Below, in pieces: positions 1 to 64,000 of a DNA stretch of 64,000 bases (the stretch's first letter is position 1; the number at the start of each line of letters is the position of its first letter). The DNA lies in the NCBI GenBank assembly GCA_017431005.1, contig JAFRLY010000024.1:1-64000 (forward strand). Direction: 5' to 3'. A program made the position numbers and the translations under genes. The notes beneath the pieces are model-generated. The model was not told the DNA's origin and made no database searches. It saw only the letters and a program-made list of their open reading frames with translations. The DNA is from Clostridia bacterium (lineage in GTDB: Bacteria; Bacillota; Clostridia; Christensenellales; Aristaeellaceae).

Positions 1-1893
1 CGTTAACGATCTCGCCCGCGTCTACATCCGCCTGCGTGACTGTGTACGTATAGGTGATCGCCCCTGTGTTTGCTCCGGCTTCCAGCTCTGTCGCAAACCC
101 AGTCGGTGTGCCATGGTCATCCGCCAGGGTCAGTCCTGTTACCTTCACGTTACCGGTATTCGTGACCTTGACAGTATAGGTGACTGTGTCGCCGACCTTT
201 ACACCCTCGATCGGTGTCGCGGTCTTGGTGATCTCCAGTTCTGCTGCCGCGTCTTCTGCCTTCACCGTCGCGCTGGCTGTCACGGTCGCAGGATTCTCAC
301 CACGGACCGCAGTCGCGGTCGCTGTGACGACGTTAACGATCTCGCCGGCGTCTACATCCGCCTGCGTGACTGTGTACGTATAGGTGATCACTCCTGTGTT
401 TGCTCCGGCTTCCAGCTCTGTCGCAAACCCAGTCGGTGTGCCATGGTCGTCCGCCAGGGTCAGTCCGGTCACCTTCACGTTACCGCTGTTCGTGACCTTT
501 ACGGTATAGGTGACTGTGTCGCCGACCTTTACACCCTCGATCGGTGTCGCTGTCTTGGTGATCTCCAGTTCTGCTGCCGCGTCTTCTGCCTTCACCGTCG
601 CGCTGGCTGTCACTGTCGCAGGATTCTCACCACGGACCGCGGTCGCGGTCGCTGTGACGACGTTAACGATCTCGCCGGCATCTACATCCGCCTGCGTGAC
701 CTTATATGTATAGGTGATGTCGCCGGTATCCTCGCCCGCTTCAAGCTCTGTGCTGAAGTTTACAGGTGTCCCATGGTCGTCCGCCAGGGTCAGTTCGGTC
801 ACCTTCACGTTACCTTTGTTCGTGACCTTCACGGTATAGGTGACTGTGTCGCCGACCTTTACATCTTCGGTCGGTGTAGCTGTCTTGGTGATCTCCAGCT
901 CTGCTGCCGCGTCTTCTGTGGTTACCGTCGCGCTGGCTGTCACGGTCGCAGGATCATCTCCGCGTACCGCGGTTGCGGTCGCGGTGACAACGTTCACGAT
1001 CTCGCCAGCGTCTACATCCGCCTGCGTGACTGTGTAGTTGTATACGATGTTCCCGGTGTTCGCTCCGGCTTCCAGCTCTGTCGCAAACCCAGTCGGTGTG
1101 CCGTGATCATCCGCCAGGACCAGTCCCGTTACCTTCACGTTACCGCTGTTCGTGACCTTTACGGTATAGGTGACTGTGTCGCCGACCTTCACTCCGCTCT
1201 TTGGTGTCGCTGTCTTGGTGATCTCCAGTTCTGCTGCCGCGTTTTCGGTGGTCACCGTCGCGCTGGCTGTCACGGTCGCAGGATCATCTCCGCGTACCGC
1301 GATTGCGGTCGCTGTTACAACGTTAACGATCTCGCCCGCGTCTACATCCGCCTGCGTGACTGTGTACGTATAGGTGATCGCTCCTGTGTTTGCTCCGGCT
1401 TCCAGCTCTGTCGCAAACCCAGTCGGTGTGCCATGGTCGTCCGCCAGGGTCAGTCCGGTTACCTTCACGTTACCGCTGTTCGTGACCTCTACGGTATAGG
1501 TGACCGTGTCGCCGACCTTTACACCATCGATCGGTGTCGCGGTCTTGGTGATCTCCAGTTCTGCTGCCGCGTCTTCTGCCTTCACCGTCGCGCTGGCTGT
1601 CACGGTCGCAGGATTCTCTCCGCGTACCGCGGTCGCTGTCGCGGTGACAACGTTAACGATCTCGCCCGCGTCAATGTCCGCCTGCGTGACTGTGTAGGTA
1701 TAGGTAATGTCTCCGGTATCTTCGCCAGCTTCAAGCGTTGTCGTGAAGCCTGCAGGTGTCCCATGATCGTCTGCCAGGGCCAGTCCGGTCACCTTCACGT
1801 TACCGCTGTTTGTAACCTTCACGGTATAGGTGACCTTGTCGCCTACCTTCACACCTTCAGTCGGTGTCGCGGTCTTGGTAATCTCCAGCTTCG
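1..1893 (-). repeat. 330-bp tandem repeats in the adhesin gene
   Basis: Five complete units plus a partial one repeat every 330 bp exactly; unit starts (the LEITKTATP codons) sit near 1893, 1563, 1233, 903, 573 and 243. Copies are nearly identical at DNA level, which indicates recent amplification or gene conversion. Each unit encodes one 110-residue DUF11/DUF7507-like domain. The array continues off the left edge. Confidence 0.9.
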
Positions 1894-4800
1894 CTTCCGC
1901 GTCTTCGGTGGTTACCGTCGCAGTAGCTTCATCCGTAACATTCTCGTTTCTCGGATCTTTACCAGTTACTGTCACGGTATTGTTGAAGCTGCCAGCATTC
2001 ACATCGCTCTGCTTCACTAAGTAAGTGTACGTAAAAGTCCTGCTCGCTTCGGGTGCCAGCGTATATGTCGCTGTCGTAGAAAGATTTTCATACAGCGTGT
2101 CGCTCATCGCGATGCTGTTCACTGTTACATTACCGTCATTCTTTACAACGACCGTGTACGTAATAGTCTCACCGACCCTCGCGCCACTTGTCTTATTCGC
2201 TGTCTTCGTGACTTCCAGGCTCGGCTCTAATTCTTCAGTATATACTGTTTCTTCAGCCTGATATGTGTATGTACTCTCTGAGAACCCAGCTGTTACTGTG
2301 TTCTCAAAACTGCCTGCCGCCATATCTGTGGGTTTTATAGCATAGGTTGCAAGAGTACTGGTTTGTTCACCAGGCTGTACATTATTAAATGTGTCTTTTT
2401 TGAGATCCACTCCTGACATTTCAGTCAGGGTTATAGTTTTTTCTACATTATATATATTCTTTACTGTGATCGTATAAGTTACGATCTCGCCTTCTGAGTA
2501 CTTATAACTGTTATCTTTCTGATCTGCTTTCGTCACTACCAATTCAGGGTCAGAAGGTTCTGTAATAATCAGTTTGCCAGGTGTCTTTTCTGTAAAGTGA
2601 TAATAATATACCGTGGTATTTCCTGATTTAACAATTGGATCACCAGTAAAACTACCGGTATAAGTTCCGACATTAATCCCTTCTGCTCTAATATAGTTCA
2701 GTACGTCAATGCTATCGTTCTCAAGAAGCCCTGAAACGGATACGTGATCTGAAGAATCATTACCATAACCATATTGAGCGCTCCCATTATATACCACTGT
2801 TTTGTCGTCTACAGAGATTTCCAGCGGTAAAGTGTAATAAATTGTAATAATGTTTCCGTTTTCAGAAACGGTTACTGCCTGTGATGGATTATATGAATCT
2901 ACAGTCAGATTCTTTTCCTGATATGTAGTTACTGGCTGAGCAGTATATGTCGATTCGATCGTAACCTGCGCAGTAACATCATTAGCAACCTTAGTCGTTG
3001 TTCCCTTCAGGTAATGATGTACTGTTACAGTTGCTTCATTCCGCCTGAAGTGCGCATAGTAGGTATGAGCTTCATAAACTCCATCGGCATTCTTGGAGGG
3101 GGTAAAGTGGGCTGAGACACCGACATGTTCCGTTCCATCATCACATGTCCAGTAATCGATGATATAAGCGCTGCTTACAGCTGTCGCAGTTGAGCCACTG
3201 GCTGTGCCCGTTACAGCATTTACAGTTTCGGAAGTCTGAGAAACAGCACCCATTTCTGTGCTGTCATCAGCAACAGCATAATTGATAGTTACCCTGTTTT
3301 CTTCCCAGACTGCAAACATTGCATGATAAGGTTGGTTCTCATCAGGAGCCACCTGGGTAACTTCGGTCCCACCAGCAATCGTATATTGACCATCAGAGTA
3401 GGTAAGATACAAGTCACTTTCTGTCAGAGGCTGAGTCCAATTTGCACTATTGCTTTCCCATGCACTTGCGGCTTCCTGTGTAATTCCAATATTCACTCTC
3501 GCCCAACCAAGGAATGTGTATCCATTGCGTATTTGTGCACCAGGAATATCAACACCCACATTGATTTCTACATTTTCTCGTTTAATAAAGGCATCGGTAC
3601 CATCGTTTTTATACCAATAGATATGAGTCGGGGTGGGAGCTTCAGAATCAATGTAGACTGCCTTTAACTGAACAGTATATTTCTTGGTATCGCCATTCGC
3701 TGCAGGAGTCGGAAGATCTTCAACCTTTGCATTCGCTTTAAGTACTTCAAATGTATCTCCCGGGAGAACTTTTTTCCCAGTGCCAACCCAAGCACCATTC
3801 TCCCACTTCTGAACTTCCCAGTAACCAAATACCTTATCGCTTCCCGCAGGAGCTTTGGATGCTGCGCCTGCGGGTGCTTTTGCAGTATCTACATATGTAT
3901 GAGTATCTGTAGGTGCTTCTGTGCCACCATTGGCATCATATTCTACAACGATACCGGAAGCACCATCCAGGGTAGCATGCCACTTAGCATAAACATCTAG
4001 CTTCTTTGTGATCCAGAAGCGATCAATATCCGAGTTACTCTTCGGATCTTTTAGGAAACCATTGTTATCATAAGTATCTGTCATATCGACAGTTTTATCA
4101 TAAGGTGTGTTGACCGTATTCTCATTGATTGCATAGGCTTCCCCATTGAAAACCTGCGTGTAAGCTTCATCAAGGTACCAGCCATCGAATGCAAATCCAG
4201 CCAAATCTCTACCTGTAGGTTCACTGACATGGCCGCCTTCGCTGACACGGAAATTCATCTTTTGATTTGTAGTACCCCAATTAATATTTCCAGTTGCTCC
4301 TTCAGGATAGTTAACATGCAAGAACACGCGGTATTCTTTCTGACGCCACTTTGCATAGACCGTTATACCACCCTCAGGCATCTTATTAAATGAATATGGT
4401 TGTATACAGGCACTGTCTATGTACCATCCTTCAAACACATATCCGGCAGAAGTATGAGTGGCGTCAGGAGTATAACTGCTATAAGAAGAAACATCCGCAC
4501 CATAAGAAATACCGGTCGCGATGCTTATTTGTCCCATTCCAGATTCTTCTAACGGGTTGTTATCACCATCCACATACTTTCCATCCATGAAGTTGATGGG
4601 ATATACATTGCGGGTATAGTAACACTTCACTGTAGATGCCCCACCAGATCCCCATGCACCCGTAGCAGGGTCTACACCATATTTCGTAAATCCAACAAAA
4701 TCAAGATAGTCTTCTGCTTCTGTAAAGAAGCCATAGTTCGCTGGCAAATGTTTATAAAGCACAAACGTCTTGCCATTATATGTAACTGTCTCGTCAGTTT

Positions 4801-7800
4801 CATTTGGAAGTGCTTCTACATAGTAATAAATATTCTTAGTGCTGTGATTGGCCTCATCGAGATGGAATGTAACATCCGCGTTTGGCATAATATCAATATA
4901 GATAAGCACCTCCTCGTAAGGAGTATCGCTTTGCGGATCCCAACGTTCACCATGATCATAAGTTCTTCCATTCGTACCAACAATTGGGAAGTTTTCACCT
5001 ATGGATTGACCATAGAGAGCGGTAATTTCTTTAATTGTGGTCCACCGGGTGCCACCACCACTTCTCGTGTATCGAGTTCCATAATAACGTGTACTATTTA
5101 ATAACGACCCATAATACCAGTCCCCAAACCAATTCCATATTTCGATATATTCACCATTTACTAATCCATACTGAGTTCCGTAATTACTTGTGGTAGGCGT
5201 GTATACATAATCACCCTGCATCTCAACTTGGAACTGTAGTGTATGTTGATTCCTGTCATAGTACACGTTAAGGACGGAGTTGCCTTCCGTCTTAATCGTG
5301 ACATTCTGATCAAACTCTTTCAGATGGAATCCAGTATACTGAACGCTAGACCAAGTATTGCCACTCCGTTGTACTTGAGCGTATGCGTTATTACCGCTTC
5401 CCTGCTGTCTTACAGTAGTAATCTTATCACCCACGTTACCTGTTCTGGAAATAGACTCCTCAAAATCATAACCATCGCCCGATAGGTTCTGCTTCCAAAT
5501 AATAATGGTATAACCTGCTGTTGTGTTCGGAATCCAACGTGCATATACAGTCTTTTTATCTGTGAGCGTCTGGTTGAAATTATATTGTGTTCCACCGGAC
5601 GTCTGATCTGCTTCTGCCTTTGTTGTAAACCATCCACCGAAAGTATAACCGTTGCGGAGCATATGCGCATCATTCGGTCTTGTAGGCTTGTCGGCAGAGT
5701 ATACAAACTGCGGAGCATTATAGGTAGCACCTTTGCCATTTTCATCAAAGATAAACCAATGTCCTTCCGGAGCAAATACGCTAAATGTGACGTCACCTGT
5801 AATGATGATGATATCATTATTTACATATTCGTCTCCCTCGGTATGTCCTATGATATTGCTACCACCATTTAGAACGTTCCACCCTTCAAAGTGGTAGTTT
5901 TCGTTCTGGACAGTATATGCCATGTTAACTTTGTACTGCTGCTGCGCAGATGTTGAGTCTGCACGAAAGGTTACTTCTTCCTGACCAAGAGAAATTCCGT
6001 TTTCATCCAGATAGGTGATCCGATAGTCTTTAAACAGCATTGCCGTATAAGTGACTTCAATTCCATCATGAGCGGGAGGAAGCATTGTAGTCGATACTTC
6101 CGTTCTTATATCCGCGATAGTCTTTGCCGTTGTTTCAGGTGTGTAATTCAGATCAGTTGTCCAGCCGCGGAAGTAAACTCCTTCAGCAAGCTCTCCGGTT
6201 TCGATTGTGGCACCAGGATCATACAGCACAACCTCCATGTCATCGCCTTGCTTGACATACATAGATGTACTTCCATCAGCTTGGATGAATGTAACTTTAA
6301 GACGTGCATCTGTACCGGTTTCAACAATCGCATAAATGGAGAACCCAGTAGCAGTAAAAGAGATAATGCCGTTTGTCAGTGTAAAGTCTACTTCTTCTTT
6401 TGTATTATCATCCTTGATGTGATAAAGAATCAGATGGTCGGGGTTTTCGTTCTGGAATTTCGCATCCGTAATTGTCACTTCAACAGGATGCTCTTCGTCC
6501 GGCTGATACTCCTCGCTGTTTTCTACGATTTTAATGTCGTAGGCCGCCAGGGTAGTTCCTTCTTCACCGGCGATATTTGCATAAGCGCTCGTGACATCCG
6601 TGACTTCCGCATCAGCAGCAGTGGGAACTTCACCGGTCAGGGTAACCTTATTGCCATGCTTCTTCAGAGTCTTGTTGCGATAACCGGTATCACGTACGAC
6701 CGCGAAGCTTTTCACACCGGAAACATCGATGTTCTTCAGAGAATCACTCAGTTTGCGGCCCAGCTGACCGTTTACGATCTCATAAACAGCTACGCTGTCG
6801 CGCTTGCCGAGATTCTCAGCATCAACATCTACCCTGATGAAATCCAGAGTGCCCATGCTGGAGGTATCCAGCGTATAGGCGCTCATAACCTTCATGCCGT
6901 TGCCGGCATTCCTGAAGCTTGTGTTGGAGAAGAAATTGGCAAAAGGCATGAAAGTCTTCAGCGTGGTGGTGGCCGCCGGCTCTTTCTTCCCATTGCCGTT
7001 GCCCCTGCCATTGTTGTTTCCCTTGCCTTTGCTGCCGGTCTTCAGCAGATTCCTGGAGTTGTTGCTCAGCAGATTCATCGCTGTTTCTTCACTGGAAGCA
7101 GCGGTGACGCTCCACAGGATATTACCGATACCATAGATCGAAGAAGCTTTGGCGGTGAAGAGGACCTCATCGTTCTCCACATCGCTGCTGATCTTTGTGT
7201 CGCCCGTATAATCAAATTCAACGACTTCCAGCGCCGCGGCACCGGTCACACTGCTCAGTTGTACCCGTACCTGCACACTGGCATCTGTTTTGATCTCGTT
7301 GCCCTCCGCATCTGCAAAGGCGATCTTCAGGATCCTGGAGAAGAAGAGTTCCCCGGTTCCCTGTCCGGCGATCAGCGCGACTTCCAGCGCGTTCCTGTAG
7401 GAGTCCGCATTCACAGCGGCGACGTTCAGCTTCGCGTCTTCAGGAAGAAGGGCGGAGTCATATGTCGCTGTGACGTTATAGTCACCAGCGGAAATGCTGA
7501 CTGTCTTCATGACAGTCTCAGCAGCTTCCGCTGTTTCAGGCTGATCCTCTTCAGACTCCGGTTCGGTTTCAGCGGTTTGCGTTGCTTCGGTATACTGCGC
7601 ATCTCCAGGTGTTTCGATTTCTTCGGCCTGGATCTCCTCCACAGCTTCATACTCTGCAAACAGCATAATATCCGCAGAGTAGGTTGTCTCTGCGGTTACT
7701 CTTTCGCCATCCCCGGTTTTCCACCCAAGGAAGGTTTCGCCTTCATGAGCAGGTGCTTCCGGAAGATCATTCCTGTCGATGGACTGTCCATCTTCGACAA

Positions 7801-7990
7801 GAACGGTTTCCGCCCAGTCCAACCCATCCGTAAAGGTAACTGTGTCGTACTGAGCTCCCGGCATTTCTGCAACCAGTTCCTGCCATCCATCATTCGCTGG
7901 ACCTTCAGCGAATCCCTGAACTGGAACGACCTGGAAGATCATGATGAACGCCAGGATCCATGCATATACTCTTTCCTGAATCTTACTCAT
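1..7990 (-). CDS. Giant repetitive surface adhesin-like protein, 3' end outside window
   Basis: The frame opens at the ATG at 7990, after a GGAGG site 8 bases upstream, and stays open for 2663 codons to the window edge, so the C-terminus and any wall anchor are not visible. Residues 1-29 look like a signal peptide. A first InlB/Flg_new-like unit lies near 35-110, an acidic stretch near 130-160, and an Asn/Gly/Lys linker near 318-335. InlB B-type repeats (GW-containing, ending in YARW or YAKW) recur between about 600 and 1520. A MucBP-like segment (about 1650) and an MBG-like segment (about 1725) follow. From about 1810 there are DUF11/DUF7507-like beta-sandwich repeats with ITKTATP starts, the last ones in a perfect 110-residue period. 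The role is inferred: a long extracellular stalk for adhesion. The downstream region is AT-richer than its neighbours between 2.2 and 6.5 kb, which may mark separate ancestry. Confidence 0.88.
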   Translation of the reverse strand, partial: MSKIQERVYAWILAFIMIFQVVPVQGFAEGPANDGWQELVAEMPGAQYDTVTFTDGLDWAETVLVEDGQSIDRNDLPEAPAHEGETFLGWKTGDGERVTAETTYSADIMLFAEYEAVEEIQAEEIETPGDAQYTEATQTAETEPESEEDQPETAEAAETVMKTVSISAGDYNVTATYDSALLPEDAKLNVAAVNADSYRNALEVALIAGQGTGELFFSRILKIAFADAEGNEIKTDASVQVRVQLSSVTGAAALEVVEFDYTGDTKISSDVENDEVLFTAKASSIYGIGNILWSVTAASSEETAMNLLSNNSRNLLKTGSKGKGNNNGRGNGNGKKEPAATTTLKTFMPFANFFSNTSFRNAGNGMKVMSAYTLDTSSMGTLDFIRVDVDAENLGKRDSVAVYEIVNGQLGRKLSDSLKNIDVSGVKSFAVVRDTGYRNKTLKKHGNKVTLTGEVPTAADAEVTDVTSAYANIAGEEGTTLAAYDIKIVENSEEYQPDEEHPVEVTITDAKFQNENPDHLILYHIKDDNTKEEVDFTLTNGIISFTATGFSIYAIVETGTDARLKVTFIQADGSTSMYVKQGDDMEVVLYDPGATIETGELAEGVYFRGWTTDLNYTPETTAKTIADIRTEVSTTMLPPAHDGIEVTYTAMLFKDYRITYLDENGISLGQEEVTFRADSTSAQQQYKVNMAYTVQNENYHFEGWNVLNGGSNIIGHTEGDEYVNNDIIIITGDVTFSVFAPEGHWFIFDENGKGATYNAPQFVYSADKPTRPNDAHMLRNGYTFGGWFTTKAEADQTSGGTQYNFNQTLTDKKTVYARWIPNTTAGYTIIIWKQNLSGDGYDFEESISRTGNVGDKITTVRQQGSGNNAYAQVQRSGNTWSSVQYTGFHLKEFDQNVTIKTEGNSVLNVYYDRNQHTLQFQVEMQGDYVYTPTTSNYGTQYGLVNGEYIEIWNWFGDWYYGSLLNSTRYYGTRYTRSGGGTRWTTIKEITALYGQSIGENFPIVGTNGRTYDHGERWDPQSDTPYEEVLIYIDIMPNADVTFHLDEANHSTKNIYYYVEALPNETDETVTYNGKTFVLYKHLPANYGFFTEAEDYLDFVGFTKYGVDPATGAWGSGGASTVKCYYTRNVYPINFMDGKYVDGDNNPLEESGMGQISIATGISYGADVSSYSSYTPDATHTSAGYVFEGWYIDSACIQPYSFNKMPEGGITVYAKWRQKEYRVFLHVNYPEGATGNINWGTTNQKMNFRVSEGGHVSEPTGRDLAGFAFDGWYLDEAYTQVFNGEAYAINENTVNTPYDKTVDMTDTYDNNGFLKDPKSNSDIDRFWITKKLDVYAKWHATLDGASGIVVEYDANGGTEAPTDTHTYVDTAKAPAGAASKAPAGSDKVFGYWEVQKWENGAWVGTGKKVLPGDTFEVLKANAKVEDLPTPAANGDTKKYTVQLKAVYIDSEAPTPTHIYWYKNDGTDAFIKRENVEINVGVDIPGAQIRNGYTFLGWARVNIGITQEAASAWESNSANWTQPLTESDLYLTYSDGQYTIAGGTEVTQVAPDENQPYHAMFAVWEENRVTINYAVADDSTEMGAVSQTSETVNAVTGTASGSTATAVSSAYIIDYWTCDDGTEHVGVSAHFTPSKNADGVYEAHTYYAHFRRNEATVTVHHYLKGTTTKVANDVTAQVTIESTYTAQPVTTYQEKNLTVDSYNPSQAVTVSENGNIITIYYTLPLEISVDDKTVVYNGSAQYGYGNDSSDHVSVSGLLENDSIDVLNYIRAEGINVGTYTGSFTGDPIVKSGNTTVYYYHFTEKTPGKLIITEPSDPELVVTKADQKDNSYKYSEGEIVTYTITVKNIYNVEKTITLTEMSGVDLKKDTFNNVQPGEQTSTLATYAIKPTDMAAGSFENTVTAGFSESTYTYQAEETVYTEELEPSLEVTKTANKTSGARVGETITYTVVVKNDGNVTVNSIAMSDTLYENLSTTATYTLAPEASRTFTYTYLVKQSDVNAGSFNNTVTVTGKDPRNENVTDEATATVTTEDAEAKLEITKTATPTEGVKVGDKVTYTVKVTNSGNVKVTGLALADDHGTPAGFTTTLEAGEDTGDITYTYTVTQADIDAGEIVNVVTATATAVRGENPATVTASATVKAEDAAAELEITKTATPIDGVKVGDTVTYTVEVTNSGNVKVTGLTLADDHGTPTGFATELEAGANTGAITYTYTVTQADVDAGEIVNVVTATAIAVRGDDPATVTASATVTTENAAAELEITKTATPKSGVKVGDTVTYTVKVTNSGNVKVTGLVLADDHGTPTGFATELEAGANTGNIVYNYTVTQADVDAGEIVNVVTATATAVRGDDPATVTASATVTTEDAAAELEITKTATPTEDVKVGDTVTYTVKVTNKGNVKVTELTLADDHGTPVNFSTELEAGEDTGDITYTYKVTQADVDAGEIVNVVTATATAVRGENPATVTASATVKAEDAAAELEITKTATPIEGVKVGDTVTYTVKVTNSGNVKVTGLTLADDHGTPTGFATELEAGANTGVITYTYTVTQADVDAGEIVNVVTATATAVRGENPATVTASATVKAEDAAAELEITKTATPIEGVKVGDTVTYTVKVTNTGNVKVTGLTLADDHGTPTGFATELEAGANTGAITYTYTVTQADVDAGEIVN

Positions 7991-8051
7991 GGGGCAAACC
8001 TCCGATTTTCGGTATCTGTAACTGGGAGAAAAACTGAGTTATCTGCTTCGC

Positions 8052-9254
8052 TTATCTGAACAGCACCCGTACGCGGTATTCAGCATTCAGGCTTTCAGCA
8101 CTTGCCGGGAAGGAATAGAAGTTATTCGCTCCGCGGGAAACCTCTTTCCAGCCTTCGCCGTGATTGGCTTCCCAGATGATCATAAATTCATTGATATCCT
8201 CGAAGCCTTCCAGGTTAACACTCAGATGAACCGTCTCGCCTTCCTTGAAAGAAGAGCCGTCCCTGCCGGAAAGAACCACCCGGCGGACCCGGACCGCTTC
8301 AGAGGTTTCTGCAGCGTCCCCAGCTTCTTCCGCCGCACGGACAGCTTCCTCGGTCTTTCCGGTTTCGCCAGCTGATGTGACGCCTTCCTGCTCAACAAAT
8401 ACATTCAACATTTCTTCCTGAGCAGGTTCCGTCTTTTCGGAAGAAATATGGAAAGGAACGGATTCAATCATGTTGCCGTCTTCATTCACACCGATGGACC
8501 AGACATACAGCAGAACACTCTCACCATATTCAGCACCATAGCTGAAGATTACCTTTCCATCTTCCTCCGGATAGTGTTCACTGATGATTTCTCCGACTTC
8601 ATTGCCGAACTGAACATATAACGGATTCCCCGCTGCAACAGTGACCTTTACTTTGCCAACCATGTTGGAGATCAGGCGAATCACAAAGGGGTGTTCAGCA
8701 TTCACGACACCGTTAGCTTCAGTTAGGGTCTCAACCGTCAGGTCCGCAGGGATAAGCTCCTGAGCTGGAATCCCTTCCACAGTGACCGTTTCCCCGGCAG
8801 CAGGATTTACCTCCGGAGAAGCGGATGTTTCAACCGCTGCCTCCTCATGGGCTACATCGTTCTTCGTTTGTTCTGTTGCCTCAGTTAAGAAAGACTCTTC
8901 AACAGCAGCATCTTCTGCAGGAGTCTCTTTATCCTGAAAAGTCTCTGCATGAGCTGTCTCATCCGCAAGAAGCGTTTCTTCAGCGTTTGCTTGAATGGGA
9001 GCTTCAGCAGCATGGATTTCCGTCTGTGCTGGCATTTCAGCAGAAGCTGTCAAAGTTTCTGAAGATGAAGCAGGCTCTTTAGCAGGAACCGGAACAGGCT
9101 GCGTCTCTTCCGCCGCCATTTCAGAGACAGGCTGCTCTTCAACAGCAAAACTCTCTCCAGGTACTTCTTCCGCGATGGATAAAACTATATAGCCAGTCAA
9201 CACCAGCGTCATGACACACAGGATCACCAGGAGTTTCTGACAGGTGTTTTTCAT
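8052..9254 (-). CDS. Secreted Glu/Ala-rich protein of unknown function
   Basis: I do not recognise the family. The ATG at 9254 follows AAAGGAGAT, so the 73 in-frame residues upstream are not part of it; the product is 400 residues. A membrane/signal segment covers about residues 7-28. Residues 30-170 are low-complexity (Glu, Ala, Thr, Pro), like an extended spacer. Two beta-rich segments follow: one with VGKVKVTVAAGNPLYVQFG and, at the C-terminus, one with FKEGETVHLSVNLEGF that resembles an Ig-like fold. The gene ends 61 bases before the giant adhesin and shares its direction, so the two are probably cotranscribed. I infer a cell-surface partner or accessory protein. There is no sorting motif. 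Confidence 0.8.
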   Translation of the reverse strand: MKNTCQKLLVILCVMTLVLTGYIVLSIAEEVPGESFAVEEQPVSEMAAEETQPVPVPAKEPASSSETLTASAEMPAQTEIHAAEAPIQANAEETLLADETAHAETFQDKETPAEDAAVEESFLTEATEQTKNDVAHEEAAVETSASPEVNPAAGETVTVEGIPAQELIPADLTVETLTEANGVVNAEHPFVIRLISNMVGKVKVTVAAGNPLYVQFGNEVGEIISEHYPEEDGKVIFSYGAEYGESVLLYVWSIGVNEDGNMIESVPFHISSEKTEPAQEEMLNVFVEQEGVTSAGETGKTEEAVRAAEEAGDAAETSEAVRVRRVVLSGRDGSSFKEGETVHLSVNLEGFEDINEFMIIWEANHGEGWKEVSRGANNFYSFPASAESLNAEYRVRVLFR

Positions 9255-9730
9255 GTTCGTAATCTCCTTTGCATGCGTATGCCATCTCATGCTACGTAAT
9301 TGTTGCAAGTTACGCATGATCAAAATTTTCCATTCCAAATTGTAGCATAAAGCAAGCAATCTGAAAACCCTTATAGGTGAATATTTTTCAGTCATTTTTT
9401 GTATTTTCCAGCAGTTACTTTTACTGGTTTCCGGAACTGAAGTTTTTATCAGAATAATAACTCGATCCGGCACAGTTTGTCTCTTTTATGTAATACGAAT
9501 GTAACCGAAAATGTAATTCCTTACTCTTCGTGTGATCTACGTGCCGGATATAACCCTTATGCTGAAACAGATTGCAATTCTGCTTCATTTATGTCTTTTG
9601 ATTTGCTGTTTTTTTCTTTTTCAATCAAACCTCGGTTTGATTGTCATTTATTTGTAACAGTTGACCAAAGTATTGTTTTACTGTCCTATGTCTGTTTTTA
9701 CTGAAATCTGCATCTGTCTTTTTACTGTTT
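9255..9730. other. AT-rich intergenic region with a perfect hairpin
   Basis: This 476-base stretch has no convincing gene; the frames crossing it lack ribosome binding sites. It holds a likely extended -10 (TGC TACAAT on the minus strand, 9339-9347) for the secreted-protein gene, with a poor -35. At 9622-9643 there is a perfect inverted repeat, CAATCAAAC - CTCG - GTTTGATTG, with a T-rich run on its left on the plus strand. The polarity does not fit a minus-strand terminator for miaA. Its role is unknown. Confidence 0.5.
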
Positions 9731-10630
9731 TCAGATTTGCATATCTGAGTCCAGGAATCTGCGGATCATTTCCGCCGCTTCCTGCTCTGGGTTTCCGGAC
9801 ATATCCAACCAGTGGATGCGGTCATCCCGGCGGAACCAGGTCATCTGGCGTTTGGCAAACTTCTTAATCGCGTTGCCCAGTTCTTCCTTCATCTGCTCAT
9901 AGCTTATCTTTCCGGTCAGATACCAGGTAAGATACTTGTATTCCAGGCCCAGTTTTACCAGAAATTCCTCACTGGTACCCTGGTCCAGAAGTGCTTTTAC
10001 TTCCTGCACCATGCCGGCATCCAGACGCCTGTCCAAACGCTCGTCTATGCGTTCCTTCAGAATGGGGCGCGGCCAGGTAACGCCAAGCTTCAGCAGGGTA
10101 AAACGGGGCGATTTTGTCCCCGGCTGATAATCCTCCGCCTCCAGGCGCTCAAGAGCGCGCATGACCCGGTGGCGGTTTTTCGGATCAATATCCGCGTCCG
10201 GCAGGCGTTCCAGCAGCATTTCATACAGCGCCGGCGTTTCAAAGGTCTCCAGGTGAGCCCGGAGCTCCGGATCCGGCGCCTTTTCGCTGAGCTCATAGCC
10301 GTCGGCCACCGCGTCCACGTACAGTCCGGTGCCGCCGACCAGAAAAGGAACCTTTCCCCGGCTGAGTATACCGTCTATGGCTTCATAGGCCAGGCGCTGA
10401 AAATCCGCCATGGAAAAGAATTCCCCCGGATTCCGGACATCCAGCAGGTGATGGGGCACGCCCTGCATCTCCTCCGGAGTGATCTTGCCGGAACCGAGAT
10501 CCAGCCCCCGGTATACCTGGCGGGAGTCAGCGGAGACAATTTCCCCGTTGAACGTCTTGGCCAGGGTGACCCCCAGGCCGCTCTTGCCGGACGCGTTGGT
10601 TCCCTCGATCACGATCAGTTTCGGCAGCAT
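9731..10630 (-). CDS. miaA: tRNA dimethylallyltransferase
   Basis: MiaA transfers a dimethylallyl group to N6 of A37 in tRNAs that read UNN codons, stabilising codon pairing. At 299 residues it has the usual length. The P-loop reads GTNASGKS near residue 10 (usually GPTASGKS). SADSRQVYRGLDLGSGK, HHLLDV and GGTGLYVDAV are family motifs, and the C-terminal RQMTWFRRD matches the tRNA-contacting region. It starts with ATG after GAGGAGG. It is the last gene of a five-gene minus-strand operon, 12 bases after the HAD hydrolase gene. There is no nearby miaB or hfq. Confidence 0.95.
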   Translation of the reverse strand: MLPKLIVIEGTNASGKSGLGVTLAKTFNGEIVSADSRQVYRGLDLGSGKITPEEMQGVPHHLLDVRNPGEFFSMADFQRLAYEAIDGILSRGKVPFLVGGTGLYVDAVADGYELSEKAPDPELRAHLETFETPALYEMLLERLPDADIDPKNRHRVMRALERLEAEDYQPGTKSPRFTLLKLGVTWPRPILKERIDERLDRRLDAGMVQEVKALLDQGTSEEFLVKLGLEYKYLTWYLTGKISYEQMKEELGNAIKKFAKRQMTWFRRDDRIHWLDMSGNPEQEAAEMIRRFLDSDMQI

Positions 10631-10642
10631 GGCGGCTCCTCC

Positions 10643-11299
10643 TCAGTCAAACAGATAGTTATACAGATCCTTCACGGTTTTGCAGTAGGTGCCGCAGTTG
10701 GCCCGCATAAAGGTTTCAATTTCCGGAATGTCATTAGCCCAGCCCGCGGCGGCAAAGGGCACGCCGGCTGCCTGACACATGTCATAGCCCGGCTTCAGGT
10801 CATCCACGACGAGCAGCTCCTCCGGCTTCAGGCGCAGAGTCTGCATGATCTGCTCCAGCGGCCAGGGATTTGGCTTGCGCTGCTCCGGGGGGCTCTCCCA
10901 GCCGAAGATCATGTCCGGCTCAGGCAGGTTGTTCTCCCGGTAATCCCTGCGGATATTGTCCGTATAGGAATGGCTGACAACGCAGAGCTTTCCTCCCCTG
11001 CGCTTCTGCTCCTCCATGAGCTCCCGGATACCTGGATAGGCCTTCGGGACATGCGCCTTGACATATGCATTCCAGAAGCGTTCCTCGTCATGCATCTCGT
11101 CAATGGTCATACCGCAGATGTCCGTAAAAAGAGCCACCACACCCGGGTGGAAATTGCCCAGAAAATATTCCTCCAGGGACAGATGAATCTCCGGATGGTG
11201 GATTTTCATGTATTCCACAAAGGCGGGATAATGCACGGTGGCGGTGGAATTGACGGTGGTGTCGTCATGATCGAGCACCAGGCAGGGATATCGCAGCAT
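10643..11299 (-). CDS. HAD-superfamily hydrolase
   Basis: The 218-residue protein has HAD motif I as LDHDDTT near residue 8, motif II in VVSHSYT, and motif IV in VVDDLKPG, so the catalytic Asp pair and Mg2+ site are in place. The helical cap between motifs I and II suggests a small-molecule phosphatase of the phosphoglycolate phosphatase/beta-phosphoglucomutase type. The substrate cannot be named from sequence. The start follows AAAGGAGATG. It lies between the CotH-kinase gene (12 bases) and miaA (12 bases) and is presumably cotranscribed. Confidence 0.88.
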   Translation of the reverse strand: MLRYPCLVLDHDDTTVNSTATVHYPAFVEYMKIHHPEIHLSLEEYFLGNFHPGVVALFTDICGMTIDEMHDEERFWNAYVKAHVPKAYPGIRELMEEQKRRGGKLCVVSHSYTDNIRRDYRENNLPEPDMIFGWESPPEQRKPNPWPLEQIMQTLRLKPEELLVVDDLKPGYDMCQAAGVPFAAAGWANDIPEIETFMRANCGTYCKTVKDLYNYLFD

Positions 11300-11311
11300 A
11301 GAGCATCTCCT

Positions 11312-13324
11312 TTACGGGGCTTTATTGGTCTCTTCCAGGAGCTTCAGGGTTTCGCCGAAGTAAGTCTCCACTTCATCCTTTGTCAGCTTCATAGCAGCCT
11401 TTAAAAGCTCAGGAATCTTCTTCGGGCGGACCCTTGCGTAGTATTTGGTGGCTTTGATGTTCGTTTTCCAGTTGGAAAGCTTCATGTTCTTCCATCTGCT
11501 GATATGCCGGGGCAGAATGGGCTCCAGTTTTTCAATCACTGTGTCAAAATGCGCTTCCACGTTGTCCCAGCGGAAAACGGTGGCCAGGAGCTCACTGACC
11601 CGCTTCAGGAAACGGTCCTTCATTTCCGGAACCTTCAGCAGAGCGTTCAGGGGCTCATGACGGAAGCCCTGGATCTTGCCGGATACTGGCTTGATATAGT
11701 ATTCAAGGGGTGTTTTATCCAGCCCCCGCCAGCAGGCTTCCACGTCAAACAGCAGCATTTTCCATTTGCCGCCCGGCACCCGGTAAAGCCGGACGTTGGT
11801 AAAGTCCACATTGCCCAGAATGATTTCAAAGGCCGCATGGGTAAAGAGGCTGTCCACATCCAGGCGGTCCGTGACGTACTGCAGGTTTTCAGGATCGTTC
11901 AGGTCCTTCTTTTTGCAGAAATCCGCCAGCGCAAGCCAGTCTGCGTTGTCCCCGTTCTGCAGGAACTGATCCGTACCGGTACGGGCCAGAATATCGATAT
12001 TGTCGATATCCTCCGCGTTCGTGACACCCTCGTACTGGGCGACGAAATACTTGTTGATCTTTTCCCTGAGATTGTAATGACCGTAGTACTTGCCGTTGAT
12101 GTAAACCTGAATCACCTGGTAATCCTGATAGAGGATTCCCTGCCCTTCCGCGAGGGAGCTGGCCACCACATCCCGGAGCCGGGTGGCGGTCACGTCGGAG
12201 TTCGTGGAACGGAGCAGAAGGGATTTGTAGCTTTCGTAATCCCGGGTCGGGAAAGGATTGAATGCAAAGCTCTCCGCGCCCCAGGATTTCCGGGCATACA
12301 GGGCGATGCTCTTCTGGGCATTGACCCGGGCGCTGTGGCCGGAGCAGGTAAAGGTGCCGGTCTGGCTGATCTGCTGTTCTCCGGCCTCGGTGAAATACTC
12401 AATATGAATCGGGTATTCCCAGCCTTTGGAGTAGTTGGGAATGCTTCCGGATCCCTTGGTCAGGATGCCGGTTTTCTTATTGAACAGGTATTTGTCATCC
12501 GTGATCAGGGAAACGATGGGCGTCAGCGGATCATCATCAATGAAATAAGTGGCGCTGACTGTTTCCGATGTAACCTTGCCTTCCGCAAAGGCTTTGATCC
12601 GGAGAGGTGTTGTTTTTTTGATTACCAGGCCCTCTTCGGGAAAAGCCTTGCCCTTTTCCGTGGGCGTCTCCCCGTCTGTGGTATAACGCAGCGTACTTCC
12701 CTGTGGTGCTTCCGCCAGAACAGTCACCTGACCTGCATAAAAGCCGCCGGGCGTCAGGAGAACCGGGGCTTCCGTGCGGTCCGGGAAAGTCTGCTTATCA
12801 TTCTTTTTATTGCGGGTGGCGTTTTCCAGAAAGCCGTAAAGCTCCTCCTGCGCCTCCGCTGTTCCCGCAGGCAGGCCGTAGCTGATGCAGCCGTACTGGG
12901 CCGGAAGCTTCAGGCGCTGGACCTCATTGCCCTCCGCGTCGGAAAGAATCAGCGTCTCGCCGGAGGAAGAGATTGCAAACGGGGTATAGAACGTATCGCC
13001 CTTCCCGTCGGTTTCATTCTCCTCACCCGTGCAGAAGACCGTCAGGAAAGCGCCGGATTTCAGCTTTGTTCCCTGCGGAAAGGCCCATTTCTGCGGGTCT
13101 TTTTTGCTGTCGCTGAAGAACCAGCCGGAAAGATCCGCCGTCTCCCTGCCTGTGTTGGTCAGCTCCACCCAGTCCCACGCATGGCCGTTCTCAAAATATC
13201 CGTTGCTGGCCATGACCTCATTGATGAGGATATCCGCCCGTGCGTGGCTGAGGATGCCCGCAGCCCCGGCTGTGATCACCAGGATCAGCAGTATCCGCAG
13301 AAGGAATCGTGGAGATTTCTTCAT
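11312..13324 (-). CDS. CotH-kinase surface protein with lamin-tail and chitobiase-type domains
   Basis: The 670-residue product begins with a signal peptide/membrane segment (residues 5-30). Residues 31-140 form a lamin-tail domain (INEVMASNG, WVELTNTG, LSGWFFSD). Residues 190-265 form a chitobiase/hexosaminidase C-terminal-type beta domain (PGGFYAG, LRYTTDG). The CotH protein-kinase-like domain covers about 295-600, with FTCSGHSAR, YYGHYNLREKIN, and MLLFDVEACWRG containing the likely metal-binding acidic residues. CotH of Bacillus phosphorylates spore-coat proteins; in non-sporulation contexts the targets are unknown. The start follows AGGAGA. The gene sits 9 bases after the LTA-synthase-like gene, so it probably acts on the outer surface in the same envelope process. 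Confidence 0.9.
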   Translation of the reverse strand: MKKSPRFLLRILLILVITAGAAGILSHARADILINEVMASNGYFENGHAWDWVELTNTGRETADLSGWFFSDSKKDPQKWAFPQGTKLKSGAFLTVFCTGEENETDGKGDTFYTPFAISSSGETLILSDAEGNEVQRLKLPAQYGCISYGLPAGTAEAQEELYGFLENATRNKKNDKQTFPDRTEAPVLLTPGGFYAGQVTVLAEAPQGSTLRYTTDGETPTEKGKAFPEEGLVIKKTTPLRIKAFAEGKVTSETVSATYFIDDDPLTPIVSLITDDKYLFNKKTGILTKGSGSIPNYSKGWEYPIHIEYFTEAGEQQISQTGTFTCSGHSARVNAQKSIALYARKSWGAESFAFNPFPTRDYESYKSLLLRSTNSDVTATRLRDVVASSLAEGQGILYQDYQVIQVYINGKYYGHYNLREKINKYFVAQYEGVTNAEDIDNIDILARTGTDQFLQNGDNADWLALADFCKKKDLNDPENLQYVTDRLDVDSLFTHAAFEIILGNVDFTNVRLYRVPGGKWKMLLFDVEACWRGLDKTPLEYYIKPVSGKIQGFRHEPLNALLKVPEMKDRFLKRVSELLATVFRWDNVEAHFDTVIEKLEPILPRHISRWKNMKLSNWKTNIKATKYYARVRPKKIPELLKAAMKLTKDEVETYFGETLKLLEETNKAP

Positions 13325-13333
13325 CGTCTTCTC

Positions 13334-14917
13334 CTATTTTGCAAAATGATCCACGAAGTACTGGGAATAGCGCATGGCCTCTTCGTTGAGCCATTCAATG
13401 CCCCTGCGCTCCGCCAGCGTGGCCGTGGCGGAAAAGAGATCCGTGCCCAGGCCCAGGCGGTCTCCGGGTATTTCCCAGCCCATGGCGCTGAGCGTCGTGG
13501 GATACAGGTCCATCATCGTGGACTCCCGGAAACTGGTGCCGCTCTGCGGCGTTTTCCGGGCATTCAGGAAGCAGTTGTAGATGGTGCGGTCAAGAAAGGA
13601 AACACCCTCGGTCAGGCAGCTGTCCATCCGCGGATGGTCGCCGTTGATAACCACAACGGTGTTGTCCCAGAACGGCTGTTCCCTGCACCAGTCCACAAAG
13701 GCTGCCACCTGGCGGTCCGTGCAGGCGATGACATTGGCGGTGGGATCCTCATATTCGTTCCCGCATTCATCGCAGACAAAACCGCCCAGATGATGGGCAT
13801 CCACCGTCAGAATCGTCAGATTAAAGGGCTCCCCGGCTTCCCAGAGGCGGGTGGCTTCCTTCTTCGCGATGTCGAAAAGGATATGATCCTCAAAGCCCCA
13901 CCAGACGTAGTAGTCCTCCGGAATATCCCCCGCCTCCCGGGCCTTCCAGAGATCATAGATGCTGTAATTGCCGTGATTCCTGAAGTAGAGAGCCCGGCCG
14001 CCGTACTCCCCGTCGCTGCCGCAGAGAAATTCCTGGTTGTAGCCCTCCCGGCTCAGAATATCTCCCAGAGCCGTGACCGACGGGGCGAAGGACGTATATT
14101 TCCACATGGAGTTCTGCTCCACCGGAAAGGCGAAGGGCAGCCCGCTCGTACCGGCGAATAATGCCGCCATGGTCCAGTTGGTGTTCTCCGTGGAATGAAG
14201 GCCGCCAAGCCGGTCGGTGTTGGAGAAGGAAATGTTTTCCGCTGCCAGTTTTGTCAGCCGGGGCATATAGTTCTCCGGCTGAACACCGCCGTCCGTCTCT
14301 GAGGCATAGGTGGTCTCCATGCTTTCCAGGTACATGCTGATCAGGTTCGGCTTATCCGCCGGCGCCTTCAGATCTGCCTGCTGCGGAGAGACATATTCCT
14401 CCTCATAGAGGCGGGTCTGGGAATTCGCCCGCTGGATGAATTCCGGCACATCCAGGGTCAGCAGCGCATAGGCCGGACTGACAATCAGGCTGAGGAAGCC
14501 TGCCAGCAGCACCGCTCCGCCCATGGCGGTATAGATTCTTCCCGCCTTCTCCCAGCCCCCGGCGGACAGATGTGCATGCTTTTTCGCGAAGGCTCTGGCT
14601 TTCTGCCATAATCCTTCCCAGCAGGTCAGGACCACCAGCGCCAGATAGATGATGATATACCGGCCGGCAAGCACCGCGATGCGCTTTGCCGGCTCGATCA
14701 CCGCGCTGGGGCCTGTGCCCTTCTGCGGAATGGAAACTGTGAAAAGCAGACCGGCCAAGCTGTTGTCATAATTATCCTCATACCAGGTCACCATGGCAAA
14801 GATAACAGCGGCCAGAAAGAAGCAGATACAGGCGGCGACGATCTTCCGGACCCGCCGCCTGCGCGGCTGTGCCTCCGGATCCGGCCCGTTCCTGTTGGGG
14901 TTCCTTGGGGTATTCAT
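13334..14917 (-). CDS. LTA-synthase/MdoB-like membrane sulfatase-family protein
   Basis: The chosen ATG at 14917 overlaps the stop of the FRG gene as ATGA; 527 residues. Three membrane segments lie near residues 25-47, 76-98 and 129-153 and then an extracellular alkaline-phosphatase-fold domain. NLISMYLESMET is the first metal motif, STENTNWT holds the likely catalytic Thr, and NGDHPRM is the C-terminal metal site. Family members move glycerol-phosphate or phosphoethanolamine between lipids and polymers or carbohydrates. Typical LTA synthases have five membrane segments, so this is a shorter relative; whether it makes lipoteichoic acid or decorates another glycan is open. Confidence 0.88.
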   Translation of the reverse strand: MNTPRNPNRNGPDPEAQPRRRRVRKIVAACICFFLAAVIFAMVTWYEDNYDNSLAGLLFTVSIPQKGTGPSAVIEPAKRIAVLAGRYIIIYLALVVLTCWEGLWQKARAFAKKHAHLSAGGWEKAGRIYTAMGGAVLLAGFLSLIVSPAYALLTLDVPEFIQRANSQTRLYEEEYVSPQQADLKAPADKPNLISMYLESMETTYASETDGGVQPENYMPRLTKLAAENISFSNTDRLGGLHSTENTNWTMAALFAGTSGLPFAFPVEQNSMWKYTSFAPSVTALGDILSREGYNQEFLCGSDGEYGGRALYFRNHGNYSIYDLWKAREAGDIPEDYYVWWGFEDHILFDIAKKEATRLWEAGEPFNLTILTVDAHHLGGFVCDECGNEYEDPTANVIACTDRQVAAFVDWCREQPFWDNTVVVINGDHPRMDSCLTEGVSFLDRTIYNCFLNARKTPQSGTSFRESTMMDLYPTTLSAMGWEIPGDRLGLGTDLFSATATLAERRGIEWLNEEAMRYSQYFVDHFAK

Positions 14918-15735
14918 TCCTGATTGTGCTCCTGTTCCTTGACATAGTAGTGGCGGGCGATCCATTTGCTGAGCCCGTCAAGGCCGGGATAAAGCACCCG
15001 CTCGCTCATATTCAGGGCATCCAGCATATCGCGGACCCGCCAGCGGAGCTTCCGGTCAATGACATATTTCACCGTGCGTTCCGTCCGCTCATCCAGGAAC
15101 CGCTCGATGTCCGTGATTCCCATGGGGATCACGGCAAAAAAGGAATACTGGGTCACGATACGGGCGCTGGTGCTGGGCGGCTCAATGATGACGATGGAGT
15201 GGTCCCCCATGTCTTCATCGTACTGATCCAGAGAATCCGCGAGGCCCCGAAGCATGTCCACAGAAAAAAGCGTTGTCTCCTCCCGGCCCACTGCCAGACG
15301 GTATTTTTCCGGCAGGTGACTGATCTGCTCCTGCATATCGATGCGCCAGACCACACAGTCGTGATCTTCCATCTCCTCCAGGTTATCCTCCGTCGTGGCG
15401 AAATGAAGCGCCACCAGAGCGGAATGCGTCCAGTCCAGCAGCCGGGTCGGTAGCCCGTTGTGCTGGCCGGTGATCATCCGGTTCCAGATGGAATCCGCCA
15501 CGGAAGGATCGTTCCGCACGGCATATTTCGCAAAATTGTTCAGGATTGCCGGCTCCAGTTTTTTCTGCAGATCCCTGCAGCAGCGGCTCAGGCTGGTCAC
15601 CATATGGTAGGAGGCGTCCGGCATGCCCCGGTAAAGATAGCTGCTGCGGTTCCGGCCCAGCTCCGGGCGGTTTTCCTGCTCCGTCAGCAAAGGCAGCAGA
15701 TCCTCCAGCGTCTTCACTCTGATTTCCTGAATCAT
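14914..15735 (-). CDS. FRG-domain protein
   Basis: The 273-residue protein carries the FRG signature as YLYRGMPD near residues 33-40, followed by the family's LTSLSR-like block (VTSLSRCC) and QHNGLPTRLLDWTHSALVALHFAT, a hallmark of the domain. FRG domains are widespread but biochemically uncharacterised, and some occur in stress or defence contexts. I choose the ATG at 15735 because GAGGAAG precedes it; an upstream in-frame GTG at 15762 has no site. It is first in a five-gene operon with an LTA-synthase-like enzyme, a CotH kinase, a HAD hydrolase and MiaA, which points to housekeeping or envelope use rather than defence. Confidence 0.87.
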   Translation of the reverse strand: MIQEIRVKTLEDLLPLLTEQENRPELGRNRSSYLYRGMPDASYHMVTSLSRCCRDLQKKLEPAILNNFAKYAVRNDPSVADSIWNRMITGQHNGLPTRLLDWTHSALVALHFATTEDNLEEMEDHDCVVWRIDMQEQISHLPEKYRLAVGREETTLFSVDMLRGLADSLDQYDEDMGDHSIVIIEPPSTSARIVTQYSFFAVIPMGITDIERFLDERTERTVKYVIDRKLRWRVRDMLDALNMSERVLYPGLDGLSKWIARHYYVKEQEHNQE

Positions 15736-15800
15736 GGTTTCATCTTCCTCATAAAAAAACACTGTTGCATGGTTGCCGCGCTTATTCCATAAGCGGTCAG

Positions 15801-15829
15801 ATTATAGCATTTTTCCCTTCCGCAGACAA
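15801..15829 (-). promoter_or_regulatory. Promoter of the FRG-to-miaA operon
   Basis: On the minus strand TTGTCT (15824-15829) and TATAAT (15801-15806) are 17 bases apart, with an extended TGC before the -10. The leader then contains a short CGCTTAT-GGA-ATAAGCG hairpin. Confidence 0.75.
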
Positions 15830-15847
15830 GCCGCAGCGTTCCATAAC

Positions 15848-15877
15848 AAAAGGAGCAGAGAATGCGTTCTCTGCTCC
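15848..15877 (-). terminator. Terminator of the coiled-coil/OB-fold gene
   Basis: A perfect 11-bp stem (GGAGCAGAGAA with TTCTCTGCTCC) and a 4-base loop are followed on the minus strand by TTTTG. It lies 21 bases past the stop at 15898 and closes a single-gene transcript. Confidence 0.9.
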
Positions 15878-15897
15878 CTGTGTGTTATGATTTGAAA

Positions 15898-17127
15898 TTA
15901 CTTGACTTCGACGCCGATGATGTGGGGATTGGCGCCTTCGTACCAGTAGAGATAACCGTCCAGCACGACTTCATCGCCGACCTTCAGGTTCTCAACCGCC
16001 TTGTAGACATCGCTGTCCTGGCCGCGCAGATAGAACTCCACGGTGCAGGCAACTTCGAACTCTTCGCCGACCTTAACCTTGAAGTACAGGTCGTCGGTCT
16101 TGTCGTTCTCGTTCTTGTAGGCAAAGGCAGCACCGTTGTCATCATAGGCAGCGATCTTGCCGGTGAAGCATACGCGTTCATTCTGATGCAGAATGTAGTC
16201 ATCCGTTCCGATGATCGCGGTGATGTCCAGGGGCTCCGCAACGAAGGGATCCGCTTCCAGGATTTCGAAGGTGGCATCGGTGATTTCCACTTCGCCGGCC
16301 CACTCGCTCTTATAACCGGAAACCTTGATCTTCGTGCCGGGAACCAGCTTCTTGGCATCTTCCTCGGAGCAGGTCATGTTGTAGATGAAGTAAGCGCCGT
16401 CTTCGCTCTGGGCATATACGGTGATCTTGTTGTCCCACCAGGACTGGGTGTCCTGCACATAGGTCTCAACGGTCACAGCGGTGTCCAGTTCAGCCTTTAT
16501 GTACGCTTCATGATTCATCACGCCGTCTTCGGTAACGGCGGCAGCCACCTGTTCCACGGCGGCAGCGGCTTCTTCGACGACTTCAGCAGCTTTTTCTTCA
16601 ACAGCGGCAGCGGCTTCCTCAACGGCGCCGGCAGCTTCTTCCACGACTTCAGCAGCTTTTTCTTCAACGGCGGCAGCGGCTTCCCCGACAGTTTCAGCGG
16701 CTTCGCCCGCTGCGTCGGCAGCTCCCTCTGCAACGTCGGCAGCCTTCTCTTCGACGTTCTGGGCAGCTTCCTCAGCAGCCTTCTTCGCTTCTTCAATCGC
16801 CTTCTGAGCGGATTCTTCAGCAGCCTTCTTTGCTTCTTCGATCGCGACGGCGGCATCATCCGCAGCCTTCTTGGCAGCTTCTTCGGCAGCCGTCTTGGCT
16901 TCCTCAGCAGCCTTGGTTGCTTCCTCAGCCACCTGCTGGGCAGCCTCGGCAGCCTTGGTCGCTTCCTCAGCGGACGTCAGCTGCGTCTTCAGGCTCTCAA
17001 CCTGAGCCGTCAGCTCATCCTTCACCTTCTGCAGATCGGCCTTCTGTCCGTTGGTGACAAAGCCGAAAACCAGAGCCGCGCATGCTACCAGCGCCAGAAT
17101 AATGGTTAAAACTTTTTGACCCTTCAT
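15898..17127 (-). CDS. Membrane-tethered coiled-coil protein with two OB-fold domains
   Basis: The 409-residue protein starts with a membrane anchor (residues 7-24). Residues 28-200 are an Ala/Glu/Lys heptad coil with repeated EEAAAAVEEKAAEVVEEA-like blocks. Two tandem beta-rich segments follow, about 205-290 (VTVETYVQDTQSWWDNKITV) and 305-409 (ERVCFTGKIAAY, VGDEVVLDGYLYWYEG), each patterned like a small OB fold. The coil probably spans the wall and holds the OB domains outside; ligand unknown. It has its own sigma-A-type promoter and terminator, so it is a single-gene unit. Coil repeats at DNA level look like local duplication. The overall family is unknown to me. Confidence 0.82.
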   Translation of the reverse strand: MKGQKVLTIILALVACAALVFGFVTNGQKADLQKVKDELTAQVESLKTQLTSAEEATKAAEAAQQVAEEATKAAEEAKTAAEEAAKKAADDAAVAIEEAKKAAEESAQKAIEEAKKAAEEAAQNVEEKAADVAEGAADAAGEAAETVGEAAAAVEEKAAEVVEEAAGAVEEAAAAVEEKAAEVVEEAAAAVEQVAAAVTEDGVMNHEAYIKAELDTAVTVETYVQDTQSWWDNKITVYAQSEDGAYFIYNMTCSEEDAKKLVPGTKIKVSGYKSEWAGEVEITDATFEILEADPFVAEPLDITAIIGTDDYILHQNERVCFTGKIAAYDDNGAAFAYKNENDKTDDLYFKVKVGEEFEVACTVEFYLRGQDSDVYKAVENLKVGDEVVLDGYLYWYEGANPHIIGVEVK

Positions 17128-17160
17128 ATCCTTGATACTCCTTCCGATTTGATGAGAGGA

Positions 17161-17189
17161 ATTATACTATCTTTCATTTTATTTGTCCA
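17161..17189 (-). promoter_or_regulatory. Promoter of the coiled-coil/OB-fold gene
   Basis: TGGACA (17184-17189) and TATAAT (17161-17166) on the minus strand are separated by 17 bases, about 34 bases upstream of the start codon. The ribosome site AAGGAG lies between. Confidence 0.82.
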
Positions 17190-17287
17190 TATGAATCTGA
17201 TGTTACATTTTCTGTTTTTCCTGCCTGCAGAATCTCCGGCCCCGGCAGCGGGATGTCTTCCCGTTTCTCCGTTCCGGAAGAAAATTC

Positions 17288-18886
17288 TCAGCGGCTTCCG
17301 CTTCCCTGACCGGGCTTCCTTTTCAGCGCCCGGATCAGCCGGGTGATGCCGATCAGGATCCAGAACGCGCCGAGAACGCACAGCAGGACGACGGAAACCC
17401 TGGGAATGTGCCTGGTTGCCTGGTTGCCGTCAATCTGATCCAGGCGGTACAGGCTGGTAATGTCCTCATACAGCTTCTGGATGTACCCGTCGGACATTTC
17501 CTCCTTGCGCCGGGCGCTCTTGCAGGTGTTTTCAATCATCTGGCCGGCGGCGGAGCGCAGGGAGGCGCTGCCGTTGAATACCGGCGTGGTGAAGGTGTCC
17601 GAGGTATGGTTCATCAGCAGACGGGAGGCGTCGATTTTGATGCTGTAGTGCTCCTGGTTGTCCTCCCCGCTCCTGGCCAGGTAATCCTTGTACTGCGCGC
17701 TTTCCTGAGCCTTGATGGTAACGGGCACATAGCCCTCCGTCTCAGCATAGGCGGTCTGGATATCGTTTGACAGCAGATACTGCACAAAAAGCCAGCTGGC
17801 CAGAACCTCCTGATCGTTCTCCTTGGTAAAGACGCAGACGCTGGGGCCCTGGGAGATCATCTTCGGGTGCTCCGGATCGAACTGCGGAATCGGCCGGACG
17901 ACCGTCTCAAACTGCACCACCTGATTGGAATGGATATCCATCAGCGGGGCATCGCTGCCCATCCAGGTGGCGCCTGCCGTGGAGTCCAGCGCGAAGAGGC
18001 ACTGGCCCGCGTTCAGGAAATTACCGGGATAGCTGCTGATGCCGAAGGTGGAGAAAGCCCGGGATTTCGCGTGAACGTAGATCTCCTCCAGCAGGGCTTT
18101 TGTCGTGTCGTTGAAGATCAGGATCTCCCCGTTTTCGTTGGAATAGGGGGCATCCAGCTGCCGGAGCATGGAGATCATCATGTTGTCCGTGCTCTTGTAG
18201 ATGAAGGGGATCATGACGTTCTGCCCGTTCAGGGTGAAGACGCCGCTCTCATCCTTCGCCATGGCCGCCTCGCTGACCTCCCAGATATAGTCCCAGGTCA
18301 GGATATCCGGCACCTCGTAGCCCAGCTTTTCCACGTAGGTCTTGTTGATATAGACTGCCTCCGTGGAGCGCATGTAGGGCATGGCGTAGGTGACGCCGTT
18401 GATCTTGCCCTCCTCCAGGAATTCCGGGACGATTTCCGCGGCTGTCGGCGCGTCAAAGCGCACCTCGCTGCCGCCCAGGCCGAACCGGGAATCAGCCATC
18501 AGCTCATCCAGGGGCGTAACGACGTTGCTGCCCGTGATGTAGGTGGCGATGTGATCCGGATAGGTGATGCAGATGTTGGGGGTGGTGTCGGTGGAAATAT
18601 TGGTGATGACATCGTTGTAGATCCGGCTGTAATCCGTGTACAGGCGCATCGTGACGGTGATGTTGGGATACAGGGCGTGGAAATCGTCAATCGCCTTCTG
18701 GTACACAGCCGTCTGCACCTTGTTGGTGTCGTTCTTCGCCCAGAAGATCAGCTCAACGGGCGTCTGATCATCGAAGGAGGCCGGCACGGTAAAGCCCGTC
18801 CGCTGCTGGCTGCCGTGGCAGGCGGACAGCAGGGGCAGCATGGCCGCCATCATGAAAATAATTAAAAACTTTTTAATTATTTTCAT
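17288..18886 (-). CDS. Sugar ABC transporter substrate-binding lipoprotein with C-terminal membrane segment
   Basis: The 532-residue protein is a family-1 extracellular solute-binding protein. LPLLSAC near residue 22 is a lipobox, so it should be lipid-anchored outside. The body carries typical features: VELIFWAKND at the first strand, DFHALYPNITVTM, and a long two-lobed fold. Unlike most of the family it ends in a hydrophobic helix (about residues 497-517) followed by a basic tail, RALKRKPGQG, which would give a second membrane anchor. It is the last gene of the transporter operon; its start overlaps the preceding permease stop as ATGA. The substrate is unknown, probably an oligosaccharide. 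Confidence 0.9.
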   Translation of the reverse strand: MKIIKKFLIIFMMAAMLPLLSACHGSQQRTGFTVPASFDDQTPVELIFWAKNDTNKVQTAVYQKAIDDFHALYPNITVTMRLYTDYSRIYNDVITNISTDTTPNICITYPDHIATYITGSNVVTPLDELMADSRFGLGGSEVRFDAPTAAEIVPEFLEEGKINGVTYAMPYMRSTEAVYINKTYVEKLGYEVPDILTWDYIWEVSEAAMAKDESGVFTLNGQNVMIPFIYKSTDNMMISMLRQLDAPYSNENGEILIFNDTTKALLEEIYVHAKSRAFSTFGISSYPGNFLNAGQCLFALDSTAGATWMGSDAPLMDIHSNQVVQFETVVRPIPQFDPEHPKMISQGPSVCVFTKENDQEVLASWLFVQYLLSNDIQTAYAETEGYVPVTIKAQESAQYKDYLARSGEDNQEHYSIKIDASRLLMNHTSDTFTTPVFNGSASLRSAAGQMIENTCKSARRKEEMSDGYIQKLYEDITSLYRLDQIDGNQATRHIPRVSVVLLCVLGAFWILIGITRLIRALKRKPGQGSGSR

Positions 18887-19725
18887 CCCTTAGTCCCTCC
18901 TCTCGATACGCCTGCCATGATCTTCTTGCGGAAGATCAGGAAGAGGATGATCAGCGGCACGGAAATAACCACCACGGCCGCCATCATGGCAGGGGTATTT
19001 TCCCGGCCGAAGCCGTTTTCCCGGATCTCCTGGATGCCGTTGGAGACCAGGTAGTAGTTCGCGTCATAGGTGATCAGCCGGGGCCAGACGTAGCTGTTCC
19101 AGCATTCTATAACCTTCAGGATGATGATGGTCACGATCGTGGGCTGGCTGATGGGCACCATCACCTTCAGCAGATACTTGAGGTCACTGGTTCCGTCCAC
19201 CTTGGCCGCCTTGTACAGCTCGTCCGGAATTGCTTCAAAGTTCTCCTTCAGCAGGTAAATGTAGAACACGCTGGTTACCGAGGGCAGGATCAGGCCCAGG
19301 TAGGTATTCCGCATGTTCCAGTTGACGATGGTCACATAGTTGGTGATGATGACCAGCTCTGTGGGAATCATCATCAGGCTCAGGAACAGGGCGAACATTC
19401 CGTTCCGTCCCTTGAACTCCAGCCGGGCAAAGGCGAAGGCCGCCGGCACAATCACCACCATCATGAGGCCTGTGGTGGCCACGGTGAAGATCAGGGTGTT
19501 CAGGAAATACCGGCCCAGAGGAACGGTCGTGAAGGCGTCCCGGTAGTTCTCCAGCGTTGGCTGCAGCGTAATAAACTTCGGGATGTACTCGCTGTTGTAG
19601 GCCGTAAAGCTCTTGAAGCTGGTCAGCACCATCCAGTAGAAGGGGAACAGGACGATGAGCGCCCACACCGTCAGGAACAGATAGATCAGCGCGTGGGAGA
19701 CGCGGCTGTTTTTGCGTTCAATCAA
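18883..19725 (-). CDS. Carbohydrate ABC transporter permease, MalG type
   Basis: This 280-residue inner-membrane permease has six predicted membrane segments. The EAA loop, which docks on the ATPase, reads EAIPDELYKAAKVDGTSD near residues 173-190. The N-terminal helix and late FPFYWMVLTSFK are typical of the MalG/UgpE group. It lies 18 bases after the MalF-type permease gene and overlaps the binding-protein gene by 4 bases. It forms the heterodimeric channel with the MalF-type partner. Confidence 0.94.
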   Translation of the reverse strand: MIERKNSRVSHALIYLFLTVWALIVLFPFYWMVLTSFKSFTAYNSEYIPKFITLQPTLENYRDAFTTVPLGRYFLNTLIFTVATTGLMMVVIVPAAFAFARLEFKGRNGMFALFLSLMMIPTELVIITNYVTIVNWNMRNTYLGLILPSVTSVFYIYLLKENFEAIPDELYKAAKVDGTSDLKYLLKVMVPISQPTIVTIIILKVIECWNSYVWPRLITYDANYYLVSNGIQEIRENGFGRENTPAMMAAVVVISVPLIILFLIFRKKIMAGVSRGGTKG

Positions 19726-19743
19726 TCTCAGCTGCCTCCCCTC

Positions 19744-20637
19744 TCACATATACTGGACCTTGTTCTTGCTGAAGGTCAGGTTGATATAGGTGATCGTGAA
19801 AACGATGGCGAAGAGGATCAGGGCAGCGGCCGCCGCATAGCTCGGGTATCCGCCGCTGTCGCCGTAGAGCATGTCGTATACGTAGCCCACAATCGTGTTC
19901 ATCCCGGCGGCGTTCAGGTTCGTGCCGAAGATGGCCACCTCATCGCTGTAGGCCTTGAATGCCCCGATAAAGCCTGTGATGATCAGATAAAAGACCGTGG
20001 GAGAGATCATCGGCAGGGTGATTTTCCAGAAGATACGGCTGCTGGTGGCGCCGTCCACCCGGGCCGCCTTGTAGTAATCCGGGTTCACGCTGGCCAGCGC
20101 GCTTGTCAGAATCAGAATCTTGAAGGGCATGACCACCCAGATTGTGTAGAAGCACATGACGAACATCTTTGCCCAGTAGGGACCCTCAATAAAGTCCACC
20201 GGCCCCGCGCCGAACTTCGCGATCAGCAGGTTGATGAGGCCGTCGGTGTAGGCGGTGCGCTTGAACAGAATCATGAACACCAGGCCGACCGCCAGGGTAT
20301 TGGTCACATATGGCAGAAAATAGATCGTCTGATAGGCGTTCCGCAGCGGCTTGATGGAGCTGAGCCCCAGGGCGATCAGCAGGGACAGCCCCGTGGACAG
20401 CGGCACCGTGATGGCCACGATCAGGAAGGTGTTCTGCAGTGCCCGGACAAAATAGGGATCGCTGAGCACATATCTGAAGTTGTACAGGCCCACGCCGGTA
20501 TAGCTCTGGCTGGCGAAATTGTAGCTTTCCTCCAGGGAGTATATGCACACGTCGATCAGGGGGTAAACCATGAAGACCCCCAGAAAGACCATCGCCGGCA
20601 GCAGATACAGCCAGGCCTTCCAGTTGTTCTTTTTCAT
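19744..20637 (-). CDS. Carbohydrate ABC transporter permease, MalF/UgpA type
   Basis: This 297-residue permease has six predicted membrane segments and an EAA-type loop, ALASVNPDYYKAARVDGATS, near residues 206-225. YLLPAMVFLGVFMVYPLID at the N-terminus is characteristic of the UgpA/MalF short forms. Its start overlaps the stop of the ATPase gene by 4 bases. It pairs with the MalG-type permease next door. Confidence 0.94.
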   Translation of the reverse strand: MKKNNWKAWLYLLPAMVFLGVFMVYPLIDVCIYSLEESYNFASQSYTGVGLYNFRYVLSDPYFVRALQNTFLIVAITVPLSTGLSLLIALGLSSIKPLRNAYQTIYFLPYVTNTLAVGLVFMILFKRTAYTDGLINLLIAKFGAGPVDFIEGPYWAKMFVMCFYTIWVVMPFKILILTSALASVNPDYYKAARVDGATSSRIFWKITLPMISPTVFYLIITGFIGAFKAYSDEVAIFGTNLNAAGMNTIVGYVYDMLYGDSGGYPSYAAAAALILFAIVFTITYINLTFSKNKVQYM

Positions 20638-21725
20638 AGGCGGATCCGCTCCTCGCTGTCCTTCTCAAACAGGAACACCTTGCCGGGTTTCAGGTTAAAG
20701 CGGACGGTTTCTCCGGTAATGTCCGGCGCTTCCTCGGCCGCGATGATGGTCCGGATGTTCCGGCCGGTCATTGCCGGATGGGTGGAGACCACGCTGACAT
20801 CCCGGCCCATCACCTCAACCCGGTCCAGCCTGCAGGTCAGAGCGCCGTTCTCCGTATGAATAAATCCTTCCGGCCGCACGGTGGCCCAGACAGGGCGGTC
20901 CTTCTGCCCGGAAACCTCCAGCACCGCCTCGTCCCCGATGAACACCCTGCCGTCCTGAATACGGGCCTCGAAGGTGTTGATCTGGGGCGTGCCCAGGAAC
21001 TGGGCCACAAATAGGTTCGCCGGATCGTCATAGGTGTTCTGGGGTTTGTCGATCTGCTGCAGCTCCCCGGCCTTCATCACCACGATGAGGTCGCTGATGC
21101 TCATGGCCTCCTCCTGGTCATGGGTCACGAAGATTGTGGTGACGCCGGTTTCCCGCTGAATGCGCCGCAGCTCCTCCCGGGTCTGCAGGCGCAGCCGGGC
21201 ATCCAGGTTGCTGAGGGGCTCGTCCAGCAGCAGCACCTGGGGAATCTTGACCAGCGCCCGGGCGATGGCCACGCGCTGCTGCTGCCCGCCGGACATTTCC
21301 CGGGGCTTGCGGTGCATGTAGGGCTCGATCTGCACCAGATGCGCCACCTCCATGGCCTTCGCGTGCATGGCTTCCTTCGTCATCTTCTGGGCGCCCTTCA
21401 GATTCTGCAGGGGGAAGATGATATTCTCCTCCACCGTCAGGTGCGGATAAAGCGCGTAGTTCTGGAACACCAGGCCCACGCCCCGTTCCTCCGGCGGCAG
21501 ACTGGTTACATCCCGGTCTCCGAAAAAGATACGGCCGGAGGTGGGTGTTTCCAGTCCGCTGATCAGGTTCAGCGTCGTGCTCTTGCCGCAGCCGCTGGGG
21601 CCAAGCAGGCCGATCAGCTGGCCGTCCGGTATCTCAAAGTTGAAATTGTTGACGGCGGTGACGGTCTGTCCCTTGATGTTCCGGGACTGGTACTGCTTCG
21701 TGAGGTTCTCGAGAACAACTTTCAT
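20634..21725 (-). CDS. Carbohydrate ABC transporter ATPase, MalK/UgpC/MsmX type
   Basis: The 363-residue cytoplasmic ATPase has Walker A GPSGCGKS (near residue 43), Q-loop in VFQNYALYPH, the signature MSGGQQQR, Walker B VLLLDEPLSNLDA and the H-loop VTHDQEEA. A C-terminal TOBE-like regulatory part follows (about 240-363). Many such genera have one shared MsmX-type ATPase far from transporters; here it is encoded within the operon, so it may be dedicated. It starts 40 bases after the BTAD regulator gene, with which it is probably cotranscribed. Confidence 0.95.
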   Translation of the reverse strand: MKVVLENLTKQYQSRNIKGQTVTAVNNFNFEIPDGQLIGLLGPSGCGKSTTLNLISGLETPTSGRIFFGDRDVTSLPPEERGVGLVFQNYALYPHLTVEENIIFPLQNLKGAQKMTKEAMHAKAMEVAHLVQIEPYMHRKPREMSGGQQQRVAIARALVKIPQVLLLDEPLSNLDARLRLQTREELRRIQRETGVTTIFVTHDQEEAMSISDLIVVMKAGELQQIDKPQNTYDDPANLFVAQFLGTPQINTFEARIQDGRVFIGDEAVLEVSGQKDRPVWATVRPEGFIHTENGALTCRLDRVEVMGRDVSVVSTHPAMTGRNIRTIIAAEEAPDITGETVRFNLKPGKVFLFEKDSEERIRL

Positions 21726-21765
21726 GGATGATCCTCCATCCTTCCCTGTATGCTGTATCGTTCCG

Positions 21766-22992
21766 TCAGAGGCGCGGAGACGGCGGTTCCGGCTCGTTCA
21801 GCCGGGAAGCGCTGAGCGGTCCCACCCGGTAGTTGAAGGCGATGCTGCTGTTGGGATAATAGCGGTAGAAGGAGGCCTTGATGCGCTCCAGCACCAGCCC
21901 GCCGGTGGAATAGTTCACCGTCGGCAGCAGCAGGGCAAAGATATTCGGCGCGAACCGCGTGATGGTGTCGCCCTTGCGCAGGTTCTTGCGCATGATCTCC
22001 TCCAGGGCGCTCATGATGTTGTCCTGCCGCATGGGATCCATTTCGGATCCGTCCTGGGGCCCGATCATGATGATCGCCAGGAACATGGAGGCGCCCAGGC
22101 GCTCCAGGTTCCGCATCTGCAGGTTGAAGATTTCCTTGAACACTGTGTATTCGCAGACGAATGCTCCCTGACGGGTGTTGCTTTCCCTGAGCTCGTTGCG
22201 GATGGATTCCAGGGAGAAGTCCAGGGTCTGCCCGGCGGAGATGATCTGCTTGTAGAACTCCTGCAGGTTCTGGCTGGGCTTGATGCCCAGATACCGGTAA
22301 TTCAGCTGCACCACATGCTTGTACTGGCTCAGGGCCTCGCCGGTCCGGTTGATCTGCACCAGGGCATACATCAGCTCCATGTGCAGCCGGTCGTCAAAGG
22401 AGTCCACATCCAGCGCCCGGCGGCACACGGTGATGATCTCCTCATACTGCTTCCGTTCCTTCATCAGCTCCAGATAGCTGTACACCGCCTCCAGGTATTT
22501 GTTATGCAGGGTGGTGGCCTTGGCCAGCGCCCATTCCGCCTGCTCGCTGTGCTCCAGCAGGTCGCCGGTGTACAGGTTCAGCAGCTCCTCGATCAGCATC
22601 TGCCGGCGGACGTCACCGGTCTCAGGGCTGTCCAGCTCCCGGATAATGTTCTCGATCTCGTAGAGGTCGACCGTCATATCCGCGCAGCATTCCCAGTAGT
22701 ACGCGCCGCGGTTTGACACAATGCAGCCCCCCAGCCGCGGTTCGATCTGGGTCAGCATCACCCGGACCCTGGAGACCAGCGTCTTCAGGGCATTCTCCGG
22801 ATTCATGCTTTTTTCCTCGTCCCACAGGGCGTTGAGCAGCGTCTGGTTCGGCACAGGCTCCCCGCCGTTGAGGATCAGGAACTGCACCAGCGCCGCCCCT
22901 TTGCGGGATTTGGCTGTCAGCTGATCTGTCTTCTGCTCATTGATATAGATCGCGAAACGATCCATCATCTGGATCCGAATAGGCAGTGCCAT
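21766..22992 (-). CDS. BTAD-type transcriptional regulator with degenerate GGDEF-like domain
   Basis: The ATG at 22992 follows GGGAGGGGAG; the 50 in-frame residues upstream are discarded (408 residues). Residues 1-95 form an OmpR/SARP-type winged helix. Residues about 100-235 form a bacterial transcriptional activator (BTAD) helical domain (VDLYEIENIIRELDSPE, GDLLEHSEQAEWA). The C-terminal 150 residues have a nucleotidyl-cyclase-like pattern: TITRFAPNIFALLLP sits where a GGDEF protein has the RYGGDEF site, so the catalytic residues are missing and it is more likely a sensor or dimerisation module. As first gene of the ABC operon it probably controls sugar uptake. Confidence 0.85.
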   Translation of the reverse strand: MALPIRIQMMDRFAIYINEQKTDQLTAKSRKGAALVQFLILNGGEPVPNQTLLNALWDEEKSMNPENALKTLVSRVRVMLTQIEPRLGGCIVSNRGAYYWECCADMTVDLYEIENIIRELDSPETGDVRRQMLIEELLNLYTGDLLEHSEQAEWALAKATTLHNKYLEAVYSYLELMKERKQYEEIITVCRRALDVDSFDDRLHMELMYALVQINRTGEALSQYKHVVQLNYRYLGIKPSQNLQEFYKQIISAGQTLDFSLESIRNELRESNTRQGAFVCEYTVFKEIFNLQMRNLERLGASMFLAIIMIGPQDGSEMDPMRQDNIMSALEEIMRKNLRKGDTITRFAPNIFALLLPTVNYSTGGLVLERIKASFYRYYPNSSIAFNYRVGPLSASRLNEPEPPSPRL

Positions 22993-23090
22993 ACGATTCT
23001 CCCCTCCCGAATGACATCTTTCCCGGTTCGCAGGCGCCTTCCCGGCAGCCGCAAACGCGTTATTTACAAAGGATTTTGACATACAGTTAC

Positions 23091-23119
23091 ATATTAACAG
23101 CCTTTCCCCTGTTTTGCAA
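23091..23119 (-). promoter_or_regulatory. Promoter of the BTAD-ABC transporter operon
   Basis: TTGCAA (23114-23119) and TAATAT (23091-23096) on the minus strand are 17 bases apart, about 99 bases before the start at 22992. The leader holds no obvious riboswitch. Confidence 0.6.
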
Positions 23120-23151
23120 GTGTCCGAAGGCTTCTTTTTCACCCGGCGGTA

Positions 23152-23160
23152 TGCTATAAT
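23152..23160 (+). promoter_or_regulatory. Extended -10 promoter of the GTPase-nuclease gene
   Basis: TGCTATAAT is an extended -10 element; the -35 position (TTCTTT) is weak, as allowed for extended -10 promoters. Transcription would start about 35 bases before the ATG at 23202. Confidence 0.6.
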
Positions 23161-23201
23161 CGAACCGTTGGACAGCTTTGTCCGGAAAGGCGGGATGACA
23201 G

Positions 23202-25853
23202 ATGAGGATCGGAGCGGTCGTCGGACTGGCGGCTCACGTGGACGCGGGAAAAACCACCCTGTCCGAATCCATGCTGTATCTTTCCGGCGCGGTCCGGCGG
23301 CAGGGCCGTGTGGACCATGGGGATACCTTTCTGGACACGGAAGTTATGGAGAAGGAGCGGGGCATCACGATTTTTTCCAAGGAAGCCCGGCTCACCTGGA
23401 AAAAAACAGAGCTGACCCTGGTGGATACGCCCGGTCATACGGACTTTTCCGGGGAAACGGAGCGGGCGCTCAGCATTCTGGACCTGGCCGTGCTGGTCAT
23501 CAGCGCGCCGGAGGGGGTGCAGTCCCATACCCGCACCCTGTGGCGCCTGCTGGAGCAGTACCGCGTGCCTGTGGTGCTCTTTGTCAATAAAATGGACCGG
23601 TTCGACGGCTCCCGGGAGGATCTGATGTCCCGTCTGCGCAGCCAGCTGTCGGATCTGGCTGTGGACTTTTCGTCGGATCCCTCCGAGCAGATTGCCCTGT
23701 GTGATGAAACCTGCCTGGATGCCTATCTCCGGGAGGGCACGGTGCCGGAGCGGCTGATGCGGCCCTGTTTCCGGCGGCGCGGGCTTTTCCCCTGCTTCTT
23801 CGGCTCCGCCCTGCGGAATGAAGGCGTGGAACCCCTGCTGGATTTTCTGTCCGGCGAGGAACCGGAAGGCAGCAGCGAGGCAGCCTTCGGCGCCCGGGTT
23901 TACAAGGTCGGGCGGGATCCCCAGGGGGCCCGGCTCGCCTTCCTGAAGATCACCGGGGGCATGCTGAAAGCCCGGGATCTGATTTCCCGGACGGACTCCG
24001 GCGGAGAAACCCTCTGGGCCGAAAAGGCGGCGGAGCTGCGGATGTACTCCGGCGCGCGGTATGCCGCTGTTCCTCAGGCGGAAGCGGGTCAGCTGGTCTG
24101 TGTGGTGGGGCTCAGCAAGGCCCTGCCCGGGGACGGGCTGGGCAGTGCGGAAGAAGCCCGCGGGCAGAAGCTGACGCCCTGCTATGCCTGCCTCCTGGTG
24201 TTTCCCGCCGGAACGGATCTGCATTATGCGCTGAACTGCCTGCGGGCTCTGGAGGAAGAGGAGCCCCTGATGCAGGTGGAATACGTGGAGGCCCGGCGGG
24301 AAATCCGGGTGCACTCCATGGGGGACGTTTATCTGGAAATCCTGCAGCGGCAGCTGCGGGACCGGTTCGGGCTGGAGGTATCCTTCGCAGACAGCGGCGT
24401 GCTGTACCGGGAAACCATCGCGGACGAGGTGGAGGGCATGGGCCATTACGAGCCCCTGCGACACTACGCGGAGGTGCACCTGCTGCTGACGCCCCTGCCC
24501 GCCGGCAGCGGTGTGCAGGTGGCTTCCGCCGTCCCGACGGATGACCTGGCGCTGAACTGGCAGCGCCTGATCCTGACCCATCTGACAGAGGTGGTGCACA
24601 CCGGCGTGCTGACAAACAGCCCGATCACCGATCTGCGGATCACCCTGGTCAACGGCCGGGCTCATCTCAAGCATACCGAGGGCGGCGATTTCCGCCAGGC
24701 CACATACCGGGCTCTGCGTCAGGGGCTCATGAAAGCGAAAAGCGTGCTCCTGGAGCCTTTTGTCAGCCTGGAAGTCACCGTCCCGGCGGAAAATGTCGGC
24801 CGGGTGATGAGTGATATCAGCCTGATGGGCGGTCAGCCGGAAGGACCCGAGGATCTGGAGGACGGCCTGAAGCGTCTGACGGCTTCTGTCCCCGCCCGGG
24901 TCTGCGCCTCCTACGGCCGGGAGGTCGGGGTGTATACCCGGGGCCGCGGCAGTGTGCAGATCACCTTTGAGGCTTACCGGCCCTGCAGGAATCAGGAAGA
25001 TATTGTGCGGGAAAAGGGATATGACCCGGAGCGGGATGTGCTTCATCCTGCGGATTCCGTGTTTTGCTCCCACGGTGCCGGTGTGACGGTAGCCTGGTAT
25101 CAGGCGGATGCCTGGATGCATCTGCCCTCCTGGCAGGAGCTGCGGGACCGGCGCCGGGCGGAAGCCGCGAATGTTTCCGCTGTGAGCCGCACCGCCTCCT
25201 CCTATCACGGAACCCGGGAGGAGGATGAGGCCCTGGCCAGAATCTTTGAGCGGACCTACGGTCCCGGCAAGGCCCGCAGCCTGATGCGGCCCGCGCCGTC
25301 TGAACATTCCGCAGGCATACCGGAAAAGCCAGCTCCCCCGCCTCCTGACCAGCGGGAAATTCTGCTGGTGGACGGCTATAACGTGCTCTTTGCCTGGGAG
25401 GAATGGAAAGATCTGGTAACGGACAGCATAGATGCCGCCCGGAGCCAGCTGACGGACCTGATGTGCGACTACGCCGGCATGACCGGCCGGGACGTGATTC
25501 TGGTTTTTGACGCCTATAAGGTCAAAGGCAATCCCGGTACGGCGGAGCGTTATAAAAATATCTATATTGTTTACACGAAGGAAGCCCAGACAGCGGACGC
25601 CTTCATTGAAAAAACCACCCTGATGGCCCGGCGGGACGCGCGGGTCAGGGTGGTGACATCGGACAGGCCGGAGCAGCTGATCGCCCTCGGCAACGCCGCA
25701 ATGCGGACCTCCGCCCGGGAGTTCCGGCAGGAGGTTATTCAGGTACAGGGCAGCATTGCGGACTTTATCGCCCGGCACAACCGGCCCGGCAGCGAAAAAG
25801 CCCTCGAACGAGCCTACAAGGAGGCCTGGAAAGAGCAGCACAGGGATTCCTGA
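23202..25853 (+). CDS. TetM-like translational GTPase fused to a YacP/Rae1-like NYN nuclease
   Basis: The 883-residue protein is a fusion. Residues 1-240 are an EF-G/TetM-type G domain: AHVDAGKTT (G1), KERGITI (G2), DTPGHTDF (G3), NKMDR (G4). The middle follows the ribosomal-protection family up to about 640. After a linker, residues 719-883 form a NYN/PIN-like nuclease domain with acidic residues in place: VDGYN (Asp724), VFDAYK (Asp770), TADAF (Asp799), TSDRPEQ (Asp821). This matches YacP of Bacillus, renamed Rae1, an endoribonuclease that enters the ribosomal A site and cuts mRNA. I infer GTP-dependent mRNA cleavage or rescue on ribosomes. Tetracycline protection is not implied. It ends 4 bases before the convergent traX-like gene. 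Confidence 0.9.
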   Translation: MRIGAVVGLAAHVDAGKTTLSESMLYLSGAVRRQGRVDHGDTFLDTEVMEKERGITIFSKEARLTWKKTELTLVDTPGHTDFSGETERALSILDLAVLVISAPEGVQSHTRTLWRLLEQYRVPVVLFVNKMDRFDGSREDLMSRLRSQLSDLAVDFSSDPSEQIALCDETCLDAYLREGTVPERLMRPCFRRRGLFPCFFGSALRNEGVEPLLDFLSGEEPEGSSEAAFGARVYKVGRDPQGARLAFLKITGGMLKARDLISRTDSGGETLWAEKAAELRMYSGARYAAVPQAEAGQLVCVVGLSKALPGDGLGSAEEARGQKLTPCYACLLVFPAGTDLHYALNCLRALEEEEPLMQVEYVEARREIRVHSMGDVYLEILQRQLRDRFGLEVSFADSGVLYRETIADEVEGMGHYEPLRHYAEVHLLLTPLPAGSGVQVASAVPTDDLALNWQRLILTHLTEVVHTGVLTNSPITDLRITLVNGRAHLKHTEGGDFRQATYRALRQGLMKAKSVLLEPFVSLEVTVPAENVGRVMSDISLMGGQPEGPEDLEDGLKRLTASVPARVCASYGREVGVYTRGRGSVQITFEAYRPCRNQEDIVREKGYDPERDVLHPADSVFCSHGAGVTVAWYQADAWMHLPSWQELRDRRRAEAANVSAVSRTASSYHGTREEDEALARIFERTYGPGKARSLMRPAPSEHSAGIPEKPAPPPPDQREILLVDGYNVLFAWEEWKDLVTDSIDAARSQLTDLMCDYAGMTGRDVILVFDAYKVKGNPGTAERYKNIYIVYTKEAQTADAFIEKTTLMARRDARVRVVTSDRPEQLIALGNAAMRTSAREFRQEVIQVQGSIADFIARHNRPGSEKALERAYKEAWKEQHRDS

Positions 25854-25857
25854 GAGC

Positions 25858-26610
25858 TCACAGGAAGATGGCTTTCAGGGCAATAATCAGCAGCAGGTGG
25901 ACAGGATACAGCATGTAGCCTGTCCCTTTCGGTATTTTCAGGTCCTCCCTGATCGGAATCAGGATGAAGGGCAGGGAAAGCAGGCCGTAGGTCTCCATCC
26001 GCAGGAAAGCGGACAGCGGCTCCGAAAGAAAATTCGGCAGTGCTGACAGTGTAATCGGGATGCCGAAAAGGCTTCGTGTCACGCTGTAGGAGGTGCCCCA
26101 GAAAAGGAAAAAGGCTACCATGACCGCGGCAATTCCACTGCGGCTGTCCTGCACGGCATACAGCAGGATAAAGAACACGATGGCCCGCCACCCGTAGTCC
26201 GCGCCGAGCACCGTCGCCAGGCAGATTGCCGCCGCCGGTGCCCAGAACTGGCTGCCCCAGCGTTTTTCCCGGATTCCCCACAGAGCGCCGAGCCCCAGGA
26301 GCAGGGTCAGAAAGATATTGGGCTTCGTAAGCGGGTGGTTCATGGCTATGGCATAGAGCGGCTGGGAGATCAGCCCCACCAAAAGAATCCGCAGCATGTA
26401 TTTCGGCACGCTGTGGGTATAGTGGAAGCCCACCACAAGGCACCAGGCATAGATCGGAAAAGCGATCCGCCCGATGATGCGCATTTCCGGCACCTGGCGT
26501 AGCAGCACGACGCCGCAGTGATCGATTATCATGAACACCAGGGCAATCACCTTCAGCCAGCTGGTGGCCGTATTGCCTGCCGGGGTGCGGGAACGTTCGT
26601 TCGGGATCAT
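25858..26610 (-). CDS. TraX-family membrane protein
   Basis: The 250-residue protein is almost entirely hydrophobic, with about eight membrane segments. WLKVIALVFMIIDHCGVVL at the N-terminus, IGRIAFPIYAWCLVVGFHYT and the C-terminal GYMLYPVHLLLI are typical of the TraX/acyltransferase-3-like family. F-plasmid TraX N-acetylates pilin; chromosomal homologues are of unknown target. The ATG at 26610 has AAGGAG 8 bases upstream; an in-frame TTG at 26616 does not. The -35 of the rnpB promoter begins on the last base of this start codon. It probably acetylates an envelope component, but that is inference. Confidence 0.88.
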   Translation of the reverse strand: MIPNERSRTPAGNTATSWLKVIALVFMIIDHCGVVLLRQVPEMRIIGRIAFPIYAWCLVVGFHYTHSVPKYMLRILLVGLISQPLYAIAMNHPLTKPNIFLTLLLGLGALWGIREKRWGSQFWAPAAAICLATVLGADYGWRAIVFFILLYAVQDSRSGIAAVMVAFFLFWGTSYSVTRSLFGIPITLSALPNFLSEPLSAFLRMETYGLLSLPFILIPIREDLKIPKGTGYMLYPVHLLLIIALKAIFL

Positions 26611-26638
26611 TGACAAACTCCTTCAGGTAGCGTAAAAT
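26610..26638 (+). promoter_or_regulatory. Promoter of rnpB
   Basis: TTGACA (26610-26615), a 17-base spacer and TAAAAT (26633-26638) give a near-consensus sigma-A promoter. It fires toward rnpB, whose first helix base is 7 bases past the -10. It overlaps the start region of the divergent traX-like gene. Confidence 0.88.
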
Positions 26639-26644
26639 GCGTGC

Positions 26645-26996
26645 CGCGCAAGGTGAACAGACGGCCGCGTGCCCTTCGGGCATGAGGAAAGTCCGGGCAC
26701 CGCAGGGCAAGGGTGCCGGCTAACGGCCGGTGGAGGCGACTCCAAGGAAAGTGCAACAGAAAGAAACCGCCGCGCGGTGTTTCGGCTCCGTGCGGTAAGG
26801 ATGGAAAGGCGAGGTAAGAGCTCACCCGCGGCCTGGCGACTCGTCCGCGCTGTAAACCCCACCCGGTGCAAGATGCCAACGGAGGCAAGCCGGCTGCCCG
26901 CCGCGTCCTCCGGCAATCGCTCGAGCTCCGCGGTAACGCGGAGCCTGGATAGATGGCCGTTTCATACAGAACCCGGCTTACGGTCACGCTTGCGCG
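26645..26996 (+). ncRNA. rnpB: RNase P RNA, class A
   Basis: The catalytic RNA of RNase P removes 5' leaders from tRNA precursors. Conserved core segments are present: GAGGAAAGTCCGGGC at 26684-26698 and ACAGAACCCGGCTTA at 26966-26980, which make the P4 core. The ends pair as helix P1 (CGCGCAAG at 26645-26652 with CTTGCGCG at 26989-26996). TTTT follows P1, so P1 can double as terminator. Length is about 352 nt. Frames crossing this stretch are therefore not genes. Confidence 0.96.
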
Positions 26997-26999
26997 TTT

Positions 27000-27467
27000 T
27001 CAGAGTGCGTCTTCGGACGTGCTTTTTTCTTTTCCCCGGCGTTCTCTGAAGAATGACGCCAGGAGATTTCCGCACGCTTCCCGTCCGTCCTCTTTCCACC
27101 GGGTGATACCGCCCAGGGCCGGATCAGCCGGCAGGTCATAGACACTGCCGCAGCAGCCCTTTTCCGGGTCCGCCGCGCCGAATACGCACCTGCCGACCCG
27201 GCTCATCAGCAGAGCGCCGGCGCACATGGGACAGGGCTCCAGCGTCACATACAGCGTGCAGTCGCTGAGCCGCCAGCGGCCCAGCTTTTTTGCGCCTTCG
27301 CGCAGACAGAGCATTTCCGCGTGGGCGGTGGGATCCTGATGCTGCTCCCGGCGGTTATGATCCGCCCAGACCAGTTCTTCCCCGCAGTACAGAGCAGCGC
27401 CGACCGGCACCTCTCCCTCCCGCATGGCCTCTTCCGCTTCCCGCAGGGCTGTTTCCATTCCGTCCAT
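27000..27467 (-). CDS. tadA: tRNA-specific adenosine deaminase
   Basis: TadA converts A34 of tRNA-Arg(ACG) to inosine. The 155-residue protein has HAEMLC (zinc His and proton-shuttle Glu) and PCPMCAGA (two zinc Cys). I reject the longer frame that starts at 27524: a TTGAAA-17-TATCAT promoter lies across that ATG, so transcription begins after it, and a GGGAG site precedes the ATG at 27467. The stop codon overlaps the T-run that ends convergent rnpB. Confidence 0.95.
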   Translation of the reverse strand: MDGMETALREAEEAMREGEVPVGAALYCGEELVWADHNRREQHQDPTAHAEMLCLREGAKKLGRWRLSDCTLYVTLEPCPMCAGALLMSRVGRCVFGAADPEKGCCGSVYDLPADPALGGITRWKEDGREACGNLLASFFRERRGKEKSTSEDAL

Positions 27468-27514
27468 GACGCGCTCCCGCTTCTGCCCGTTTTGCTCTTC
27501 GGGCTGTTTGCTGC

Positions 27515-27543
27515 ATGATACCATATGCGGCAGGCGGTTTCAA
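27515..27543 (-). promoter_or_regulatory. Promoter of tadA
   Basis: TTGAAA (27538-27543), 17 bases, TATCAT (27515-27520) on the minus strand. It overlaps the first possible ATG, which decides the start at 27467. Confidence 0.7.
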
Positions 27544-27562
27544 TGCTGAAATCGCGCCACTG

Positions 27563-27608
27563 AAAAGGCGGTTTCACCTTTGGCATGAGCGCCGCCGGTG
27601 AAACCGCC
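27563..27608 (-). terminator. Terminator of the flavin-reductase operon
   Basis: A perfect 12-bp stem (GGCGGTTTCACC with GGTGAAACCGCC), with an 18-base loop that can itself pair, is followed on the minus strand by TTTT. It lies 24 bases after the stop at 27632. Confidence 0.85.
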
Positions 27609-27631
27609 GTGTTGATTTTGAGAGTGATTGC

Positions 27632-29080
27632 TCAGAATGCAGGCCGTTCGCGCATCATACGGGATGCGTCGGATTCAGCGGAAGCGTCCGCTTCCTCCGG
27701 TTCAGCCGGGGCCTCAGGTTCCGCTTCTGCCGTTCCTGCTTCCGGGGCTTCCGCCGCTGTAAAGTCAGGCCGCACACGCATCAGCGTTGCCGGGTCGGTC
27801 GCAGCCGGTGCTTCAGCCGGTTCAGGTTCTGCCGGCGCTTCCGGTTCCGCCTCTTCGGGCTCAGCCGGGGCTTCGGGTTCCGCTTCTGCCGGTTCCGCCG
27901 CTTCCGGGGCTTCCGCCGCTGTAAAGTCGGGCCGTTCGCGCATCAGCGTCATCGGATCAGTTTCCGCCGGTGCTTCCGCCGGTTCGGGTTCAGCCGGAGC
28001 TTCCGCTTCTGCTGCTTCAGGCTCTGCCGGAGCTTCGGGCTTCGTGAAGACCGGCCGTTCGCGCATCAGAGCTGCCGGATCGGTTTCCGCCGGTTCGGGT
28101 TCAGCCGGAGCTTCCGCTTCTGCTGCTTCAGCCGTTTCCGGAGCCTTGATCTCCGTGAAGACGGGCCGTTCACGCATCAGCCTTGCCGGATCGGTTTCCG
28201 CCGGTGCTTCCGCCGGTTCGGGTTCTGCCGGAGCTTCCGCTTCAGCTGCTTCAGCATTTTCCGGAGCCTTGATTTCCGTGAAAACCGGCCGTTCGCGCAT
28301 CAGCCTTGCCGGATCGGTCTCCGCCGGTGCTTCAGCCGGTTCGGGTTCAGCGGGAGTTTCCGCTTCTGCTGTTTCTGCCGTTTCCGGAGCCTTGATCTCC
28401 GTGAAGGCCGGCCGTTCACGCATCAGCCTTGCCGGATCGGCTTCCGCCGGTGCTTCGGCCTCTGTTTCCGCTGTTTCAGCCGTTTCCGGAGCCTTGATCT
28501 CCGTGAAAGCCGGCCGTTCGCGCATCAGCCTTGCCGGATCGGTCTCCGCCGGTGTTTCCGGGTCCGCCTGTTCAGGTTCGGCCTGTTCCGGGGCTTCCGT
28601 CACAGGTTCAGCTTCCGGTGTTTCCGCTTCGGCCTGTGCCGGCTGGGCAGGAGCCGGATCCTCTATGGGTTCCGGTTCCTTCTCGCCGACCGCCTGGGCC
28701 ATAATGTCCTCGATTGCTTCCTTGACGGATTCAGCCGAGTAGGTCAGGGATGCGCTTGTGATGGCGTCAGGAGCGATATCCTGATTCTCCACAACCGCGT
28801 TTGCCCACGCCGTCCGGATATCATCCGTCATCAGATCGCCGGCGCCGGAGGAGCTGATCGTGCAGTCCTTGATCGCCCGGTTTTCAATCGTCATATCCAC
28901 CCGGACCGTGCTGAAGTTGTTCGTCTTCTGCGCGCTGTAGGTGCCGTCCTGCACTCTCGGGTCGATTTTGGGAATCTCATAGACCAGCTCCTTGCCCGCA
29001 AACAGGCCTGAGGCATAGACGGTCAGTCCGATCGCCGCGACCCCCGCCGCGCAGAGCTTGATCCATTGCTGCTTATTCAT
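27632..29080 (-). CDS. Membrane-anchored FMN_bind-like protein with Pro/Glu repeat stalk
   Basis: The 482-residue protein has an N-terminal membrane anchor (residues 8-30). Residues 36-125 resemble an FMN_bind domain (DGTYSAQKTNNFSTVRVDMTI, then VVENQDIAPDAI), but the flavin-attachment site, normally SGAT, reads TSAS, so Ser replaces the flavinylated Thr. The remaining 330 residues are Ala/Pro/Glu-rich and carry eight copies of LMRERP-F, mostly within DPARLMRERPAFTEIKAPE, the last one at the C-terminus. The gene follows the reductase gene by 24 bases. I infer an extracytoplasmic redox or docking protein for the reductase; the motif's function is unknown. Confidence 0.8.
   Translation of the reverse strand: MNKQQWIKLCAAGVAAIGLTVYASGLFAGKELVYEIPKIDPRVQDGTYSAQKTNNFSTVRVDMTIENRAIKDCTISSSGAGDLMTDDIRTAWANAVVENQDIAPDAITSASLTYSAESVKEAIEDIMAQAVGEKEPEPIEDPAPAQPAQAEAETPEAEPVTEAPEQAEPEQADPETPAETDPARLMRERPAFTEIKAPETAETAETEAEAPAEADPARLMRERPAFTEIKAPETAETAEAETPAEPEPAEAPAETDPARLMRERPVFTEIKAPENAEAAEAEAPAEPEPAEAPAETDPARLMRERPVFTEIKAPETAEAAEAEAPAEPEPAETDPAALMRERPVFTKPEAPAEPEAAEAEAPAEPEPAEAPAETDPMTLMRERPDFTAAEAPEAAEPAEAEPEAPAEPEEAEPEAPAEPEPAEAPAATDPATLMRVRPDFTAAEAPEAGTAEAEPEAPAEPEEADASAESDASRMMRERPAF
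27650..28560 (-). repeat. Imperfect tandem repeats coding LMRERP motifs
   Basis: Eight copies of a unit of roughly 80-155 bp, each containing the codons for LMRERP-F, lie near 27650, 27775, 27935, 28062, 28170, 28300, 28418 and 28518. Copies differ in spacer length. The plus strand of the array is free of stops, which produces a false antisense frame. Confidence 0.8.
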
Positions 29081-29104
29081 GGCTTCACCAGGCCCTTCAA
29101 TTCC

Positions 29105-31906
29105 TTACTGATTGTCCGCGGTGACCGCCTTGGCAGCGGTCCGGCCGGAAACGAAGATCTCCACGATGGCATTGCCGCCCAGGCGGTTGCCGCCGTGAAT
29201 ACCGCCGGTCACCTCGCCCGCCGCGTACAGGCCGGGGATGATTTCGCCCGCCGCGTTCAGCACATGGCGGTCAGTGTCCACCACGACGCCGCCCATGGTG
29301 TGATGGGTGGAAGGCGCCATGAGACGGATGGTCAGCAGGGCGTTGTCCAGATCATATGTATCCGGCAGATAGTTGCCCTTCTCATCCTTCTGTACGTTAC
29401 CGACGGTGCGGGAAGCGATGGCCTTGCCCACGTCCGGATATTCACCCTGGCCCATGACAGCCGCGTCATAGTCCCGGATGGTTTTAATGACGACTTCCGG
29501 ATCCGCTTCGATGCCCAGCTCCTTGAAGAGCTCCGGCAGCTGTCCGATGGTCCGGCGATAGTAACGGCCTTCATAGTCGCCGTCCGCCAGCTGCATCGGA
29601 GCGGGCATCATCTGCTCGGCGTTGTAGAACTCCAGGAACACGCCCTTGGTGCCGTTGACCTCGATGCCGTTGCGGAACTCAGCCAGGCTCAGCACGTCGC
29701 GCTCGGAGCCTTCATCCACGAACCGGTGGCCGGTGGTGGGGTTGATCCAGCAGGCGTAGTTGCCGCCGCCGAAGGCCAGGTTGCCGTTGTCGACCCAGGA
29801 GATGGGCATCATCTGGGTGAAGCCCAGGCCGGTTGTCGCCGCGCCGACAGCTTCCGCCATGGTGATGCCGTCGCCCTTCAGGGAGGAGCGGTTGGTGGTC
29901 TTGGTGGCCTTGGAGATGTACTCGGTGGACCAGTAGATGTTGTTGTTCAGCACCATGTCCAGGTTCGCGGCATATCCGCCGGTGGCCAGGATAACGCCCT
30001 TGGAGGCCTTCACGGTCACAGGCGTTCCGTCATAGTGCACTGCCTTCACGCCCGTTACGCGGCCGTCTTCGACGATCAGGTCGGTCACGGTGGTACGGAT
30101 CATGATGTTGTTCTTCTCGTTGGCAGTATACAGGGTCTTCATGGGAGCGGCAAAGTAGCTGCCCCAGCGGCCCATTTCGGGAGCGCCGTCGCCGTCCAGG
30201 TCGATATTGGAGCCGACGAACTCGTTTTCACGATACCAGAGCGCGCCTATCAGCGTGGGCTGTGAATCCTCCTTAAAGGAAGCTCCCTGCTCCTCGAGCC
30301 ACTCCTTCAGGCCCTGGCCGTCCCGGATGAACTGGCTGACCAGGTCCACGTCGCCGTAGATCCACTGGCTCTTGTCCGCGCTCTGGCGCAGACCGCCGTA
30401 GTAGGTCTGGAAGATATGCAGGTTCAGGGTGGAGAAGAGGGTCAGCTGGCCCTCGGCCAGTCCTTCGTCCAGCTTGGGCTGCGCCCAGTCGAGATAGGCC
30501 TGGATTTCCTTCTTCAGTTCCTGCAGGATGGGCAGATACTCAGCATGCACGCCGTGCTTGCTCAGCTCGGCCGCGTCGCCCGCCACAAACTCGTTTTCCT
30601 TGTAGAATTCTTCATCAAAGGGCTCTTCAGACCAGTTCAGAATCATCTTCAGCTCGTCGATGCAGCCCTGCACGGACTTGACCTTCGGATAGGTTTCGCC
30701 GGTGAAGGCATAAACGCCGGTCTCCGCGTCCGGATCTGCCGGATCCCAGACCAGATAGGGCATCACAGACTGATACTGACCGCCGGAAACCAGGGTGTTG
30801 CCGCCGACTTCCGCGTTCTTTTCAATGACCAGCACGGTGTGGCCGTCCTGTGCCGCCTGTGCTGCTGCAGCCATGCCGGCGCCGCCCGCGCCGACGACCA
30901 CCACGTCATATTCGAGCTCCACGGGAGCGCCCGCGGGATGCTCCACCTTGGCAGCCTTGAAGGCGTCCAGATCGGAGCAGCCGGCCTGCTCAGCGGTGTC
31001 AAGCACGCAGCTGCGCAGCGCACGGGTGGAGAAGGTCGCGCCGGAAACGCCGTCCACGCCGGCGCCGTTGCAGGCCAGCATGTCCGGAATCATGATATCA
31101 AACGCCACATCGCCCACATGCGCGGTTTCAACGCTGGAGACGATTTCAACATTCTCGATCGCGGAATCGCTGTAAGTCACCTTCACAGTCAGGGGCCCGT
31201 TGTAGCCTTCCGCCGTGGCTGTATATTCGCCGGCTGTAAAGCTCAGCGCCACGTCCTCCGCCGGGGCGGCGCCTTCGCCGCGGGCCGCGGCCAGAGCGGC
31301 TTCAACCGCTTCCTTCACACCGTCACGGGTCATGGTCGCGCCGGCCGCGGCGTCGATGTCGCCGTCCGCGCGGCCGATCAGAGCCGCCGCATAGGCCTCA
31401 AACTGCGGGATGCCGAAGGGCTCCTCACCGGCGCCTTCGATCTCAGCCGCGGTGATTCCTTTTTCGTCCACGGTGATTTTCACGGTTACCGGGGTCGTCT
31501 CGCTGAAGCCCTTTCCGGAGCCTTCATAGGTGCCGGGAATCAGCGCGCCGCTGTTTCCGCCGCCCTGCGCGGCAGCCAGAGCAGTCTCAACCGCTTCCTT
31601 CACGCCGTCACGGGTCATGGTCGCGCCGGCCGCGGCGTCGATGTCGCCGTCCGCGCGGCCGATCAGAGCCGCCGCGTAAGCCTCAAACTGCGGGATACCG
31701 AAGGGTTGCTCACCGGCGCCTTCGATCTCAGCAGCAGTAATCCCGTTCTCATCCACGGTGATTTTGACCGTCACCGGGGTTGTTTCACTGAAGCCTTTTC
31801 CGGAGCCTTCATAGGTTCCGGGAACAAACGTGCCGCCCTCCGCGACACAGACAGCGGAGCCCAGCACAAGGCACAGGCAAAGTAACCATGCGACAATTTT
31901 CCTCAT
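29105..31906 (-). CDS. Secreted flavoprotein reductase: three FMN_bind domains and a fumarate-reductase-type FAD domain
   Basis: The ATG at 31906 follows GAGGAGGAAAG (933 residues). A signal peptide ends near residue 22. Two near-identical FMN_bind domains (24-115 and 119-210) carry GATMT at 94-98 and 189-193; a third, different one (220-310) carries SGATFST at 288-294. The Thr of these motifs is the site where ApbE attaches FMN. From 333 comes a FAD_binding_2 domain (VVVGAGGAG; IEKNAEVGGNTLVSGG; C-terminal GGNAIVEIFVSGR), as in flavocytochrome fumarate and urocanate reductases. It should reduce an unsaturated acid outside the membrane. No ApbE gene lies in the window. Confidence 0.92.
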   Translation of the reverse strand: MRKIVAWLLCLCLVLGSAVCVAEGGTFVPGTYEGSGKGFSETTPVTVKITVDENGITAAEIEGAGEQPFGIPQFEAYAAALIGRADGDIDAAAGATMTRDGVKEAVETALAAAQGGGNSGALIPGTYEGSGKGFSETTPVTVKITVDEKGITAAEIEGAGEEPFGIPQFEAYAAALIGRADGDIDAAAGATMTRDGVKEAVEAALAAARGEGAAPAEDVALSFTAGEYTATAEGYNGPLTVKVTYSDSAIENVEIVSSVETAHVGDVAFDIMIPDMLACNGAGVDGVSGATFSTRALRSCVLDTAEQAGCSDLDAFKAAKVEHPAGAPVELEYDVVVVGAGGAGMAAAAQAAQDGHTVLVIEKNAEVGGNTLVSGGQYQSVMPYLVWDPADPDAETGVYAFTGETYPKVKSVQGCIDELKMILNWSEEPFDEEFYKENEFVAGDAAELSKHGVHAEYLPILQELKKEIQAYLDWAQPKLDEGLAEGQLTLFSTLNLHIFQTYYGGLRQSADKSQWIYGDVDLVSQFIRDGQGLKEWLEEQGASFKEDSQPTLIGALWYRENEFVGSNIDLDGDGAPEMGRWGSYFAAPMKTLYTANEKNNIMIRTTVTDLIVEDGRVTGVKAVHYDGTPVTVKASKGVILATGGYAANLDMVLNNNIYWSTEYISKATKTTNRSSLKGDGITMAEAVGAATTGLGFTQMMPISWVDNGNLAFGGGNYACWINPTTGHRFVDEGSERDVLSLAEFRNGIEVNGTKGVFLEFYNAEQMMPAPMQLADGDYEGRYYRRTIGQLPELFKELGIEADPEVVIKTIRDYDAAVMGQGEYPDVGKAIASRTVGNVQKDEKGNYLPDTYDLDNALLTIRLMAPSTHHTMGGVVVDTDRHVLNAAGEIIPGLYAAGEVTGGIHGGNRLGGNAIVEIFVSGRTAAKAVTADNQ
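31256..31825 (-). repeat. 285-bp tandem duplication of an FMN_bind domain
   Basis: Codons for residues 28-122 (31825-31541) and 123-217 (31540-31256) are nearly identical, a period of 95 residues. Most differences are silent or conservative. Confidence 0.85.
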
Positions 31907-31974
31907 TTTCTTTCCTCCTCCGGATCTCTGTCTGGGAATATAAGAAAGGAATACCGATAGAATACCTTGGTAAA

Positions 31975-32003
31975 ATAATACCAAAAACAGCCCTCATCGT
32001 CAA
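31975..32003 (-). promoter_or_regulatory. Promoter of the flavin-reductase operon
   Basis: TTGACG (31998-32003), 17 bases, TATTAT (31975-31980) on the minus strand, about 68 bases before the start at 31906. It lies back to back with the promoter of the NusG-II gene. Confidence 0.82.
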
Positions 32004-32031
32004 TCATCTGTCTGTTTCGGAAATCAGATTG

Positions 32032-32060
32032 TTGAACCGGTGCGCCCAATGGGTTATAAT
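32032..32060 (+). promoter_or_regulatory. Promoter of the NusG-II/Gx gene pair
   Basis: TTGAAC (32032-32037), 17 bases, TATAAT (32055-32060). It drives away from the reductase promoter, only 28 bases separating the two -35 boxes. Confidence 0.83.
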
Positions 32061-32132
32061 CTCCTCATCTTACCGTCCCCCGAACGCGAAGGGTTCCCGG
32101 GCGGTATGCCTCAGCTGCGAAGGAGAAGACCG

Positions 32133-32570
32133 ATGAAAACAATCCGCGGGTGTACCCTGTGTCTGGTGCTGCTGTCCGTATTGCTCCTGCTGACCGCATG
32201 TGCGCCCCGTTCTGAAGTGCCTGAATCCGGCAGCCTGCGGGTGCTGGTGGACGGAAAACCGGTGCAGGCCGGAACGCGGAAAGCGTCGGCCGAAGAAGCG
32301 CAGGTGTGGTTCACCCTGGAGGGGAACCTCCTGCTGACCCTGCCCTTTTCCGAAGCGCACGAGGTGTCCATCCTGCAGGAGGACGGCAGCGAAAACACAG
32401 TCCGCATGACCGGTTCCGCTGTCTATATGGAAAAAGTGAACTGTCCGCACGAGGACTGCGTGCAGATGGGTGAAGTGACGCTGGAAAACCTGGAGTACCG
32501 GCCTCTGGGCGGTTTTCTTGTCTGCCTGCCTCACAGGCTGACCGTGGAGGTGCGGGAACATGCGGACTGA
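32133..32570 (+). CDS. NusG domain II lipoprotein, EetA-like
   Basis: The ATG at 32133 follows GAAGGAG; 145 residues. LLTAC near residue 20 is a lipobox. The rest is a NusG_II domain with CPHEDC and the C-terminal CLPHRL; such Cys/His-bearing domains pair with Gx-type membrane proteins. This NusG_II/Gx pair corresponds, as I recall, to the EetA-EetB type module of flavin-based extracellular electron transfer; treat the equivalence as probable. It overlaps the Gx gene by 11 bases. Confidence 0.82.
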   Translation: MKTIRGCTLCLVLLSVLLLLTACAPRSEVPESGSLRVLVDGKPVQAGTRKASAEEAQVWFTLEGNLLLTLPFSEAHEVSILQEDGSENTVRMTGSAVYMEKVNCPHEDCVQMGEVTLENLEYRPLGGFLVCLPHRLTVEVREHAD

Positions 32571-33105
32571 TGCCATGAAAATCGCGCGGTTCGCCATGCT
32601 GACCGCGCTGGCCCTCGTGCTGGGTTATTTTGACCGGGCCATTCCCCTGAGCGCGGTGCTGGGAGGCGCCGTGCCCGGGATCAAGCTGGGACTGGCCAAC
32701 ACGGTCCTGCTTTACGGCGTTTATATGCTGCGTCCCGGGGCCTGCGTCCTGCTGATGCTGGCCAAGGTGCTGCTGTCCGGATTCCTTTTCGGCTCCCTGA
32801 GCGCGATTCTCTACAGTCTTTCCGGCGGCGTGCTGAGCCTGGCCGTCATGCTGGCTGTATCCGCCCTGACCGGTCACCGCAAAGGCTTTGCTGTCATCAT
32901 CACCTCGCTGGCCGGCGCTGTATTTCATAATGTGGGGCAGATTCTGGCCGCTGCCGCTGTGCTGCGCACGCCCCGTCTGCTGGTCACCTATCTGCCTGTG
33001 CTGGTGGCTGTCGGCGCCGTGGTGGGATGTCTGACAGGTATCATTGCCCGGCTTGTTTTCCGTGCACTACAAAAAACCCCGGCTGCCGCCGGGGATAAGC
33101 GCTGA
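32560..33105 (+). CDS. Gx transporter / heptaprenyl-diphosphate-synthase component I family, EetB-like
   Basis: The 181-residue protein has five to six membrane segments and the family patterns GYFDRAIPL, GAVPGIKLGLANTVLLYG and HNVGQILAA. The Hpre_diP_synt_I name is historical; members look like ECF-type transport subunits or quinone-side redox proteins. The start at 32560 follows GGAGGT inside the preceding gene, so translation is coupled. With the NusG-II lipoprotein it could pass electrons from the membrane to the extracytoplasmic flavoproteins encoded divergently. Its last codons contain the terminator of the opposite gene. Confidence 0.85.
   Translation: MRTDAMKIARFAMLTALALVLGYFDRAIPLSAVLGGAVPGIKLGLANTVLLYGVYMLRPGACVLLMLAKVLLSGFLFGSLSAILYSLSGGVLSLAVMLAVSALTGHRKGFAVIITSLAGAVFHNVGQILAAAAVLRTPRLLVTYLPVLVAVGAVVGCLTGIIARLVFRALQKTPAAAGDKR
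33071..33094 (-). terminator. Terminator of the envelope operon, inside the Gx gene
   Basis: CCCCGGC - TGCC - GCCGGGG with six A on its left gives a minus-strand stem followed by TTTTTT. It lies within the last codons of the convergent Gx gene. Confidence 0.8.
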
Positions 33106-33134
33106 AGCTGGTGGATCAGTCCATCAGCTTTTTT
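33105..33134 (+). terminator. Terminator of the NusG-II/Gx transcript, inside the opposite gene
   Basis: An 11-bp stem with one G-U pair (33105-33115 with 33120-33130), loop TCAG, then TTTTTT. The loop contains the stop codon of the convergent minus-strand gene. Confidence 0.82.
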
Positions 33135-33691
33135 ACTTCCCTGCAGTATTGCAGGTATTTCTTCTGATGATAATTGAATTTCGGATATTCCTTTCCCAGA
33201 TGGTCGTAGCCGATCCAGCCCAGCACGGAAAGGAGGACCCGGGTGTCCCCCTTCAGATCCTCCTGAATACTCAGAGGCTCGCCGAACTGGTATTTTGTCC
33301 GGTCGATGGTCTCAACGTCCTCCACGCTCTTCAGATCCGGCAGGAAGGTGAACGCCATGGACTGCTCCGTCACATTGGGAAGGAATTCGTAGCTAAGCGT
33401 CACCGCGTCCCCCTCCACCTTCACGGTGCAGGTACCGATGTAGTGCATGTTCGCGGCAATCATATCCAGGACATATTCCCCGTCCTCGCTGAGATCCATC
33501 GGGGTGAACATGTACCACCGGTTTGTCTTTTTGCCGATCTTGCTGTTGTGGTTCCGGAACATGGGGCCCATTGTGCAGACGCTCTGATCCGGGTGCCAGG
33601 TCGTCTCCTTTTCCGCCAGCGCGGTCACGCAGGAAAGGGCAAGGACTAGCACCAGTGTCAGAGAGGTCAGCCGCAGCATCATCTTTCTCAT
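33116..33691 (-). CDS. Small secreted protein of unknown function
   Basis: I do not recognise this 191-residue protein. The ATG at 33691 has GGGAGAG 8 bases upstream; an in-frame GTG at 33700 would overlap the previous stop. Residues 1-26 are a signal peptide ending ALA. The mature part is beta-rich with aromatic positions (NRWYMFTPMDLSEDGEYVL, VTLSYEFLPN) and ends in a basic helix, KKYLQYCREVKKLMD. It is the last gene of the envelope operon and is likely exported. Confidence 0.75.
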   Translation of the reverse strand: MRKMMLRLTSLTLVLVLALSCVTALAEKETTWHPDQSVCTMGPMFRNHNSKIGKKTNRWYMFTPMDLSEDGEYVLDMIAANMHYIGTCTVKVEGDAVTLSYEFLPNVTEQSMAFTFLPDLKSVEDVETIDRTKYQFGEPLSIQEDLKGDTRVLLSVLGWIGYDHLGKEYPKFNYHQKKYLQYCREVKKLMD

Positions 33692-33696
33692 TTCAT

Positions 33697-34902
33697 TCAC
33701 TCTCCCGTTTCAATATTTTCCAGAAAATCTCCTCCGGTTGTGTCCGGCCCCACCTCTGTGCGGGTCAGGCCGAAAATCCGGTTGTCGTACCGCTTCCCGG
33801 TTTTGGTCACGGACATGGAGGTCTCCTGCTGGGATACATGATAGGTATAGGCCCTTACCGCCGCCTCCAGCCCCGTAATCCCTCCCAGGGAGGCCAGGGG
33901 AACGTCCCAGTCCATCTCGATCCGGTTCGTCTTTCCGAGGTGGTGATACAGCTTCTGTACCTGCCAGAGACCGTACTTTTCCGCGGAGGCCGCGTCATAC
34001 GCCGCGTCCGCCGCCCGGTCGTAGGCGATCTCCGCCGCATCCGCTGCCACCCGGTGCTGGTAATGACCGTATTCGCCCTTTTTGTCGTGGGTAACCACAA
34101 CCTTTGGCTTCAGCCGCCGGTACAGGGCCGTAACCCAGTTCAGCACCTTTTCTTTCCCGCCCATGACCTTGTATTCCCTGCTCATGGATTTTTCATGCTT
34201 GTCCGGGAAATCCGAGATCACCGGATAATTCCGCACGCCCATGGACCAGAGACCGTCCAGCAGCTCATTCCGTCGTCTGGGCCCGCAGTTGGCCAGGTAG
34301 GCCACGGCCACCTTCTTCTGTCTTTCCGAAGCGTATGTGGGGATGCCGCCTCCGAAAAAGATCAGCTCGTCATCCGCGTGTGCGGACAGAAACAGAATGT
34401 CCGCCTCTTCCACCGTCGGCAGCCATTTCTGAGCGCCGGCCGGGAAGGCGCCTTCCCCGTACAGCCGCAGCTCGGCCACCTGCACCTTTGCGTCCCTGTC
34501 CGGAGAAAGGAAACGCAGCTCCTCCGCCGGTTCCTCCAGCTCCACCCAGGCATGCAGAAAATCATTGCCGCCGGTATATACGGTCCGCCAGTTCTCCCCC
34601 TCCGGCACCTGAATGACCCATTCCTCCGGCACGATGTCAAAGCAGAAGTAGAGGCCGGCAATCGGCTTTCCCGGGCTCGCGGCCGTGAACCAGGCCGATC
34701 CGTATTTCTGCCTGACCCATCGGGTGGCATAGTCTCCGTCTGTCAGGCGTTTCACGGTTTTTTGCGGCTTGCTGGCGGAAGAAAAGGTAAATGTACAGGA
34801 AACGGTAAGATCCTCTGCCTCGGGCATTTCCTCCGCGGAAGCCCGCTCCCCCGCCGGGAGCAGCAGCAGAATCAGCAGCAGCGCCAGAATCCGTTTCATC
34901 AT
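33697..34902 (-). CDS. Secreted PIG-L family deacetylase with N-terminal discoidin-like domain
   Basis: The ATG at 34902 overlaps the stop of the Lgt-like gene; AAAGGA precedes it (401 residues). A signal peptide covers 1-22. Residues 25-145 look like an F5/8 type C-like beta domain (LTDGDYATRWVRQKYG, VQVAELRLYGEG). The PIG-L fold follows: LFLSAHADDELIFFGGG carries the zinc-binding His-Asp-Asp, and YGHYQHRVAADAA carries the second His pair. The family removes N-acetyl groups from GlcNAc-containing lipids or glycans; an exported form should act on wall or surface glycan. Confidence 0.9.
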   Translation of the reverse strand: MMKRILALLLILLLLPAGERASAEEMPEAEDLTVSCTFTFSSASKPQKTVKRLTDGDYATRWVRQKYGSAWFTAASPGKPIAGLYFCFDIVPEEWVIQVPEGENWRTVYTGGNDFLHAWVELEEPAEELRFLSPDRDAKVQVAELRLYGEGAFPAGAQKWLPTVEEADILFLSAHADDELIFFGGGIPTYASERQKKVAVAYLANCGPRRRNELLDGLWSMGVRNYPVISDFPDKHEKSMSREYKVMGGKEKVLNWVTALYRRLKPKVVVTHDKKGEYGHYQHRVAADAAEIAYDRAADAAYDAASAEKYGLWQVQKLYHHLGKTNRIEMDWDVPLASLGGITGLEAAVRAYTYHVSQQETSMSVTKTGKRYDNRIFGLTRTEVGPDTTGGDFLENIETGE

Positions 34903-35996
34903 CCAGGAATCCTTTCTACCGCGGTCTGTTCTCCCGCCGCGCACCGGGCCACAGCGATGGCCATGCCTGTCAGCGCCCAGCCCATGAAAGCATAGAGCAG
35001 CAGCCGGTCCGTTTCCCACTCTCCCAGGGCATGAAGCAGAAACAGCAGCAGTCCCGTCATGGCAAAGAGTGCAGCAGGCAGGCGGCCCGTACCGGGCTCC
35101 GTGCGGATAAGCAGCCCTGCGGCAACGGCCGCCGTCACACCGGTCATAATATACAGCCAAAGGGTATGCTGCGGCTTGTCAAACACAAACTCAGCCGCGA
35201 TAACCACGCCTGCGGCGGCAATCAGGGTCAGCAGACTCCAAAGTACTGCCGCCTTTTTCGGCTTCCGGTCCCTGATCAGGAAAACCCAGGCGCCCAGCAG
35301 GAAGATCAGCGCCGCAATCTGTGTGAACCGCACAAATTCGTTGATCCTCAGATAATCATCCGCCCGGAACTGTTCCAGCCAGATCTGGCTGAGTCCCAGC
35401 GCCGTCAGGAAAAACACCGTCCGGCTGCCCCGCCGGGCTCCGGAAAATGCAGCCAGCAGCACTGCCAGGATGATCAGAGCGGCGCAGGCCTCCCAGAACC
35501 AGACGGCATAGGCCCATTCCAGATAATCCTCCTCCCGGGCGGTCACGTACGCCAGGGGGAAGAACTGATGTCCTTCGTTTTCGGCGATACTGCCGAAGCC
35601 CTGGCCGGAGAAGTACTCTCCCAGCCTGCCCAGGCAGATTGCCGCGGCTGCTCCCGGCGTCAGCGCGTCCAGGGCGGCAGCGAAGTCCGTTTTGTTGATC
35701 CGTGCGCCGATCCAGGCGCCGAGCATCCCGCCGGCCAGCGCGCCGTAAAGGGTATAGCCGCCTTTCCAGGGCATCAGGTAGATCAGCCCCGGTTCCTCCT
35801 CCCCGGCATAGGTGTCCAGGGCCAGCAGGCACCAGCAGATGTGTCCCAGAATCAGCGCGAACCCGATCACCCAGGGCAGCAGCGGCCGCACTTCCTTCTT
35901 CCGGATGCACAGCGCTGTGCCCAGCAGTGCGCCGAGGAAAATCAGCAGGCTGTAGGGTGTGATCTGAAAGGGTCCCGCTTCAGCAACAGGCGTCAT
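34899..35996 (-). CDS. Lgt-like membrane protein, diverged
   Basis: The 365-residue polytopic protein has about ten hydrophobic segments and resembles prolipoprotein diacylglyceryl transferase. GGYTLYGALAGGMLGA corresponds to the HGG region, GRLGEYFSGQGFG to the GR-GNFINGE signature and LSQIWLEQFRADD to the later Arg region. The essential His of true Lgt is Tyr here and the signature Asn is Glu, and there is an extra C-terminal hydrophobic part (about 260-355). It is therefore probably not the housekeeping Lgt but a paralogue with another transfer activity, placed between an NAGPA-type enzyme and a PIG-L deacetylase. Confidence 0.75.
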   Translation of the reverse strand: MTPVAEAGPFQITPYSLLIFLGALLGTALCIRKKEVRPLLPWVIGFALILGHICWCLLALDTYAGEEEPGLIYLMPWKGGYTLYGALAGGMLGAWIGARINKTDFAAALDALTPGAAAAICLGRLGEYFSGQGFGSIAENEGHQFFPLAYVTAREEDYLEWAYAVWFWEACAALIILAVLLAAFSGARRGSRTVFFLTALGLSQIWLEQFRADDYLRINEFVRFTQIAALIFLLGAWVFLIRDRKPKKAAVLWSLLTLIAAAGVVIAAEFVFDKPQHTLWLYIMTGVTAAVAAGLLIRTEPGTGRLPAALFAMTGLLLFLLHALGEWETDRLLLYAFMGWALTGMAIAVARCAAGEQTAVERIPG

Positions 35997-36014
35997 GTTT
36001 CCAACCTTCTTCCG

Positions 36015-36043
36015 AAAACGGAGCCCGTCTTACGACGGCTCCG
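36015..36043 (-). terminator. Terminator-like hairpin at the end of the NAGPA-type gene
   Basis: CGGAGCC pairs with GGCTCCG, extended by GTC/GAC around GTAA and one bulged G, then TTTT on the minus strand. It spans the stop at 36030. It could lower expression of the downstream Lgt-like gene. Confidence 0.6.
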
Positions 36044-37022
36044 CTGTAGCAAAGTACAGGATGTCCTGGACAATCCTGAAATTTTTGGTTTTCATCGTGT
36101 TGATCCGTTCGTCGTTCAGCACCAGCCAGGTGGAGGAGCCGCCGTCCAGGTTGAAGGCCTGCTTCGCTCCGATGGCGTAGGTCAGCCAGGACATCTCGTC
36201 GATGGAAAGTCCTGTGCCCTTTTTCTGCTCCGGTCCCTCAGAGGTGATGATCAGATAGCTCAGCGGACCCATCTGGCACAGGACATTGCGCTGCGCTCCG
36301 TGCCAGCCCTCGCAGTGGCGGATCATCGCGTCCTCCATCTTTTTCTTCCTGTCCACGGTCACCTTTTCCCCGTCGATAACCAGCGCAGGTCCGAAAACGA
36401 AGCTGTGCAGGATATTTCCTTCGTAGGCTGCGTAATCCGCTTCCGCCGCGTGGCGGATAATATGGAAATCTCCGGCCATGTCGATAATCAGGGAGTCATA
36501 GCGCTCGCAGTCCTTTTTGCGGATCAGGTCGCCGTTGCGGACCACCAGCCCGTGTTTGCGTTTTTCCTTGCTGGCCGGCCAGTCGCCGTTGATGGCCACC
36601 ACCGCGCCCTGTACCTTCCTGGAGATCATTGTCGCCTTGGCCCGGCTGTCCGACGTAAAGGATCTGTAAGGCGCGCAGCGCATCTGGGAAGGATCCGCGA
36701 TCCGGATCCAGGTAAACTGCATCCGGGTATCCTTGATCACCCGGGACTCTATGCGCACGGAAAGGGTGGAATCCAGATAGCCTGCGTTGTCCGGCAGGAA
36801 ACCGTCCGCCCGGGGCTTATAAACCGCCTTGTCCCCCAGGGGCAGCGGCTCGGCATCCGGATTTTCCAGTTCCACCGGCTCATATACCGGCAGGTCTGCC
36901 TCCTTCAGCCAGTCCGGCAGCTCCTCCGCCACCGCGGAAGGCACCAGCAGCGGCAGGCACAGAAGCAGCAGCGTCAAAGGAATCAGCCATTTTAAATCCT
37001 TTTTCTGAAAGTGAAAACCCAT
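36030..37022 (-). CDS. Secreted phosphodiester glycosidase (NAGPA family)
   Basis: The ATG at 37022 follows GGAGGAAGGAA; 330 residues. An N-terminal membrane segment/signal (about 12-32) is followed by the NAGPA domain: VVAINGDWPA, RYDSLIIDMAGD, FGPALVIDG and the C-terminal signature FNLDGGSSTWLVLN. The human founding member exposes mannose 6-phosphate by removing GlcNAc from a phosphodiester; bacterial members act on surface sugars or exopolysaccharide. It is the promoter-proximal gene of the operon with an Lgt-like protein, a PIG-L deacetylase and a small secreted protein. Confidence 0.92.
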   Translation of the reverse strand: MGFHFQKKDLKWLIPLTLLLLCLPLLVPSAVAEELPDWLKEADLPVYEPVELENPDAEPLPLGDKAVYKPRADGFLPDNAGYLDSTLSVRIESRVIKDTRMQFTWIRIADPSQMRCAPYRSFTSDSRAKATMISRKVQGAVVAINGDWPASKEKRKHGLVVRNGDLIRKKDCERYDSLIIDMAGDFHIIRHAAEADYAAYEGNILHSFVFGPALVIDGEKVTVDRKKKMEDAMIRHCEGWHGAQRNVLCQMGPLSYLIITSEGPEQKKGTGLSIDEMSWLTYAIGAKQAFNLDGGSSTWLVLNDERINTMKTKNFRIVQDILYFATAEPS

Positions 37023-37061
37023 TCCGTTCCTTCCTCCGTTTTCCAGGTTCATAACCGTTTT

Positions 37062-37090
37062 ATTTTACCCGATCCGCTTCTTTACGTCAA
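37062..37090 (-). promoter_or_regulatory. Promoter of the envelope operon
   Basis: TTGACG (37085-37090), 17 bases, TAAAAT (37062-37067) on the minus strand, about 40 bases before the start at 37022. Confidence 0.82.
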
Positions 37091-37122
37091 CCGGAAAAGC
37101 CCCTTCTCCCTTTCGGTTTCTC

Positions 37123-37152
37123 TTGACACCGGAGGGAAAAACGGGGCATTAT
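37123..37152 (+). promoter_or_regulatory. Promoter of the serine hydrolase gene
   Basis: TTGACA (37123-37128), 18 bases, CATTAT (37147-37152). It removes the possibility that the frame begins at the TTG at 37123. Confidence 0.7.
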
Positions 37153-37188
37153 ACAGGTACTCTGGTTTTTCGGATGGAGGAATGGAAA

Positions 37189-38364
37189 TTGAGGCTTTTT
37201 CTGAAGGTGCTTCGTCGTTTTTTCTGCCTGCTTGCAGCTCTGATGCTGCTTGCTCCCGCTCTTTCCGGGGCTGAGGAGGCGAATCCCACTGACGAGGCAT
37301 TCCGGAAGATACTGCGGGCAAACCGGGCCTCCGGAGCCGCCATTGTCATTGCGAAGGACGGGGAAATCGTTTATCAGTATCATTACGGCTTCGCTGTCAA
37401 GCGCGGCCAGGAGCGGATCACGGATCAGACATATTTCCGTATTGCCTCCGTCACCAAGCTCGTCAGCGCCATCCATGTCATGCAGCTTGTGGAGCAGGGA
37501 AAGCTGTCCCTGGATGCGGATATCAGTGATACCCTGGGCTTCCGCGCAGGCAATCCCTATGAGGAGGATACGCCCGTAACCCTGCGGATGCTGATGACCC
37601 ATACCTCCTCCATCAGTGACAACGGACATTTTCCCAACCGCCGGAGAAGTCTGTCCTCCCTGATCACGCTGGACCGGTTCAACAAGGGCAACTGGCACCG
37701 GGAGGTCCCCGGTTCAAAGTACCGCTACTCCAATTTCGGCGCAGGCATCATGGGCAGCCTCATTGAGTCCGCCACCGGTCTGAACGTCAACGACAGCATC
37801 ACTGAATCTCTTTTCCGTCCCCTGAATATTTCCGCCGCCTATTCCGCCGGTCTGCTGCCGGACCCGGAAAATGTGCCGGATCTGTATAATGCCTCCGGAG
37901 CCATGTACAGCTCCAGGAACCAGAACCTGACAAAGGAATGGGATCCCGGCGTTGACCCGGAATTCCATTTCCGGATCACCGTGGGATCCCTGTGGATCCG
38001 TCCGACGGATCTGTGCCGCCTGGGCATGATGCTCTGCGACGGCGGGATGCTGGAGGGCCGCCGGGTGCTGCAGCCGGAAACCGTGGCAGAGATGATGGCG
38101 CTGCAGCAGGGCCGCGGCGCTGTCACGGCGGACACGCCTTACGGGCTGTGCGTCCACCACGAAAGCACCCTGGTAAAGGATAAAATGCTCTATGGTCACC
38201 AGGGCCGCAGCGAAGGCATTCTCTGCAATCTGTATTATGATCCGGAAACCCGCTTTGTCTTTGTCTTCTGCACCAACGGCTCCAGCAATAATAATGACAA
38301 CCGGGTCGTCAAGCTGACCCGCCACATCTTCAAGGTCGCCTGGGAAACCTTCTCAGGCATCTGA
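37189..38364 (+). CDS. Exported serine hydrolase of the class C beta-lactamase/AmpH fold
   Basis: The product is about 391 residues. I favour a TTG start at 37189, which has GGAGG 8 bases upstream; an in-frame ATG at 37174 has no such site. A signal peptide ends near ALSGA. SVTK holds the nucleophilic Ser and Lys, YSNF the Tyr, and GHQG replaces the KTG motif. LMTHTSSISD is a family landmark. The fold serves beta-lactamases, DD-peptidases and esterases; with no further evidence I infer a peptidoglycan or D-amino-acid peptide hydrolase. It is transcribed alone. Confidence 0.88.
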   Translation: MRLFLKVLRRFFCLLAALMLLAPALSGAEEANPTDEAFRKILRANRASGAAIVIAKDGEIVYQYHYGFAVKRGQERITDQTYFRIASVTKLVSAIHVMQLVEQGKLSLDADISDTLGFRAGNPYEEDTPVTLRMLMTHTSSISDNGHFPNRRRSLSSLITLDRFNKGNWHREVPGSKYRYSNFGAGIMGSLIESATGLNVNDSITESLFRPLNISAAYSAGLLPDPENVPDLYNASGAMYSSRNQNLTKEWDPGVDPEFHFRITVGSLWIRPTDLCRLGMMLCDGGMLEGRRVLQPETVAEMMALQQGRGAVTADTPYGLCVHHESTLVKDKMLYGHQGRSEGILCNLYYDPETRFVFVFCTNGSSNNNDNRVVKLTRHIFKVAWETFSGI

Positions 38365-38375
38365 AAGCCATCCTG

Positions 38376-40214
38376 TCAGGCCCTGCGGCAAAGGAATTCA
38401 GTCCGGAAGGAGGACGCTTCCCGCGCGGTGAGGCAAACCCGCCAGAGGCTGCCCGGATAATTCCGGGCCATCCGGAGATCCGTCACCTTCACCTCTTCGC
38501 AGCTGAAGCGCAGCGCCTCCGGGAATGCCATTTCCAGCCGCCCGGCCGAAAGCATATTCCTTCCGGCCTCCGGCTTATGCCGCAGCAGGAACACCCAGGT
38601 CACCGGCCTGGGGTTTTTTAATGTCACTTCATCTGTCAGCCGCAGGCCTTCCTCTTCCAGCGTCATCTGCCGGCGCAGGGAAACCAGTCCCGCCTCCGGC
38701 GGATATGCCGCCGCCAGCTCCAGGGAAATTCCGTTCTCCCCGGGACAGACCTCCCGGGCCCGGAAATCCGGTCCGGCCTGCTGCTCCGTGTTTCCGATCA
38801 GGGGCAGGTTGTGGTATCCGGACCGCGTATTCCAGAGCGTGTAGCGCTCACCGGAAAATGTTTTGGCGGTATAGGTCATGTTTCCCGCGTCCACAATTTC
38901 CGGTTCCCCGTCGATATACAGCATAAAGGAGCCCACGTCGTTATGATTGTGGCTTTCCCCGTTGTGGCCGCCTTTGCAGCACAGGGTCAGCGCTTCCCGC
39001 CGGAACATCCCGGCCTGCAGGTCCGGAAGCCAGCAGCTCCGGCTGTCGGAAACCGCCCGGCCGTCTGCCGCCTGTTCCCTTTTCCCCTCCGGATGGAACA
39101 GCAGCTGCAGCGCCCGGCTCAGGTGCGGCACGTCCGACAGCTGTTCGTTCAGCGTTCCCCGAAGCCGCATTCCCATTTCCGTCAGTTCCGGCATCTGCAG
39201 CTTCTCCCCTGCAGCCTGCAGGCGTTCCCCGCTGATAAACGGACGGGCGTCGCAGTCCGCAAAGTTCAGGAACCAGCCGTTGCCGATCTCGGCGCGCAGC
39301 GGAAACAGCATGATATTCCGGATTTTTTCCTCCTGCCAGAAGACGGCTTTTCCCCCTGTCACCCGGTCCAGCAGCTCCAGGCAGTCCATGAACGCGCCGC
39401 CGGCCATGTTCCAGTAGCCGGCGCCTTCATCGCAGCCCCCGTCCGCCGGCACGCAGTCCAGCCACCTGTCGAGCATGCCGCAGCCCCGTTCCAGCAGCGC
39501 GCCGAGCTTTGCCGCCTCCATGGGGCTCATCACCGCGCAGTACATGACATTGGATACGATCCATGGTGTCCAGTTGCACAGGTCCTTCCGCCGAAAGCCC
39601 ATCCACCAGAAGTCATCGTTTTCCATAAAGGGTTCCAGAATCCGGCCCTGTATCTCCCGCCGGATCCGGGGAATGATCTCTCCCGATACCTGTCTGAGCG
39701 CTTCCCCAGCCAGCGCCGCGGTAAAGGAAAGAATCATGCCGGTCTGCGCGCTGAACAGATCCACATACGGCCTGCGGGTATCCGGCAGCGGATAATCCGC
39801 CGGGGACGGAGCTCCCGGGATGGCATTGACATTGTGTGCGCTGATCACCCAGCTGCTTTCCTCGCAGATGCACCAGATGCCGTCCACAATATCATCCAGG
39901 AGCTGCGAAGAGGCTTTCGCCGCTCCGTCCGCGCAGTATCCCAGCACCGCCGCGCACAGCTTCCGCCGGCGGAAGAAGTAAGGATCCTCGTCCGCCTTCC
40001 GGCTGCCCTCCCGCACAAAAGCCAGAAAGCCGGTAGCAGTCCGCATGGGATAAGCCTGCTGCCCGTAGTTTTCCGCCAATGCCTGAATTTCTGCCCGATG
40101 CTCCGGCCGGATGCTTTCCCAGGCCTTCCTGTCCTCCGCCGCCGGCACCAGCCTGCGGCCCGGTTCTGTCAGCATCGGTGCGACGGGATGATTTCTGATC
40201 CATTCTGTCAGCAT
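38376..40214 (-). CDS. Heparinase II/III family polysaccharide lyase
   Basis: The 612-residue protein has an N-terminal alpha/alpha toroid (to about 350) and a C-terminal beta-sandwich. HNGESHNHNDVGSFMLYIDG is the family hallmark and holds the catalytic/metal His residues. The start at 40214 has AAGGAG 8 bases upstream. No signal peptide is seen, so it would act in the cytoplasm on imported oligosaccharides. The substrate, likely a uronate-containing sugar, cannot be named. It has its own promoter. Confidence 0.88.
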   Translation of the reverse strand: MLTEWIRNHPVAPMLTEPGRRLVPAAEDRKAWESIRPEHRAEIQALAENYGQQAYPMRTATGFLAFVREGSRKADEDPYFFRRRKLCAAVLGYCADGAAKASSQLLDDIVDGIWCICEESSWVISAHNVNAIPGAPSPADYPLPDTRRPYVDLFSAQTGMILSFTAALAGEALRQVSGEIIPRIRREIQGRILEPFMENDDFWWMGFRRKDLCNWTPWIVSNVMYCAVMSPMEAAKLGALLERGCGMLDRWLDCVPADGGCDEGAGYWNMAGGAFMDCLELLDRVTGGKAVFWQEEKIRNIMLFPLRAEIGNGWFLNFADCDARPFISGERLQAAGEKLQMPELTEMGMRLRGTLNEQLSDVPHLSRALQLLFHPEGKREQAADGRAVSDSRSCWLPDLQAGMFRREALTLCCKGGHNGESHNHNDVGSFMLYIDGEPEIVDAGNMTYTAKTFSGERYTLWNTRSGYHNLPLIGNTEQQAGPDFRAREVCPGENGISLELAAAYPPEAGLVSLRRQMTLEEEGLRLTDEVTLKNPRPVTWVFLLRHKPEAGRNMLSAGRLEMAFPEALRFSCEEVKVTDLRMARNYPGSLWRVCLTAREASSFRTEFLCRRA

Positions 40215-40241
40215 ATGCAACACTCCTTTTTCTCTGCTGTC

Positions 40242-40270
40242 AGTTTATCCCCTCCCCGTTGCAGCGTCAA
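40242..40270 (-). promoter_or_regulatory. Promoter of the heparinase-family gene
   Basis: TTGACG (40265-40270), 17 bases, TAAACT (40242-40247) on the minus strand. Confidence 0.72.
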
Positions 40271-40549
40271 GGTCAAACCCGGAGACGGATCCCGTTTTTA
40301 AAAACAGAGTATAATTGAGATTTTTTTAGAATATTTTTGTTTTTTGTAGTTTTATATCGATTTCTATCATGTCCTTCCATAATTTGACCTTTTCTGACTT
40401 TTAAATAGTTTGACTATCTTTGACTTTAGAATATAATATAATTGTCGTTCGGGAGAACGGGGGTTGAGGAACCGCGGAACAGCATCCCGGGGTTCCGCCC
40501 TGAGCATCCCGGCCGGCACTGAATAAAAGATTGAACGGAGGTTTGCAAT
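40271..40549. other. Regulatory region between heparinase and hsp20 genes
   Basis: No gene is seen here. It holds a GTTTTTAAAAAC palindrome (40294-40305), the hsp20 promoter, and four TTGAC/CTGAC motifs between 40384 and 40424. The roughly 105-base hsp20 leader contains a CGGAAC/GTTCCG hairpin. There is no CIRCE operator. Confidence 0.5.
40410..40437 (+). promoter_or_regulatory. Promoter of hsp20
   Basis: TTGACT (40410-40415), 16 bases, TATAAT (40432-40437); a second TATAAT overlaps at 40437-40442. Repeated TTTGAC motifs precede it and could bind a regulator. Confidence 0.65.
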
Positions 40550-41011
40550 ATGAGTACTTATCTTCCTACCCTCTTTGGCGAGAATCTGATGGATGTTTTC
40601 AATGACTTTGACCGTGATTTCTTCCGCGGCTTCTGGCGCCCGGAGCACGCCCTGTACGGCAAGAACGCTGCTCACATGATGAAGACCGATGTGAAGGAAA
40701 CCGAAACCGGCTATGAACTGGATGTGGATCTGCCCGGATTCAAGAAGGAGGATCTGCGTCTGGAGCTGAACAACGGCACGCTGACCATTTCCGCTGAGAA
40801 GAACATGGAAAAGAACGAGGAGAACAAGGAAGGCAAGGTTCTGCGCCAGGAGCGTTATTCCGGCGCGATGTCCAGAAGCTTCTATGTCGGGGATCAGATG
40901 ACCGAGGAGGACATCAAAGCCCGCTATGAGGACGGTGTGCTGCACCTGAGCATCCCGAAGAAGGACGAGCGGAAGGTTCCTGAAAAGAAAACCATCTGCA
41001 TTGAAGGATAA
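40550..41011 (+). CDS. Hsp20/alpha-crystallin small heat-shock protein
   Basis: The 153-residue chaperone has an N-terminal arm (FGENLMDVFNDFDRDFF), an alpha-crystallin domain from about 45 to 140 (KTDVKETETGYELDVDLPGF, RLELNNGTLTISAEK, EDGVLHLSIPK) and a short C-terminal tail ending KTICIEG, which contains the I-x-I-type anchor. It binds unfolding proteins without ATP. It starts after GGAGG and is a single-gene unit between its promoter and a strong hairpin. Confidence 0.95.
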   Translation: MSTYLPTLFGENLMDVFNDFDRDFFRGFWRPEHALYGKNAAHMMKTDVKETETGYELDVDLPGFKKEDLRLELNNGTLTISAEKNMEKNEENKEGKVLRQERYSGAMSRSFYVGDQMTEEDIKARYEDGVLHLSIPKKDERKVPEKKTICIEG

Positions 41012-41044
41012 CTTCACTCCGCCGGCACAGTCCGGCAGGATGTA

Positions 41045-41078
41045 AAAGAGGTCCGGCTGCATACAGCCGGGCCTCTTT
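41045..41078. terminator. Bidirectional terminator between hsp20 and the MATE gene
   Basis: A 15-bp stem (AAAGAGGTCCGGCTG with CAGCCGGGCCTCTTT, one G-U) and loop CATA. T-rich runs follow on both strands, so it serves both convergent genes. Confidence 0.88.
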
Positions 41079-41096
41079 CTATGCACTTTTTTTGTA

Positions 41097-42518
41097 TCAG
41101 GCAGCCTTCCGGAACCGCAGGAGCTGTGCGTGCTTCTTCTCCGCTCCGTGGTATTCCGGCGTACCGGGCAGCAGCCTGCCCTGAAGTCCTCTCATAATCC
41201 GGATATAGCAGGGAATCAGAAAGACATCCGCCATAATCCATGCGGCAGGATTCGCCAGGCAGGCCCCGGTAAAGCCCAGGGCGGGCACCACAAGGACCGC
41301 CACCACTGTCCGGGCCACCATTTCAAACATCCCGGCAATCATTGCAACCCGGGTGTATCCCATACCTTGAATACACAGGCGCACAATGTTGACAAACAGC
41401 AGCGGAATATAGAAGGAAGCGTTGATCCGCAGGAACCGGGCGGCCATCTCCATCACTTCCGGCGCCGCCGCGCTGTCCACAAACAGACTCAGCATCGGCC
41501 TCACAAAAAGCAGTACGATGCCCAGCGCTGTCAGGCAGTAGCCGGTGCCCAGCACCGCGGCCGCCTTCAGGCCCTGGTTCACCCGCTCCAGCTTCCGTGC
41601 GCCGATGTTCTGTCCCGCGAAGGTCGCCATGGTGGACGCCAGGGCATCGAACACGGATGCGAAAAACGCGCTGATTTTGGTCGCGGCGCTGATCGCCGCC
41701 ACGGCGTTCACACCCAGTCCGTTGACAGACCACTGCACCATCACGGAGCCGATGGCGGTAATGGAAAACTGCAGGCCCATCGGCAGGCCGATACCCAGCA
41801 TATGCTTTGCCCGGTTCAGGGAAAGCTGACGGTCTTCCTTCCGCAGCCGCAGGATTGGGAACTTTCTGATCATGACGATGACGCAGCCGATCCCCGACAG
41901 CAGCTGGCTGACCGCCGTCGCGACAGCCGCGCCGGCCACGTCCATGCCGCAGGCGATGATCAGGAACAGGTCCAGCGCAATGTTGATCAGGGAGGCCATG
42001 ACCAGGAAAAGCACCGGTGTCCGGCTGTCCCCCAGGGAACGCATGATGCCGCTGGCCATATTGTACAGCACGCAGCAGGGAATTGCCGCGAAAATGATGC
42101 TGATATAGCGGGCGGAATCATTCAGGATTTCCTCCGGCGTGTTCATCAGCCGGAGCATGGGCCTGCACAGCAGTGTCGCCGCCAGGGCAAACAGAAGGCT
42201 CATCCCGCCGCTCAGCACAACAGCGTGCCATACGTTCCGGCGGACCTCCCCTTCGTCCTTCGCGCCGAAGGCCTGTGCGATCGGAATGGAAAACCCGGAG
42301 CAAAGTCCCAGGCAAAGCCCGATTACCAGAAAGTTTACAGACCCGGTGGCGCCGACCGCCGCCAGCTTCTCCGCTCCGAGATACCGGCCGACGATGGCCG
42401 TATCCACAAAGCTGTAGAACTGCTGAAAAAGCACCCCGAACAGCAGGGGCAGTGCGAAGGAAATCACCAGCTTCATGGGACTTCCTTCGGTTAAATCGCG
42501 TGTCATCGTCCGGGACAT
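41097..42518 (-). CDS. MATE family multidrug/Na+ antiporter
   Basis: The 473-residue protein has twelve predicted membrane segments. FALPLLFGVLFQQFYSFVDTAIVGRYLG at the N-terminus, and the second-half FAGQNIGARKLERVNQGLK, are typical MATE signatures (each half repeats the pattern). I choose the ATG at 42518, preceded by AAAGGA; the frame extends further without a site. It exports cationic compounds in exchange for Na+ or H+; the substrate is unknown. Confidence 0.92.
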   Translation of the reverse strand: MSRTMTRDLTEGSPMKLVISFALPLLFGVLFQQFYSFVDTAIVGRYLGAEKLAAVGATGSVNFLVIGLCLGLCSGFSIPIAQAFGAKDEGEVRRNVWHAVVLSGGMSLLFALAATLLCRPMLRLMNTPEEILNDSARYISIIFAAIPCCVLYNMASGIMRSLGDSRTPVLFLVMASLINIALDLFLIIACGMDVAGAAVATAVSQLLSGIGCVIVMIRKFPILRLRKEDRQLSLNRAKHMLGIGLPMGLQFSITAIGSVMVQWSVNGLGVNAVAAISAATKISAFFASVFDALASTMATFAGQNIGARKLERVNQGLKAAAVLGTGYCLTALGIVLLFVRPMLSLFVDSAAAPEVMEMAARFLRINASFYIPLLFVNIVRLCIQGMGYTRVAMIAGMFEMVARTVVAVLVVPALGFTGACLANPAAWIMADVFLIPCYIRIMRGLQGRLLPGTPEYHGAEKKHAQLLRFRKAA

Positions 42519-42563
42519 AGGTGTACCCGTCCTTTCCGCGGCTTCCGTGAAACCGCCGCGCAT

Positions 42564-42592
42564 GTTATAGCACCATTTGCCTCCCGGCACAA
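42564..42592 (-). promoter_or_regulatory. Promoter of the MATE gene
   Basis: TTGTGC (42587-42592), 17 bases, TATAAC (42564-42569) on the minus strand with an extended TGC. Confidence 0.65.
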
Positions 42593-42652
42593 CGGTCTCT
42601 TTCGGGAAGCTTTTCCGCGTAAAAACACAGGAAATTTTTCACCAAAAAATGC

Positions 42653-42681
42653 TTGACACAAACCCTCATCTTTGATAATAT
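42653..42681 (+). promoter_or_regulatory. Promoter of the tRNA-Gln/tRNA-Glu pair
   Basis: TTGACA (42653-42658), 17 bases, TAATAT (42676-42681), about 27 bases before the first tRNA. Confidence 0.86.
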
Positions 42682-42707
42682 ACCTCCTGCGCGGTTAAGA
42701 CCGCTGA

Positions 42708-42778
42708 TGGGGAATGGTGTAACGGCAGCACCTACGACTCTGACTCGTATTGTCTAGGTTCGAATCCTAGTTCCCCAG
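42708..42778 (+). tRNA. tRNA-Gln (CTG anticodon)
   Basis: The acceptor stem TGGGGAA pairs with TTCCCCA, the anticodon arm is TACGA-CTCTGAC-TCGTA with CTG, and the T arm is CTAGG-TTCGAAT-CCTAG. CCA is not encoded, so it is added after transcription. It reads CAG codons. Confidence 0.95.
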
Positions 42779-42790
42779 CATTTTTTGTTT

Positions 42791-42863
42791 GGCTCCGTTG
42801 TCTAGAGGCCTAGGACGCGGCCCTCTCAAGGCTGAAACACGGGTTCGAATCCCGTCGGAGCTG
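42791..42863 (+). tRNA. tRNA-Glu (CTC anticodon)
   Basis: The acceptor GGCTCCG pairs with CGGAGCT (first pair G-U), the anticodon loop CTCTCAA gives CTC, and the T arm has GGGTTCGAATCCC. CCA is not encoded. It lies 12 bases after tRNA-Gln on the same transcript and reads GAG. Confidence 0.95.
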
Positions 42864-42871
42864 CTTGCGGA

Positions 42872-42898
42872 CCCGCCGGCAGATGCCGGCGGGTTTTT
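42872..42898 (+). terminator. Terminator of the tRNA operon
   Basis: CCCGCCGGCA - GA - TGCCGGCGGG followed by TTTTT, 8 bases after tRNA-Glu. Confidence 0.92.
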
Positions 42899-42938
42899 GT
42901 TGTCCGGAATTGTTCACGAAGCGTTCACAGGCGCTCGG

Positions 42939-42967
42939 TTGAAGTCCACTTCCCCGGGGTGTATAAT
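42939..42967 (+). promoter_or_regulatory. Promoter of the PrsA-like foldase gene
   Basis: TTGAAG (42939-42944), 17 bases, TATAAT (42962-42967). Confidence 0.82.
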
Positions 42968-43041
42968 ACGGTCAGGCCGGTTTGCCGGCCGGATTACCGT
43001 CCGGGGCATCTGTTCCCGCGACGAAACAGGAGGATCCCATC

Positions 43042-44475
43042 ATGAAAAAACGCCTGATATCCCTGCTGCTGGCCCTGTGCCTGACAGCTGTCAGCTTTGC
43101 CGCCCTGGCGGAAGCTGCTGAAAATACCGAAACCGCTGAGCCGGCGGAGGTGACGGAGGCGGCGGAGCCTCAGCTGCTGGCCACCATCAACGGAACGGAG
43201 ATCTATGATAACGATTCCGATCTGCAGTACTGGATTTCCTACTATATGTATCAGCTGTCCTCCAGCGGATATGACACCACGAATCCCGATCTGCTGAGCG
43301 ATGTGAACAAATATTCTCTCTACAATACCCTGAACTTTGCTGTTCTGCGCCAGAAGGCATCGGAGCTGGGGCTGGCCGATTTCACGGATGAAGAGATCGC
43401 GGCGATGGAAGCCGAAGCGCGTGAAAGCTGGACTTCCGTGCTGGAAAACTATGAAACCAACTATTTCAGCATCACTGATGAATCCTCCGAGGAGGACCGC
43501 ACTGCCGCCCGCGCGGATGCGCTCGCCATGCTGGAGGGGATGGGCTACACCGAGGAGAGCTATGTGGCTGAAATGGTGGACGGCTCCGTTACGAACGAGC
43601 TGATCGGACGGGTACAGAAATATGCTTCCGAAGGGCTCGCGGTGACGGATGACGAGGTCGTCGCCTATTATGACGAACTGGCGCAGGAGGACGAGGAGCA
43701 GTTTAAGGAGGATGTATCCTCCTACGAGTTCATGACCCAGTATTACGGCCAGGATTCCTATTACGTTCCCGAAGGCTACCGGGGAATCGTTCATATCCTG
43801 CTGAAGGTGGACCAGGAACTGCTGGACGCCTGGAAGGATCTGACTGCCCGCTTCGAAGAGCAGCAGGCAGATACCGCTGAAGACGGCGCGGATACTGCGG
43901 AGGCAACCGCTGATCCCGAAGCGACGCCGGAACCCACGGAGGAGCCTGTGACCCAGGATATGGTGGATGCCGCCCGCAAGGCTATTCTGGACAGTGTTTC
44001 CGCCACCGTGGATGAAATCATGGCCAAGTATAACGAAGGCACTTCCTTCGAGGATCTGATCAGGGAATACGGCACCGATCCCGGCATGCAGGATGAAGCC
44101 ACCGTCGCCGAAGGCTATCACATTCATCCCGACAGCATCCTTTACGACAGCGATTTCGTGAAGGGCGCCATGGGTCTCGAGAAGATCGGCGATGTTTCCG
44201 AGCCCATCGTCAGCCAGTTCGGCGTGCATATCCTGCAGTACCTGAAGGATATCCCCGGCGGCGTCATGGAGCTGACCGACAGTCTGAAGGAAGAGCTGCG
44301 CGACGCCCTGCTGCAGGAAAAGCAGCAGGATGCCTTCACCTCCCTGCTGGATCAGTGGATGGCGGAATCCGACATTCAGTATACTGAAGCCGGCGAAGCC
44401 TGGAAGCTTGATGAGGACGCAGCCGCTGAGGACGCAGCTGCTGAAGAACCGGCTGCTGAAGAACCGGCTGAATAA
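43042..44475 (+). CDS. Secreted PrsA/SurA-type peptidyl-prolyl isomerase
   Basis: The 477-residue protein starts after AGGAGG. A signal peptide ends near residue 23 (no lipobox, unlike PrsA of Bacillus). An N-terminal SurA-like chaperone part runs from about 48 to 260 (ATINGTEIYDNDSDLQYWIS). A rotamase (parvulin) domain follows about 250-430, interrupted by an acidic insert rich in Ala/Thr/Pro: GIVHILLKVD, GTSFEDLIREYG, GDVSEPIVSQFGVHILQYL. The acidic Ala/Glu C-terminus is unusual. It should help exported proteins fold outside the membrane. Confidence 0.9.
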   Translation: MKKRLISLLLALCLTAVSFAALAEAAENTETAEPAEVTEAAEPQLLATINGTEIYDNDSDLQYWISYYMYQLSSSGYDTTNPDLLSDVNKYSLYNTLNFAVLRQKASELGLADFTDEEIAAMEAEARESWTSVLENYETNYFSITDESSEEDRTAARADALAMLEGMGYTEESYVAEMVDGSVTNELIGRVQKYASEGLAVTDDEVVAYYDELAQEDEEQFKEDVSSYEFMTQYYGQDSYYVPEGYRGIVHILLKVDQELLDAWKDLTARFEEQQADTAEDGADTAEATADPEATPEPTEEPVTQDMVDAARKAILDSVSATVDEIMAKYNEGTSFEDLIREYGTDPGMQDEATVAEGYHIHPDSILYDSDFVKGAMGLEKIGDVSEPIVSQFGVHILQYLKDIPGGVMELTDSLKEELRDALLQEKQQDAFTSLLDQWMAESDIQYTEAGEAWKLDEDAAAEDAAAEEPAAEEPAE

Positions 44476-44496
44476 TCCCCCCTGCGCAGTATGCAG

Positions 44497-44534
44497 AACG
44501 CCCATCGGAGCCGAAACTCCGATGGGCGTTTTAT
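44497..44534 (+). terminator. Terminator of the foldase gene
   Basis: A 14-bp perfect stem (AACGCCCATCGGAG with CTCCGATGGGCGTT), loop CCGAAA, followed by TTATATT. Confidence 0.88.
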
Positions 44535-44545
44535 ATTATTACTTC

Positions 44546-46372
44546 TCAGGCTTCCTCTCCCCGGCTCCGGGCCTTTGCCCGCAGGGAGTGATCCAGCTGG
44601 CGCTTGCGCATCCGCAGATGCTGGGGTGTAATCTCCAGCAGCTCGTCATCATCGATGAACTCCAGGCATTCCTCCAGCGTCAGGGGATGCACGGAAATCA
44701 GCCGCATGGCATCCTCAGAGGCGGAAGCGTTGCGCATGTTGGTCACGTGCTTCGCCTTGCAGACGTTGACCACCAGGTCACCGGGCCGCGCGTTCTGCCC
44801 GCAGATCTGGCCCATATACACGTTCTCGCCGGCGCCGATAAACAGCGTGCCGCGCTCCTGGGTGTAGAACAGGCCGTAGCTTGTGGAAACACCGGTTTCA
44901 AAGCAGACCAGCGCGCCGGCGTTGCGGTGCGGAATATCGCCCTTCACAGGCTCATACCGCTCAAAAACGGAGGACATGATGCCCTCGCCGCGGGTATCCG
45001 TCATGAACTCGCTGCGGTAGCCGAACAGGCCTCTGGAAGGCACCAGGAACTCCAGACGCACACGCTCAAGCCCGCTCATGTGCTCCAGCGTGCCGCGGCG
45101 CCGGCCGATCTTTTCGATCACCGCGCCTGCCGTGGCCTGGGGAGTATCCACGATCAGCCGTTCCACAGGCTCGCACTTGACTCCGTCAATCTCCTTGTAG
45201 ATGACCTGAGGCTTGCTGACGGCAAACTCGTAGCCCTGGCGCCGCATGTTCTCAATCAGGATGGACAGGTGCAGCTCGCCCCGGCCGCAGACCTCAAAGG
45301 CGTCCGTGCTGCCGGTATCGTTCACCCGCAGGGAAACGTCCGTCTGCAGCTCGCGCATCAGCCGGGCCCGCAGGTGGCGGCTGGTCACGAACTGACCTTC
45401 CCGGCCGGCAAACGGGCTGTCGTTGACGGAGAAGGTCATGGTCACCGTGGGCTCGCTGATCTTGACGAAGGGCAGCCCTTCCACGCAGGAAGGATCGCAT
45501 ACCGTATCCCCGATGGAGATATCCTCCGCGCCGTACAGGGCGACGATGTCCCCCATACCTACCTCGGAGGCGTTGACGCGCTTCAGGCCGTCATACTGGA
45601 ACAGGCCGCCCAGCCGCCAGACAGGGCTGGTCGCGCCGGTTTCCAGGTTGGTATGCACAACGTTCATGCCCTCGGTGAATTTGCCGCGCACCACACGGCC
45701 GACGCCGATCCGGCCCACATATTCGCTGTAATCGATCGTGGAAATCAGCACCTGGGCGGGGCCCTCCGCATCGCCTTCCGGCGCGGGAATATAGTTCAGA
45801 ATCGCGTCAAACAGCGGGCGCAGATCCTGCCCCGGCTTCTCCAGATCCAGAGTGGCGGTTCCCTTCCGGGCGGAAACATAAAGAATCGGATTCTCAATGG
45901 TGGTCTCGTCCGCCTCCAGATCGATCAGAAGGTCAAGAATTTCATTCACAACCTCGTCACACCGGGCATCCGGCCTGTCCACCTTGTTGATGACGATCAG
46001 GACCTTCAGCTTCAGCTCCAGCGCCTTCCGCAGCACGAATCGGGTCTGGGGCATCGGGCCTTCGAAGCTGTCCACCAGCAGCAGCACGCCGTCCACCATC
46101 TTCAGCACCCGTTCCACCTCGCCGCCGAAGTCGGCGTGGCCGGGCGTGTCAACAATGTTGATCTTGTGTCCCTGGTAATGCACCGCGGTGTTTTTGCTCA
46201 GAATCGTGATGCCGCGCTCCCGCTCCAGATCGTTGGAGTCCATCACCCGGTCCACCGTCTGCTGGTTTTCGCGGTATACGCCGCCCTGTTTCAGCATCTG
46301 GTCCACCAGGGTGGTCTTGCCATGGTCGACATGGGCGATGATTGCAATATTCCGAATGTCTTCCCGAATCAT
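44546..46372 (-). CDS. typA: Ribosome-binding GTPase TypA/BipA
   Basis: At 608 residues it has the family length. [17 protein letters not shown] (G1), [12 protein letters not shown] (G3) and NKVDRPDAR (G4) are all present, followed by the EF-G-like domains and the TypA-specific C-terminal domain ([21 protein letters not shown]). It acts in ribosome assembly and stress adaptation. It begins after AGGAGG, 56 bases after prfC, with a small GCCCG-GAAG-CGGGC hairpin in between. Confidence 0.97.
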
Positions 46373-46428
46373 GCCGGTAATTTCCTCCTGTATGCCCGCT
46401 TCCGGGCTTCCCTGTTCCGTATAATATA

Positions 46429-48045
46429 TTATCTGTCAGCGGTTTCCGTCAGCTCCAGGCCCTCGTTGTTCTCACAGGCCAGCCGGATGCTCCATTCGTT
46501 CTCAAACAGCAGCACATCCCGCCCGTGGCTGTCCTTCGCCCTGCCTGACGTGGAGGTCAGCTTCAGGTTTTCCACAGGCTTCGGGGTTTTCACCACCCAG
46601 CGGACAAACCGGAAGGGCATGCCCTCCATAACGATTTCCGTCTGATATTCCGTGCGCAGGCGGTGCTCGAGCACCTCAAACTGCAGCACGCCGACAACGC
46701 CGACCATGAATTCCTCCCGGCCGGTTTCCGTCCGGATAAAGGTCTGGATCGCGCCTTCCTCCGCCAGCTGGCTGATGCCCTTCTGGAACTGCTTCCGCTT
46801 CATACTGTCCGCCGGGCGCACCCGGTTGAAGAACTCCGGCGCAAACACCGGGATGTTGGCGTAATGCATCTTCGGTCCGGTGGACAGGGTGTCCCCCAGC
46901 CTGTATATCCCGGGATCAAACAGTCCGATGATATCCCCGGCCCAGGCCTCCTCCACCGCCTCCCGCTCGTCCGCCATGAACTGCTGGGGCTGCTTCAGGG
47001 CCACCACCTTGCCGGTGCCGGAATGCCAGACCTCCATCCCCTTCTCGAAGGCGCCGGAAACGATGCGCATAAACGCCAGCCGGTCCCGGTGCGCCGGATT
47101 CATATTGGCCTGGATCTTGAAGATGAATCCGGAAAAGTAAGGCTCCTCCGGCTGAATCATCCCCATGTCGCTTTCCCTGGGCAGGGGCGGCGGCGTAAAG
47201 GACAGGAACCGGTCCAGGAAAGGCTCCACGCCGAAGTTGGTTACCGCGGAGCCGAAGAACATGGGCGTCAGTTCCCCGCGGCGCACCTTTTCCAGATCAA
47301 AGGCGTCCCCGGCCTCATCCAGCAGCTCGATCTCCTCGTTCAGCCGGTCCCTGTAATGCTGCTCCAGGACTTCCTTCAGCGCCGGATCATCCAGGGAAAT
47401 GTCGGTTTTTTCCACCATTTTCCTGCCGTGATCCCCGCCGGTGTACAGCTCCACTGTCCGGGTGTCCCGGTGATACACGCCCTGGAAATCCCCGTCCACG
47501 CCGATCGGCCAGTTGATGGGGCAGGAACGGATGCCCAGCACCTGCTCCAGCTCCTCCATCAGGGCGAAGGGATCCTTGGCGGCCCGGTCCATCTTGTTCA
47601 CAAAGGTAAAGATCGGAATGTTCCGCATCCGGCAGACCTTGAACAGCTTGATCGTCTGGGCCTCAACGCCCTTGGCCGCGTCCAGCAGCATGACCGCCGC
47701 GTCCGCCGCCACCAGCACCCGGTAGGTATCCTCGGAGAAATCCTGGTGTCCGGGGGTGTCCAGAATATTGATGCGGTATCCGTCGTAAACAAACTGCATG
47801 GCGGAGCTGGTCACGGAGATGCCGCGCTGCTTCTCAATTTCCATCCAGTCCGAAGTGGCGTGCTTGTCGGTCTTCCGGGCCTTGACGCTGCCGGCGCTGC
47901 GGATCGCTCCGCCGTAAAGCAGCAGCTTCTCCGTCAGGGTCGTCTTGCCGGCGTCGGGATGGGAAATGATCGCGAAAGTCCGCCGTTTGTCCACCTGTTC
48001 GTGCAGCATTGTCCGGAATTCCCGAGTATCGTTGGCGGGCAGCAT
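46429..48045 (-). CDS. prfC: Peptide chain release factor 3
   Basis: RF3 is a GTPase that removes RF1/RF2 from the ribosome after peptide release. The ATG at 48045 follows GGGAGGAG; 538 residues, close to the usual 529. ISHPDAGKTTLTEKLLLYGG (G1), KQRGISVTSSAMQF (G2), DTPGHQDFSEDTYR (G3) and NKMDRAAKDP (G4) identify it. Its promoter overlaps the terminator of the upstream SDR gene, and typA follows. Confidence 0.96.
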   Translation of the reverse strand: MLPANDTREFRTMLHEQVDKRRTFAIISHPDAGKTTLTEKLLLYGGAIRSAGSVKARKTDKHATSDWMEIEKQRGISVTSSAMQFVYDGYRINILDTPGHQDFSEDTYRVLVAADAAVMLLDAAKGVEAQTIKLFKVCRMRNIPIFTFVNKMDRAAKDPFALMEELEQVLGIRSCPINWPIGVDGDFQGVYHRDTRTVELYTGGDHGRKMVEKTDISLDDPALKEVLEQHYRDRLNEEIELLDEAGDAFDLEKVRRGELTPMFFGSAVTNFGVEPFLDRFLSFTPPPLPRESDMGMIQPEEPYFSGFIFKIQANMNPAHRDRLAFMRIVSGAFEKGMEVWHSGTGKVVALKQPQQFMADEREAVEEAWAGDIIGLFDPGIYRLGDTLSTGPKMHYANIPVFAPEFFNRVRPADSMKRKQFQKGISQLAEEGAIQTFIRTETGREEFMVGVVGVLQFEVLEHRLRTEYQTEIVMEGMPFRFVRWVVKTPKPVENLKLTSTSGRAKDSHGRDVLLFENEWSIRLACENNEGLELTETADR

Positions 48046-48076
48046 TCCATTCTCCTCCCTGTTCCCGAAAGTCCGC

Positions 48077-48107
48077 AAAAAAGCGGCGCTGCGTGATACG
48101 CAACGCC
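48077..48107 (-). terminator. Terminator of the SDR gene, overlapping the prfC start site
   Basis: GGCGTTGCGT - ATC - ACGCAGCGCC then GCTTTTTT on the minus strand. The prfC transcription start should fall inside its first arm. Confidence 0.82.
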
Positions 48108-48109
48108 AC

Positions 48110-48139
48110 ATTTTATATCTGTGTCGGAATACTTGTCAA
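48110..48139 (-). promoter_or_regulatory. Promoter of prfC
   Basis: TTGACA (48134-48139), 18 bases, TAAAAT (48110-48115) on the minus strand. Confidence 0.78.
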
Positions 48140-48168
48140 GAAATTTCCTGTATCCGCAGCTATAAGCT

Positions 48169-49191
48169 TCAGAGGCTTTCCAGCGCTTTCTGCTGCGCCG
48201 CGATCACCCTGTCGCACCAGGCGTCAAACTCCGGATCCTCCTTCTGCAGCTCCGGATGGGCCAGAATATAGTCCAGCGCCTTCCGCACGCCGATACTGAA
48301 GGGTACGGTGGTCCGCAGGTCAGGCGCCAGGCGCTTCACCTTGCTGTTGTCAAAGACCACGGATACCGATTTGTCGCCGATCACGCCGCCCTCGAAGTCG
48401 TAGCCCATCTTTTTCCCTGCCTCAGCCAGGAAAGCGGAAGAGACATATACGGCGTTCAGCTTTACATTCAGCGCATCCGCAATCGTCTGATAAATCTGAT
48501 TCCAGGTCAGCACCTCGTCTCCCGTAATATGGAAGGCTTCGCCGATGGCGTGCCGGTTGCCCATAAGCCCGATGAAGCCGATGGCAAAGTCCGTATTGAA
48601 GGTCAGGTGCCACAGGGAGCTGCCGTCGCCATGGATAATAACCGGTTTGCCCTCCATCATCCGTCTGATGACCTGCCAGGAGCCTCCGTTTCCGTGAACA
48701 CCCATGGGGATACTGCGCTCGTCATAGGTGTGGCTGGGCCGGACGATGGTAACCGGGAAGCCTTCTGTCCGGTACTTCTCCATAAGGAATTCCTCGCAGG
48801 CAATCTTGTTGCGGGAGTATTCCCAATAGGGGTTGGACAGGGTTGTGCCCTCGGTGATGATATAGCTGGCTGCCGGCTTGTGATAGGCGGAAGCGGAGCT
48901 GATATAGATGTATTGCCGGGTCTTTCCCTTAAACAGCCTGTAATCCCGCTCCACCTGGTTTTTCGTGAAGCCGATGAACTCACAGACCGTGTCAAAGAAC
49001 TGATCCTTCAGGATTTCCGCGGTCGCCTTTTCATCCGAGATATCCGCCTGAATCTGGTGCACGCCTTCCGGAACCTCCGCCCTGCGGTTTCCGCGGTTCA
49101 GCAGCCAGACCTCCCAGTCCGTCTCCGCCGCCAGGCGTCTGACAATGCCCATACTGATGGTACCCGTACCGCCGATAAACAATGCCTTCAT
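48169..49191 (-). CDS. NAD-dependent epimerase/dehydratase-like SDR protein
   Basis: The 340-residue protein has an N-terminal nucleotide site FIGGTGTISMGIVRR, the SISSASAY segment and the active-site YSRNK (Tyr, Lys). It belongs to the extended SDR family, near the CSP41/isoflavone-reductase-like branch. A nucleotide-sugar or carbonyl substrate is likely but not defined. It starts after AAGGAGG, 28 bases after the L,D-transpeptidase gene, so a shared transcript is likely, and ends at a strong terminator. Confidence 0.85.
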   Translation of the reverse strand: MKALFIGGTGTISMGIVRRLAAETDWEVWLLNRGNRRAEVPEGVHQIQADISDEKATAEILKDQFFDTVCEFIGFTKNQVERDYRLFKGKTRQYIYISSASAYHKPAASYIITEGTTLSNPYWEYSRNKIACEEFLMEKYRTEGFPVTIVRPSHTYDERSIPMGVHGNGGSWQVIRRMMEGKPVIIHGDGSSLWHLTFNTDFAIGFIGLMGNRHAIGEAFHITGDEVLTWNQIYQTIADALNVKLNAVYVSSAFLAEAGKKMGYDFEGGVIGDKSVSVVFDNSKVKRLAPDLRTTVPFSIGVRKALDYILAHPELQKEDPEFDAWCDRVIAAQQKALESL

Positions 49192-49219
49192 GACTGCGTC
49201 CTCCTTTATCTGATTCTTT

Positions 49220-51076
49220 TTATTCAGCGCCTGCCGGCGCCGGGGTTGTCTCGGGAAGAGCGACCTGTATCGGCTGAATCGCGTCCCACAGGGCGTTCAG
49301 CGTCGTCTGGTCAACGACTCCGCTTTGCTTGATGCCGTTTGCCTTCTGGAAAGCTTTTACGGCCTTCTTGGTACCCGAAAGGAACTTTCCGGAGCACTTT
49401 CCCTTGTAGAAGCCAAGCTCCGCCAGACGGCGCTGCACCCAGTAAACGGTTTCGTTCGCGCTGTTTTCCTGCAGCGTACCCTTCATTGACGGCTTTTCAG
49501 CGGCCGGATAGTCCGGCTCAGCCGTAGGCTCCGGTGTTTCCACCGGCGTCTGGGTTTTCTCGTTCAGCTTCGGCAGCTTCAGCGCGTCCCGCAGCTCCGG
49601 ATCCGGATCCATGCCCTCCACAATCGACACCACGGTTCCCGCGCCGACATTGTCGTAGATCCATTTCGCGTCCGCCACGCTCAGCCGGATACAGCCGTGG
49701 CTGGCCCGCTTGCCCAGCTTGTAATAGCTGGATGTGTTCATGTTCGTGACACTGACAGAATAATATATCACGGAATGGAAAGCAATTGAGGAATTGATCC
49801 GCGTCCAGTAACGGGCGTAGCTGCCCCACTTGGGGAAATAGCACCAGTTGGCATGCCGGCCGTTCAGAACCCAGTCCCCCACGTCGCTGGGTGTGGCCTT
49901 CAGTCCTGTGGAGCACAGCATCTGGCGTACCACGACGTTGTATTCTCCGTTCTCATCCCGTCCGTACACCGTGGTGACCTGGTTTGCCACGTCCACGGTG
50001 ATGGCGAAGGGCACCGGCGTCGGTTCCGGCGTGGGCTTCGGCGTGGCGTCCGGCAGCACGATCCGGGAATCGTTGAAAATCAGATTCCAGGTTTCCTCGT
50101 CCACGACGCCGGTTGCCTTGACCGCGTTCTGTTCCTGAATTTTCTTTACGGCCCGGGTGGTGTTCCGCATAAAGTTGCCGCTGACGGGGCCGTCGTAATA
50201 TCCCAGGTCCGCCATCCGCTGCTGCAGCTGCTTCACCAGCTTTCCGGAGGAGCCGTTCTTCAGCTTCTTCGTAAACGCGGTATCGCCGTCTGCCACCCGG
50301 ACGCCGCCGTCCGTCTCGTTCTCATCCACCAGGAATCCGCTCAGATCCGGCACCGGCGTCGGCACTGCGCCTGCCGCAGCCTTTTTGTCATCCTTTCCCA
50401 CCGCGCTGCCGGCATACAGGGCATTCTGTGTCTCCGTATCCGCGATTCCGTCGGTGTCAAGACCGTTCTTTTCCTGGAAGGCTTCCACCGCCTTCTGGGT
50501 GGCCTCCAGGAAATTGCCGCTGATCTTGCCCTTATAATAGCCGAGCTCCGTCAGCCGGGTCTGCAGGTTCTTCACGTCCTCCCCCGCGGAGCCGTACCGG
50601 AGCGGGCGGTAACGGACGGAAAACAGCAGGGACTGGGTCTGAATATCCGCGACGCCGCTTACCTCCAGGTCGAAGTCCTTCTGGAAGGCTTTCACCGCCT
50701 CCCGGGTTCCTTCCTTAAAGTTGCCGGAAAGGTTCCCCGTATAGTATTTCAGGTCCTTCAGGCGGTTCTGCAGGTCCAGCACGTCGTCTCCGGAATCCCC
50801 GTACTGCAGGATCCTGGCGTCCTGGATTTCCTCCTCCACCTCGTCCTCTTCCATCATATCCACAGGAACCGGCTCCGAGTCATCGCCTTCCCCGGCTTCA
50901 TCCTCTTCCGCTTCCTCCAGCTGAGAAGCCTCGGAATCGTCCCCGTCCGGCACTTCCTCCGCTTCCTCGGCAAGGGATGCGCGCACCGGCACGAAGGAAA
51001 CGCCTCCGGCTGTCAGCACAGCGCCGGCCGCCAGGCAGCAGATGATCAGCAGGCAAACAATCCTTTTCATGGACAT
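49220..51076 (-). CDS. L,D-transpeptidase with four peptidoglycan-binding domains
   Basis: The ATG at 51076 follows AAAGGAACGG; 618 residues. A signal/anchor covers 5-25, then an acidic stretch. Three PG_binding_1 domains lie at about 90-150, 165-225 and 260-325 (VLDLQNRLKDLKYYTGNLSG is the pattern). The YkuD catalytic domain follows, about 355-490, with HSVIYY and the signature SHGCIRLSVADAKW (catalytic Cys). A fourth binding domain closes the protein (about 530-600). It should make 3-3 cross-links or attach proteins to the wall. Confidence 0.94.
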   Translation of the reverse strand: MSMKRIVCLLIICCLAAGAVLTAGGVSFVPVRASLAEEAEEVPDGDDSEASQLEEAEEDEAGEGDDSEPVPVDMMEEDEVEEEIQDARILQYGDSGDDVLDLQNRLKDLKYYTGNLSGNFKEGTREAVKAFQKDFDLEVSGVADIQTQSLLFSVRYRPLRYGSAGEDVKNLQTRLTELGYYKGKISGNFLEATQKAVEAFQEKNGLDTDGIADTETQNALYAGSAVGKDDKKAAAGAVPTPVPDLSGFLVDENETDGGVRVADGDTAFTKKLKNGSSGKLVKQLQQRMADLGYYDGPVSGNFMRNTTRAVKKIQEQNAVKATGVVDEETWNLIFNDSRIVLPDATPKPTPEPTPVPFAITVDVANQVTTVYGRDENGEYNVVVRQMLCSTGLKATPSDVGDWVLNGRHANWCYFPKWGSYARYWTRINSSIAFHSVIYYSVSVTNMNTSSYYKLGKRASHGCIRLSVADAKWIYDNVGAGTVVSIVEGMDPDPELRDALKLPKLNEKTQTPVETPEPTAEPDYPAAEKPSMKGTLQENSANETVYWVQRRLAELGFYKGKCSGKFLSGTKKAVKAFQKANGIKQSGVVDQTTLNALWDAIQPIQVALPETTPAPAGAE

Positions 51077-51142
51077 TCTTTCCGTTCCTTTCCGTTTTCT
51101 TATGCCGCCCGTGAGCCGGGCACTCGCATAAAAATTCATTTT

Positions 51143-51171
51143 ATTGTAACATATCTGTAATGTAATCGCAA
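51143..51171 (-). promoter_or_regulatory. Promoter of the L,D-transpeptidase gene
   Basis: TTGCGA (51166-51171), 17 bases, TACAAT (51143-51148) on the minus strand. Confidence 0.65.
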
Positions 51172-51222
51172 GCAACACCAGCGTTTTTGTCATTTTCTCT
51201 TTTCCTTTTGGTCTTTCTCATG

Positions 51223-51228
51223 TATAAT
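51223..51228 (+). promoter_or_regulatory. Possible -10 of the LCP operon
   Basis: TATAAT stands about 89 bases before the ATG at 51317, with no recognisable -35 at the right distance. Confidence 0.35.
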
Positions 51229-51316
51229 AAAGTATTATCGCTGCTGTATGATTGGAACGCCAGCCGGTCAGGTCCGGCGGAAAGCCGCGATATGATTTGA
51301 AAGGAGACTGTGTTTC

Positions 51317-52372
51317 ATGCGCATCCGCGGATTGCTTGCTTTTCTGATGGTGCTGTGTCTGCTGCTGCCCGTTTCCGCCCTGGGGGAGGAATCGGACACC
51401 TCCTGGGCCAAGGAATATCTTCCGGCAGTCCGGAATCCGCTGCCCATTGAAGTCGTCCCTTATGACGAGCTTCCTCCGGTTATCGAGGGACAGCATCATT
51501 ATCTGATGCTCTGTGTGGACACATGGGAGGTTAAAAAGCGTCCGGAAGGCGCCCCCATGCCCGTGGATGAGCAGGGCCGCCGGCGGGACCGTTACGGCAA
51601 CACGGACGGCATCGTCCTTGTCACCCTGGACACCCGGGCCAAGCGCATCATGCTGACCTCCTTCATCCGGGAGGAGCTGGTGCAGCGTCCGGACGGGAAA
51701 ATCGGCCGGATTAACCGGATCTACAATGACTACGGCCCGGAAGCCCTGTGCAGAACCATCAGCGAGCATATCGGCGTCCGGATTGAGAAATATATTCTCT
51801 TCGGCTTCTCCCAGGTCAAGGACATCGTTGACTATCTGGGCGGGGTGGATGTCTATCTCAACAGTTCGGAGATTGCCTATCTGCACCGTTACCGGGTGCC
51901 GTACAACTCCGTGGTCTCCGTGGACGGGAAATATGACCTGTACCGGACCGGCACTGCGCCGGAGGGTATGTATCATATCACCCGCAGCAGCTCCGTCTAC
52001 TATATGCGCATCCGGAAAGCCGGCGGCGGCGGGGACTTCATGCGGACCCAGCGGGTGCGGAACGTGCTGAGCGCCCTGGCGGACAAATGCCGGAACATCG
52101 CCTGGGAGGATGTGCAGGCCCTGGTCAATACGATCATGGAGAACAACAACACCTCCAATATCAACCTGGATGAGATGATGCAGGCTGCGGGCTATGCCTA
52201 CGGGCTCCGGGACTGCACCATCGAGGAGCTCCGCATTCCCCCCAACAACGCCGTGCGTCCCATCACCTATGCCGGCATGGAGACGGAGGAAGTAAACTGG
52301 CCCATGTGCCGTGTCGCCATGGATGATTATCTGCAGAGCAGCTTCCTGGTCATGGATGACGAGGACGAATGA
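51317..52372 (+). CDS. LytR-CpsA-Psr family protein
   Basis: The 351-residue exported protein has a signal peptide (1-23) and an LCP domain (about 60-260): YGNTDGIVLVTLDTRAKRI, SFIREELVQ, GRINRIYNDYGPE and FSQVKDIVDYLGGVDVYL are landmarks, and MRTQRVRNVLSAL is the late Arg motif. LCP enzymes attach teichoic acids or capsules to peptidoglycan. The usual N-terminal single membrane anchor is replaced by a cleavable-looking signal. It starts after AAAGGAG and precedes an RsiV-like and a zinc-ribbon gene in one operon. Confidence 0.92.
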   Translation: MRIRGLLAFLMVLCLLLPVSALGEESDTSWAKEYLPAVRNPLPIEVVPYDELPPVIEGQHHYLMLCVDTWEVKKRPEGAPMPVDEQGRRRDRYGNTDGIVLVTLDTRAKRIMLTSFIREELVQRPDGKIGRINRIYNDYGPEALCRTISEHIGVRIEKYILFGFSQVKDIVDYLGGVDVYLNSSEIAYLHRYRVPYNSVVSVDGKYDLYRTGTAPEGMYHITRSSSVYYMRIRKAGGGGDFMRTQRVRNVLSALADKCRNIAWEDVQALVNTIMENNNTSNINLDEMMQAAGYAYGLRDCTIEELRIPPNNAVRPITYAGMETEEVNWPMCRVAMDDYLQSSFLVMDDEDE

Positions 52373-52412
52373 TATCTTTCCCCTGTCCCGGTATTGAAAG
52401 GAGCGGAGCCTG

Positions 52413-53189
52413 ATGAACCGACAAGCCCTGATACATCCGAAGCAATGGATATGCGGTCTGCTGGCCTGCCTTGTCCTGGGGGCTGCCGCATGCGCCGAGC
52501 CCCTGCCTCTTGCGGAGGATCTGGCGGACGAAATCGTCATTCCTTATGATGAAGCCGACCCGGCAGCCGGCCGGTTCCTTTACAGCTACCGTTATCCCGC
52601 CGTGGATCCGTCGCATCCGGACGCGGCCATCGTGAACAGCTTCTTTGAATATGAGGTGTCCGACACCGTCAACTTCCGGGCGCCTATGGATGCGGAAAAC
52701 TGGGAAGCCACCGGTGAAAACGTGGAAAAAGTCATTACCTATACGGTCACCTGCAACAATGACGAATATTTCTCCGTGCTGGTCTGCACCCGGGAGACCG
52801 CGGCCGGGGAAACCTATACCTCCTACGCCGGCAATACCTTCTCCAGGCTGGAGCAGAAGCCCGGCTACACCACCACCCTGCCCCAGATTCTTGGCATCCT
52901 GTCCTCCCATGAGAGCGATACCTGGCTGCAGGACCGGCAGACGGCCAGGGCGGATGACTTTGTCCGGACCATGATCTGGGAGCATATACAGGAAAACCCG
53001 GACAGTCTGCCCTTCCATGAGGATTTTACGAAAGAGAATCTGGATATGATCTTTTACCCGGAGGAGGATTTCTACCTGGATGAAACCGGGAATCCCGTTT
53101 TCTTCATCCAGCCCGGAGATGCCGCTCCCCCGGAGGAGGGTCTGATGATCTTCCCCCTGTCCCTGGAGGAAATCCTGGACGAAATGTAA
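52413..53189 (+). CDS. Exported RsiV/DUF3298-like protein
   Basis: The 258-residue protein has a signal peptide (about 10-28) and a beta-rich body. The C-terminal DFYLDETGNPVFFIQPGDAA matches the DUF3298/RsiV pattern, in which a domain binds lysozyme. It has no N-terminal anti-sigma domain, so it is a stand-alone extracellular form. It lies 40 bases after the LCP gene and 24 before the zinc-ribbon gene. Confidence 0.78.
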   Translation: MNRQALIHPKQWICGLLACLVLGAAACAEPLPLAEDLADEIVIPYDEADPAAGRFLYSYRYPAVDPSHPDAAIVNSFFEYEVSDTVNFRAPMDAENWEATGENVEKVITYTVTCNNDEYFSVLVCTRETAAGETYTSYAGNTFSRLEQKPGYTTTLPQILGILSSHESDTWLQDRQTARADDFVRTMIWEHIQENPDSLPFHEDFTKENLDMIFYPEEDFYLDETGNPVFFIQPGDAAPPEEGLMIFPLSLEEILDEM

Positions 53190-53213
53190 TGCGTTGAGGA
53201 GTACAAGCCAGCC

Positions 53214-55004
53214 ATGAAATGCCCTGAATGCGGCCAGTGGAACCGCGCTTCCATGCCCCACTGTTCCCGGTGCGGCGCCCCGCTGAATATCGACGTCTCC
53301 TCCCAGATTCCCTGGAAGGAGAATCTGAAGGACGGTGCGAAACCCGCTGCCTATCTGCGGGCGGATGAATTCGGCCAGGTGGACAGCCGTCCGGACAGCC
53401 GGGATGCTCTGGCCCGGGAAATGCAGGATCTGAAAAGGCGGAAGGAAGAAGGCCTGCGCCTGCAGCAGCGTCTCCGCAAATCCTCTGAGCAGGATCCCTC
53501 CAGTCTGATTGTGGAGGAGATTCCTTCCGAAAGCAGCCAGGACAGGGCTTTCCGGACCGGCGCCACCCTGATCATGCGCCGGACCTCAGCGGACAGCGCG
53601 GCGGAGGAGCGGGAGCGGGAAACCCGGCATCGGGTCCGCTATATGGATGACGCCGGCGTTTATGTCGACAGCCGCACCTATGATCCTCCCTATCCGCCCG
53701 CCGCGGACACCTCCTCCTATACCATTGCCTCCCGTTCAGCCTATATGGATATGCCCGGCAGCATGCGCAGGCGGCAGAAGCTGCTGCGCGCGCTGATGGT
53801 GCTGGCGATTCTGGCTGTGCTGGGTGCCGGTGGTTACTTCGGCTTCCGCTTCCTGCGGTCCCGCAGAGGGCAGACGGCCGGAGAATCCGCCGCAATCGTC
53901 ACCGCCAGCATGATGAACGATGTGGCAGCCCACACCATCCTGATTCCGGGTGAGGAGGGTTCCAACATCTACATCCGCGAGCTGCACGCCAGCTATACGG
54001 TGGTGGACGGTTTCGCCACCGTGGAGGTGGAGGACCATACCTGGTATGACAATGTGGATACGACGCTGGATGAAACCATGGACGTCACGCTGACTCCCTT
54101 CCTGAAAACGTCCTCCGGACGCCAGACGCCCATGCCGCCGATCACCTATACCATCACCATTCCCCTGAGCCCGATCAGGCTGGACTCTCCGGATTCCCTG
54201 CGCACCACGGTTTCGACCACCATGGCCGCCATTAAAATCACCGTGCGCCCTGGTTCCCGGGTCACGGTCAACGGAGAGGACTGCTCCGACACCGTATCCT
54301 CTGAGAGCGGTGAAATGAGCAAAAACGTAACCGTGCAGCCGATCGGGGATAATGTGTTTGAGATCGTGGTCCGTTCCCAGTACTGCCGGGATAACACGCT
54401 GACGGTGACCCTGTACCGGGCGCCCCAGGAAATCCCGCTGGACCTTGCGGTCGGCACCTACGGCTCCACGGACCAGGATGTCATGAAGGTCACCGCCACA
54501 ACGCTTCCCGGCGCCTACGTGGAGGTGACGACCCCCCACTCGGATCTGGATATCACGGATCTGGATACCACCGGTAAATTCTCCTTCAATGCGCTGTTCA
54601 GCAAGATCGGTTACAACACCATCTCCATCAGCTCCTCCTATCCCGGCAAGAAAACCTCCGTCGTCGATCATACGGTTTATTATCTGCCGCCGCCCGATAA
54701 ATACACGACCAAGGCGTGGCCTCTGAGCGCGGAGGGCTACAGCGAGCTGCTGAGCAACATCAACGTCCGGGCCGCCCGTTCCCAGGTCTATGTGGTGACA
54801 GGCGTTGTGCAGCGGGTGGTTTCCGAAAAGCCGCAGCGGGTGGTCATTAACACCAGCGAGGACGGCAAATCCCAGCCGGTGCTGCTGGAAAACTATACCA
54901 GCACCACCTGGCAGGTCGGTACCTATTACCGCATCTACGCCGACGCTTTCTCCACCTACAGCGGCATGCCCTGGCTGAACGCCCGGTACACCTATAAGAA
55001 ATAA
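53214..55004 (+). CDS. Zinc-ribbon membrane protein with extracellular beta domains
   Basis: The 596-residue protein begins with a zinc ribbon, CPECGQWNRASMPHCSRCG. A charged cytoplasmic linker follows, with a coil near 62-85. One membrane helix (about 190-212, LLRALMVLAILAVLGAGGYFGF) leads to an extracellular part. That part has beta-sandwich segments (VDGFATVEVEDHTW; IKITVRPGSRVTVNGEDC; VKVTATTLPGAYVEV) and a C-terminal OB-like segment (VYVVTGVVQRVVSEKPQRVVI). I do not know the family. The zinc ribbon puts a binding site in the cytoplasm and the sensing part outside. Confidence 0.8.
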   Translation: MKCPECGQWNRASMPHCSRCGAPLNIDVSSQIPWKENLKDGAKPAAYLRADEFGQVDSRPDSRDALAREMQDLKRRKEEGLRLQQRLRKSSEQDPSSLIVEEIPSESSQDRAFRTGATLIMRRTSADSAAEERERETRHRVRYMDDAGVYVDSRTYDPPYPPAADTSSYTIASRSAYMDMPGSMRRRQKLLRALMVLAILAVLGAGGYFGFRFLRSRRGQTAGESAAIVTASMMNDVAAHTILIPGEEGSNIYIRELHASYTVVDGFATVEVEDHTWYDNVDTTLDETMDVTLTPFLKTSSGRQTPMPPITYTITIPLSPIRLDSPDSLRTTVSTTMAAIKITVRPGSRVTVNGEDCSDTVSSESGEMSKNVTVQPIGDNVFEIVVRSQYCRDNTLTVTLYRAPQEIPLDLAVGTYGSTDQDVMKVTATTLPGAYVEVTTPHSDLDITDLDTTGKFSFNALFSKIGYNTISISSSYPGKKTSVVDHTVYYLPPPDKYTTKAWPLSAEGYSELLSNINVRAARSQVYVVTGVVQRVVSEKPQRVVINTSEDGKSQPVLLENYTSTTWQVGTYYRIYADAFSTYSGMPWLNARYTYKK

Positions 55005-55072
55005 GCCGGTTCTTCGGTTGGTTTTTTGGTGATTTTTCAGATAAAAAGATGGTAATCCCCGCCTGTTCATCG

Positions 55073-55078
55073 TATAAT
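55073..55078 (+). promoter_or_regulatory. Possible -10 of the ilvE operon
   Basis: TATAAT lies 34 bases before the ATG at 55112; the -35 (TGGTAA) is weak. A poor hairpin with TTTTTT just after the previous gene may end that transcript. Confidence 0.35.
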
Positions 55079-55111
55079 AAACCCAGTCTGTAAGAAAGAA
55101 GGCGTTTACGC

Positions 55112-56185
55112 ATGTTGGACATCAAGGTTACCCGTTCCGAACATCTGAAGCAGAAGCCCGCGGATGAGACTGCCCTCGGTTTCGGCCGTCTCTTTACCGA
55201 CCATATGTTTGTCATGGATTATGAGGAAGGCCGCGGCTGGCATGACGCGCAGATCCTTCCCTATGGCTGCTTTGCCATGGATCCCGCATCCATGGTCCTG
55301 CATTACGGCCAGGCCATTTTTGAAGGCATGAAGTGCTATCGCCGGGCGGACGGGCACCTGCAGCTGTTCCGCCCCCGTGACAATTTTGCCCGCATGACCC
55401 GCAGCGCGCAGCGCATGGGCATGCCCGCGCTGGATGAGGAAACCGCGCTGGAAGGCCTGCTGCAGCTGATCCGGATCGAGGCGGACTGGGTGCCGCACCG
55501 GGACGGAACCTCCCTCTATATCCGCCCCACCATGATCTCCATGGACGTTGGGCTCGGGGTTCACGCTTCCAGGACATACCGGTTCTTCATCATTCTCAGT
55601 CCCGTAGGCGCCTATTATAAAGAAGGGCTGAAGCCTGTCAGCATCTATGTGGAGGATGAGTATGTGCGCGCGGTCCGCGGCGGTGTCGGCTTCACCAAGT
55701 GCGCCGGCAACTACGCGGCCTCCATTCTGGCCGGTGACGTGGCTGAAAAGAAGGGCTATTCCCAGGTGCTGTGGCTGGACGGCGTGGAGCAGAAGTATGT
55801 GGAGGAAGTCGGCTCCATGAACATGATGTTCGCTTACGGCAACAAAATCGTTACCCCGAAGCTGAACGGCTCCATCCTCCCCGGCATCACCCGCGACAGC
55901 ATTCTGAAGCTGGCCCGTCAGCTGGGATATGAAACGGTGGAAGACCGGCTGAATATTCATGAGATCTTTGCCGACGCGAAATCCGGCAAGCTGACCGAAG
56001 CCTTCGGCACTGGCACCGCCGCGGTCATCAGCCCCGTAGGCGTTCTGGCCATGAAGGATGAGAAAATTACCCTGGGGGACGGCGGAATCGGCGTCCTGTC
56101 CCAGAAACTGTATGATACCCTGACCGGCATTCAGTACGGCCGTCTGCCGGATGAAAACGGATGGATCCTGCCGGTCAATGATTAA
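55112..56185 (+). CDS. ilvE: Branched-chain amino acid aminotransferase
   Basis: IlvE makes Val, Leu and Ile from their keto acids with glutamate and PLP. The 357-residue protein is of the type II (mammalian/BCAT2-like) group: LHYGQAIFEGMKCYR, KCAGNYAASILA with the PLP Lys nearby, and VEEVGSMNMMFAYGNKIVTP. It is followed within 15 bases by an unknown gene and an RluA-type gene. There are no other branched-chain synthesis genes here. Confidence 0.95.
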   Translation: MLDIKVTRSEHLKQKPADETALGFGRLFTDHMFVMDYEEGRGWHDAQILPYGCFAMDPASMVLHYGQAIFEGMKCYRRADGHLQLFRPRDNFARMTRSAQRMGMPALDEETALEGLLQLIRIEADWVPHRDGTSLYIRPTMISMDVGLGVHASRTYRFFIILSPVGAYYKEGLKPVSIYVEDEYVRAVRGGVGFTKCAGNYAASILAGDVAEKKGYSQVLWLDGVEQKYVEEVGSMNMMFAYGNKIVTPKLNGSILPGITRDSILKLARQLGYETVEDRLNIHEIFADAKSGKLTEAFGTGTAAVISPVGVLAMKDEKITLGDGGIGVLSQKLYDTLTGIQYGRLPDENGWILPVND

Positions 56186-56200
56186 AGCAAAGGAGAGTCT

Positions 56201-57253
56201 ATGCTTCGTCGGGAAAACACCCGCTCCCTGCATTGGACGGATAAAACCCTGAGCATGCTCAGGGCCAGTCAGCTGGAGGCCTGCGAAAAGGAACTCGCAG
56301 GCCTTCCTTCACGTTGTCTTTTTGATGATGCCTGCACCAATCTGGATGCGGAGGCCTTCTTTGAGGCGTCTTTTTACGCCCGGGAGAAACATGCCGAAAT
56401 GCTCCATACTATCGACGGGCTCAGGGCTCTGGTGCTGGAAAACTTCCCGGCGGAGCTTTCCCTGCTGTCCCCGGAGGAGCATGATCTGATGGTCCGTCTC
56501 TGCCTGGCCGGCGGCCGCCTGCAGCTGCAGAACTGGGAGGAGGTCGCGCCGGCTTCCTGCCTGGTACGGCGCCTCTGGTGCCGCGTGCAGGGGCAGGGCG
56601 AAGGCATGTCCCTGATTCTGGCCAACACGCTGTGGCTTTCCGCCATGCTGCTGCTCGGCGGGGAAGCGCATCAGAAGGTGCGCGGGCTGGTGGAGGACGT
56701 GATGAACATTGTGGAGGACTCCCTGTACCTGCTGGGAGCCACCCCGCTCAGTGCCCCTGTCAGCCATCTCAGCCGGCTCCTGGAGGATACCTTTCTGAAC
56801 GATCGGCCGGAAATCACCGCCGCCATGGTGTCCCGGCTCTTTCATGTTGCCTGCGATTACATTATCACGCGGGACGGGCAGACCCTGCTGATTCATCCCG
56901 GCTTCGCGGAGCCGGACCATCTGTCTCCCGGCTGCTTCCAGGCCTATGGCCTCTATGCCATGGACGAGGATGCGCTTACCGCCGCGCTGGAAAGCATGGA
57001 TGCCATTGAGGAGCCGCTCTGTGTGAGGATGGAAGGCCTGCTGAACGGCGCCCTGCGGCCCGAGCTGACTGTGGAGGATGCCGTGCAGGATCTGATGCTG
57101 CTGGCCAAGCAGAATGTCTCCATGAAGGATATGGAAGCCGTTCTGGGCAGCCAGCTGATTCAGCAGCCCACACCGGAGATGCTCATGGCGCTTCGGAGCA
57201 TTCATGATCTGACGCCCCGCTGGCTCTCCCTGAGCGCCTCTCAGGTGCAGTAA
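56201..57253 (+). CDS. Conserved-looking helical protein of unknown function
   Basis: I do not recognise this 350-residue protein. It starts after AAAGGAGAG, has no signal peptide and is mostly helical. It has a Leu-rich middle (SLILANTLWLSAMLLLGGEA) that could be an amphipathic or buried helix, and acidic residues throughout. It contains Cys at scattered positions without a CxxC pattern. It ends one base before the RluA-type gene, suggesting cotranscription with ilvE and translational coupling. Confidence 0.75.
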   Translation: MLRRENTRSLHWTDKTLSMLRASQLEACEKELAGLPSRCLFDDACTNLDAEAFFEASFYAREKHAEMLHTIDGLRALVLENFPAELSLLSPEEHDLMVRLCLAGGRLQLQNWEEVAPASCLVRRLWCRVQGQGEGMSLILANTLWLSAMLLLGGEAHQKVRGLVEDVMNIVEDSLYLLGATPLSAPVSHLSRLLEDTFLNDRPEITAAMVSRLFHVACDYIITRDGQTLLIHPGFAEPDHLSPGCFQAYGLYAMDEDALTAALESMDAIEEPLCVRMEGLLNGALRPELTVEDAVQDLMLLAKQNVSMKDMEAVLGSQLIQQPTPEMLMALRSIHDLTPRWLSLSASQVQ

Positions 57254-57254
57254 C

Positions 57255-58118
57255 ATGGGCAGAGAGATATGGAAGGTCCCTCCCGAAGCAGAGGGACTGC
57301 GGGCGGACGCTTTTCTGCGTCTGATGCTTCCGGATCTTCCGGAAAGCGTGCTGCGGAAGGTCTTTGCCGCGAAGGATGTGCGGATGGACGGCAGAAGGGT
57401 CGGACGGCAGGAAACGGTCTCCGCCGGATCGGAAGTCTCCGCGTTTCTGCCCGGGGCCTCCGCTGCCGAATCCCTGACCGTGGTATATGAGGATGAGGAT
57501 GTTCTGCTGGTCAGCAAACGCGCCGGGCTCTGCGTGGAAGCAGACGGATCCGGCGTTTCCCTGACCTCCCTGTGCCGGCAGCATACCGGCGCGGCGGAGA
57601 ACGATCCCTTCCCTGCCCCCTGCCATCGGCTGGATAACCAGACCGGGGGGCTCTGCCTCTTCGCCAAAAACGAGCGGGCGCTGAATGTCCTTCTGGAGGT
57701 TTTCAGAAACCGTACGCTTGAAAAGTGCTATATCTGCCTGGTCCGGGGCATTCCCAAGCCGCCGTCGGCAGTCTGCAAAGCATGGCTGATCAAGGACGCG
57801 CGTCAGGGAAAGGTCCGGATCACCGATCATCCGGAATCCGGTGCCCGGCCGGTCATTACGGGCTATGAAACGCTGGAGGCCGGTCCGGTGTCCAGGCTTT
57901 CCGTGGATCTGATCACCGGGCGCACCCATCAGATCCGGGCGCATCTGGCCTCCCTGGGGCATCCGATCCTCGGGGATGACCTCTACGGCGACCGGCATTT
58001 CAACCATGAGCAGAAGGTCCGGTCCCTGCGGCTGTACGCCGTGTCCCTGCGGCTCGATACCGGCGGGCGGCTTCCGGCGCTGGACGGCAGGCTTTTCTCC
58101 GTTGATCCGCCTTTCTGA
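57255..58118 (+). CDS. RluA-family pseudouridine synthase
   Basis: The 287-residue enzyme converts uridine to pseudouridine in rRNA or tRNA. An S4-like RNA-binding segment covers about 14-70 (VLRKVFAAKDVRMDG). The catalytic motif is CHRLDNQTGG (Asp in HRLD) near 115, and VDLITGRTHQIRAHLASLGHPILGDDLYG is the family's second landmark. The target base is not predictable from sequence. Confidence 0.92.
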   Translation: MGREIWKVPPEAEGLRADAFLRLMLPDLPESVLRKVFAAKDVRMDGRRVGRQETVSAGSEVSAFLPGASAAESLTVVYEDEDVLLVSKRAGLCVEADGSGVSLTSLCRQHTGAAENDPFPAPCHRLDNQTGGLCLFAKNERALNVLLEVFRNRTLEKCYICLVRGIPKPPSAVCKAWLIKDARQGKVRITDHPESGARPVITGYETLEAGPVSRLSVDLITGRTHQIRAHLASLGHPILGDDLYGDRHFNHEQKVRSLRLYAVSLRLDTGGRLPALDGRLFSVDPPF

Positions 58119-58124
58119 TTCGTC

Positions 58125-58149
58125 AGACACAGGGACGGTTCTTTTGTCT
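58125..58149. repeat. Possible REP/BIME-like intergenic element
   Basis: A 25-base stretch, AGACA then CAGGGACGGTTC and ending TGTCT, has inverted 5-base ends. The core resembles a sequence that I recall as dispersed next to genes in many clostridial and other genomes, sometimes with REP-associated tyrosine transposases. One copy only is visible here. Confidence 0.4.
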
Positions 58150-58219
58150 TCCCTGCTCACCGTGGATAAATCAGGCAGCAGTTCTGTTTCTGCCCATGAT
58201 ATAAAAGGAGGTTTTCCCA

Positions 58220-59410
58220 ATGTTGGCACAGCGTCCCCCGCTGGGGTGGAATTCCTGGAACACTTTCGGTGAACATATTTCCGAGGCCCTGATTCATGAG
58301 ATGGCCGACTGCATGGTGGAGCAGGGCTATCTGCAGGCCGGTTATGAGTATCTGGTGATCGACGACTGCTGGTCCCTCCGGGAGCGGGATGAAAAGGGCC
58401 TGCTGGTTCCGGATCCCGTAAAGTTCCCCAACGGAATGAAGGCTGTCGCTGATTATGTGCACAGCAAAGGGCTGAAATTCGGCATGTATTCCTGCGCAGG
58501 CGTGCTGACCTGTGCCGGTTATCCCTCCAGCTATGATCACGAATTTGTTGACGCGGCCACCTTTGCCTCCTGGGGGGTGGATTTCCTGAAATACGATTTC
58601 TGCAATTTCCCGGAAACCGGTGATTGCCGCGCCCGCTATCAGACGATGTCCATGGCGCTGAAGGCCACGGGGCGGGATATTCTGTTTTCCGCCTGCAACT
58701 GGGGCCAGAAGGAGCCCTGGAAATGGATGCGCAGCGTGGGCGCCCACATGTACCGCTCCACCGGGGATATCATGGACAATTACATTTCCTTCACGGATAT
58801 TTTCAAGTCCCAGCTTGACAACCTGTGCATGAGCGGAACCGCCTGCTTCAACGATATGGACATGCTGACCGTAGGCATGTGCGGCAAGGGCAACGTGGGT
58901 CTGGGAAAGGTCTGCACCTATGAGGAATACCGGATGCAGTTTGCGCTCTGGTGCCTGGCCGGTGTGCCGCTGATGATGGGCGCGGATCTCCGTTCCCTGG
59001 CGCCGGAATATAAGGAGCTGATGCAGAATCCGGATCTGCTGCGGATCGATCAGGACGCCGAATGCCGCAGTCTCTATCTGATCCGGAAGGGCTCCGTCAC
59101 CACCTCCAATCCGGAGCCCAAAGAGGGCGAATTCCCTTGGAAGCAGCTTCCGGATACATCCTACACCTTTATCCGCCACCTGTCCGACCGGGAGTTTGCC
59201 CTGGCTTATGTGAACTTCTCCCCTGCGGATGCGCAGATTCACTGCGAAATGGCGGATATCGGCCTGCCGGTATCCAGCGGCTATGCCCTGTCCATGCGGG
59301 ACGTATTCACCGGAGAACAGCTGCCTCCGAAGACGGATTTCTTCAATCCCCGCGTGCCTGCCCATGACATGAAGCTTTATCTGTGCCGCCTGGTGCCGGT
59401 TCATGGCTGA
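58220..59410 (+). CDS. Alpha-galactosidase-like glycoside hydrolase family 27
   Basis: The 396-residue (beta/alpha)8 enzyme has LGWNSWNTFG at the N-terminus and WGVDFLKYDFCN with the nucleophile Asp of KYD. A C-terminal beta domain lies near 300-396. Without a signal peptide it acts in the cytoplasm on imported galactosides. It starts after AAAGGAGG. It overlaps the small zinc-ribbon gene by 8 bases. Confidence 0.93.
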   Translation: MLAQRPPLGWNSWNTFGEHISEALIHEMADCMVEQGYLQAGYEYLVIDDCWSLRERDEKGLLVPDPVKFPNGMKAVADYVHSKGLKFGMYSCAGVLTCAGYPSSYDHEFVDAATFASWGVDFLKYDFCNFPETGDCRARYQTMSMALKATGRDILFSACNWGQKEPWKWMRSVGAHMYRSTGDIMDNYISFTDIFKSQLDNLCMSGTACFNDMDMLTVGMCGKGNVGLGKVCTYEEYRMQFALWCLAGVPLMMGADLRSLAPEYKELMQNPDLLRIDQDAECRSLYLIRKGSVTTSNPEPKEGEFPWKQLPDTSYTFIRHLSDREFALAYVNFSPADAQIHCEMADIGLPVSSGYALSMRDVFTGEQLPPKTDFFNPRVPAHDMKLYLCRLVPVHG

Positions 59411-59603
59411 AGTGCCTGTCTGCGCCTCCTGCGGGCGCCCGCTGCAGCCGGATGAGACCGCGCTGACCCGCAAGCTGATTAACCGCGGCGCGGTCCGGTT
59501 CTTCTGCCTCTCCTGTCTGGCGGAGCATTTTCAGGTTTCAGAGGATGTGCTGCGCGAAAAGATCCGGGAATTCCGGGAAATGGGCTGCACTTTGTTTGAA
59601 TGA
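59403..59603 (+). CDS. Tiny zinc-ribbon-like protein
   Basis: The 66-residue protein has CASCGRPL and CLSCLAEHF, two CxxC pairs that can bind one zinc. The helical C-terminal half has charged residues (VLREKIREFREMGC). Its ATG overlaps the end of the GH27 gene, so it is translationally coupled. Size and motifs suggest a regulatory or binding role; none can be assigned. A strong terminator follows. Confidence 0.75.
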   Translation: MAEVPVCASCGRPLQPDETALTRKLINRGAVRFFCLSCLAEHFQVSEDVLREKIREFREMGCTLFE

Positions 59604-59611
59604 AATAATTA

Positions 59612-59644
59612 CAGCGTCCGGACCTGTGATCCGGACGCTGTTTT
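59612..59644 (+). terminator. Terminator after the GH27/zinc-ribbon genes
   Basis: A perfect 11-bp stem (CAGCGTCCGGA with TCCGGACGCTG), 7-base loop, then TTTT. Confidence 0.88.
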
Positions 59645-59718
59645 GCTGTACATTTTGCGATCGCCGTTACCAAAGCCCGGTTCGGCTAAGCCTTCCGGCC
59701 TTTGACGGCTGTAGCATG

Positions 59719-59754
59719 GGAAGCGTTACCCAAATCAAAGATTTGGACGCTTCC
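59719..59754 (-). other. Long hairpin at the end of the zinc-ribbon/TPR gene
   Basis: GGAAGCGT pairs with ACGCTTCC and CCAAATC with GATTTGG, loop AAA, with a 3-base bulge. It lies just past the stop at 59758 but no T-run follows on the minus strand, so it may be an RNA-stabilising element or a repeat rather than a terminator. Confidence 0.55.
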
Positions 59755-59757
59755 TCA

Positions 59758-61686
59758 TCATGGCTCATACTTCCAGTCCACCGCGAATACGGTGCCGCCT
59801 TTGTTCACATAATAATCCAGCTGCTGCATGCGGCTGTCGGCAGTGGAGCAGCGGTAACGGATAATCTTCGTTCCGTCCTCCTGCAGCCATATTTTCCCGG
59901 TTCCCTTGCCTGTATCGTACAAACCGCGGTTGCCGCTGGCGCTTTCCACCTGTCCCATGTCCCGGAATTTGCCGGTCACATAGGCTTCCGTGTCGCCGAT
60001 ATTTGTATTCCGGGGCAGCTTGAAGCCGCTCGTATTGGTCAGATAAAGCTCCACCAGCATCCAGCCGCTGCGGGTCCTGTTCATAACGGCGTATCCCCAG
60101 CCGTATTCGTACCGGCGGCATTCGGAGTCGAACTCAGCTGACATATATTCCTCCGCCAGCGTACCTTCCCCGAATTCCTTCTGGAAATCCATCATGCCTG
60201 TCTGATTCAGGTTCAGTCCCTGGATGGGTTCCGTCATATCCCAGGCGGACAGCGGCCAGGGCTTTGCCTCTATCTTGTATTTGATTTCCATGGTTTTGCT
60301 GACCTTGTTGTAACGGTTTACCGCCACAGCCCTCAGGTCCACCCAGCCGGTGGGCAGCACGATCGCCTCGCCGTTGTATATCGGGCTGTCCGCGTCCGGA
60401 ACGGATCCGTCCACCGTGTAGTAGATCACGATGTCGCTGTCGTTCTCGTTATCCTTGCCGGGTTTCAGCTTCACCCGCTGACGCGTTTTATAGGTGTTCG
60501 GCGCCAGCGTGGCCCGAGGCATCTGCGGAGACGGCATGATGATCTTGTAGGTGCCCCGCAGCTCGTCGGAAACCAGTTCCCCGTTCACTGCCACTGCCCG
60601 CAGGTTGTGGATGCCTTCCTCCAGCAGGATTTCTTCCGTAAAGAGGGTGCCGCCGCTGGGCAGCTCCGCATTATCGTCAAAGGTATAGTAAACCTCAAAT
60701 CCCTGGTAGGAGGTAATGGACAGTCTCCGCTTCGTCTCATAATAGCCGGCGATCGGCCAGACCTCCGGAGGCGCCGGCAGCAGGTCGCTCCGCTGGGTGG
60801 CAAAGCTGGAATCGCCTGTTTTTTCATAGGCGGTTTTCATCAGTTCTCCCGCTTTGGCCAGATCCCCGGGGTTCCTGTTGGTCCTGAGAATCCGGATGTG
60901 GTTCACATAGGCCTCAGTACGCGAAGGCGTTTCCGTATAGATCTTTTCATACAGCAGCGCCGCGTCATCCACCCGGCCGGCCGCCTCATAGGCGTTGCCA
61001 AGCAGCAGCAGGCCGTCCACATCGATAATTCCGGCGTCCTCGTCCTGCTTCCGCGCCAGCTCCATGCTGTCAATGGCCCGGAGAACGTCCCCCTCGTCCA
61101 GCTGTTCCTCCCCCACAGCCCAGAGCGCTGTGGAATTCGCCTTCTGCCCCAGCCGGACCAGCACGCGCTGGCCCATGTCGGTATACCGCAGGAAAGCCCA
61201 GCCGCCTGCCAGCGCAAATACCAGCACCACCGCTGATATGAAGATCGCTTTCACCCAGTTTACGCCGTGAACAGACCGATGATGGCTCTGTTCATACCGT
61301 TGGGCTGCCCGTTCCGCCTCTTCCTCCTGAAGATTGCTCTCGTCGTAAACCGGCCGGTAAAGCCGGTCGAATCCCTCCGGTTCGGAAGCTTCCTCCTGCT
61401 CTGCCTCTTCTGCGGGAATCATTTCCGGCTGAAGCTCCTCCTGCCGGTTCACCGGCGGAACAGCGCCGGTCACGCTCTCCGCGGTCCGGCTGGCATCCCT
61501 GCGCCGTCTCCTGGGTTCCGGAGCGGCCGCCGGCTGACGGAGCGCGGCTTCCCGGGCGCGTTTGCCCTGACGGATGGCCTGGGCGCCTGTCTGCTTCTGC
61601 AGTCCTTCCACTGCCAGAACCTCCCCGCACTCCGGGCAGACGATTTCCTCTTTTTCAGAATAATATCCGCATTTCGGGCACAGCAT
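59758..61686 (-). CDS. Zinc-ribbon membrane protein with TPR-like and chitobiase-type domains
   Basis: The ATG at 61686 follows a GAGGTG site; 642 residues. The zinc ribbon CPKCGYYSEKEEIVCPECG is at residues 3-21, then a long acidic cytoplasmic linker with a coil. One membrane helix (about 145-165) follows. Outside are TPR-like helices (about 190-290; LLLLGNAYEAAGRVDDAALL), then two chitobiase/hexosaminidase C-terminal-type beta domains (YYTFDDNAELPSGGTLF; YYTVDGSVPDADSPIY) and a C-terminal domain. It matches the architecture of the protein at 53214-55004. Function unknown. Confidence 0.82.
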   Translation of the reverse strand: MLCPKCGYYSEKEEIVCPECGEVLAVEGLQKQTGAQAIRQGKRAREAALRQPAAAPEPRRRRRDASRTAESVTGAVPPVNRQEELQPEMIPAEEAEQEEASEPEGFDRLYRPVYDESNLQEEEAERAAQRYEQSHHRSVHGVNWVKAIFISAVVLVFALAGGWAFLRYTDMGQRVLVRLGQKANSTALWAVGEEQLDEGDVLRAIDSMELARKQDEDAGIIDVDGLLLLGNAYEAAGRVDDAALLYEKIYTETPSRTEAYVNHIRILRTNRNPGDLAKAGELMKTAYEKTGDSSFATQRSDLLPAPPEVWPIAGYYETKRRLSITSYQGFEVYYTFDDNAELPSGGTLFTEEILLEEGIHNLRAVAVNGELVSDELRGTYKIIMPSPQMPRATLAPNTYKTRQRVKLKPGKDNENDSDIVIYYTVDGSVPDADSPIYNGEAIVLPTGWVDLRAVAVNRYNKVSKTMEIKYKIEAKPWPLSAWDMTEPIQGLNLNQTGMMDFQKEFGEGTLAEEYMSAEFDSECRRYEYGWGYAVMNRTRSGWMLVELYLTNTSGFKLPRNTNIGDTEAYVTGKFRDMGQVESASGNRGLYDTGKGTGKIWLQEDGTKIIRYRCSTADSRMQQLDYYVNKGGTVFAVDWKYEP

Positions 61687-61720
61687 CCGTCTCACCTCAC
61701 TTCCGCCGGTTCTGCATCAA

Positions 61721-62554
61721 TTACAAATCTGTTCCCTGAAGCGCCTCATACTCCGGATCGTTGTCAAATTCCCGCTCCGGGCAGACGCCGCCCAGCATTT
61801 CGATCGCGTTGCGGATTTCAATAAAGGTCAGATAGCTCAGATCCGGGTCCTCCGCCGCGGCCAGCAGCTCCGGCAGCGCACCGTCGTCCCCCAGCTTTGC
61901 CAGATATCCGGCAAACAGAGCCCGCTGCTCCTTCCGTTCCCGGAAAAGCTTCAGAGCCAGCCTGCTGATCTGCGCGTTCCCCGGGAAATGACTCAGCACC
62001 TCCATCAGCGCCTCCTGTCCGGCGGCATTGGCCTGTCCGAAAACCTGCAGAATGGGCTGCACCACCGCCTCGCCCATTTCCGTCAGGCTCTCCAGGGCGT
62101 GATCCTTCAGCTCATCCTTCGGAATCCGGTTCAGCTGCCAGTTGATGTACAGCATTTTGGGCAGCGTGCTTTCCATTTCCCGCAGCAGGGAGACAGCGAT
62201 CATCCGGGCTTCATCCGGCGCTTCCTCGTCCTCAAGCAGCCGCAGCAGCCGCTTCTCACAGGGCTTGCCCACGGTTGTAATCTGTTCCGGCAGCAGGTCC
62301 GGCACCGGCACGCCTTCCTCGCAGTATGCCCGCAGCCAGTCCACAAGCACCTTGGGATCCTCAAACTGCGTAAAGTATGATCCCGGCGTAACGCTGCCCA
62401 GCCAGGAGGCCCGGGTGTTCAGGAAGGCCATATAGATTCTTGGCAGGTCTTCCTCCATCTCGTCAAAATTCGCGTATTGATTCTGATGGGACTTCATCCA
62501 CTCGGAAGTAAAATCCGCAAAATGCTCATCAAAGTTGATCAGCGGCATGTTCAT
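61721..62554 (-). CDS. Helical (HEAT-like) protein of unknown function
   Basis: The 277-residue protein is built of helical repeats, best seen in VQPILQVFGQANAAGQEALM and LPELLAAAEDPD, like a short HEAT array. No catalytic motif or signal is seen. Its ATG overlaps the hslO stop as ATGA, so the two are coupled. A scaffold or binding role is likely. Confidence 0.78.
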   Translation of the reverse strand: MNMPLINFDEHFADFTSEWMKSHQNQYANFDEMEEDLPRIYMAFLNTRASWLGSVTPGSYFTQFEDPKVLVDWLRAYCEEGVPVPDLLPEQITTVGKPCEKRLLRLLEDEEAPDEARMIAVSLLREMESTLPKMLYINWQLNRIPKDELKDHALESLTEMGEAVVQPILQVFGQANAAGQEALMEVLSHFPGNAQISRLALKLFRERKEQRALFAGYLAKLGDDGALPELLAAAEDPDLSYLTFIEIRNAIEMLGGVCPEREFDNDPEYEALQGTDL

Positions 62555-63474
62555 TCCTGTTCTTCCCCCTTATCGGCAGCTCTTTCCAGCAGCTGGCGCA
62601 GCTCCTCAGTTGTAAAGAAATACTGGCTGTGGCAGAAGTGGCATCCCAGCTCCGCGCCCTGATCCTCGTCGATCAGGCTCTGCAGATCCTTTCTGCCCAG
62701 GGATACCAGCGCCCGCTCCATCCGGTCTCTGGAGCAGGTACACCGGTAGGCGATGGGCGTCCTCTCCAGAATCCGGGGTTCCATGCCCCGGAACCAGTCC
62801 CGGCACAGCTGCTCAGGATCCGCGAAGGTCAGCTCCCGGCTGATGTCCGCGAACATGGGGCTGCGCAGTTCCAGCTGGTCAATGATCTCATCCGGGCATC
62901 CGGGCAGCGGCTGAATCAGCAGCCCGCCGGCCTTCAGCACTGAGTTTCCGCTGACCAGCACGCCCAGCGCCACGAGGCTGGGCTGCTGCTCCGACACGGT
63001 GAAGTAGTTGGCGAAGTCCATGGCAATCTCGCCGCTGACGATTTCGCTCTGCCCGATATAATTCTTTTTCAGTCCCAGGTCCTTGATCACGCTCATCCGG
63101 CCGGTATGTCCCACAGCGCTGCCGACGTCCAGCTTTCCGTCCTCCCGCAGCGGCAGCTCCACCCGGGGATCATCCGCGCAGGCGCGGACAAATCCGTGAT
63201 CCGCCACCGCGATCAGGGTGCCCATGGGGCCGTCACCTTTCAGGGAAACGGTCACCGATTCCTCTTCCCCCTTCATCATGATGCCCAGCATCACCGTGCC
63301 GGTCATCAGTCTGCCGAGGGCCGCGGTGCAGACCGGCGTGCTGCCGTGGATATCGGCGCACCGCTGCACCGTATTGGTTGTTTCGCAAAGCATCACCCGC
63401 ACCTGGCCGCTGCACAGATCAATCTGCAGCATTTCATCCCGGGCCGGTGTTTCCATTCGTTCTTTCTGATTCAT
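62551..63474 (-). CDS. hslO: Redox-regulated chaperonin Hsp33
   Basis: Hsp33 is switched on by oxidation and unfolding. At 307 residues it has typical length. The C-terminal zinc site is CTC near residue 250 and CHFC near 282; the N-terminal fold has ELPLREDGKLDVGSAVG. The start at 63474 has only a weak ribosome site. It probably shares a transcript with the methyltransferase upstream. Confidence 0.94.
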   Translation of the reverse strand: MNQKERMETPARDEMLQIDLCSGQVRVMLCETTNTVQRCADIHGSTPVCTAALGRLMTGTVMLGIMMKGEEESVTVSLKGDGPMGTLIAVADHGFVRACADDPRVELPLREDGKLDVGSAVGHTGRMSVIKDLGLKKNYIGQSEIVSGEIAMDFANYFTVSEQQPSLVALGVLVSGNSVLKAGGLLIQPLPGCPDEIIDQLELRSPMFADISRELTFADPEQLCRDWFRGMEPRILERTPIAYRCTCSRDRMERALVSLGRKDLQSLIDEDQGAELGCHFCHSQYFFTTEELRQLLERAADKGEEQE

Positions 63475-63531
63475 CCTGATTTTTTCCGTATCCTTTCCCT
63501 CACGGTACGCAGCGGGTGTCGCCGCTGTCCC

Positions 63532-64000
63532 TTATTCCTCCTCCGGCGGGCGGGAGGCTGCCACATGCCAGCGCTGATTGTTTTCCCCCGCGGCATTCAG
63601 GGAATGGTCCCCGTAGAAGCATACCGCGCGGAAGCCGGCCTTCCACAGCAGCTCCTTCATCGTCTGCATGTCCCAGGCCCGCTGCTTCTGATGCTCCTCC
63701 ATCCGGCGGTATCTGTCATCCTGCTCCCGCAGGAAAAAGCAAAGGTCCAGGCTCACCGTCCGGCTTTTTTCATGCCATGTGTTTGTCCAGAGATAGGTGA
63801 TGTTCTCCCGGTCCTCCCACAGCAGGCTGCTGCACAGGGTATCCCGCAGCTTGTGCGGCGTGGAAACGTCGAAAATCAGCGCGCCGCCGGGACGTATGGA
63901 CCTGTGCGCCGCCCGGAAAAAGCTCAGCAGATCCTCCTCCGTCAGCAGATAGTTCACCCCGTCGCAGGTGGCCAGCACCGCGTCCATCGGGCGGTGCAGG
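63532..64000 (-). CDS. Class I SAM-dependent methyltransferase, 5' end outside window
   Basis: The 156 residues visible are the C-terminal part. DAVLATCDGVNYLL and RSIRPGGALIFDVSTPHKLRD are the motif II/III region of class I methyltransferases. The cofactor-binding GxGxG motif lies upstream, beyond the right edge. The substrate is unknown. Confidence 0.85.
   Translation of the reverse strand, partial: LHRPMDAVLATCDGVNYLLTEEDLLSFFRAAHRSIRPGGALIFDVSTPHKLRDTLCSSLLWEDRENITYLWTNTWHEKSRTVSLDLCFFLREQDDRYRRMEEHQKQRAWDMQTMKELLWKAGFRAVCFYGDHSLNAAGENNQRWHVAASRPPEEE

Follow-up and report, generated by a model that had tools for sequence, protein, structure and literature searches.

How the nuclease Rae1 gains entry to particular ribosomes is, to our knowledge, not settled. 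The question is raised by a gene in the stretch of clostridial DNA analysed here (64 kb in all, hereafter the window), where an open reading frame at 23202–25853 (+ strand, ATG to TGA) encodes an 883-aa protein that carries an EF-G/Tet-like GTPase and a YacP/Rae1-type NYN nuclease domain on one chain. What could such a protein do? Rae1 of Bacillus subtilis is described in PMC6613710 as an endoribonuclease that acts on mRNA in the ribosomal A site, with PMC11780869 and PMC10632193 as further sources.

The original prediction, which saw in this gene a candidate ribosome-directed mRNA cleaver, had named no described example. For the architecture this was wrong, as NYN-fused Tet proteins with a YacP-like NYN have been reported from ten clostridial (Clostridiales) species (Atkinson 2015, PMC4342817). 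These have the same architecture and very probably belong to the same family, an assignment that follows the paper's description rather than a comparison of its sequences. The accessible text of that report contains neither a test of function nor a link to Rae1, and proposes that the RNase domain adds a new resistance mechanism to a Tet-type protein. The architecture has therefore been in print since 2015, while its function is apparently without test: we found no later functional work on the GTPase-NYN fusion in the open-access papers searched. What is new here is the mutual exclusivity with standalone YacP, the distinct GTPase family with its unfused members, the fused clade, the loss of a nuclease tail and the selection acting on the two domains.

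Two domains and the gene that encodes them

All features of the gene lie on the + strand. The GTPase half starts with a G domain at residues 7–217 (23220–23852; Pfam GTP_EFTU, 6e-51), followed by a weak EFG_III match (23.3 bits, below the cut-off of 27), an EF-G-like domain IV at 400–513 (24399–24740; EFG_IV) and an EF-G-like C-terminal domain V at 515–598 (24744–24995; EFG_C). Motifs G1 (A11–T19), G2 (T56), G3 with H79 and G4 (N129, K130, D132) are invariant in 25/25 aligned fused proteins, and this set of motifs, together with the catalytic His and domains IV and V, places the protein among the predicted translational GTPases of the EF2/Tet superfamily. After an extension at 600–645 (24999–25136; SVFCxHGAG..V.W) and a variable linker of about 70 aa (646–715; 25137–25346) comes the nuclease core (716–850; 25347–25751), followed by a divergent tail (851–883; 25752–25850). 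Long open reading frames also lie over the gene on the opposite strand, and as such do not count as evidence for genes.

The description of the GTPase as TetM-like held in part. The ribosomal protection model NF012153 is indeed the best NCBIfam match, but the fusion scores 356.6 bits against a cut-off of 775, which a control Tet(M) from a viral contig passes with 872 bits. A second fused protein (449.8 bits) and nine relatives (two RPP-like, seven unfused; 369–510 bits) also fall below it. The EF-G model TIGR00484 gives the fusion 258.3 bits against a cut-off of 659.4, and the separate EF-G of the same genome, used as control, 686.5 bits. In alignment the GTPase is 38–52% identical to six unfused family members, and 34–35% to two RPP-like proteins, one of them encoded in the genome of the window. 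Identity falls to 28% with genuine Tet(M) (27–30% across Tet(M)/Tet(O)/Tet(W)) and to 26% with EF-G. The GTPase shares with Tet(M) the EF-G-like domain order, and with EF-G the domain order and the G motifs. Its domain IV tips, GHYEPLRHYAEVHL and KHTEGGDFR, instead follow the patterns GH[YF]EPL[RK]HYAE and KHT.GGDFR, which are common to aligned fused and unfused members and absent from aligned Tet(M) and EF-G (the second tip reads SPVSTPADFR in the Tet(M) control). The 600–645 extension is distributed in the same way. The fusion GTPases and their unfused relatives thus form a family apart, with domain IV tips unlike those of Tet(M) or EF-G.

Two other proteins turned up in this comparison. The genome of the window encodes a second RPP-like GTPase (C27:21406-23259; 642 aa), which has other domain IV tips and reaches 460 bits on the resistance model, where the cut-off is 775. 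In a genome of the same genus (G428), a 1564-aa open reading frame (L083, 3465-8156, − strand) opens with about 900 residues that match no Pfam family and continues as an unfused GTPase of the present family; it is either a real fusion or the product of a lost stop codon.

The kinship of the nuclease half with Rae1 was borne out. Pfam NYN_YacP matches residues 721–878 (4e-43; 147.7 bits, cut-off 24.6), and the solved B. subtilis YacP (Rae1) chains 5MQ8 and 5MQ9 (PDB) are matched at 1.2e-26 and 1.5e-26, a likeness that covers the NYN core over about 130 residues and the catalytic Asp, with D724 of the fusion aligned to D7 of Rae1. The loss of the acidic residues in homologues, which would have spoken against a working nuclease, was not seen: D724, D770, D799 and D821 are invariant in 25/25 and 80/80 fused proteins, the latter set being the window plus 79 of 80 relative loci (L228 gave no ORF). 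In L149, a divergent fused protein that belongs to neither set, DGYN is changed to DAYN, with the Asp kept.

The gene was also predicted to have its own promoter, and a promoter-like extended -10 element, TGCTATAAT, is found at 23152–23160 (+ strand), the sole TGNTATAAT on the + strand of the window. The pattern TGNTATA(A/C)T occurs upstream of the fusion gene in 10/22 regions of the genus, the present one included, whereas single-base shuffles yield a mean of 0.11. Of the 24 loci from which these regions were drawn, L036 offered none and that of L033 was too short. A generic promoter scan did not report the site, presumably as a -35 element is missing. The neighbours of the gene are a BTAD/Trans_reg_C regulator in divergent orientation and a TraX-family gene in convergent orientation, and no conserved operon partner was seen across 114 loci (L228 skipped, fused ORF located in 108), the largest neighbour cluster comprising 11 loci, ABC transporters by eye. 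Elsewhere in the window, a 482-aa protein (27632–29080, − strand) without a Pfam match has repeated proline/glutamate-rich units around LMRERPxFT, and adjoins a flavoprotein (29105–31984) with three FMN_bind stretches and FAD_binding_2.

A phage or defence origin of the fusion was rejected: PADLOC returned no match, PHROG a single one, to an elongation factor, and among the best 80 of 141 viral-contig relatives the matched ranges stop at or before residue 641, so that none shows the fusion. Two UNVERIFIED faecal 'Bacteriophage sp.' scaffolds (MT835563.1 and MT835514.1) do carry it, and are perhaps bacterial DNA.

Fused and separate forms across genomes

The search for PF05991 covered 393 class genomes; a completeness of at least 90% was asked, and the genome of the window, at 85%, is among them. 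Matches were found in 250 genomes, leaving 143 without. The architecture proved widely conserved, with the fusion in 136/393 genomes, as fused ORFs of at least 600 aa in 130 and as broken or contig-edge pieces in six; one of the 130 (G190, locus L144) has a single in-frame TAG near model position 267. Another 113 genomes encode standalone YacP (150–230 aa in 112, 342 aa in one), and a last one (G261) has only a 27-aa fragment. Intact fusion and intact standalone YacP occur together in one genome (G284); in G370 the fusion is accompanied by decayed standalone pieces (L142, C56:81209-81444), and second matches in three genomes of family f29 are weak and below cut-off. No other PF05991 match is present in the 85% complete assembly of the window, where a separate yacP had been a point to check. 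Since 136 genomes are fused, 113 others standalone and one alone has both intact, the fusion is normally the cell's sole Rae1, in line with the usual single copy of Rae1/YacP per genome.

The exclusivity is strong (Fisher p 1.6e-24, kinship ignored). Fused forms occur in 27 families and standalone forms in 33; five families hold both kinds, in different genomes. Within the genus, the fusion is present, intact or broken up, in 33/37 genomes including the present one, which argues against a chance joining; the other four, 57–73% complete, comprise three with an unfused GTPase only and one with neither. Among 398 genomes of the phylum, the GTPase profile had 35 matches at 1e-150, of which 28 are fused and seven unfused. 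The best 80 of 591 named relatives include rumen Clostridia MAGs, Lachnospiraceae, Oscillospiraceae, Ruminococcus flavefaciens FD-1 and Butyrivibrio. The fusion is also found on two plasmid records, from Monoglobus pectinilyticus and Agathobacter rectalis; on an A. rectalis plasmid (NZ_CP143948.1) the fused gene is annotated as a TetM/TetW/TetO/TetS family tetracycline resistance protein, likely a misnaming.

The GTPase also occurs by itself. At 1e-150 its profile matched 164 genomes of the class and, once fusions and their pieces were removed, 29 genomes were left with an unfused GTPase. Standalone YacP is present in 23 of these, a co-occurrence with an odds ratio of 5.9 (p 5e-5, kinship ignored), although two of the 23 GTPases (G130, G376) are distant and fall outside the main group in the tree. 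G440 and G446, of the same order as the window, have GTPase and YacP as separate genes. Both the exclusivity and the co-occurrence are in part phylogenetic. Each half can moreover do without the other: no GTPase was found at 1e-100 in any of the seven standalone-YacP genomes checked from families f24, f25 and f29, where Rae1 thus works without it, and in six genomes an unfused GTPase was present with no YacP found, which points to a separate function for the GTPase.

History, selection and loss of the Rae1 tail

The fused GTPases are essentially one clade. In a 51-row tree, 29 fused GTPases form a single group (93/100) with 19 unfused ones outside, and a quick 71-row tree recovers the group (SH-aLRT 100), four of whose rows bear the label 'unfused' (the L146 row of this tree is a wrong ORF and meaningless). 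Two of the four (L149, L150) are really fused and a third (L144) is the broken fusion, so that L239, a family GTPase without NYN from a viral contig, is the one true exception; NYN can thus be lost, which speaks against a strictly one-way history. L239 and L240 lie on IMG/VR contigs from two isolate genomes.

In an NYN tree of 101 rows, the fused domains cluster (SH-aLRT 87) together with six rows labelled standalone, one of which (L144) is again the broken fusion and five of which (L102, L103, L107, L108, L113) are true standalone proteins, four whose genomes (G440, G446, G209, G225) also encode an unfused GTPase and one whose genome (G140) does not. The fused L149 falls outside, on a long branch, as do the standalone genes of f24, f25, f29, f50 and G284. 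We do not favour a recent fission to explain the nearest standalone domains, since tail-like ends persist in L107, L108, L102 and L103, and since the fused clade does not include the unfused GTPases of G209, G225, G440 and G446. The trees fit a history in which two coexisting genes would have fused and been mostly inherited thereafter, with occasional displacement by a standalone gene and at least one NYN loss.

Both domains are under purifying selection and the linker is looser: in five usable pairs, dN/dS was 0.08–0.24 for the GTPase, 0.05–0.11 for NYN and 0.17–0.56 for the linker, values that are rough given that several synonymous distances are near saturation, some above 1. Pairs L040/L041 and L040/L043 were left out, being too alike in NYN.

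The fused nuclease differs from standalone Rae1 at its C-terminal end. Standalone Rae1 closes with a conserved LExxRR (FEKWRR in 5MQ8, last residue 166), which the fused proteins largely lack. From DGYN to the end, 45/47 rows labelled standalone measure 162–170 aa, the exceptions being 134 aa (L144, the broken fusion) and 260 aa (L143), whereas the 80 fused proteins range from 125 to 185 aa, with fewer than 150 in 32. A loose tail motif proved too weak to serve as sole evidence (fused 35/80 against 20.6 in shuffles; another set 11/54 against 16.4; standalone 46/47 against 20.8), and column counts were therefore used: the L and R tail columns are kept in 96% and 94% of the 47 standalone-labelled rows, against 16% and 3% of 37 fused rows from which same-genus copies had been thinned. 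Within the final 15 residues, a tail-like pattern is found in 45/47 standalone (6.7 in shuffles) and in 20/80 fused proteins (5.8 in shuffles). This remainder counts against a complete loss, and to that extent against delivery by the GTPase; the tail appears largely, not wholly, lost.

PMC6613710 reports R166P in B. subtilis rae1 among loss-of-function suppressors of efp. Placed on the 5MQ8 chain, R166P falls in the LExxRR tail, provided that chain and gene numbering agree. From the decay of the tail in fusions and from R166P we infer a role for the tail in the action of Rae1 on the ribosome, a role that the fused GTPase may have taken over.

A GTPase that may bring Rae1 to the ribosome

We consider it somewhat probable (about 0.6) that the fusion is the cell's Rae1, an endonuclease that would cut mRNA on the ribosome, joined to a dedicated GTPase that docks it. 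The GTP-bound EF-G/Tet-like part would bind at the factor site when a ribosome is slow or has an empty A site, its domain IV occupying the A site; upon GTP hydrolysis the GTPase would withdraw, and NYN, on its tether of about 70 aa, could then enter the vacated A site and cut the mRNA. Binding at the factor site, gating by GTP, the sequence of steps and mRNA as the target are all inferred; since the two domains cannot fill the A site together, the sequence of steps is conjecture. The idea that the GTPase brings its nuclease into the A site, part of the original prediction, gains indirect support from the replacement of standalone Rae1, the loss of its tail and the existence of unfused partners, and the fusion being usually the only Rae1-type enzyme of the many gut Clostridia that have it suggests that the GTPase now brings the nuclease to ribosomes. 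Against this stand the standalone Rae1 of f24, f25 and f29 without the GTPase, the six genomes with an unfused GTPase and no YacP, the five true standalone rows inside the NYN clade, L149 outside it and L239 without NYN. A GTPase-delivered Rae1 nevertheless seems the leading explanation.

A more specific form of this proposal is tentative: the GTPase, working first beside Rae1 and then fused to it, might have taken over docking while the tail decayed, so that it samples A sites and licenses cleavage. Such a GTP-gated mRNA-surveillance nuclease would be, in its logic, a bacterial counterpart of GTPase-delivered no-go decay factors.

It is unlikely, in our view, that the chain merely holds two independent activities, a translational GTPase of the unfused type (for rescue, EF-G2-like or in assembly) and a self-sufficient Rae1, brought together only so that they are co-expressed or locally concentrated, with no gating by GTP. 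That each half also occurs alone and that the linker is long and loosely constrained would suit such an arrangement, but the tail loss in fused forms and the near-exclusive replacement of standalone Rae1 suggest that the nuclease depends on the GTPase half.

Still less probable is the proposal made in PMC4342817, in which a Tet-type ribosomal protection protein gains a new resistance mechanism through its RNase domain. Its best NCBIfam match and the record name of one fused protein agree with it, but the score reaches less than half of a cut-off that true Tet(M) passes, the domain IV tip loops are unlike those of Tet(M), no neighbours are conserved (largest shared cluster 11/114 loci), about one third of the 393 class genomes carry the gene, and its own genome has another RPP-like gene; we therefore disfavour resistance, though it might still apply to other A-site drugs. 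A nuclease for rRNA or tRNA maturation timed by a ribosome-assembly GTPase, in keeping with what was proposed early on for the NYN/YacP domain (cited in PMC4342817), is very improbable, given that B. subtilis Rae1 is described as cutting mRNA in the A site (PMC6613710) and that the fused NYN retains the Rae1 active-site residues.

A GTPase-delivered Rae1 would explain the role of a common group of 'Tet(M)-like' genes. Genes of this family, fused and unfused, are sometimes named as tetracycline resistance genes in records, and resistome counts may be distorted as a result. In about one third of the sampled genomes of the class, Rae1 is tied to a GTPase that probably reads the state of the ribosome, so that a single protein gives direct access to the question of how such a nuclease enters the A site.
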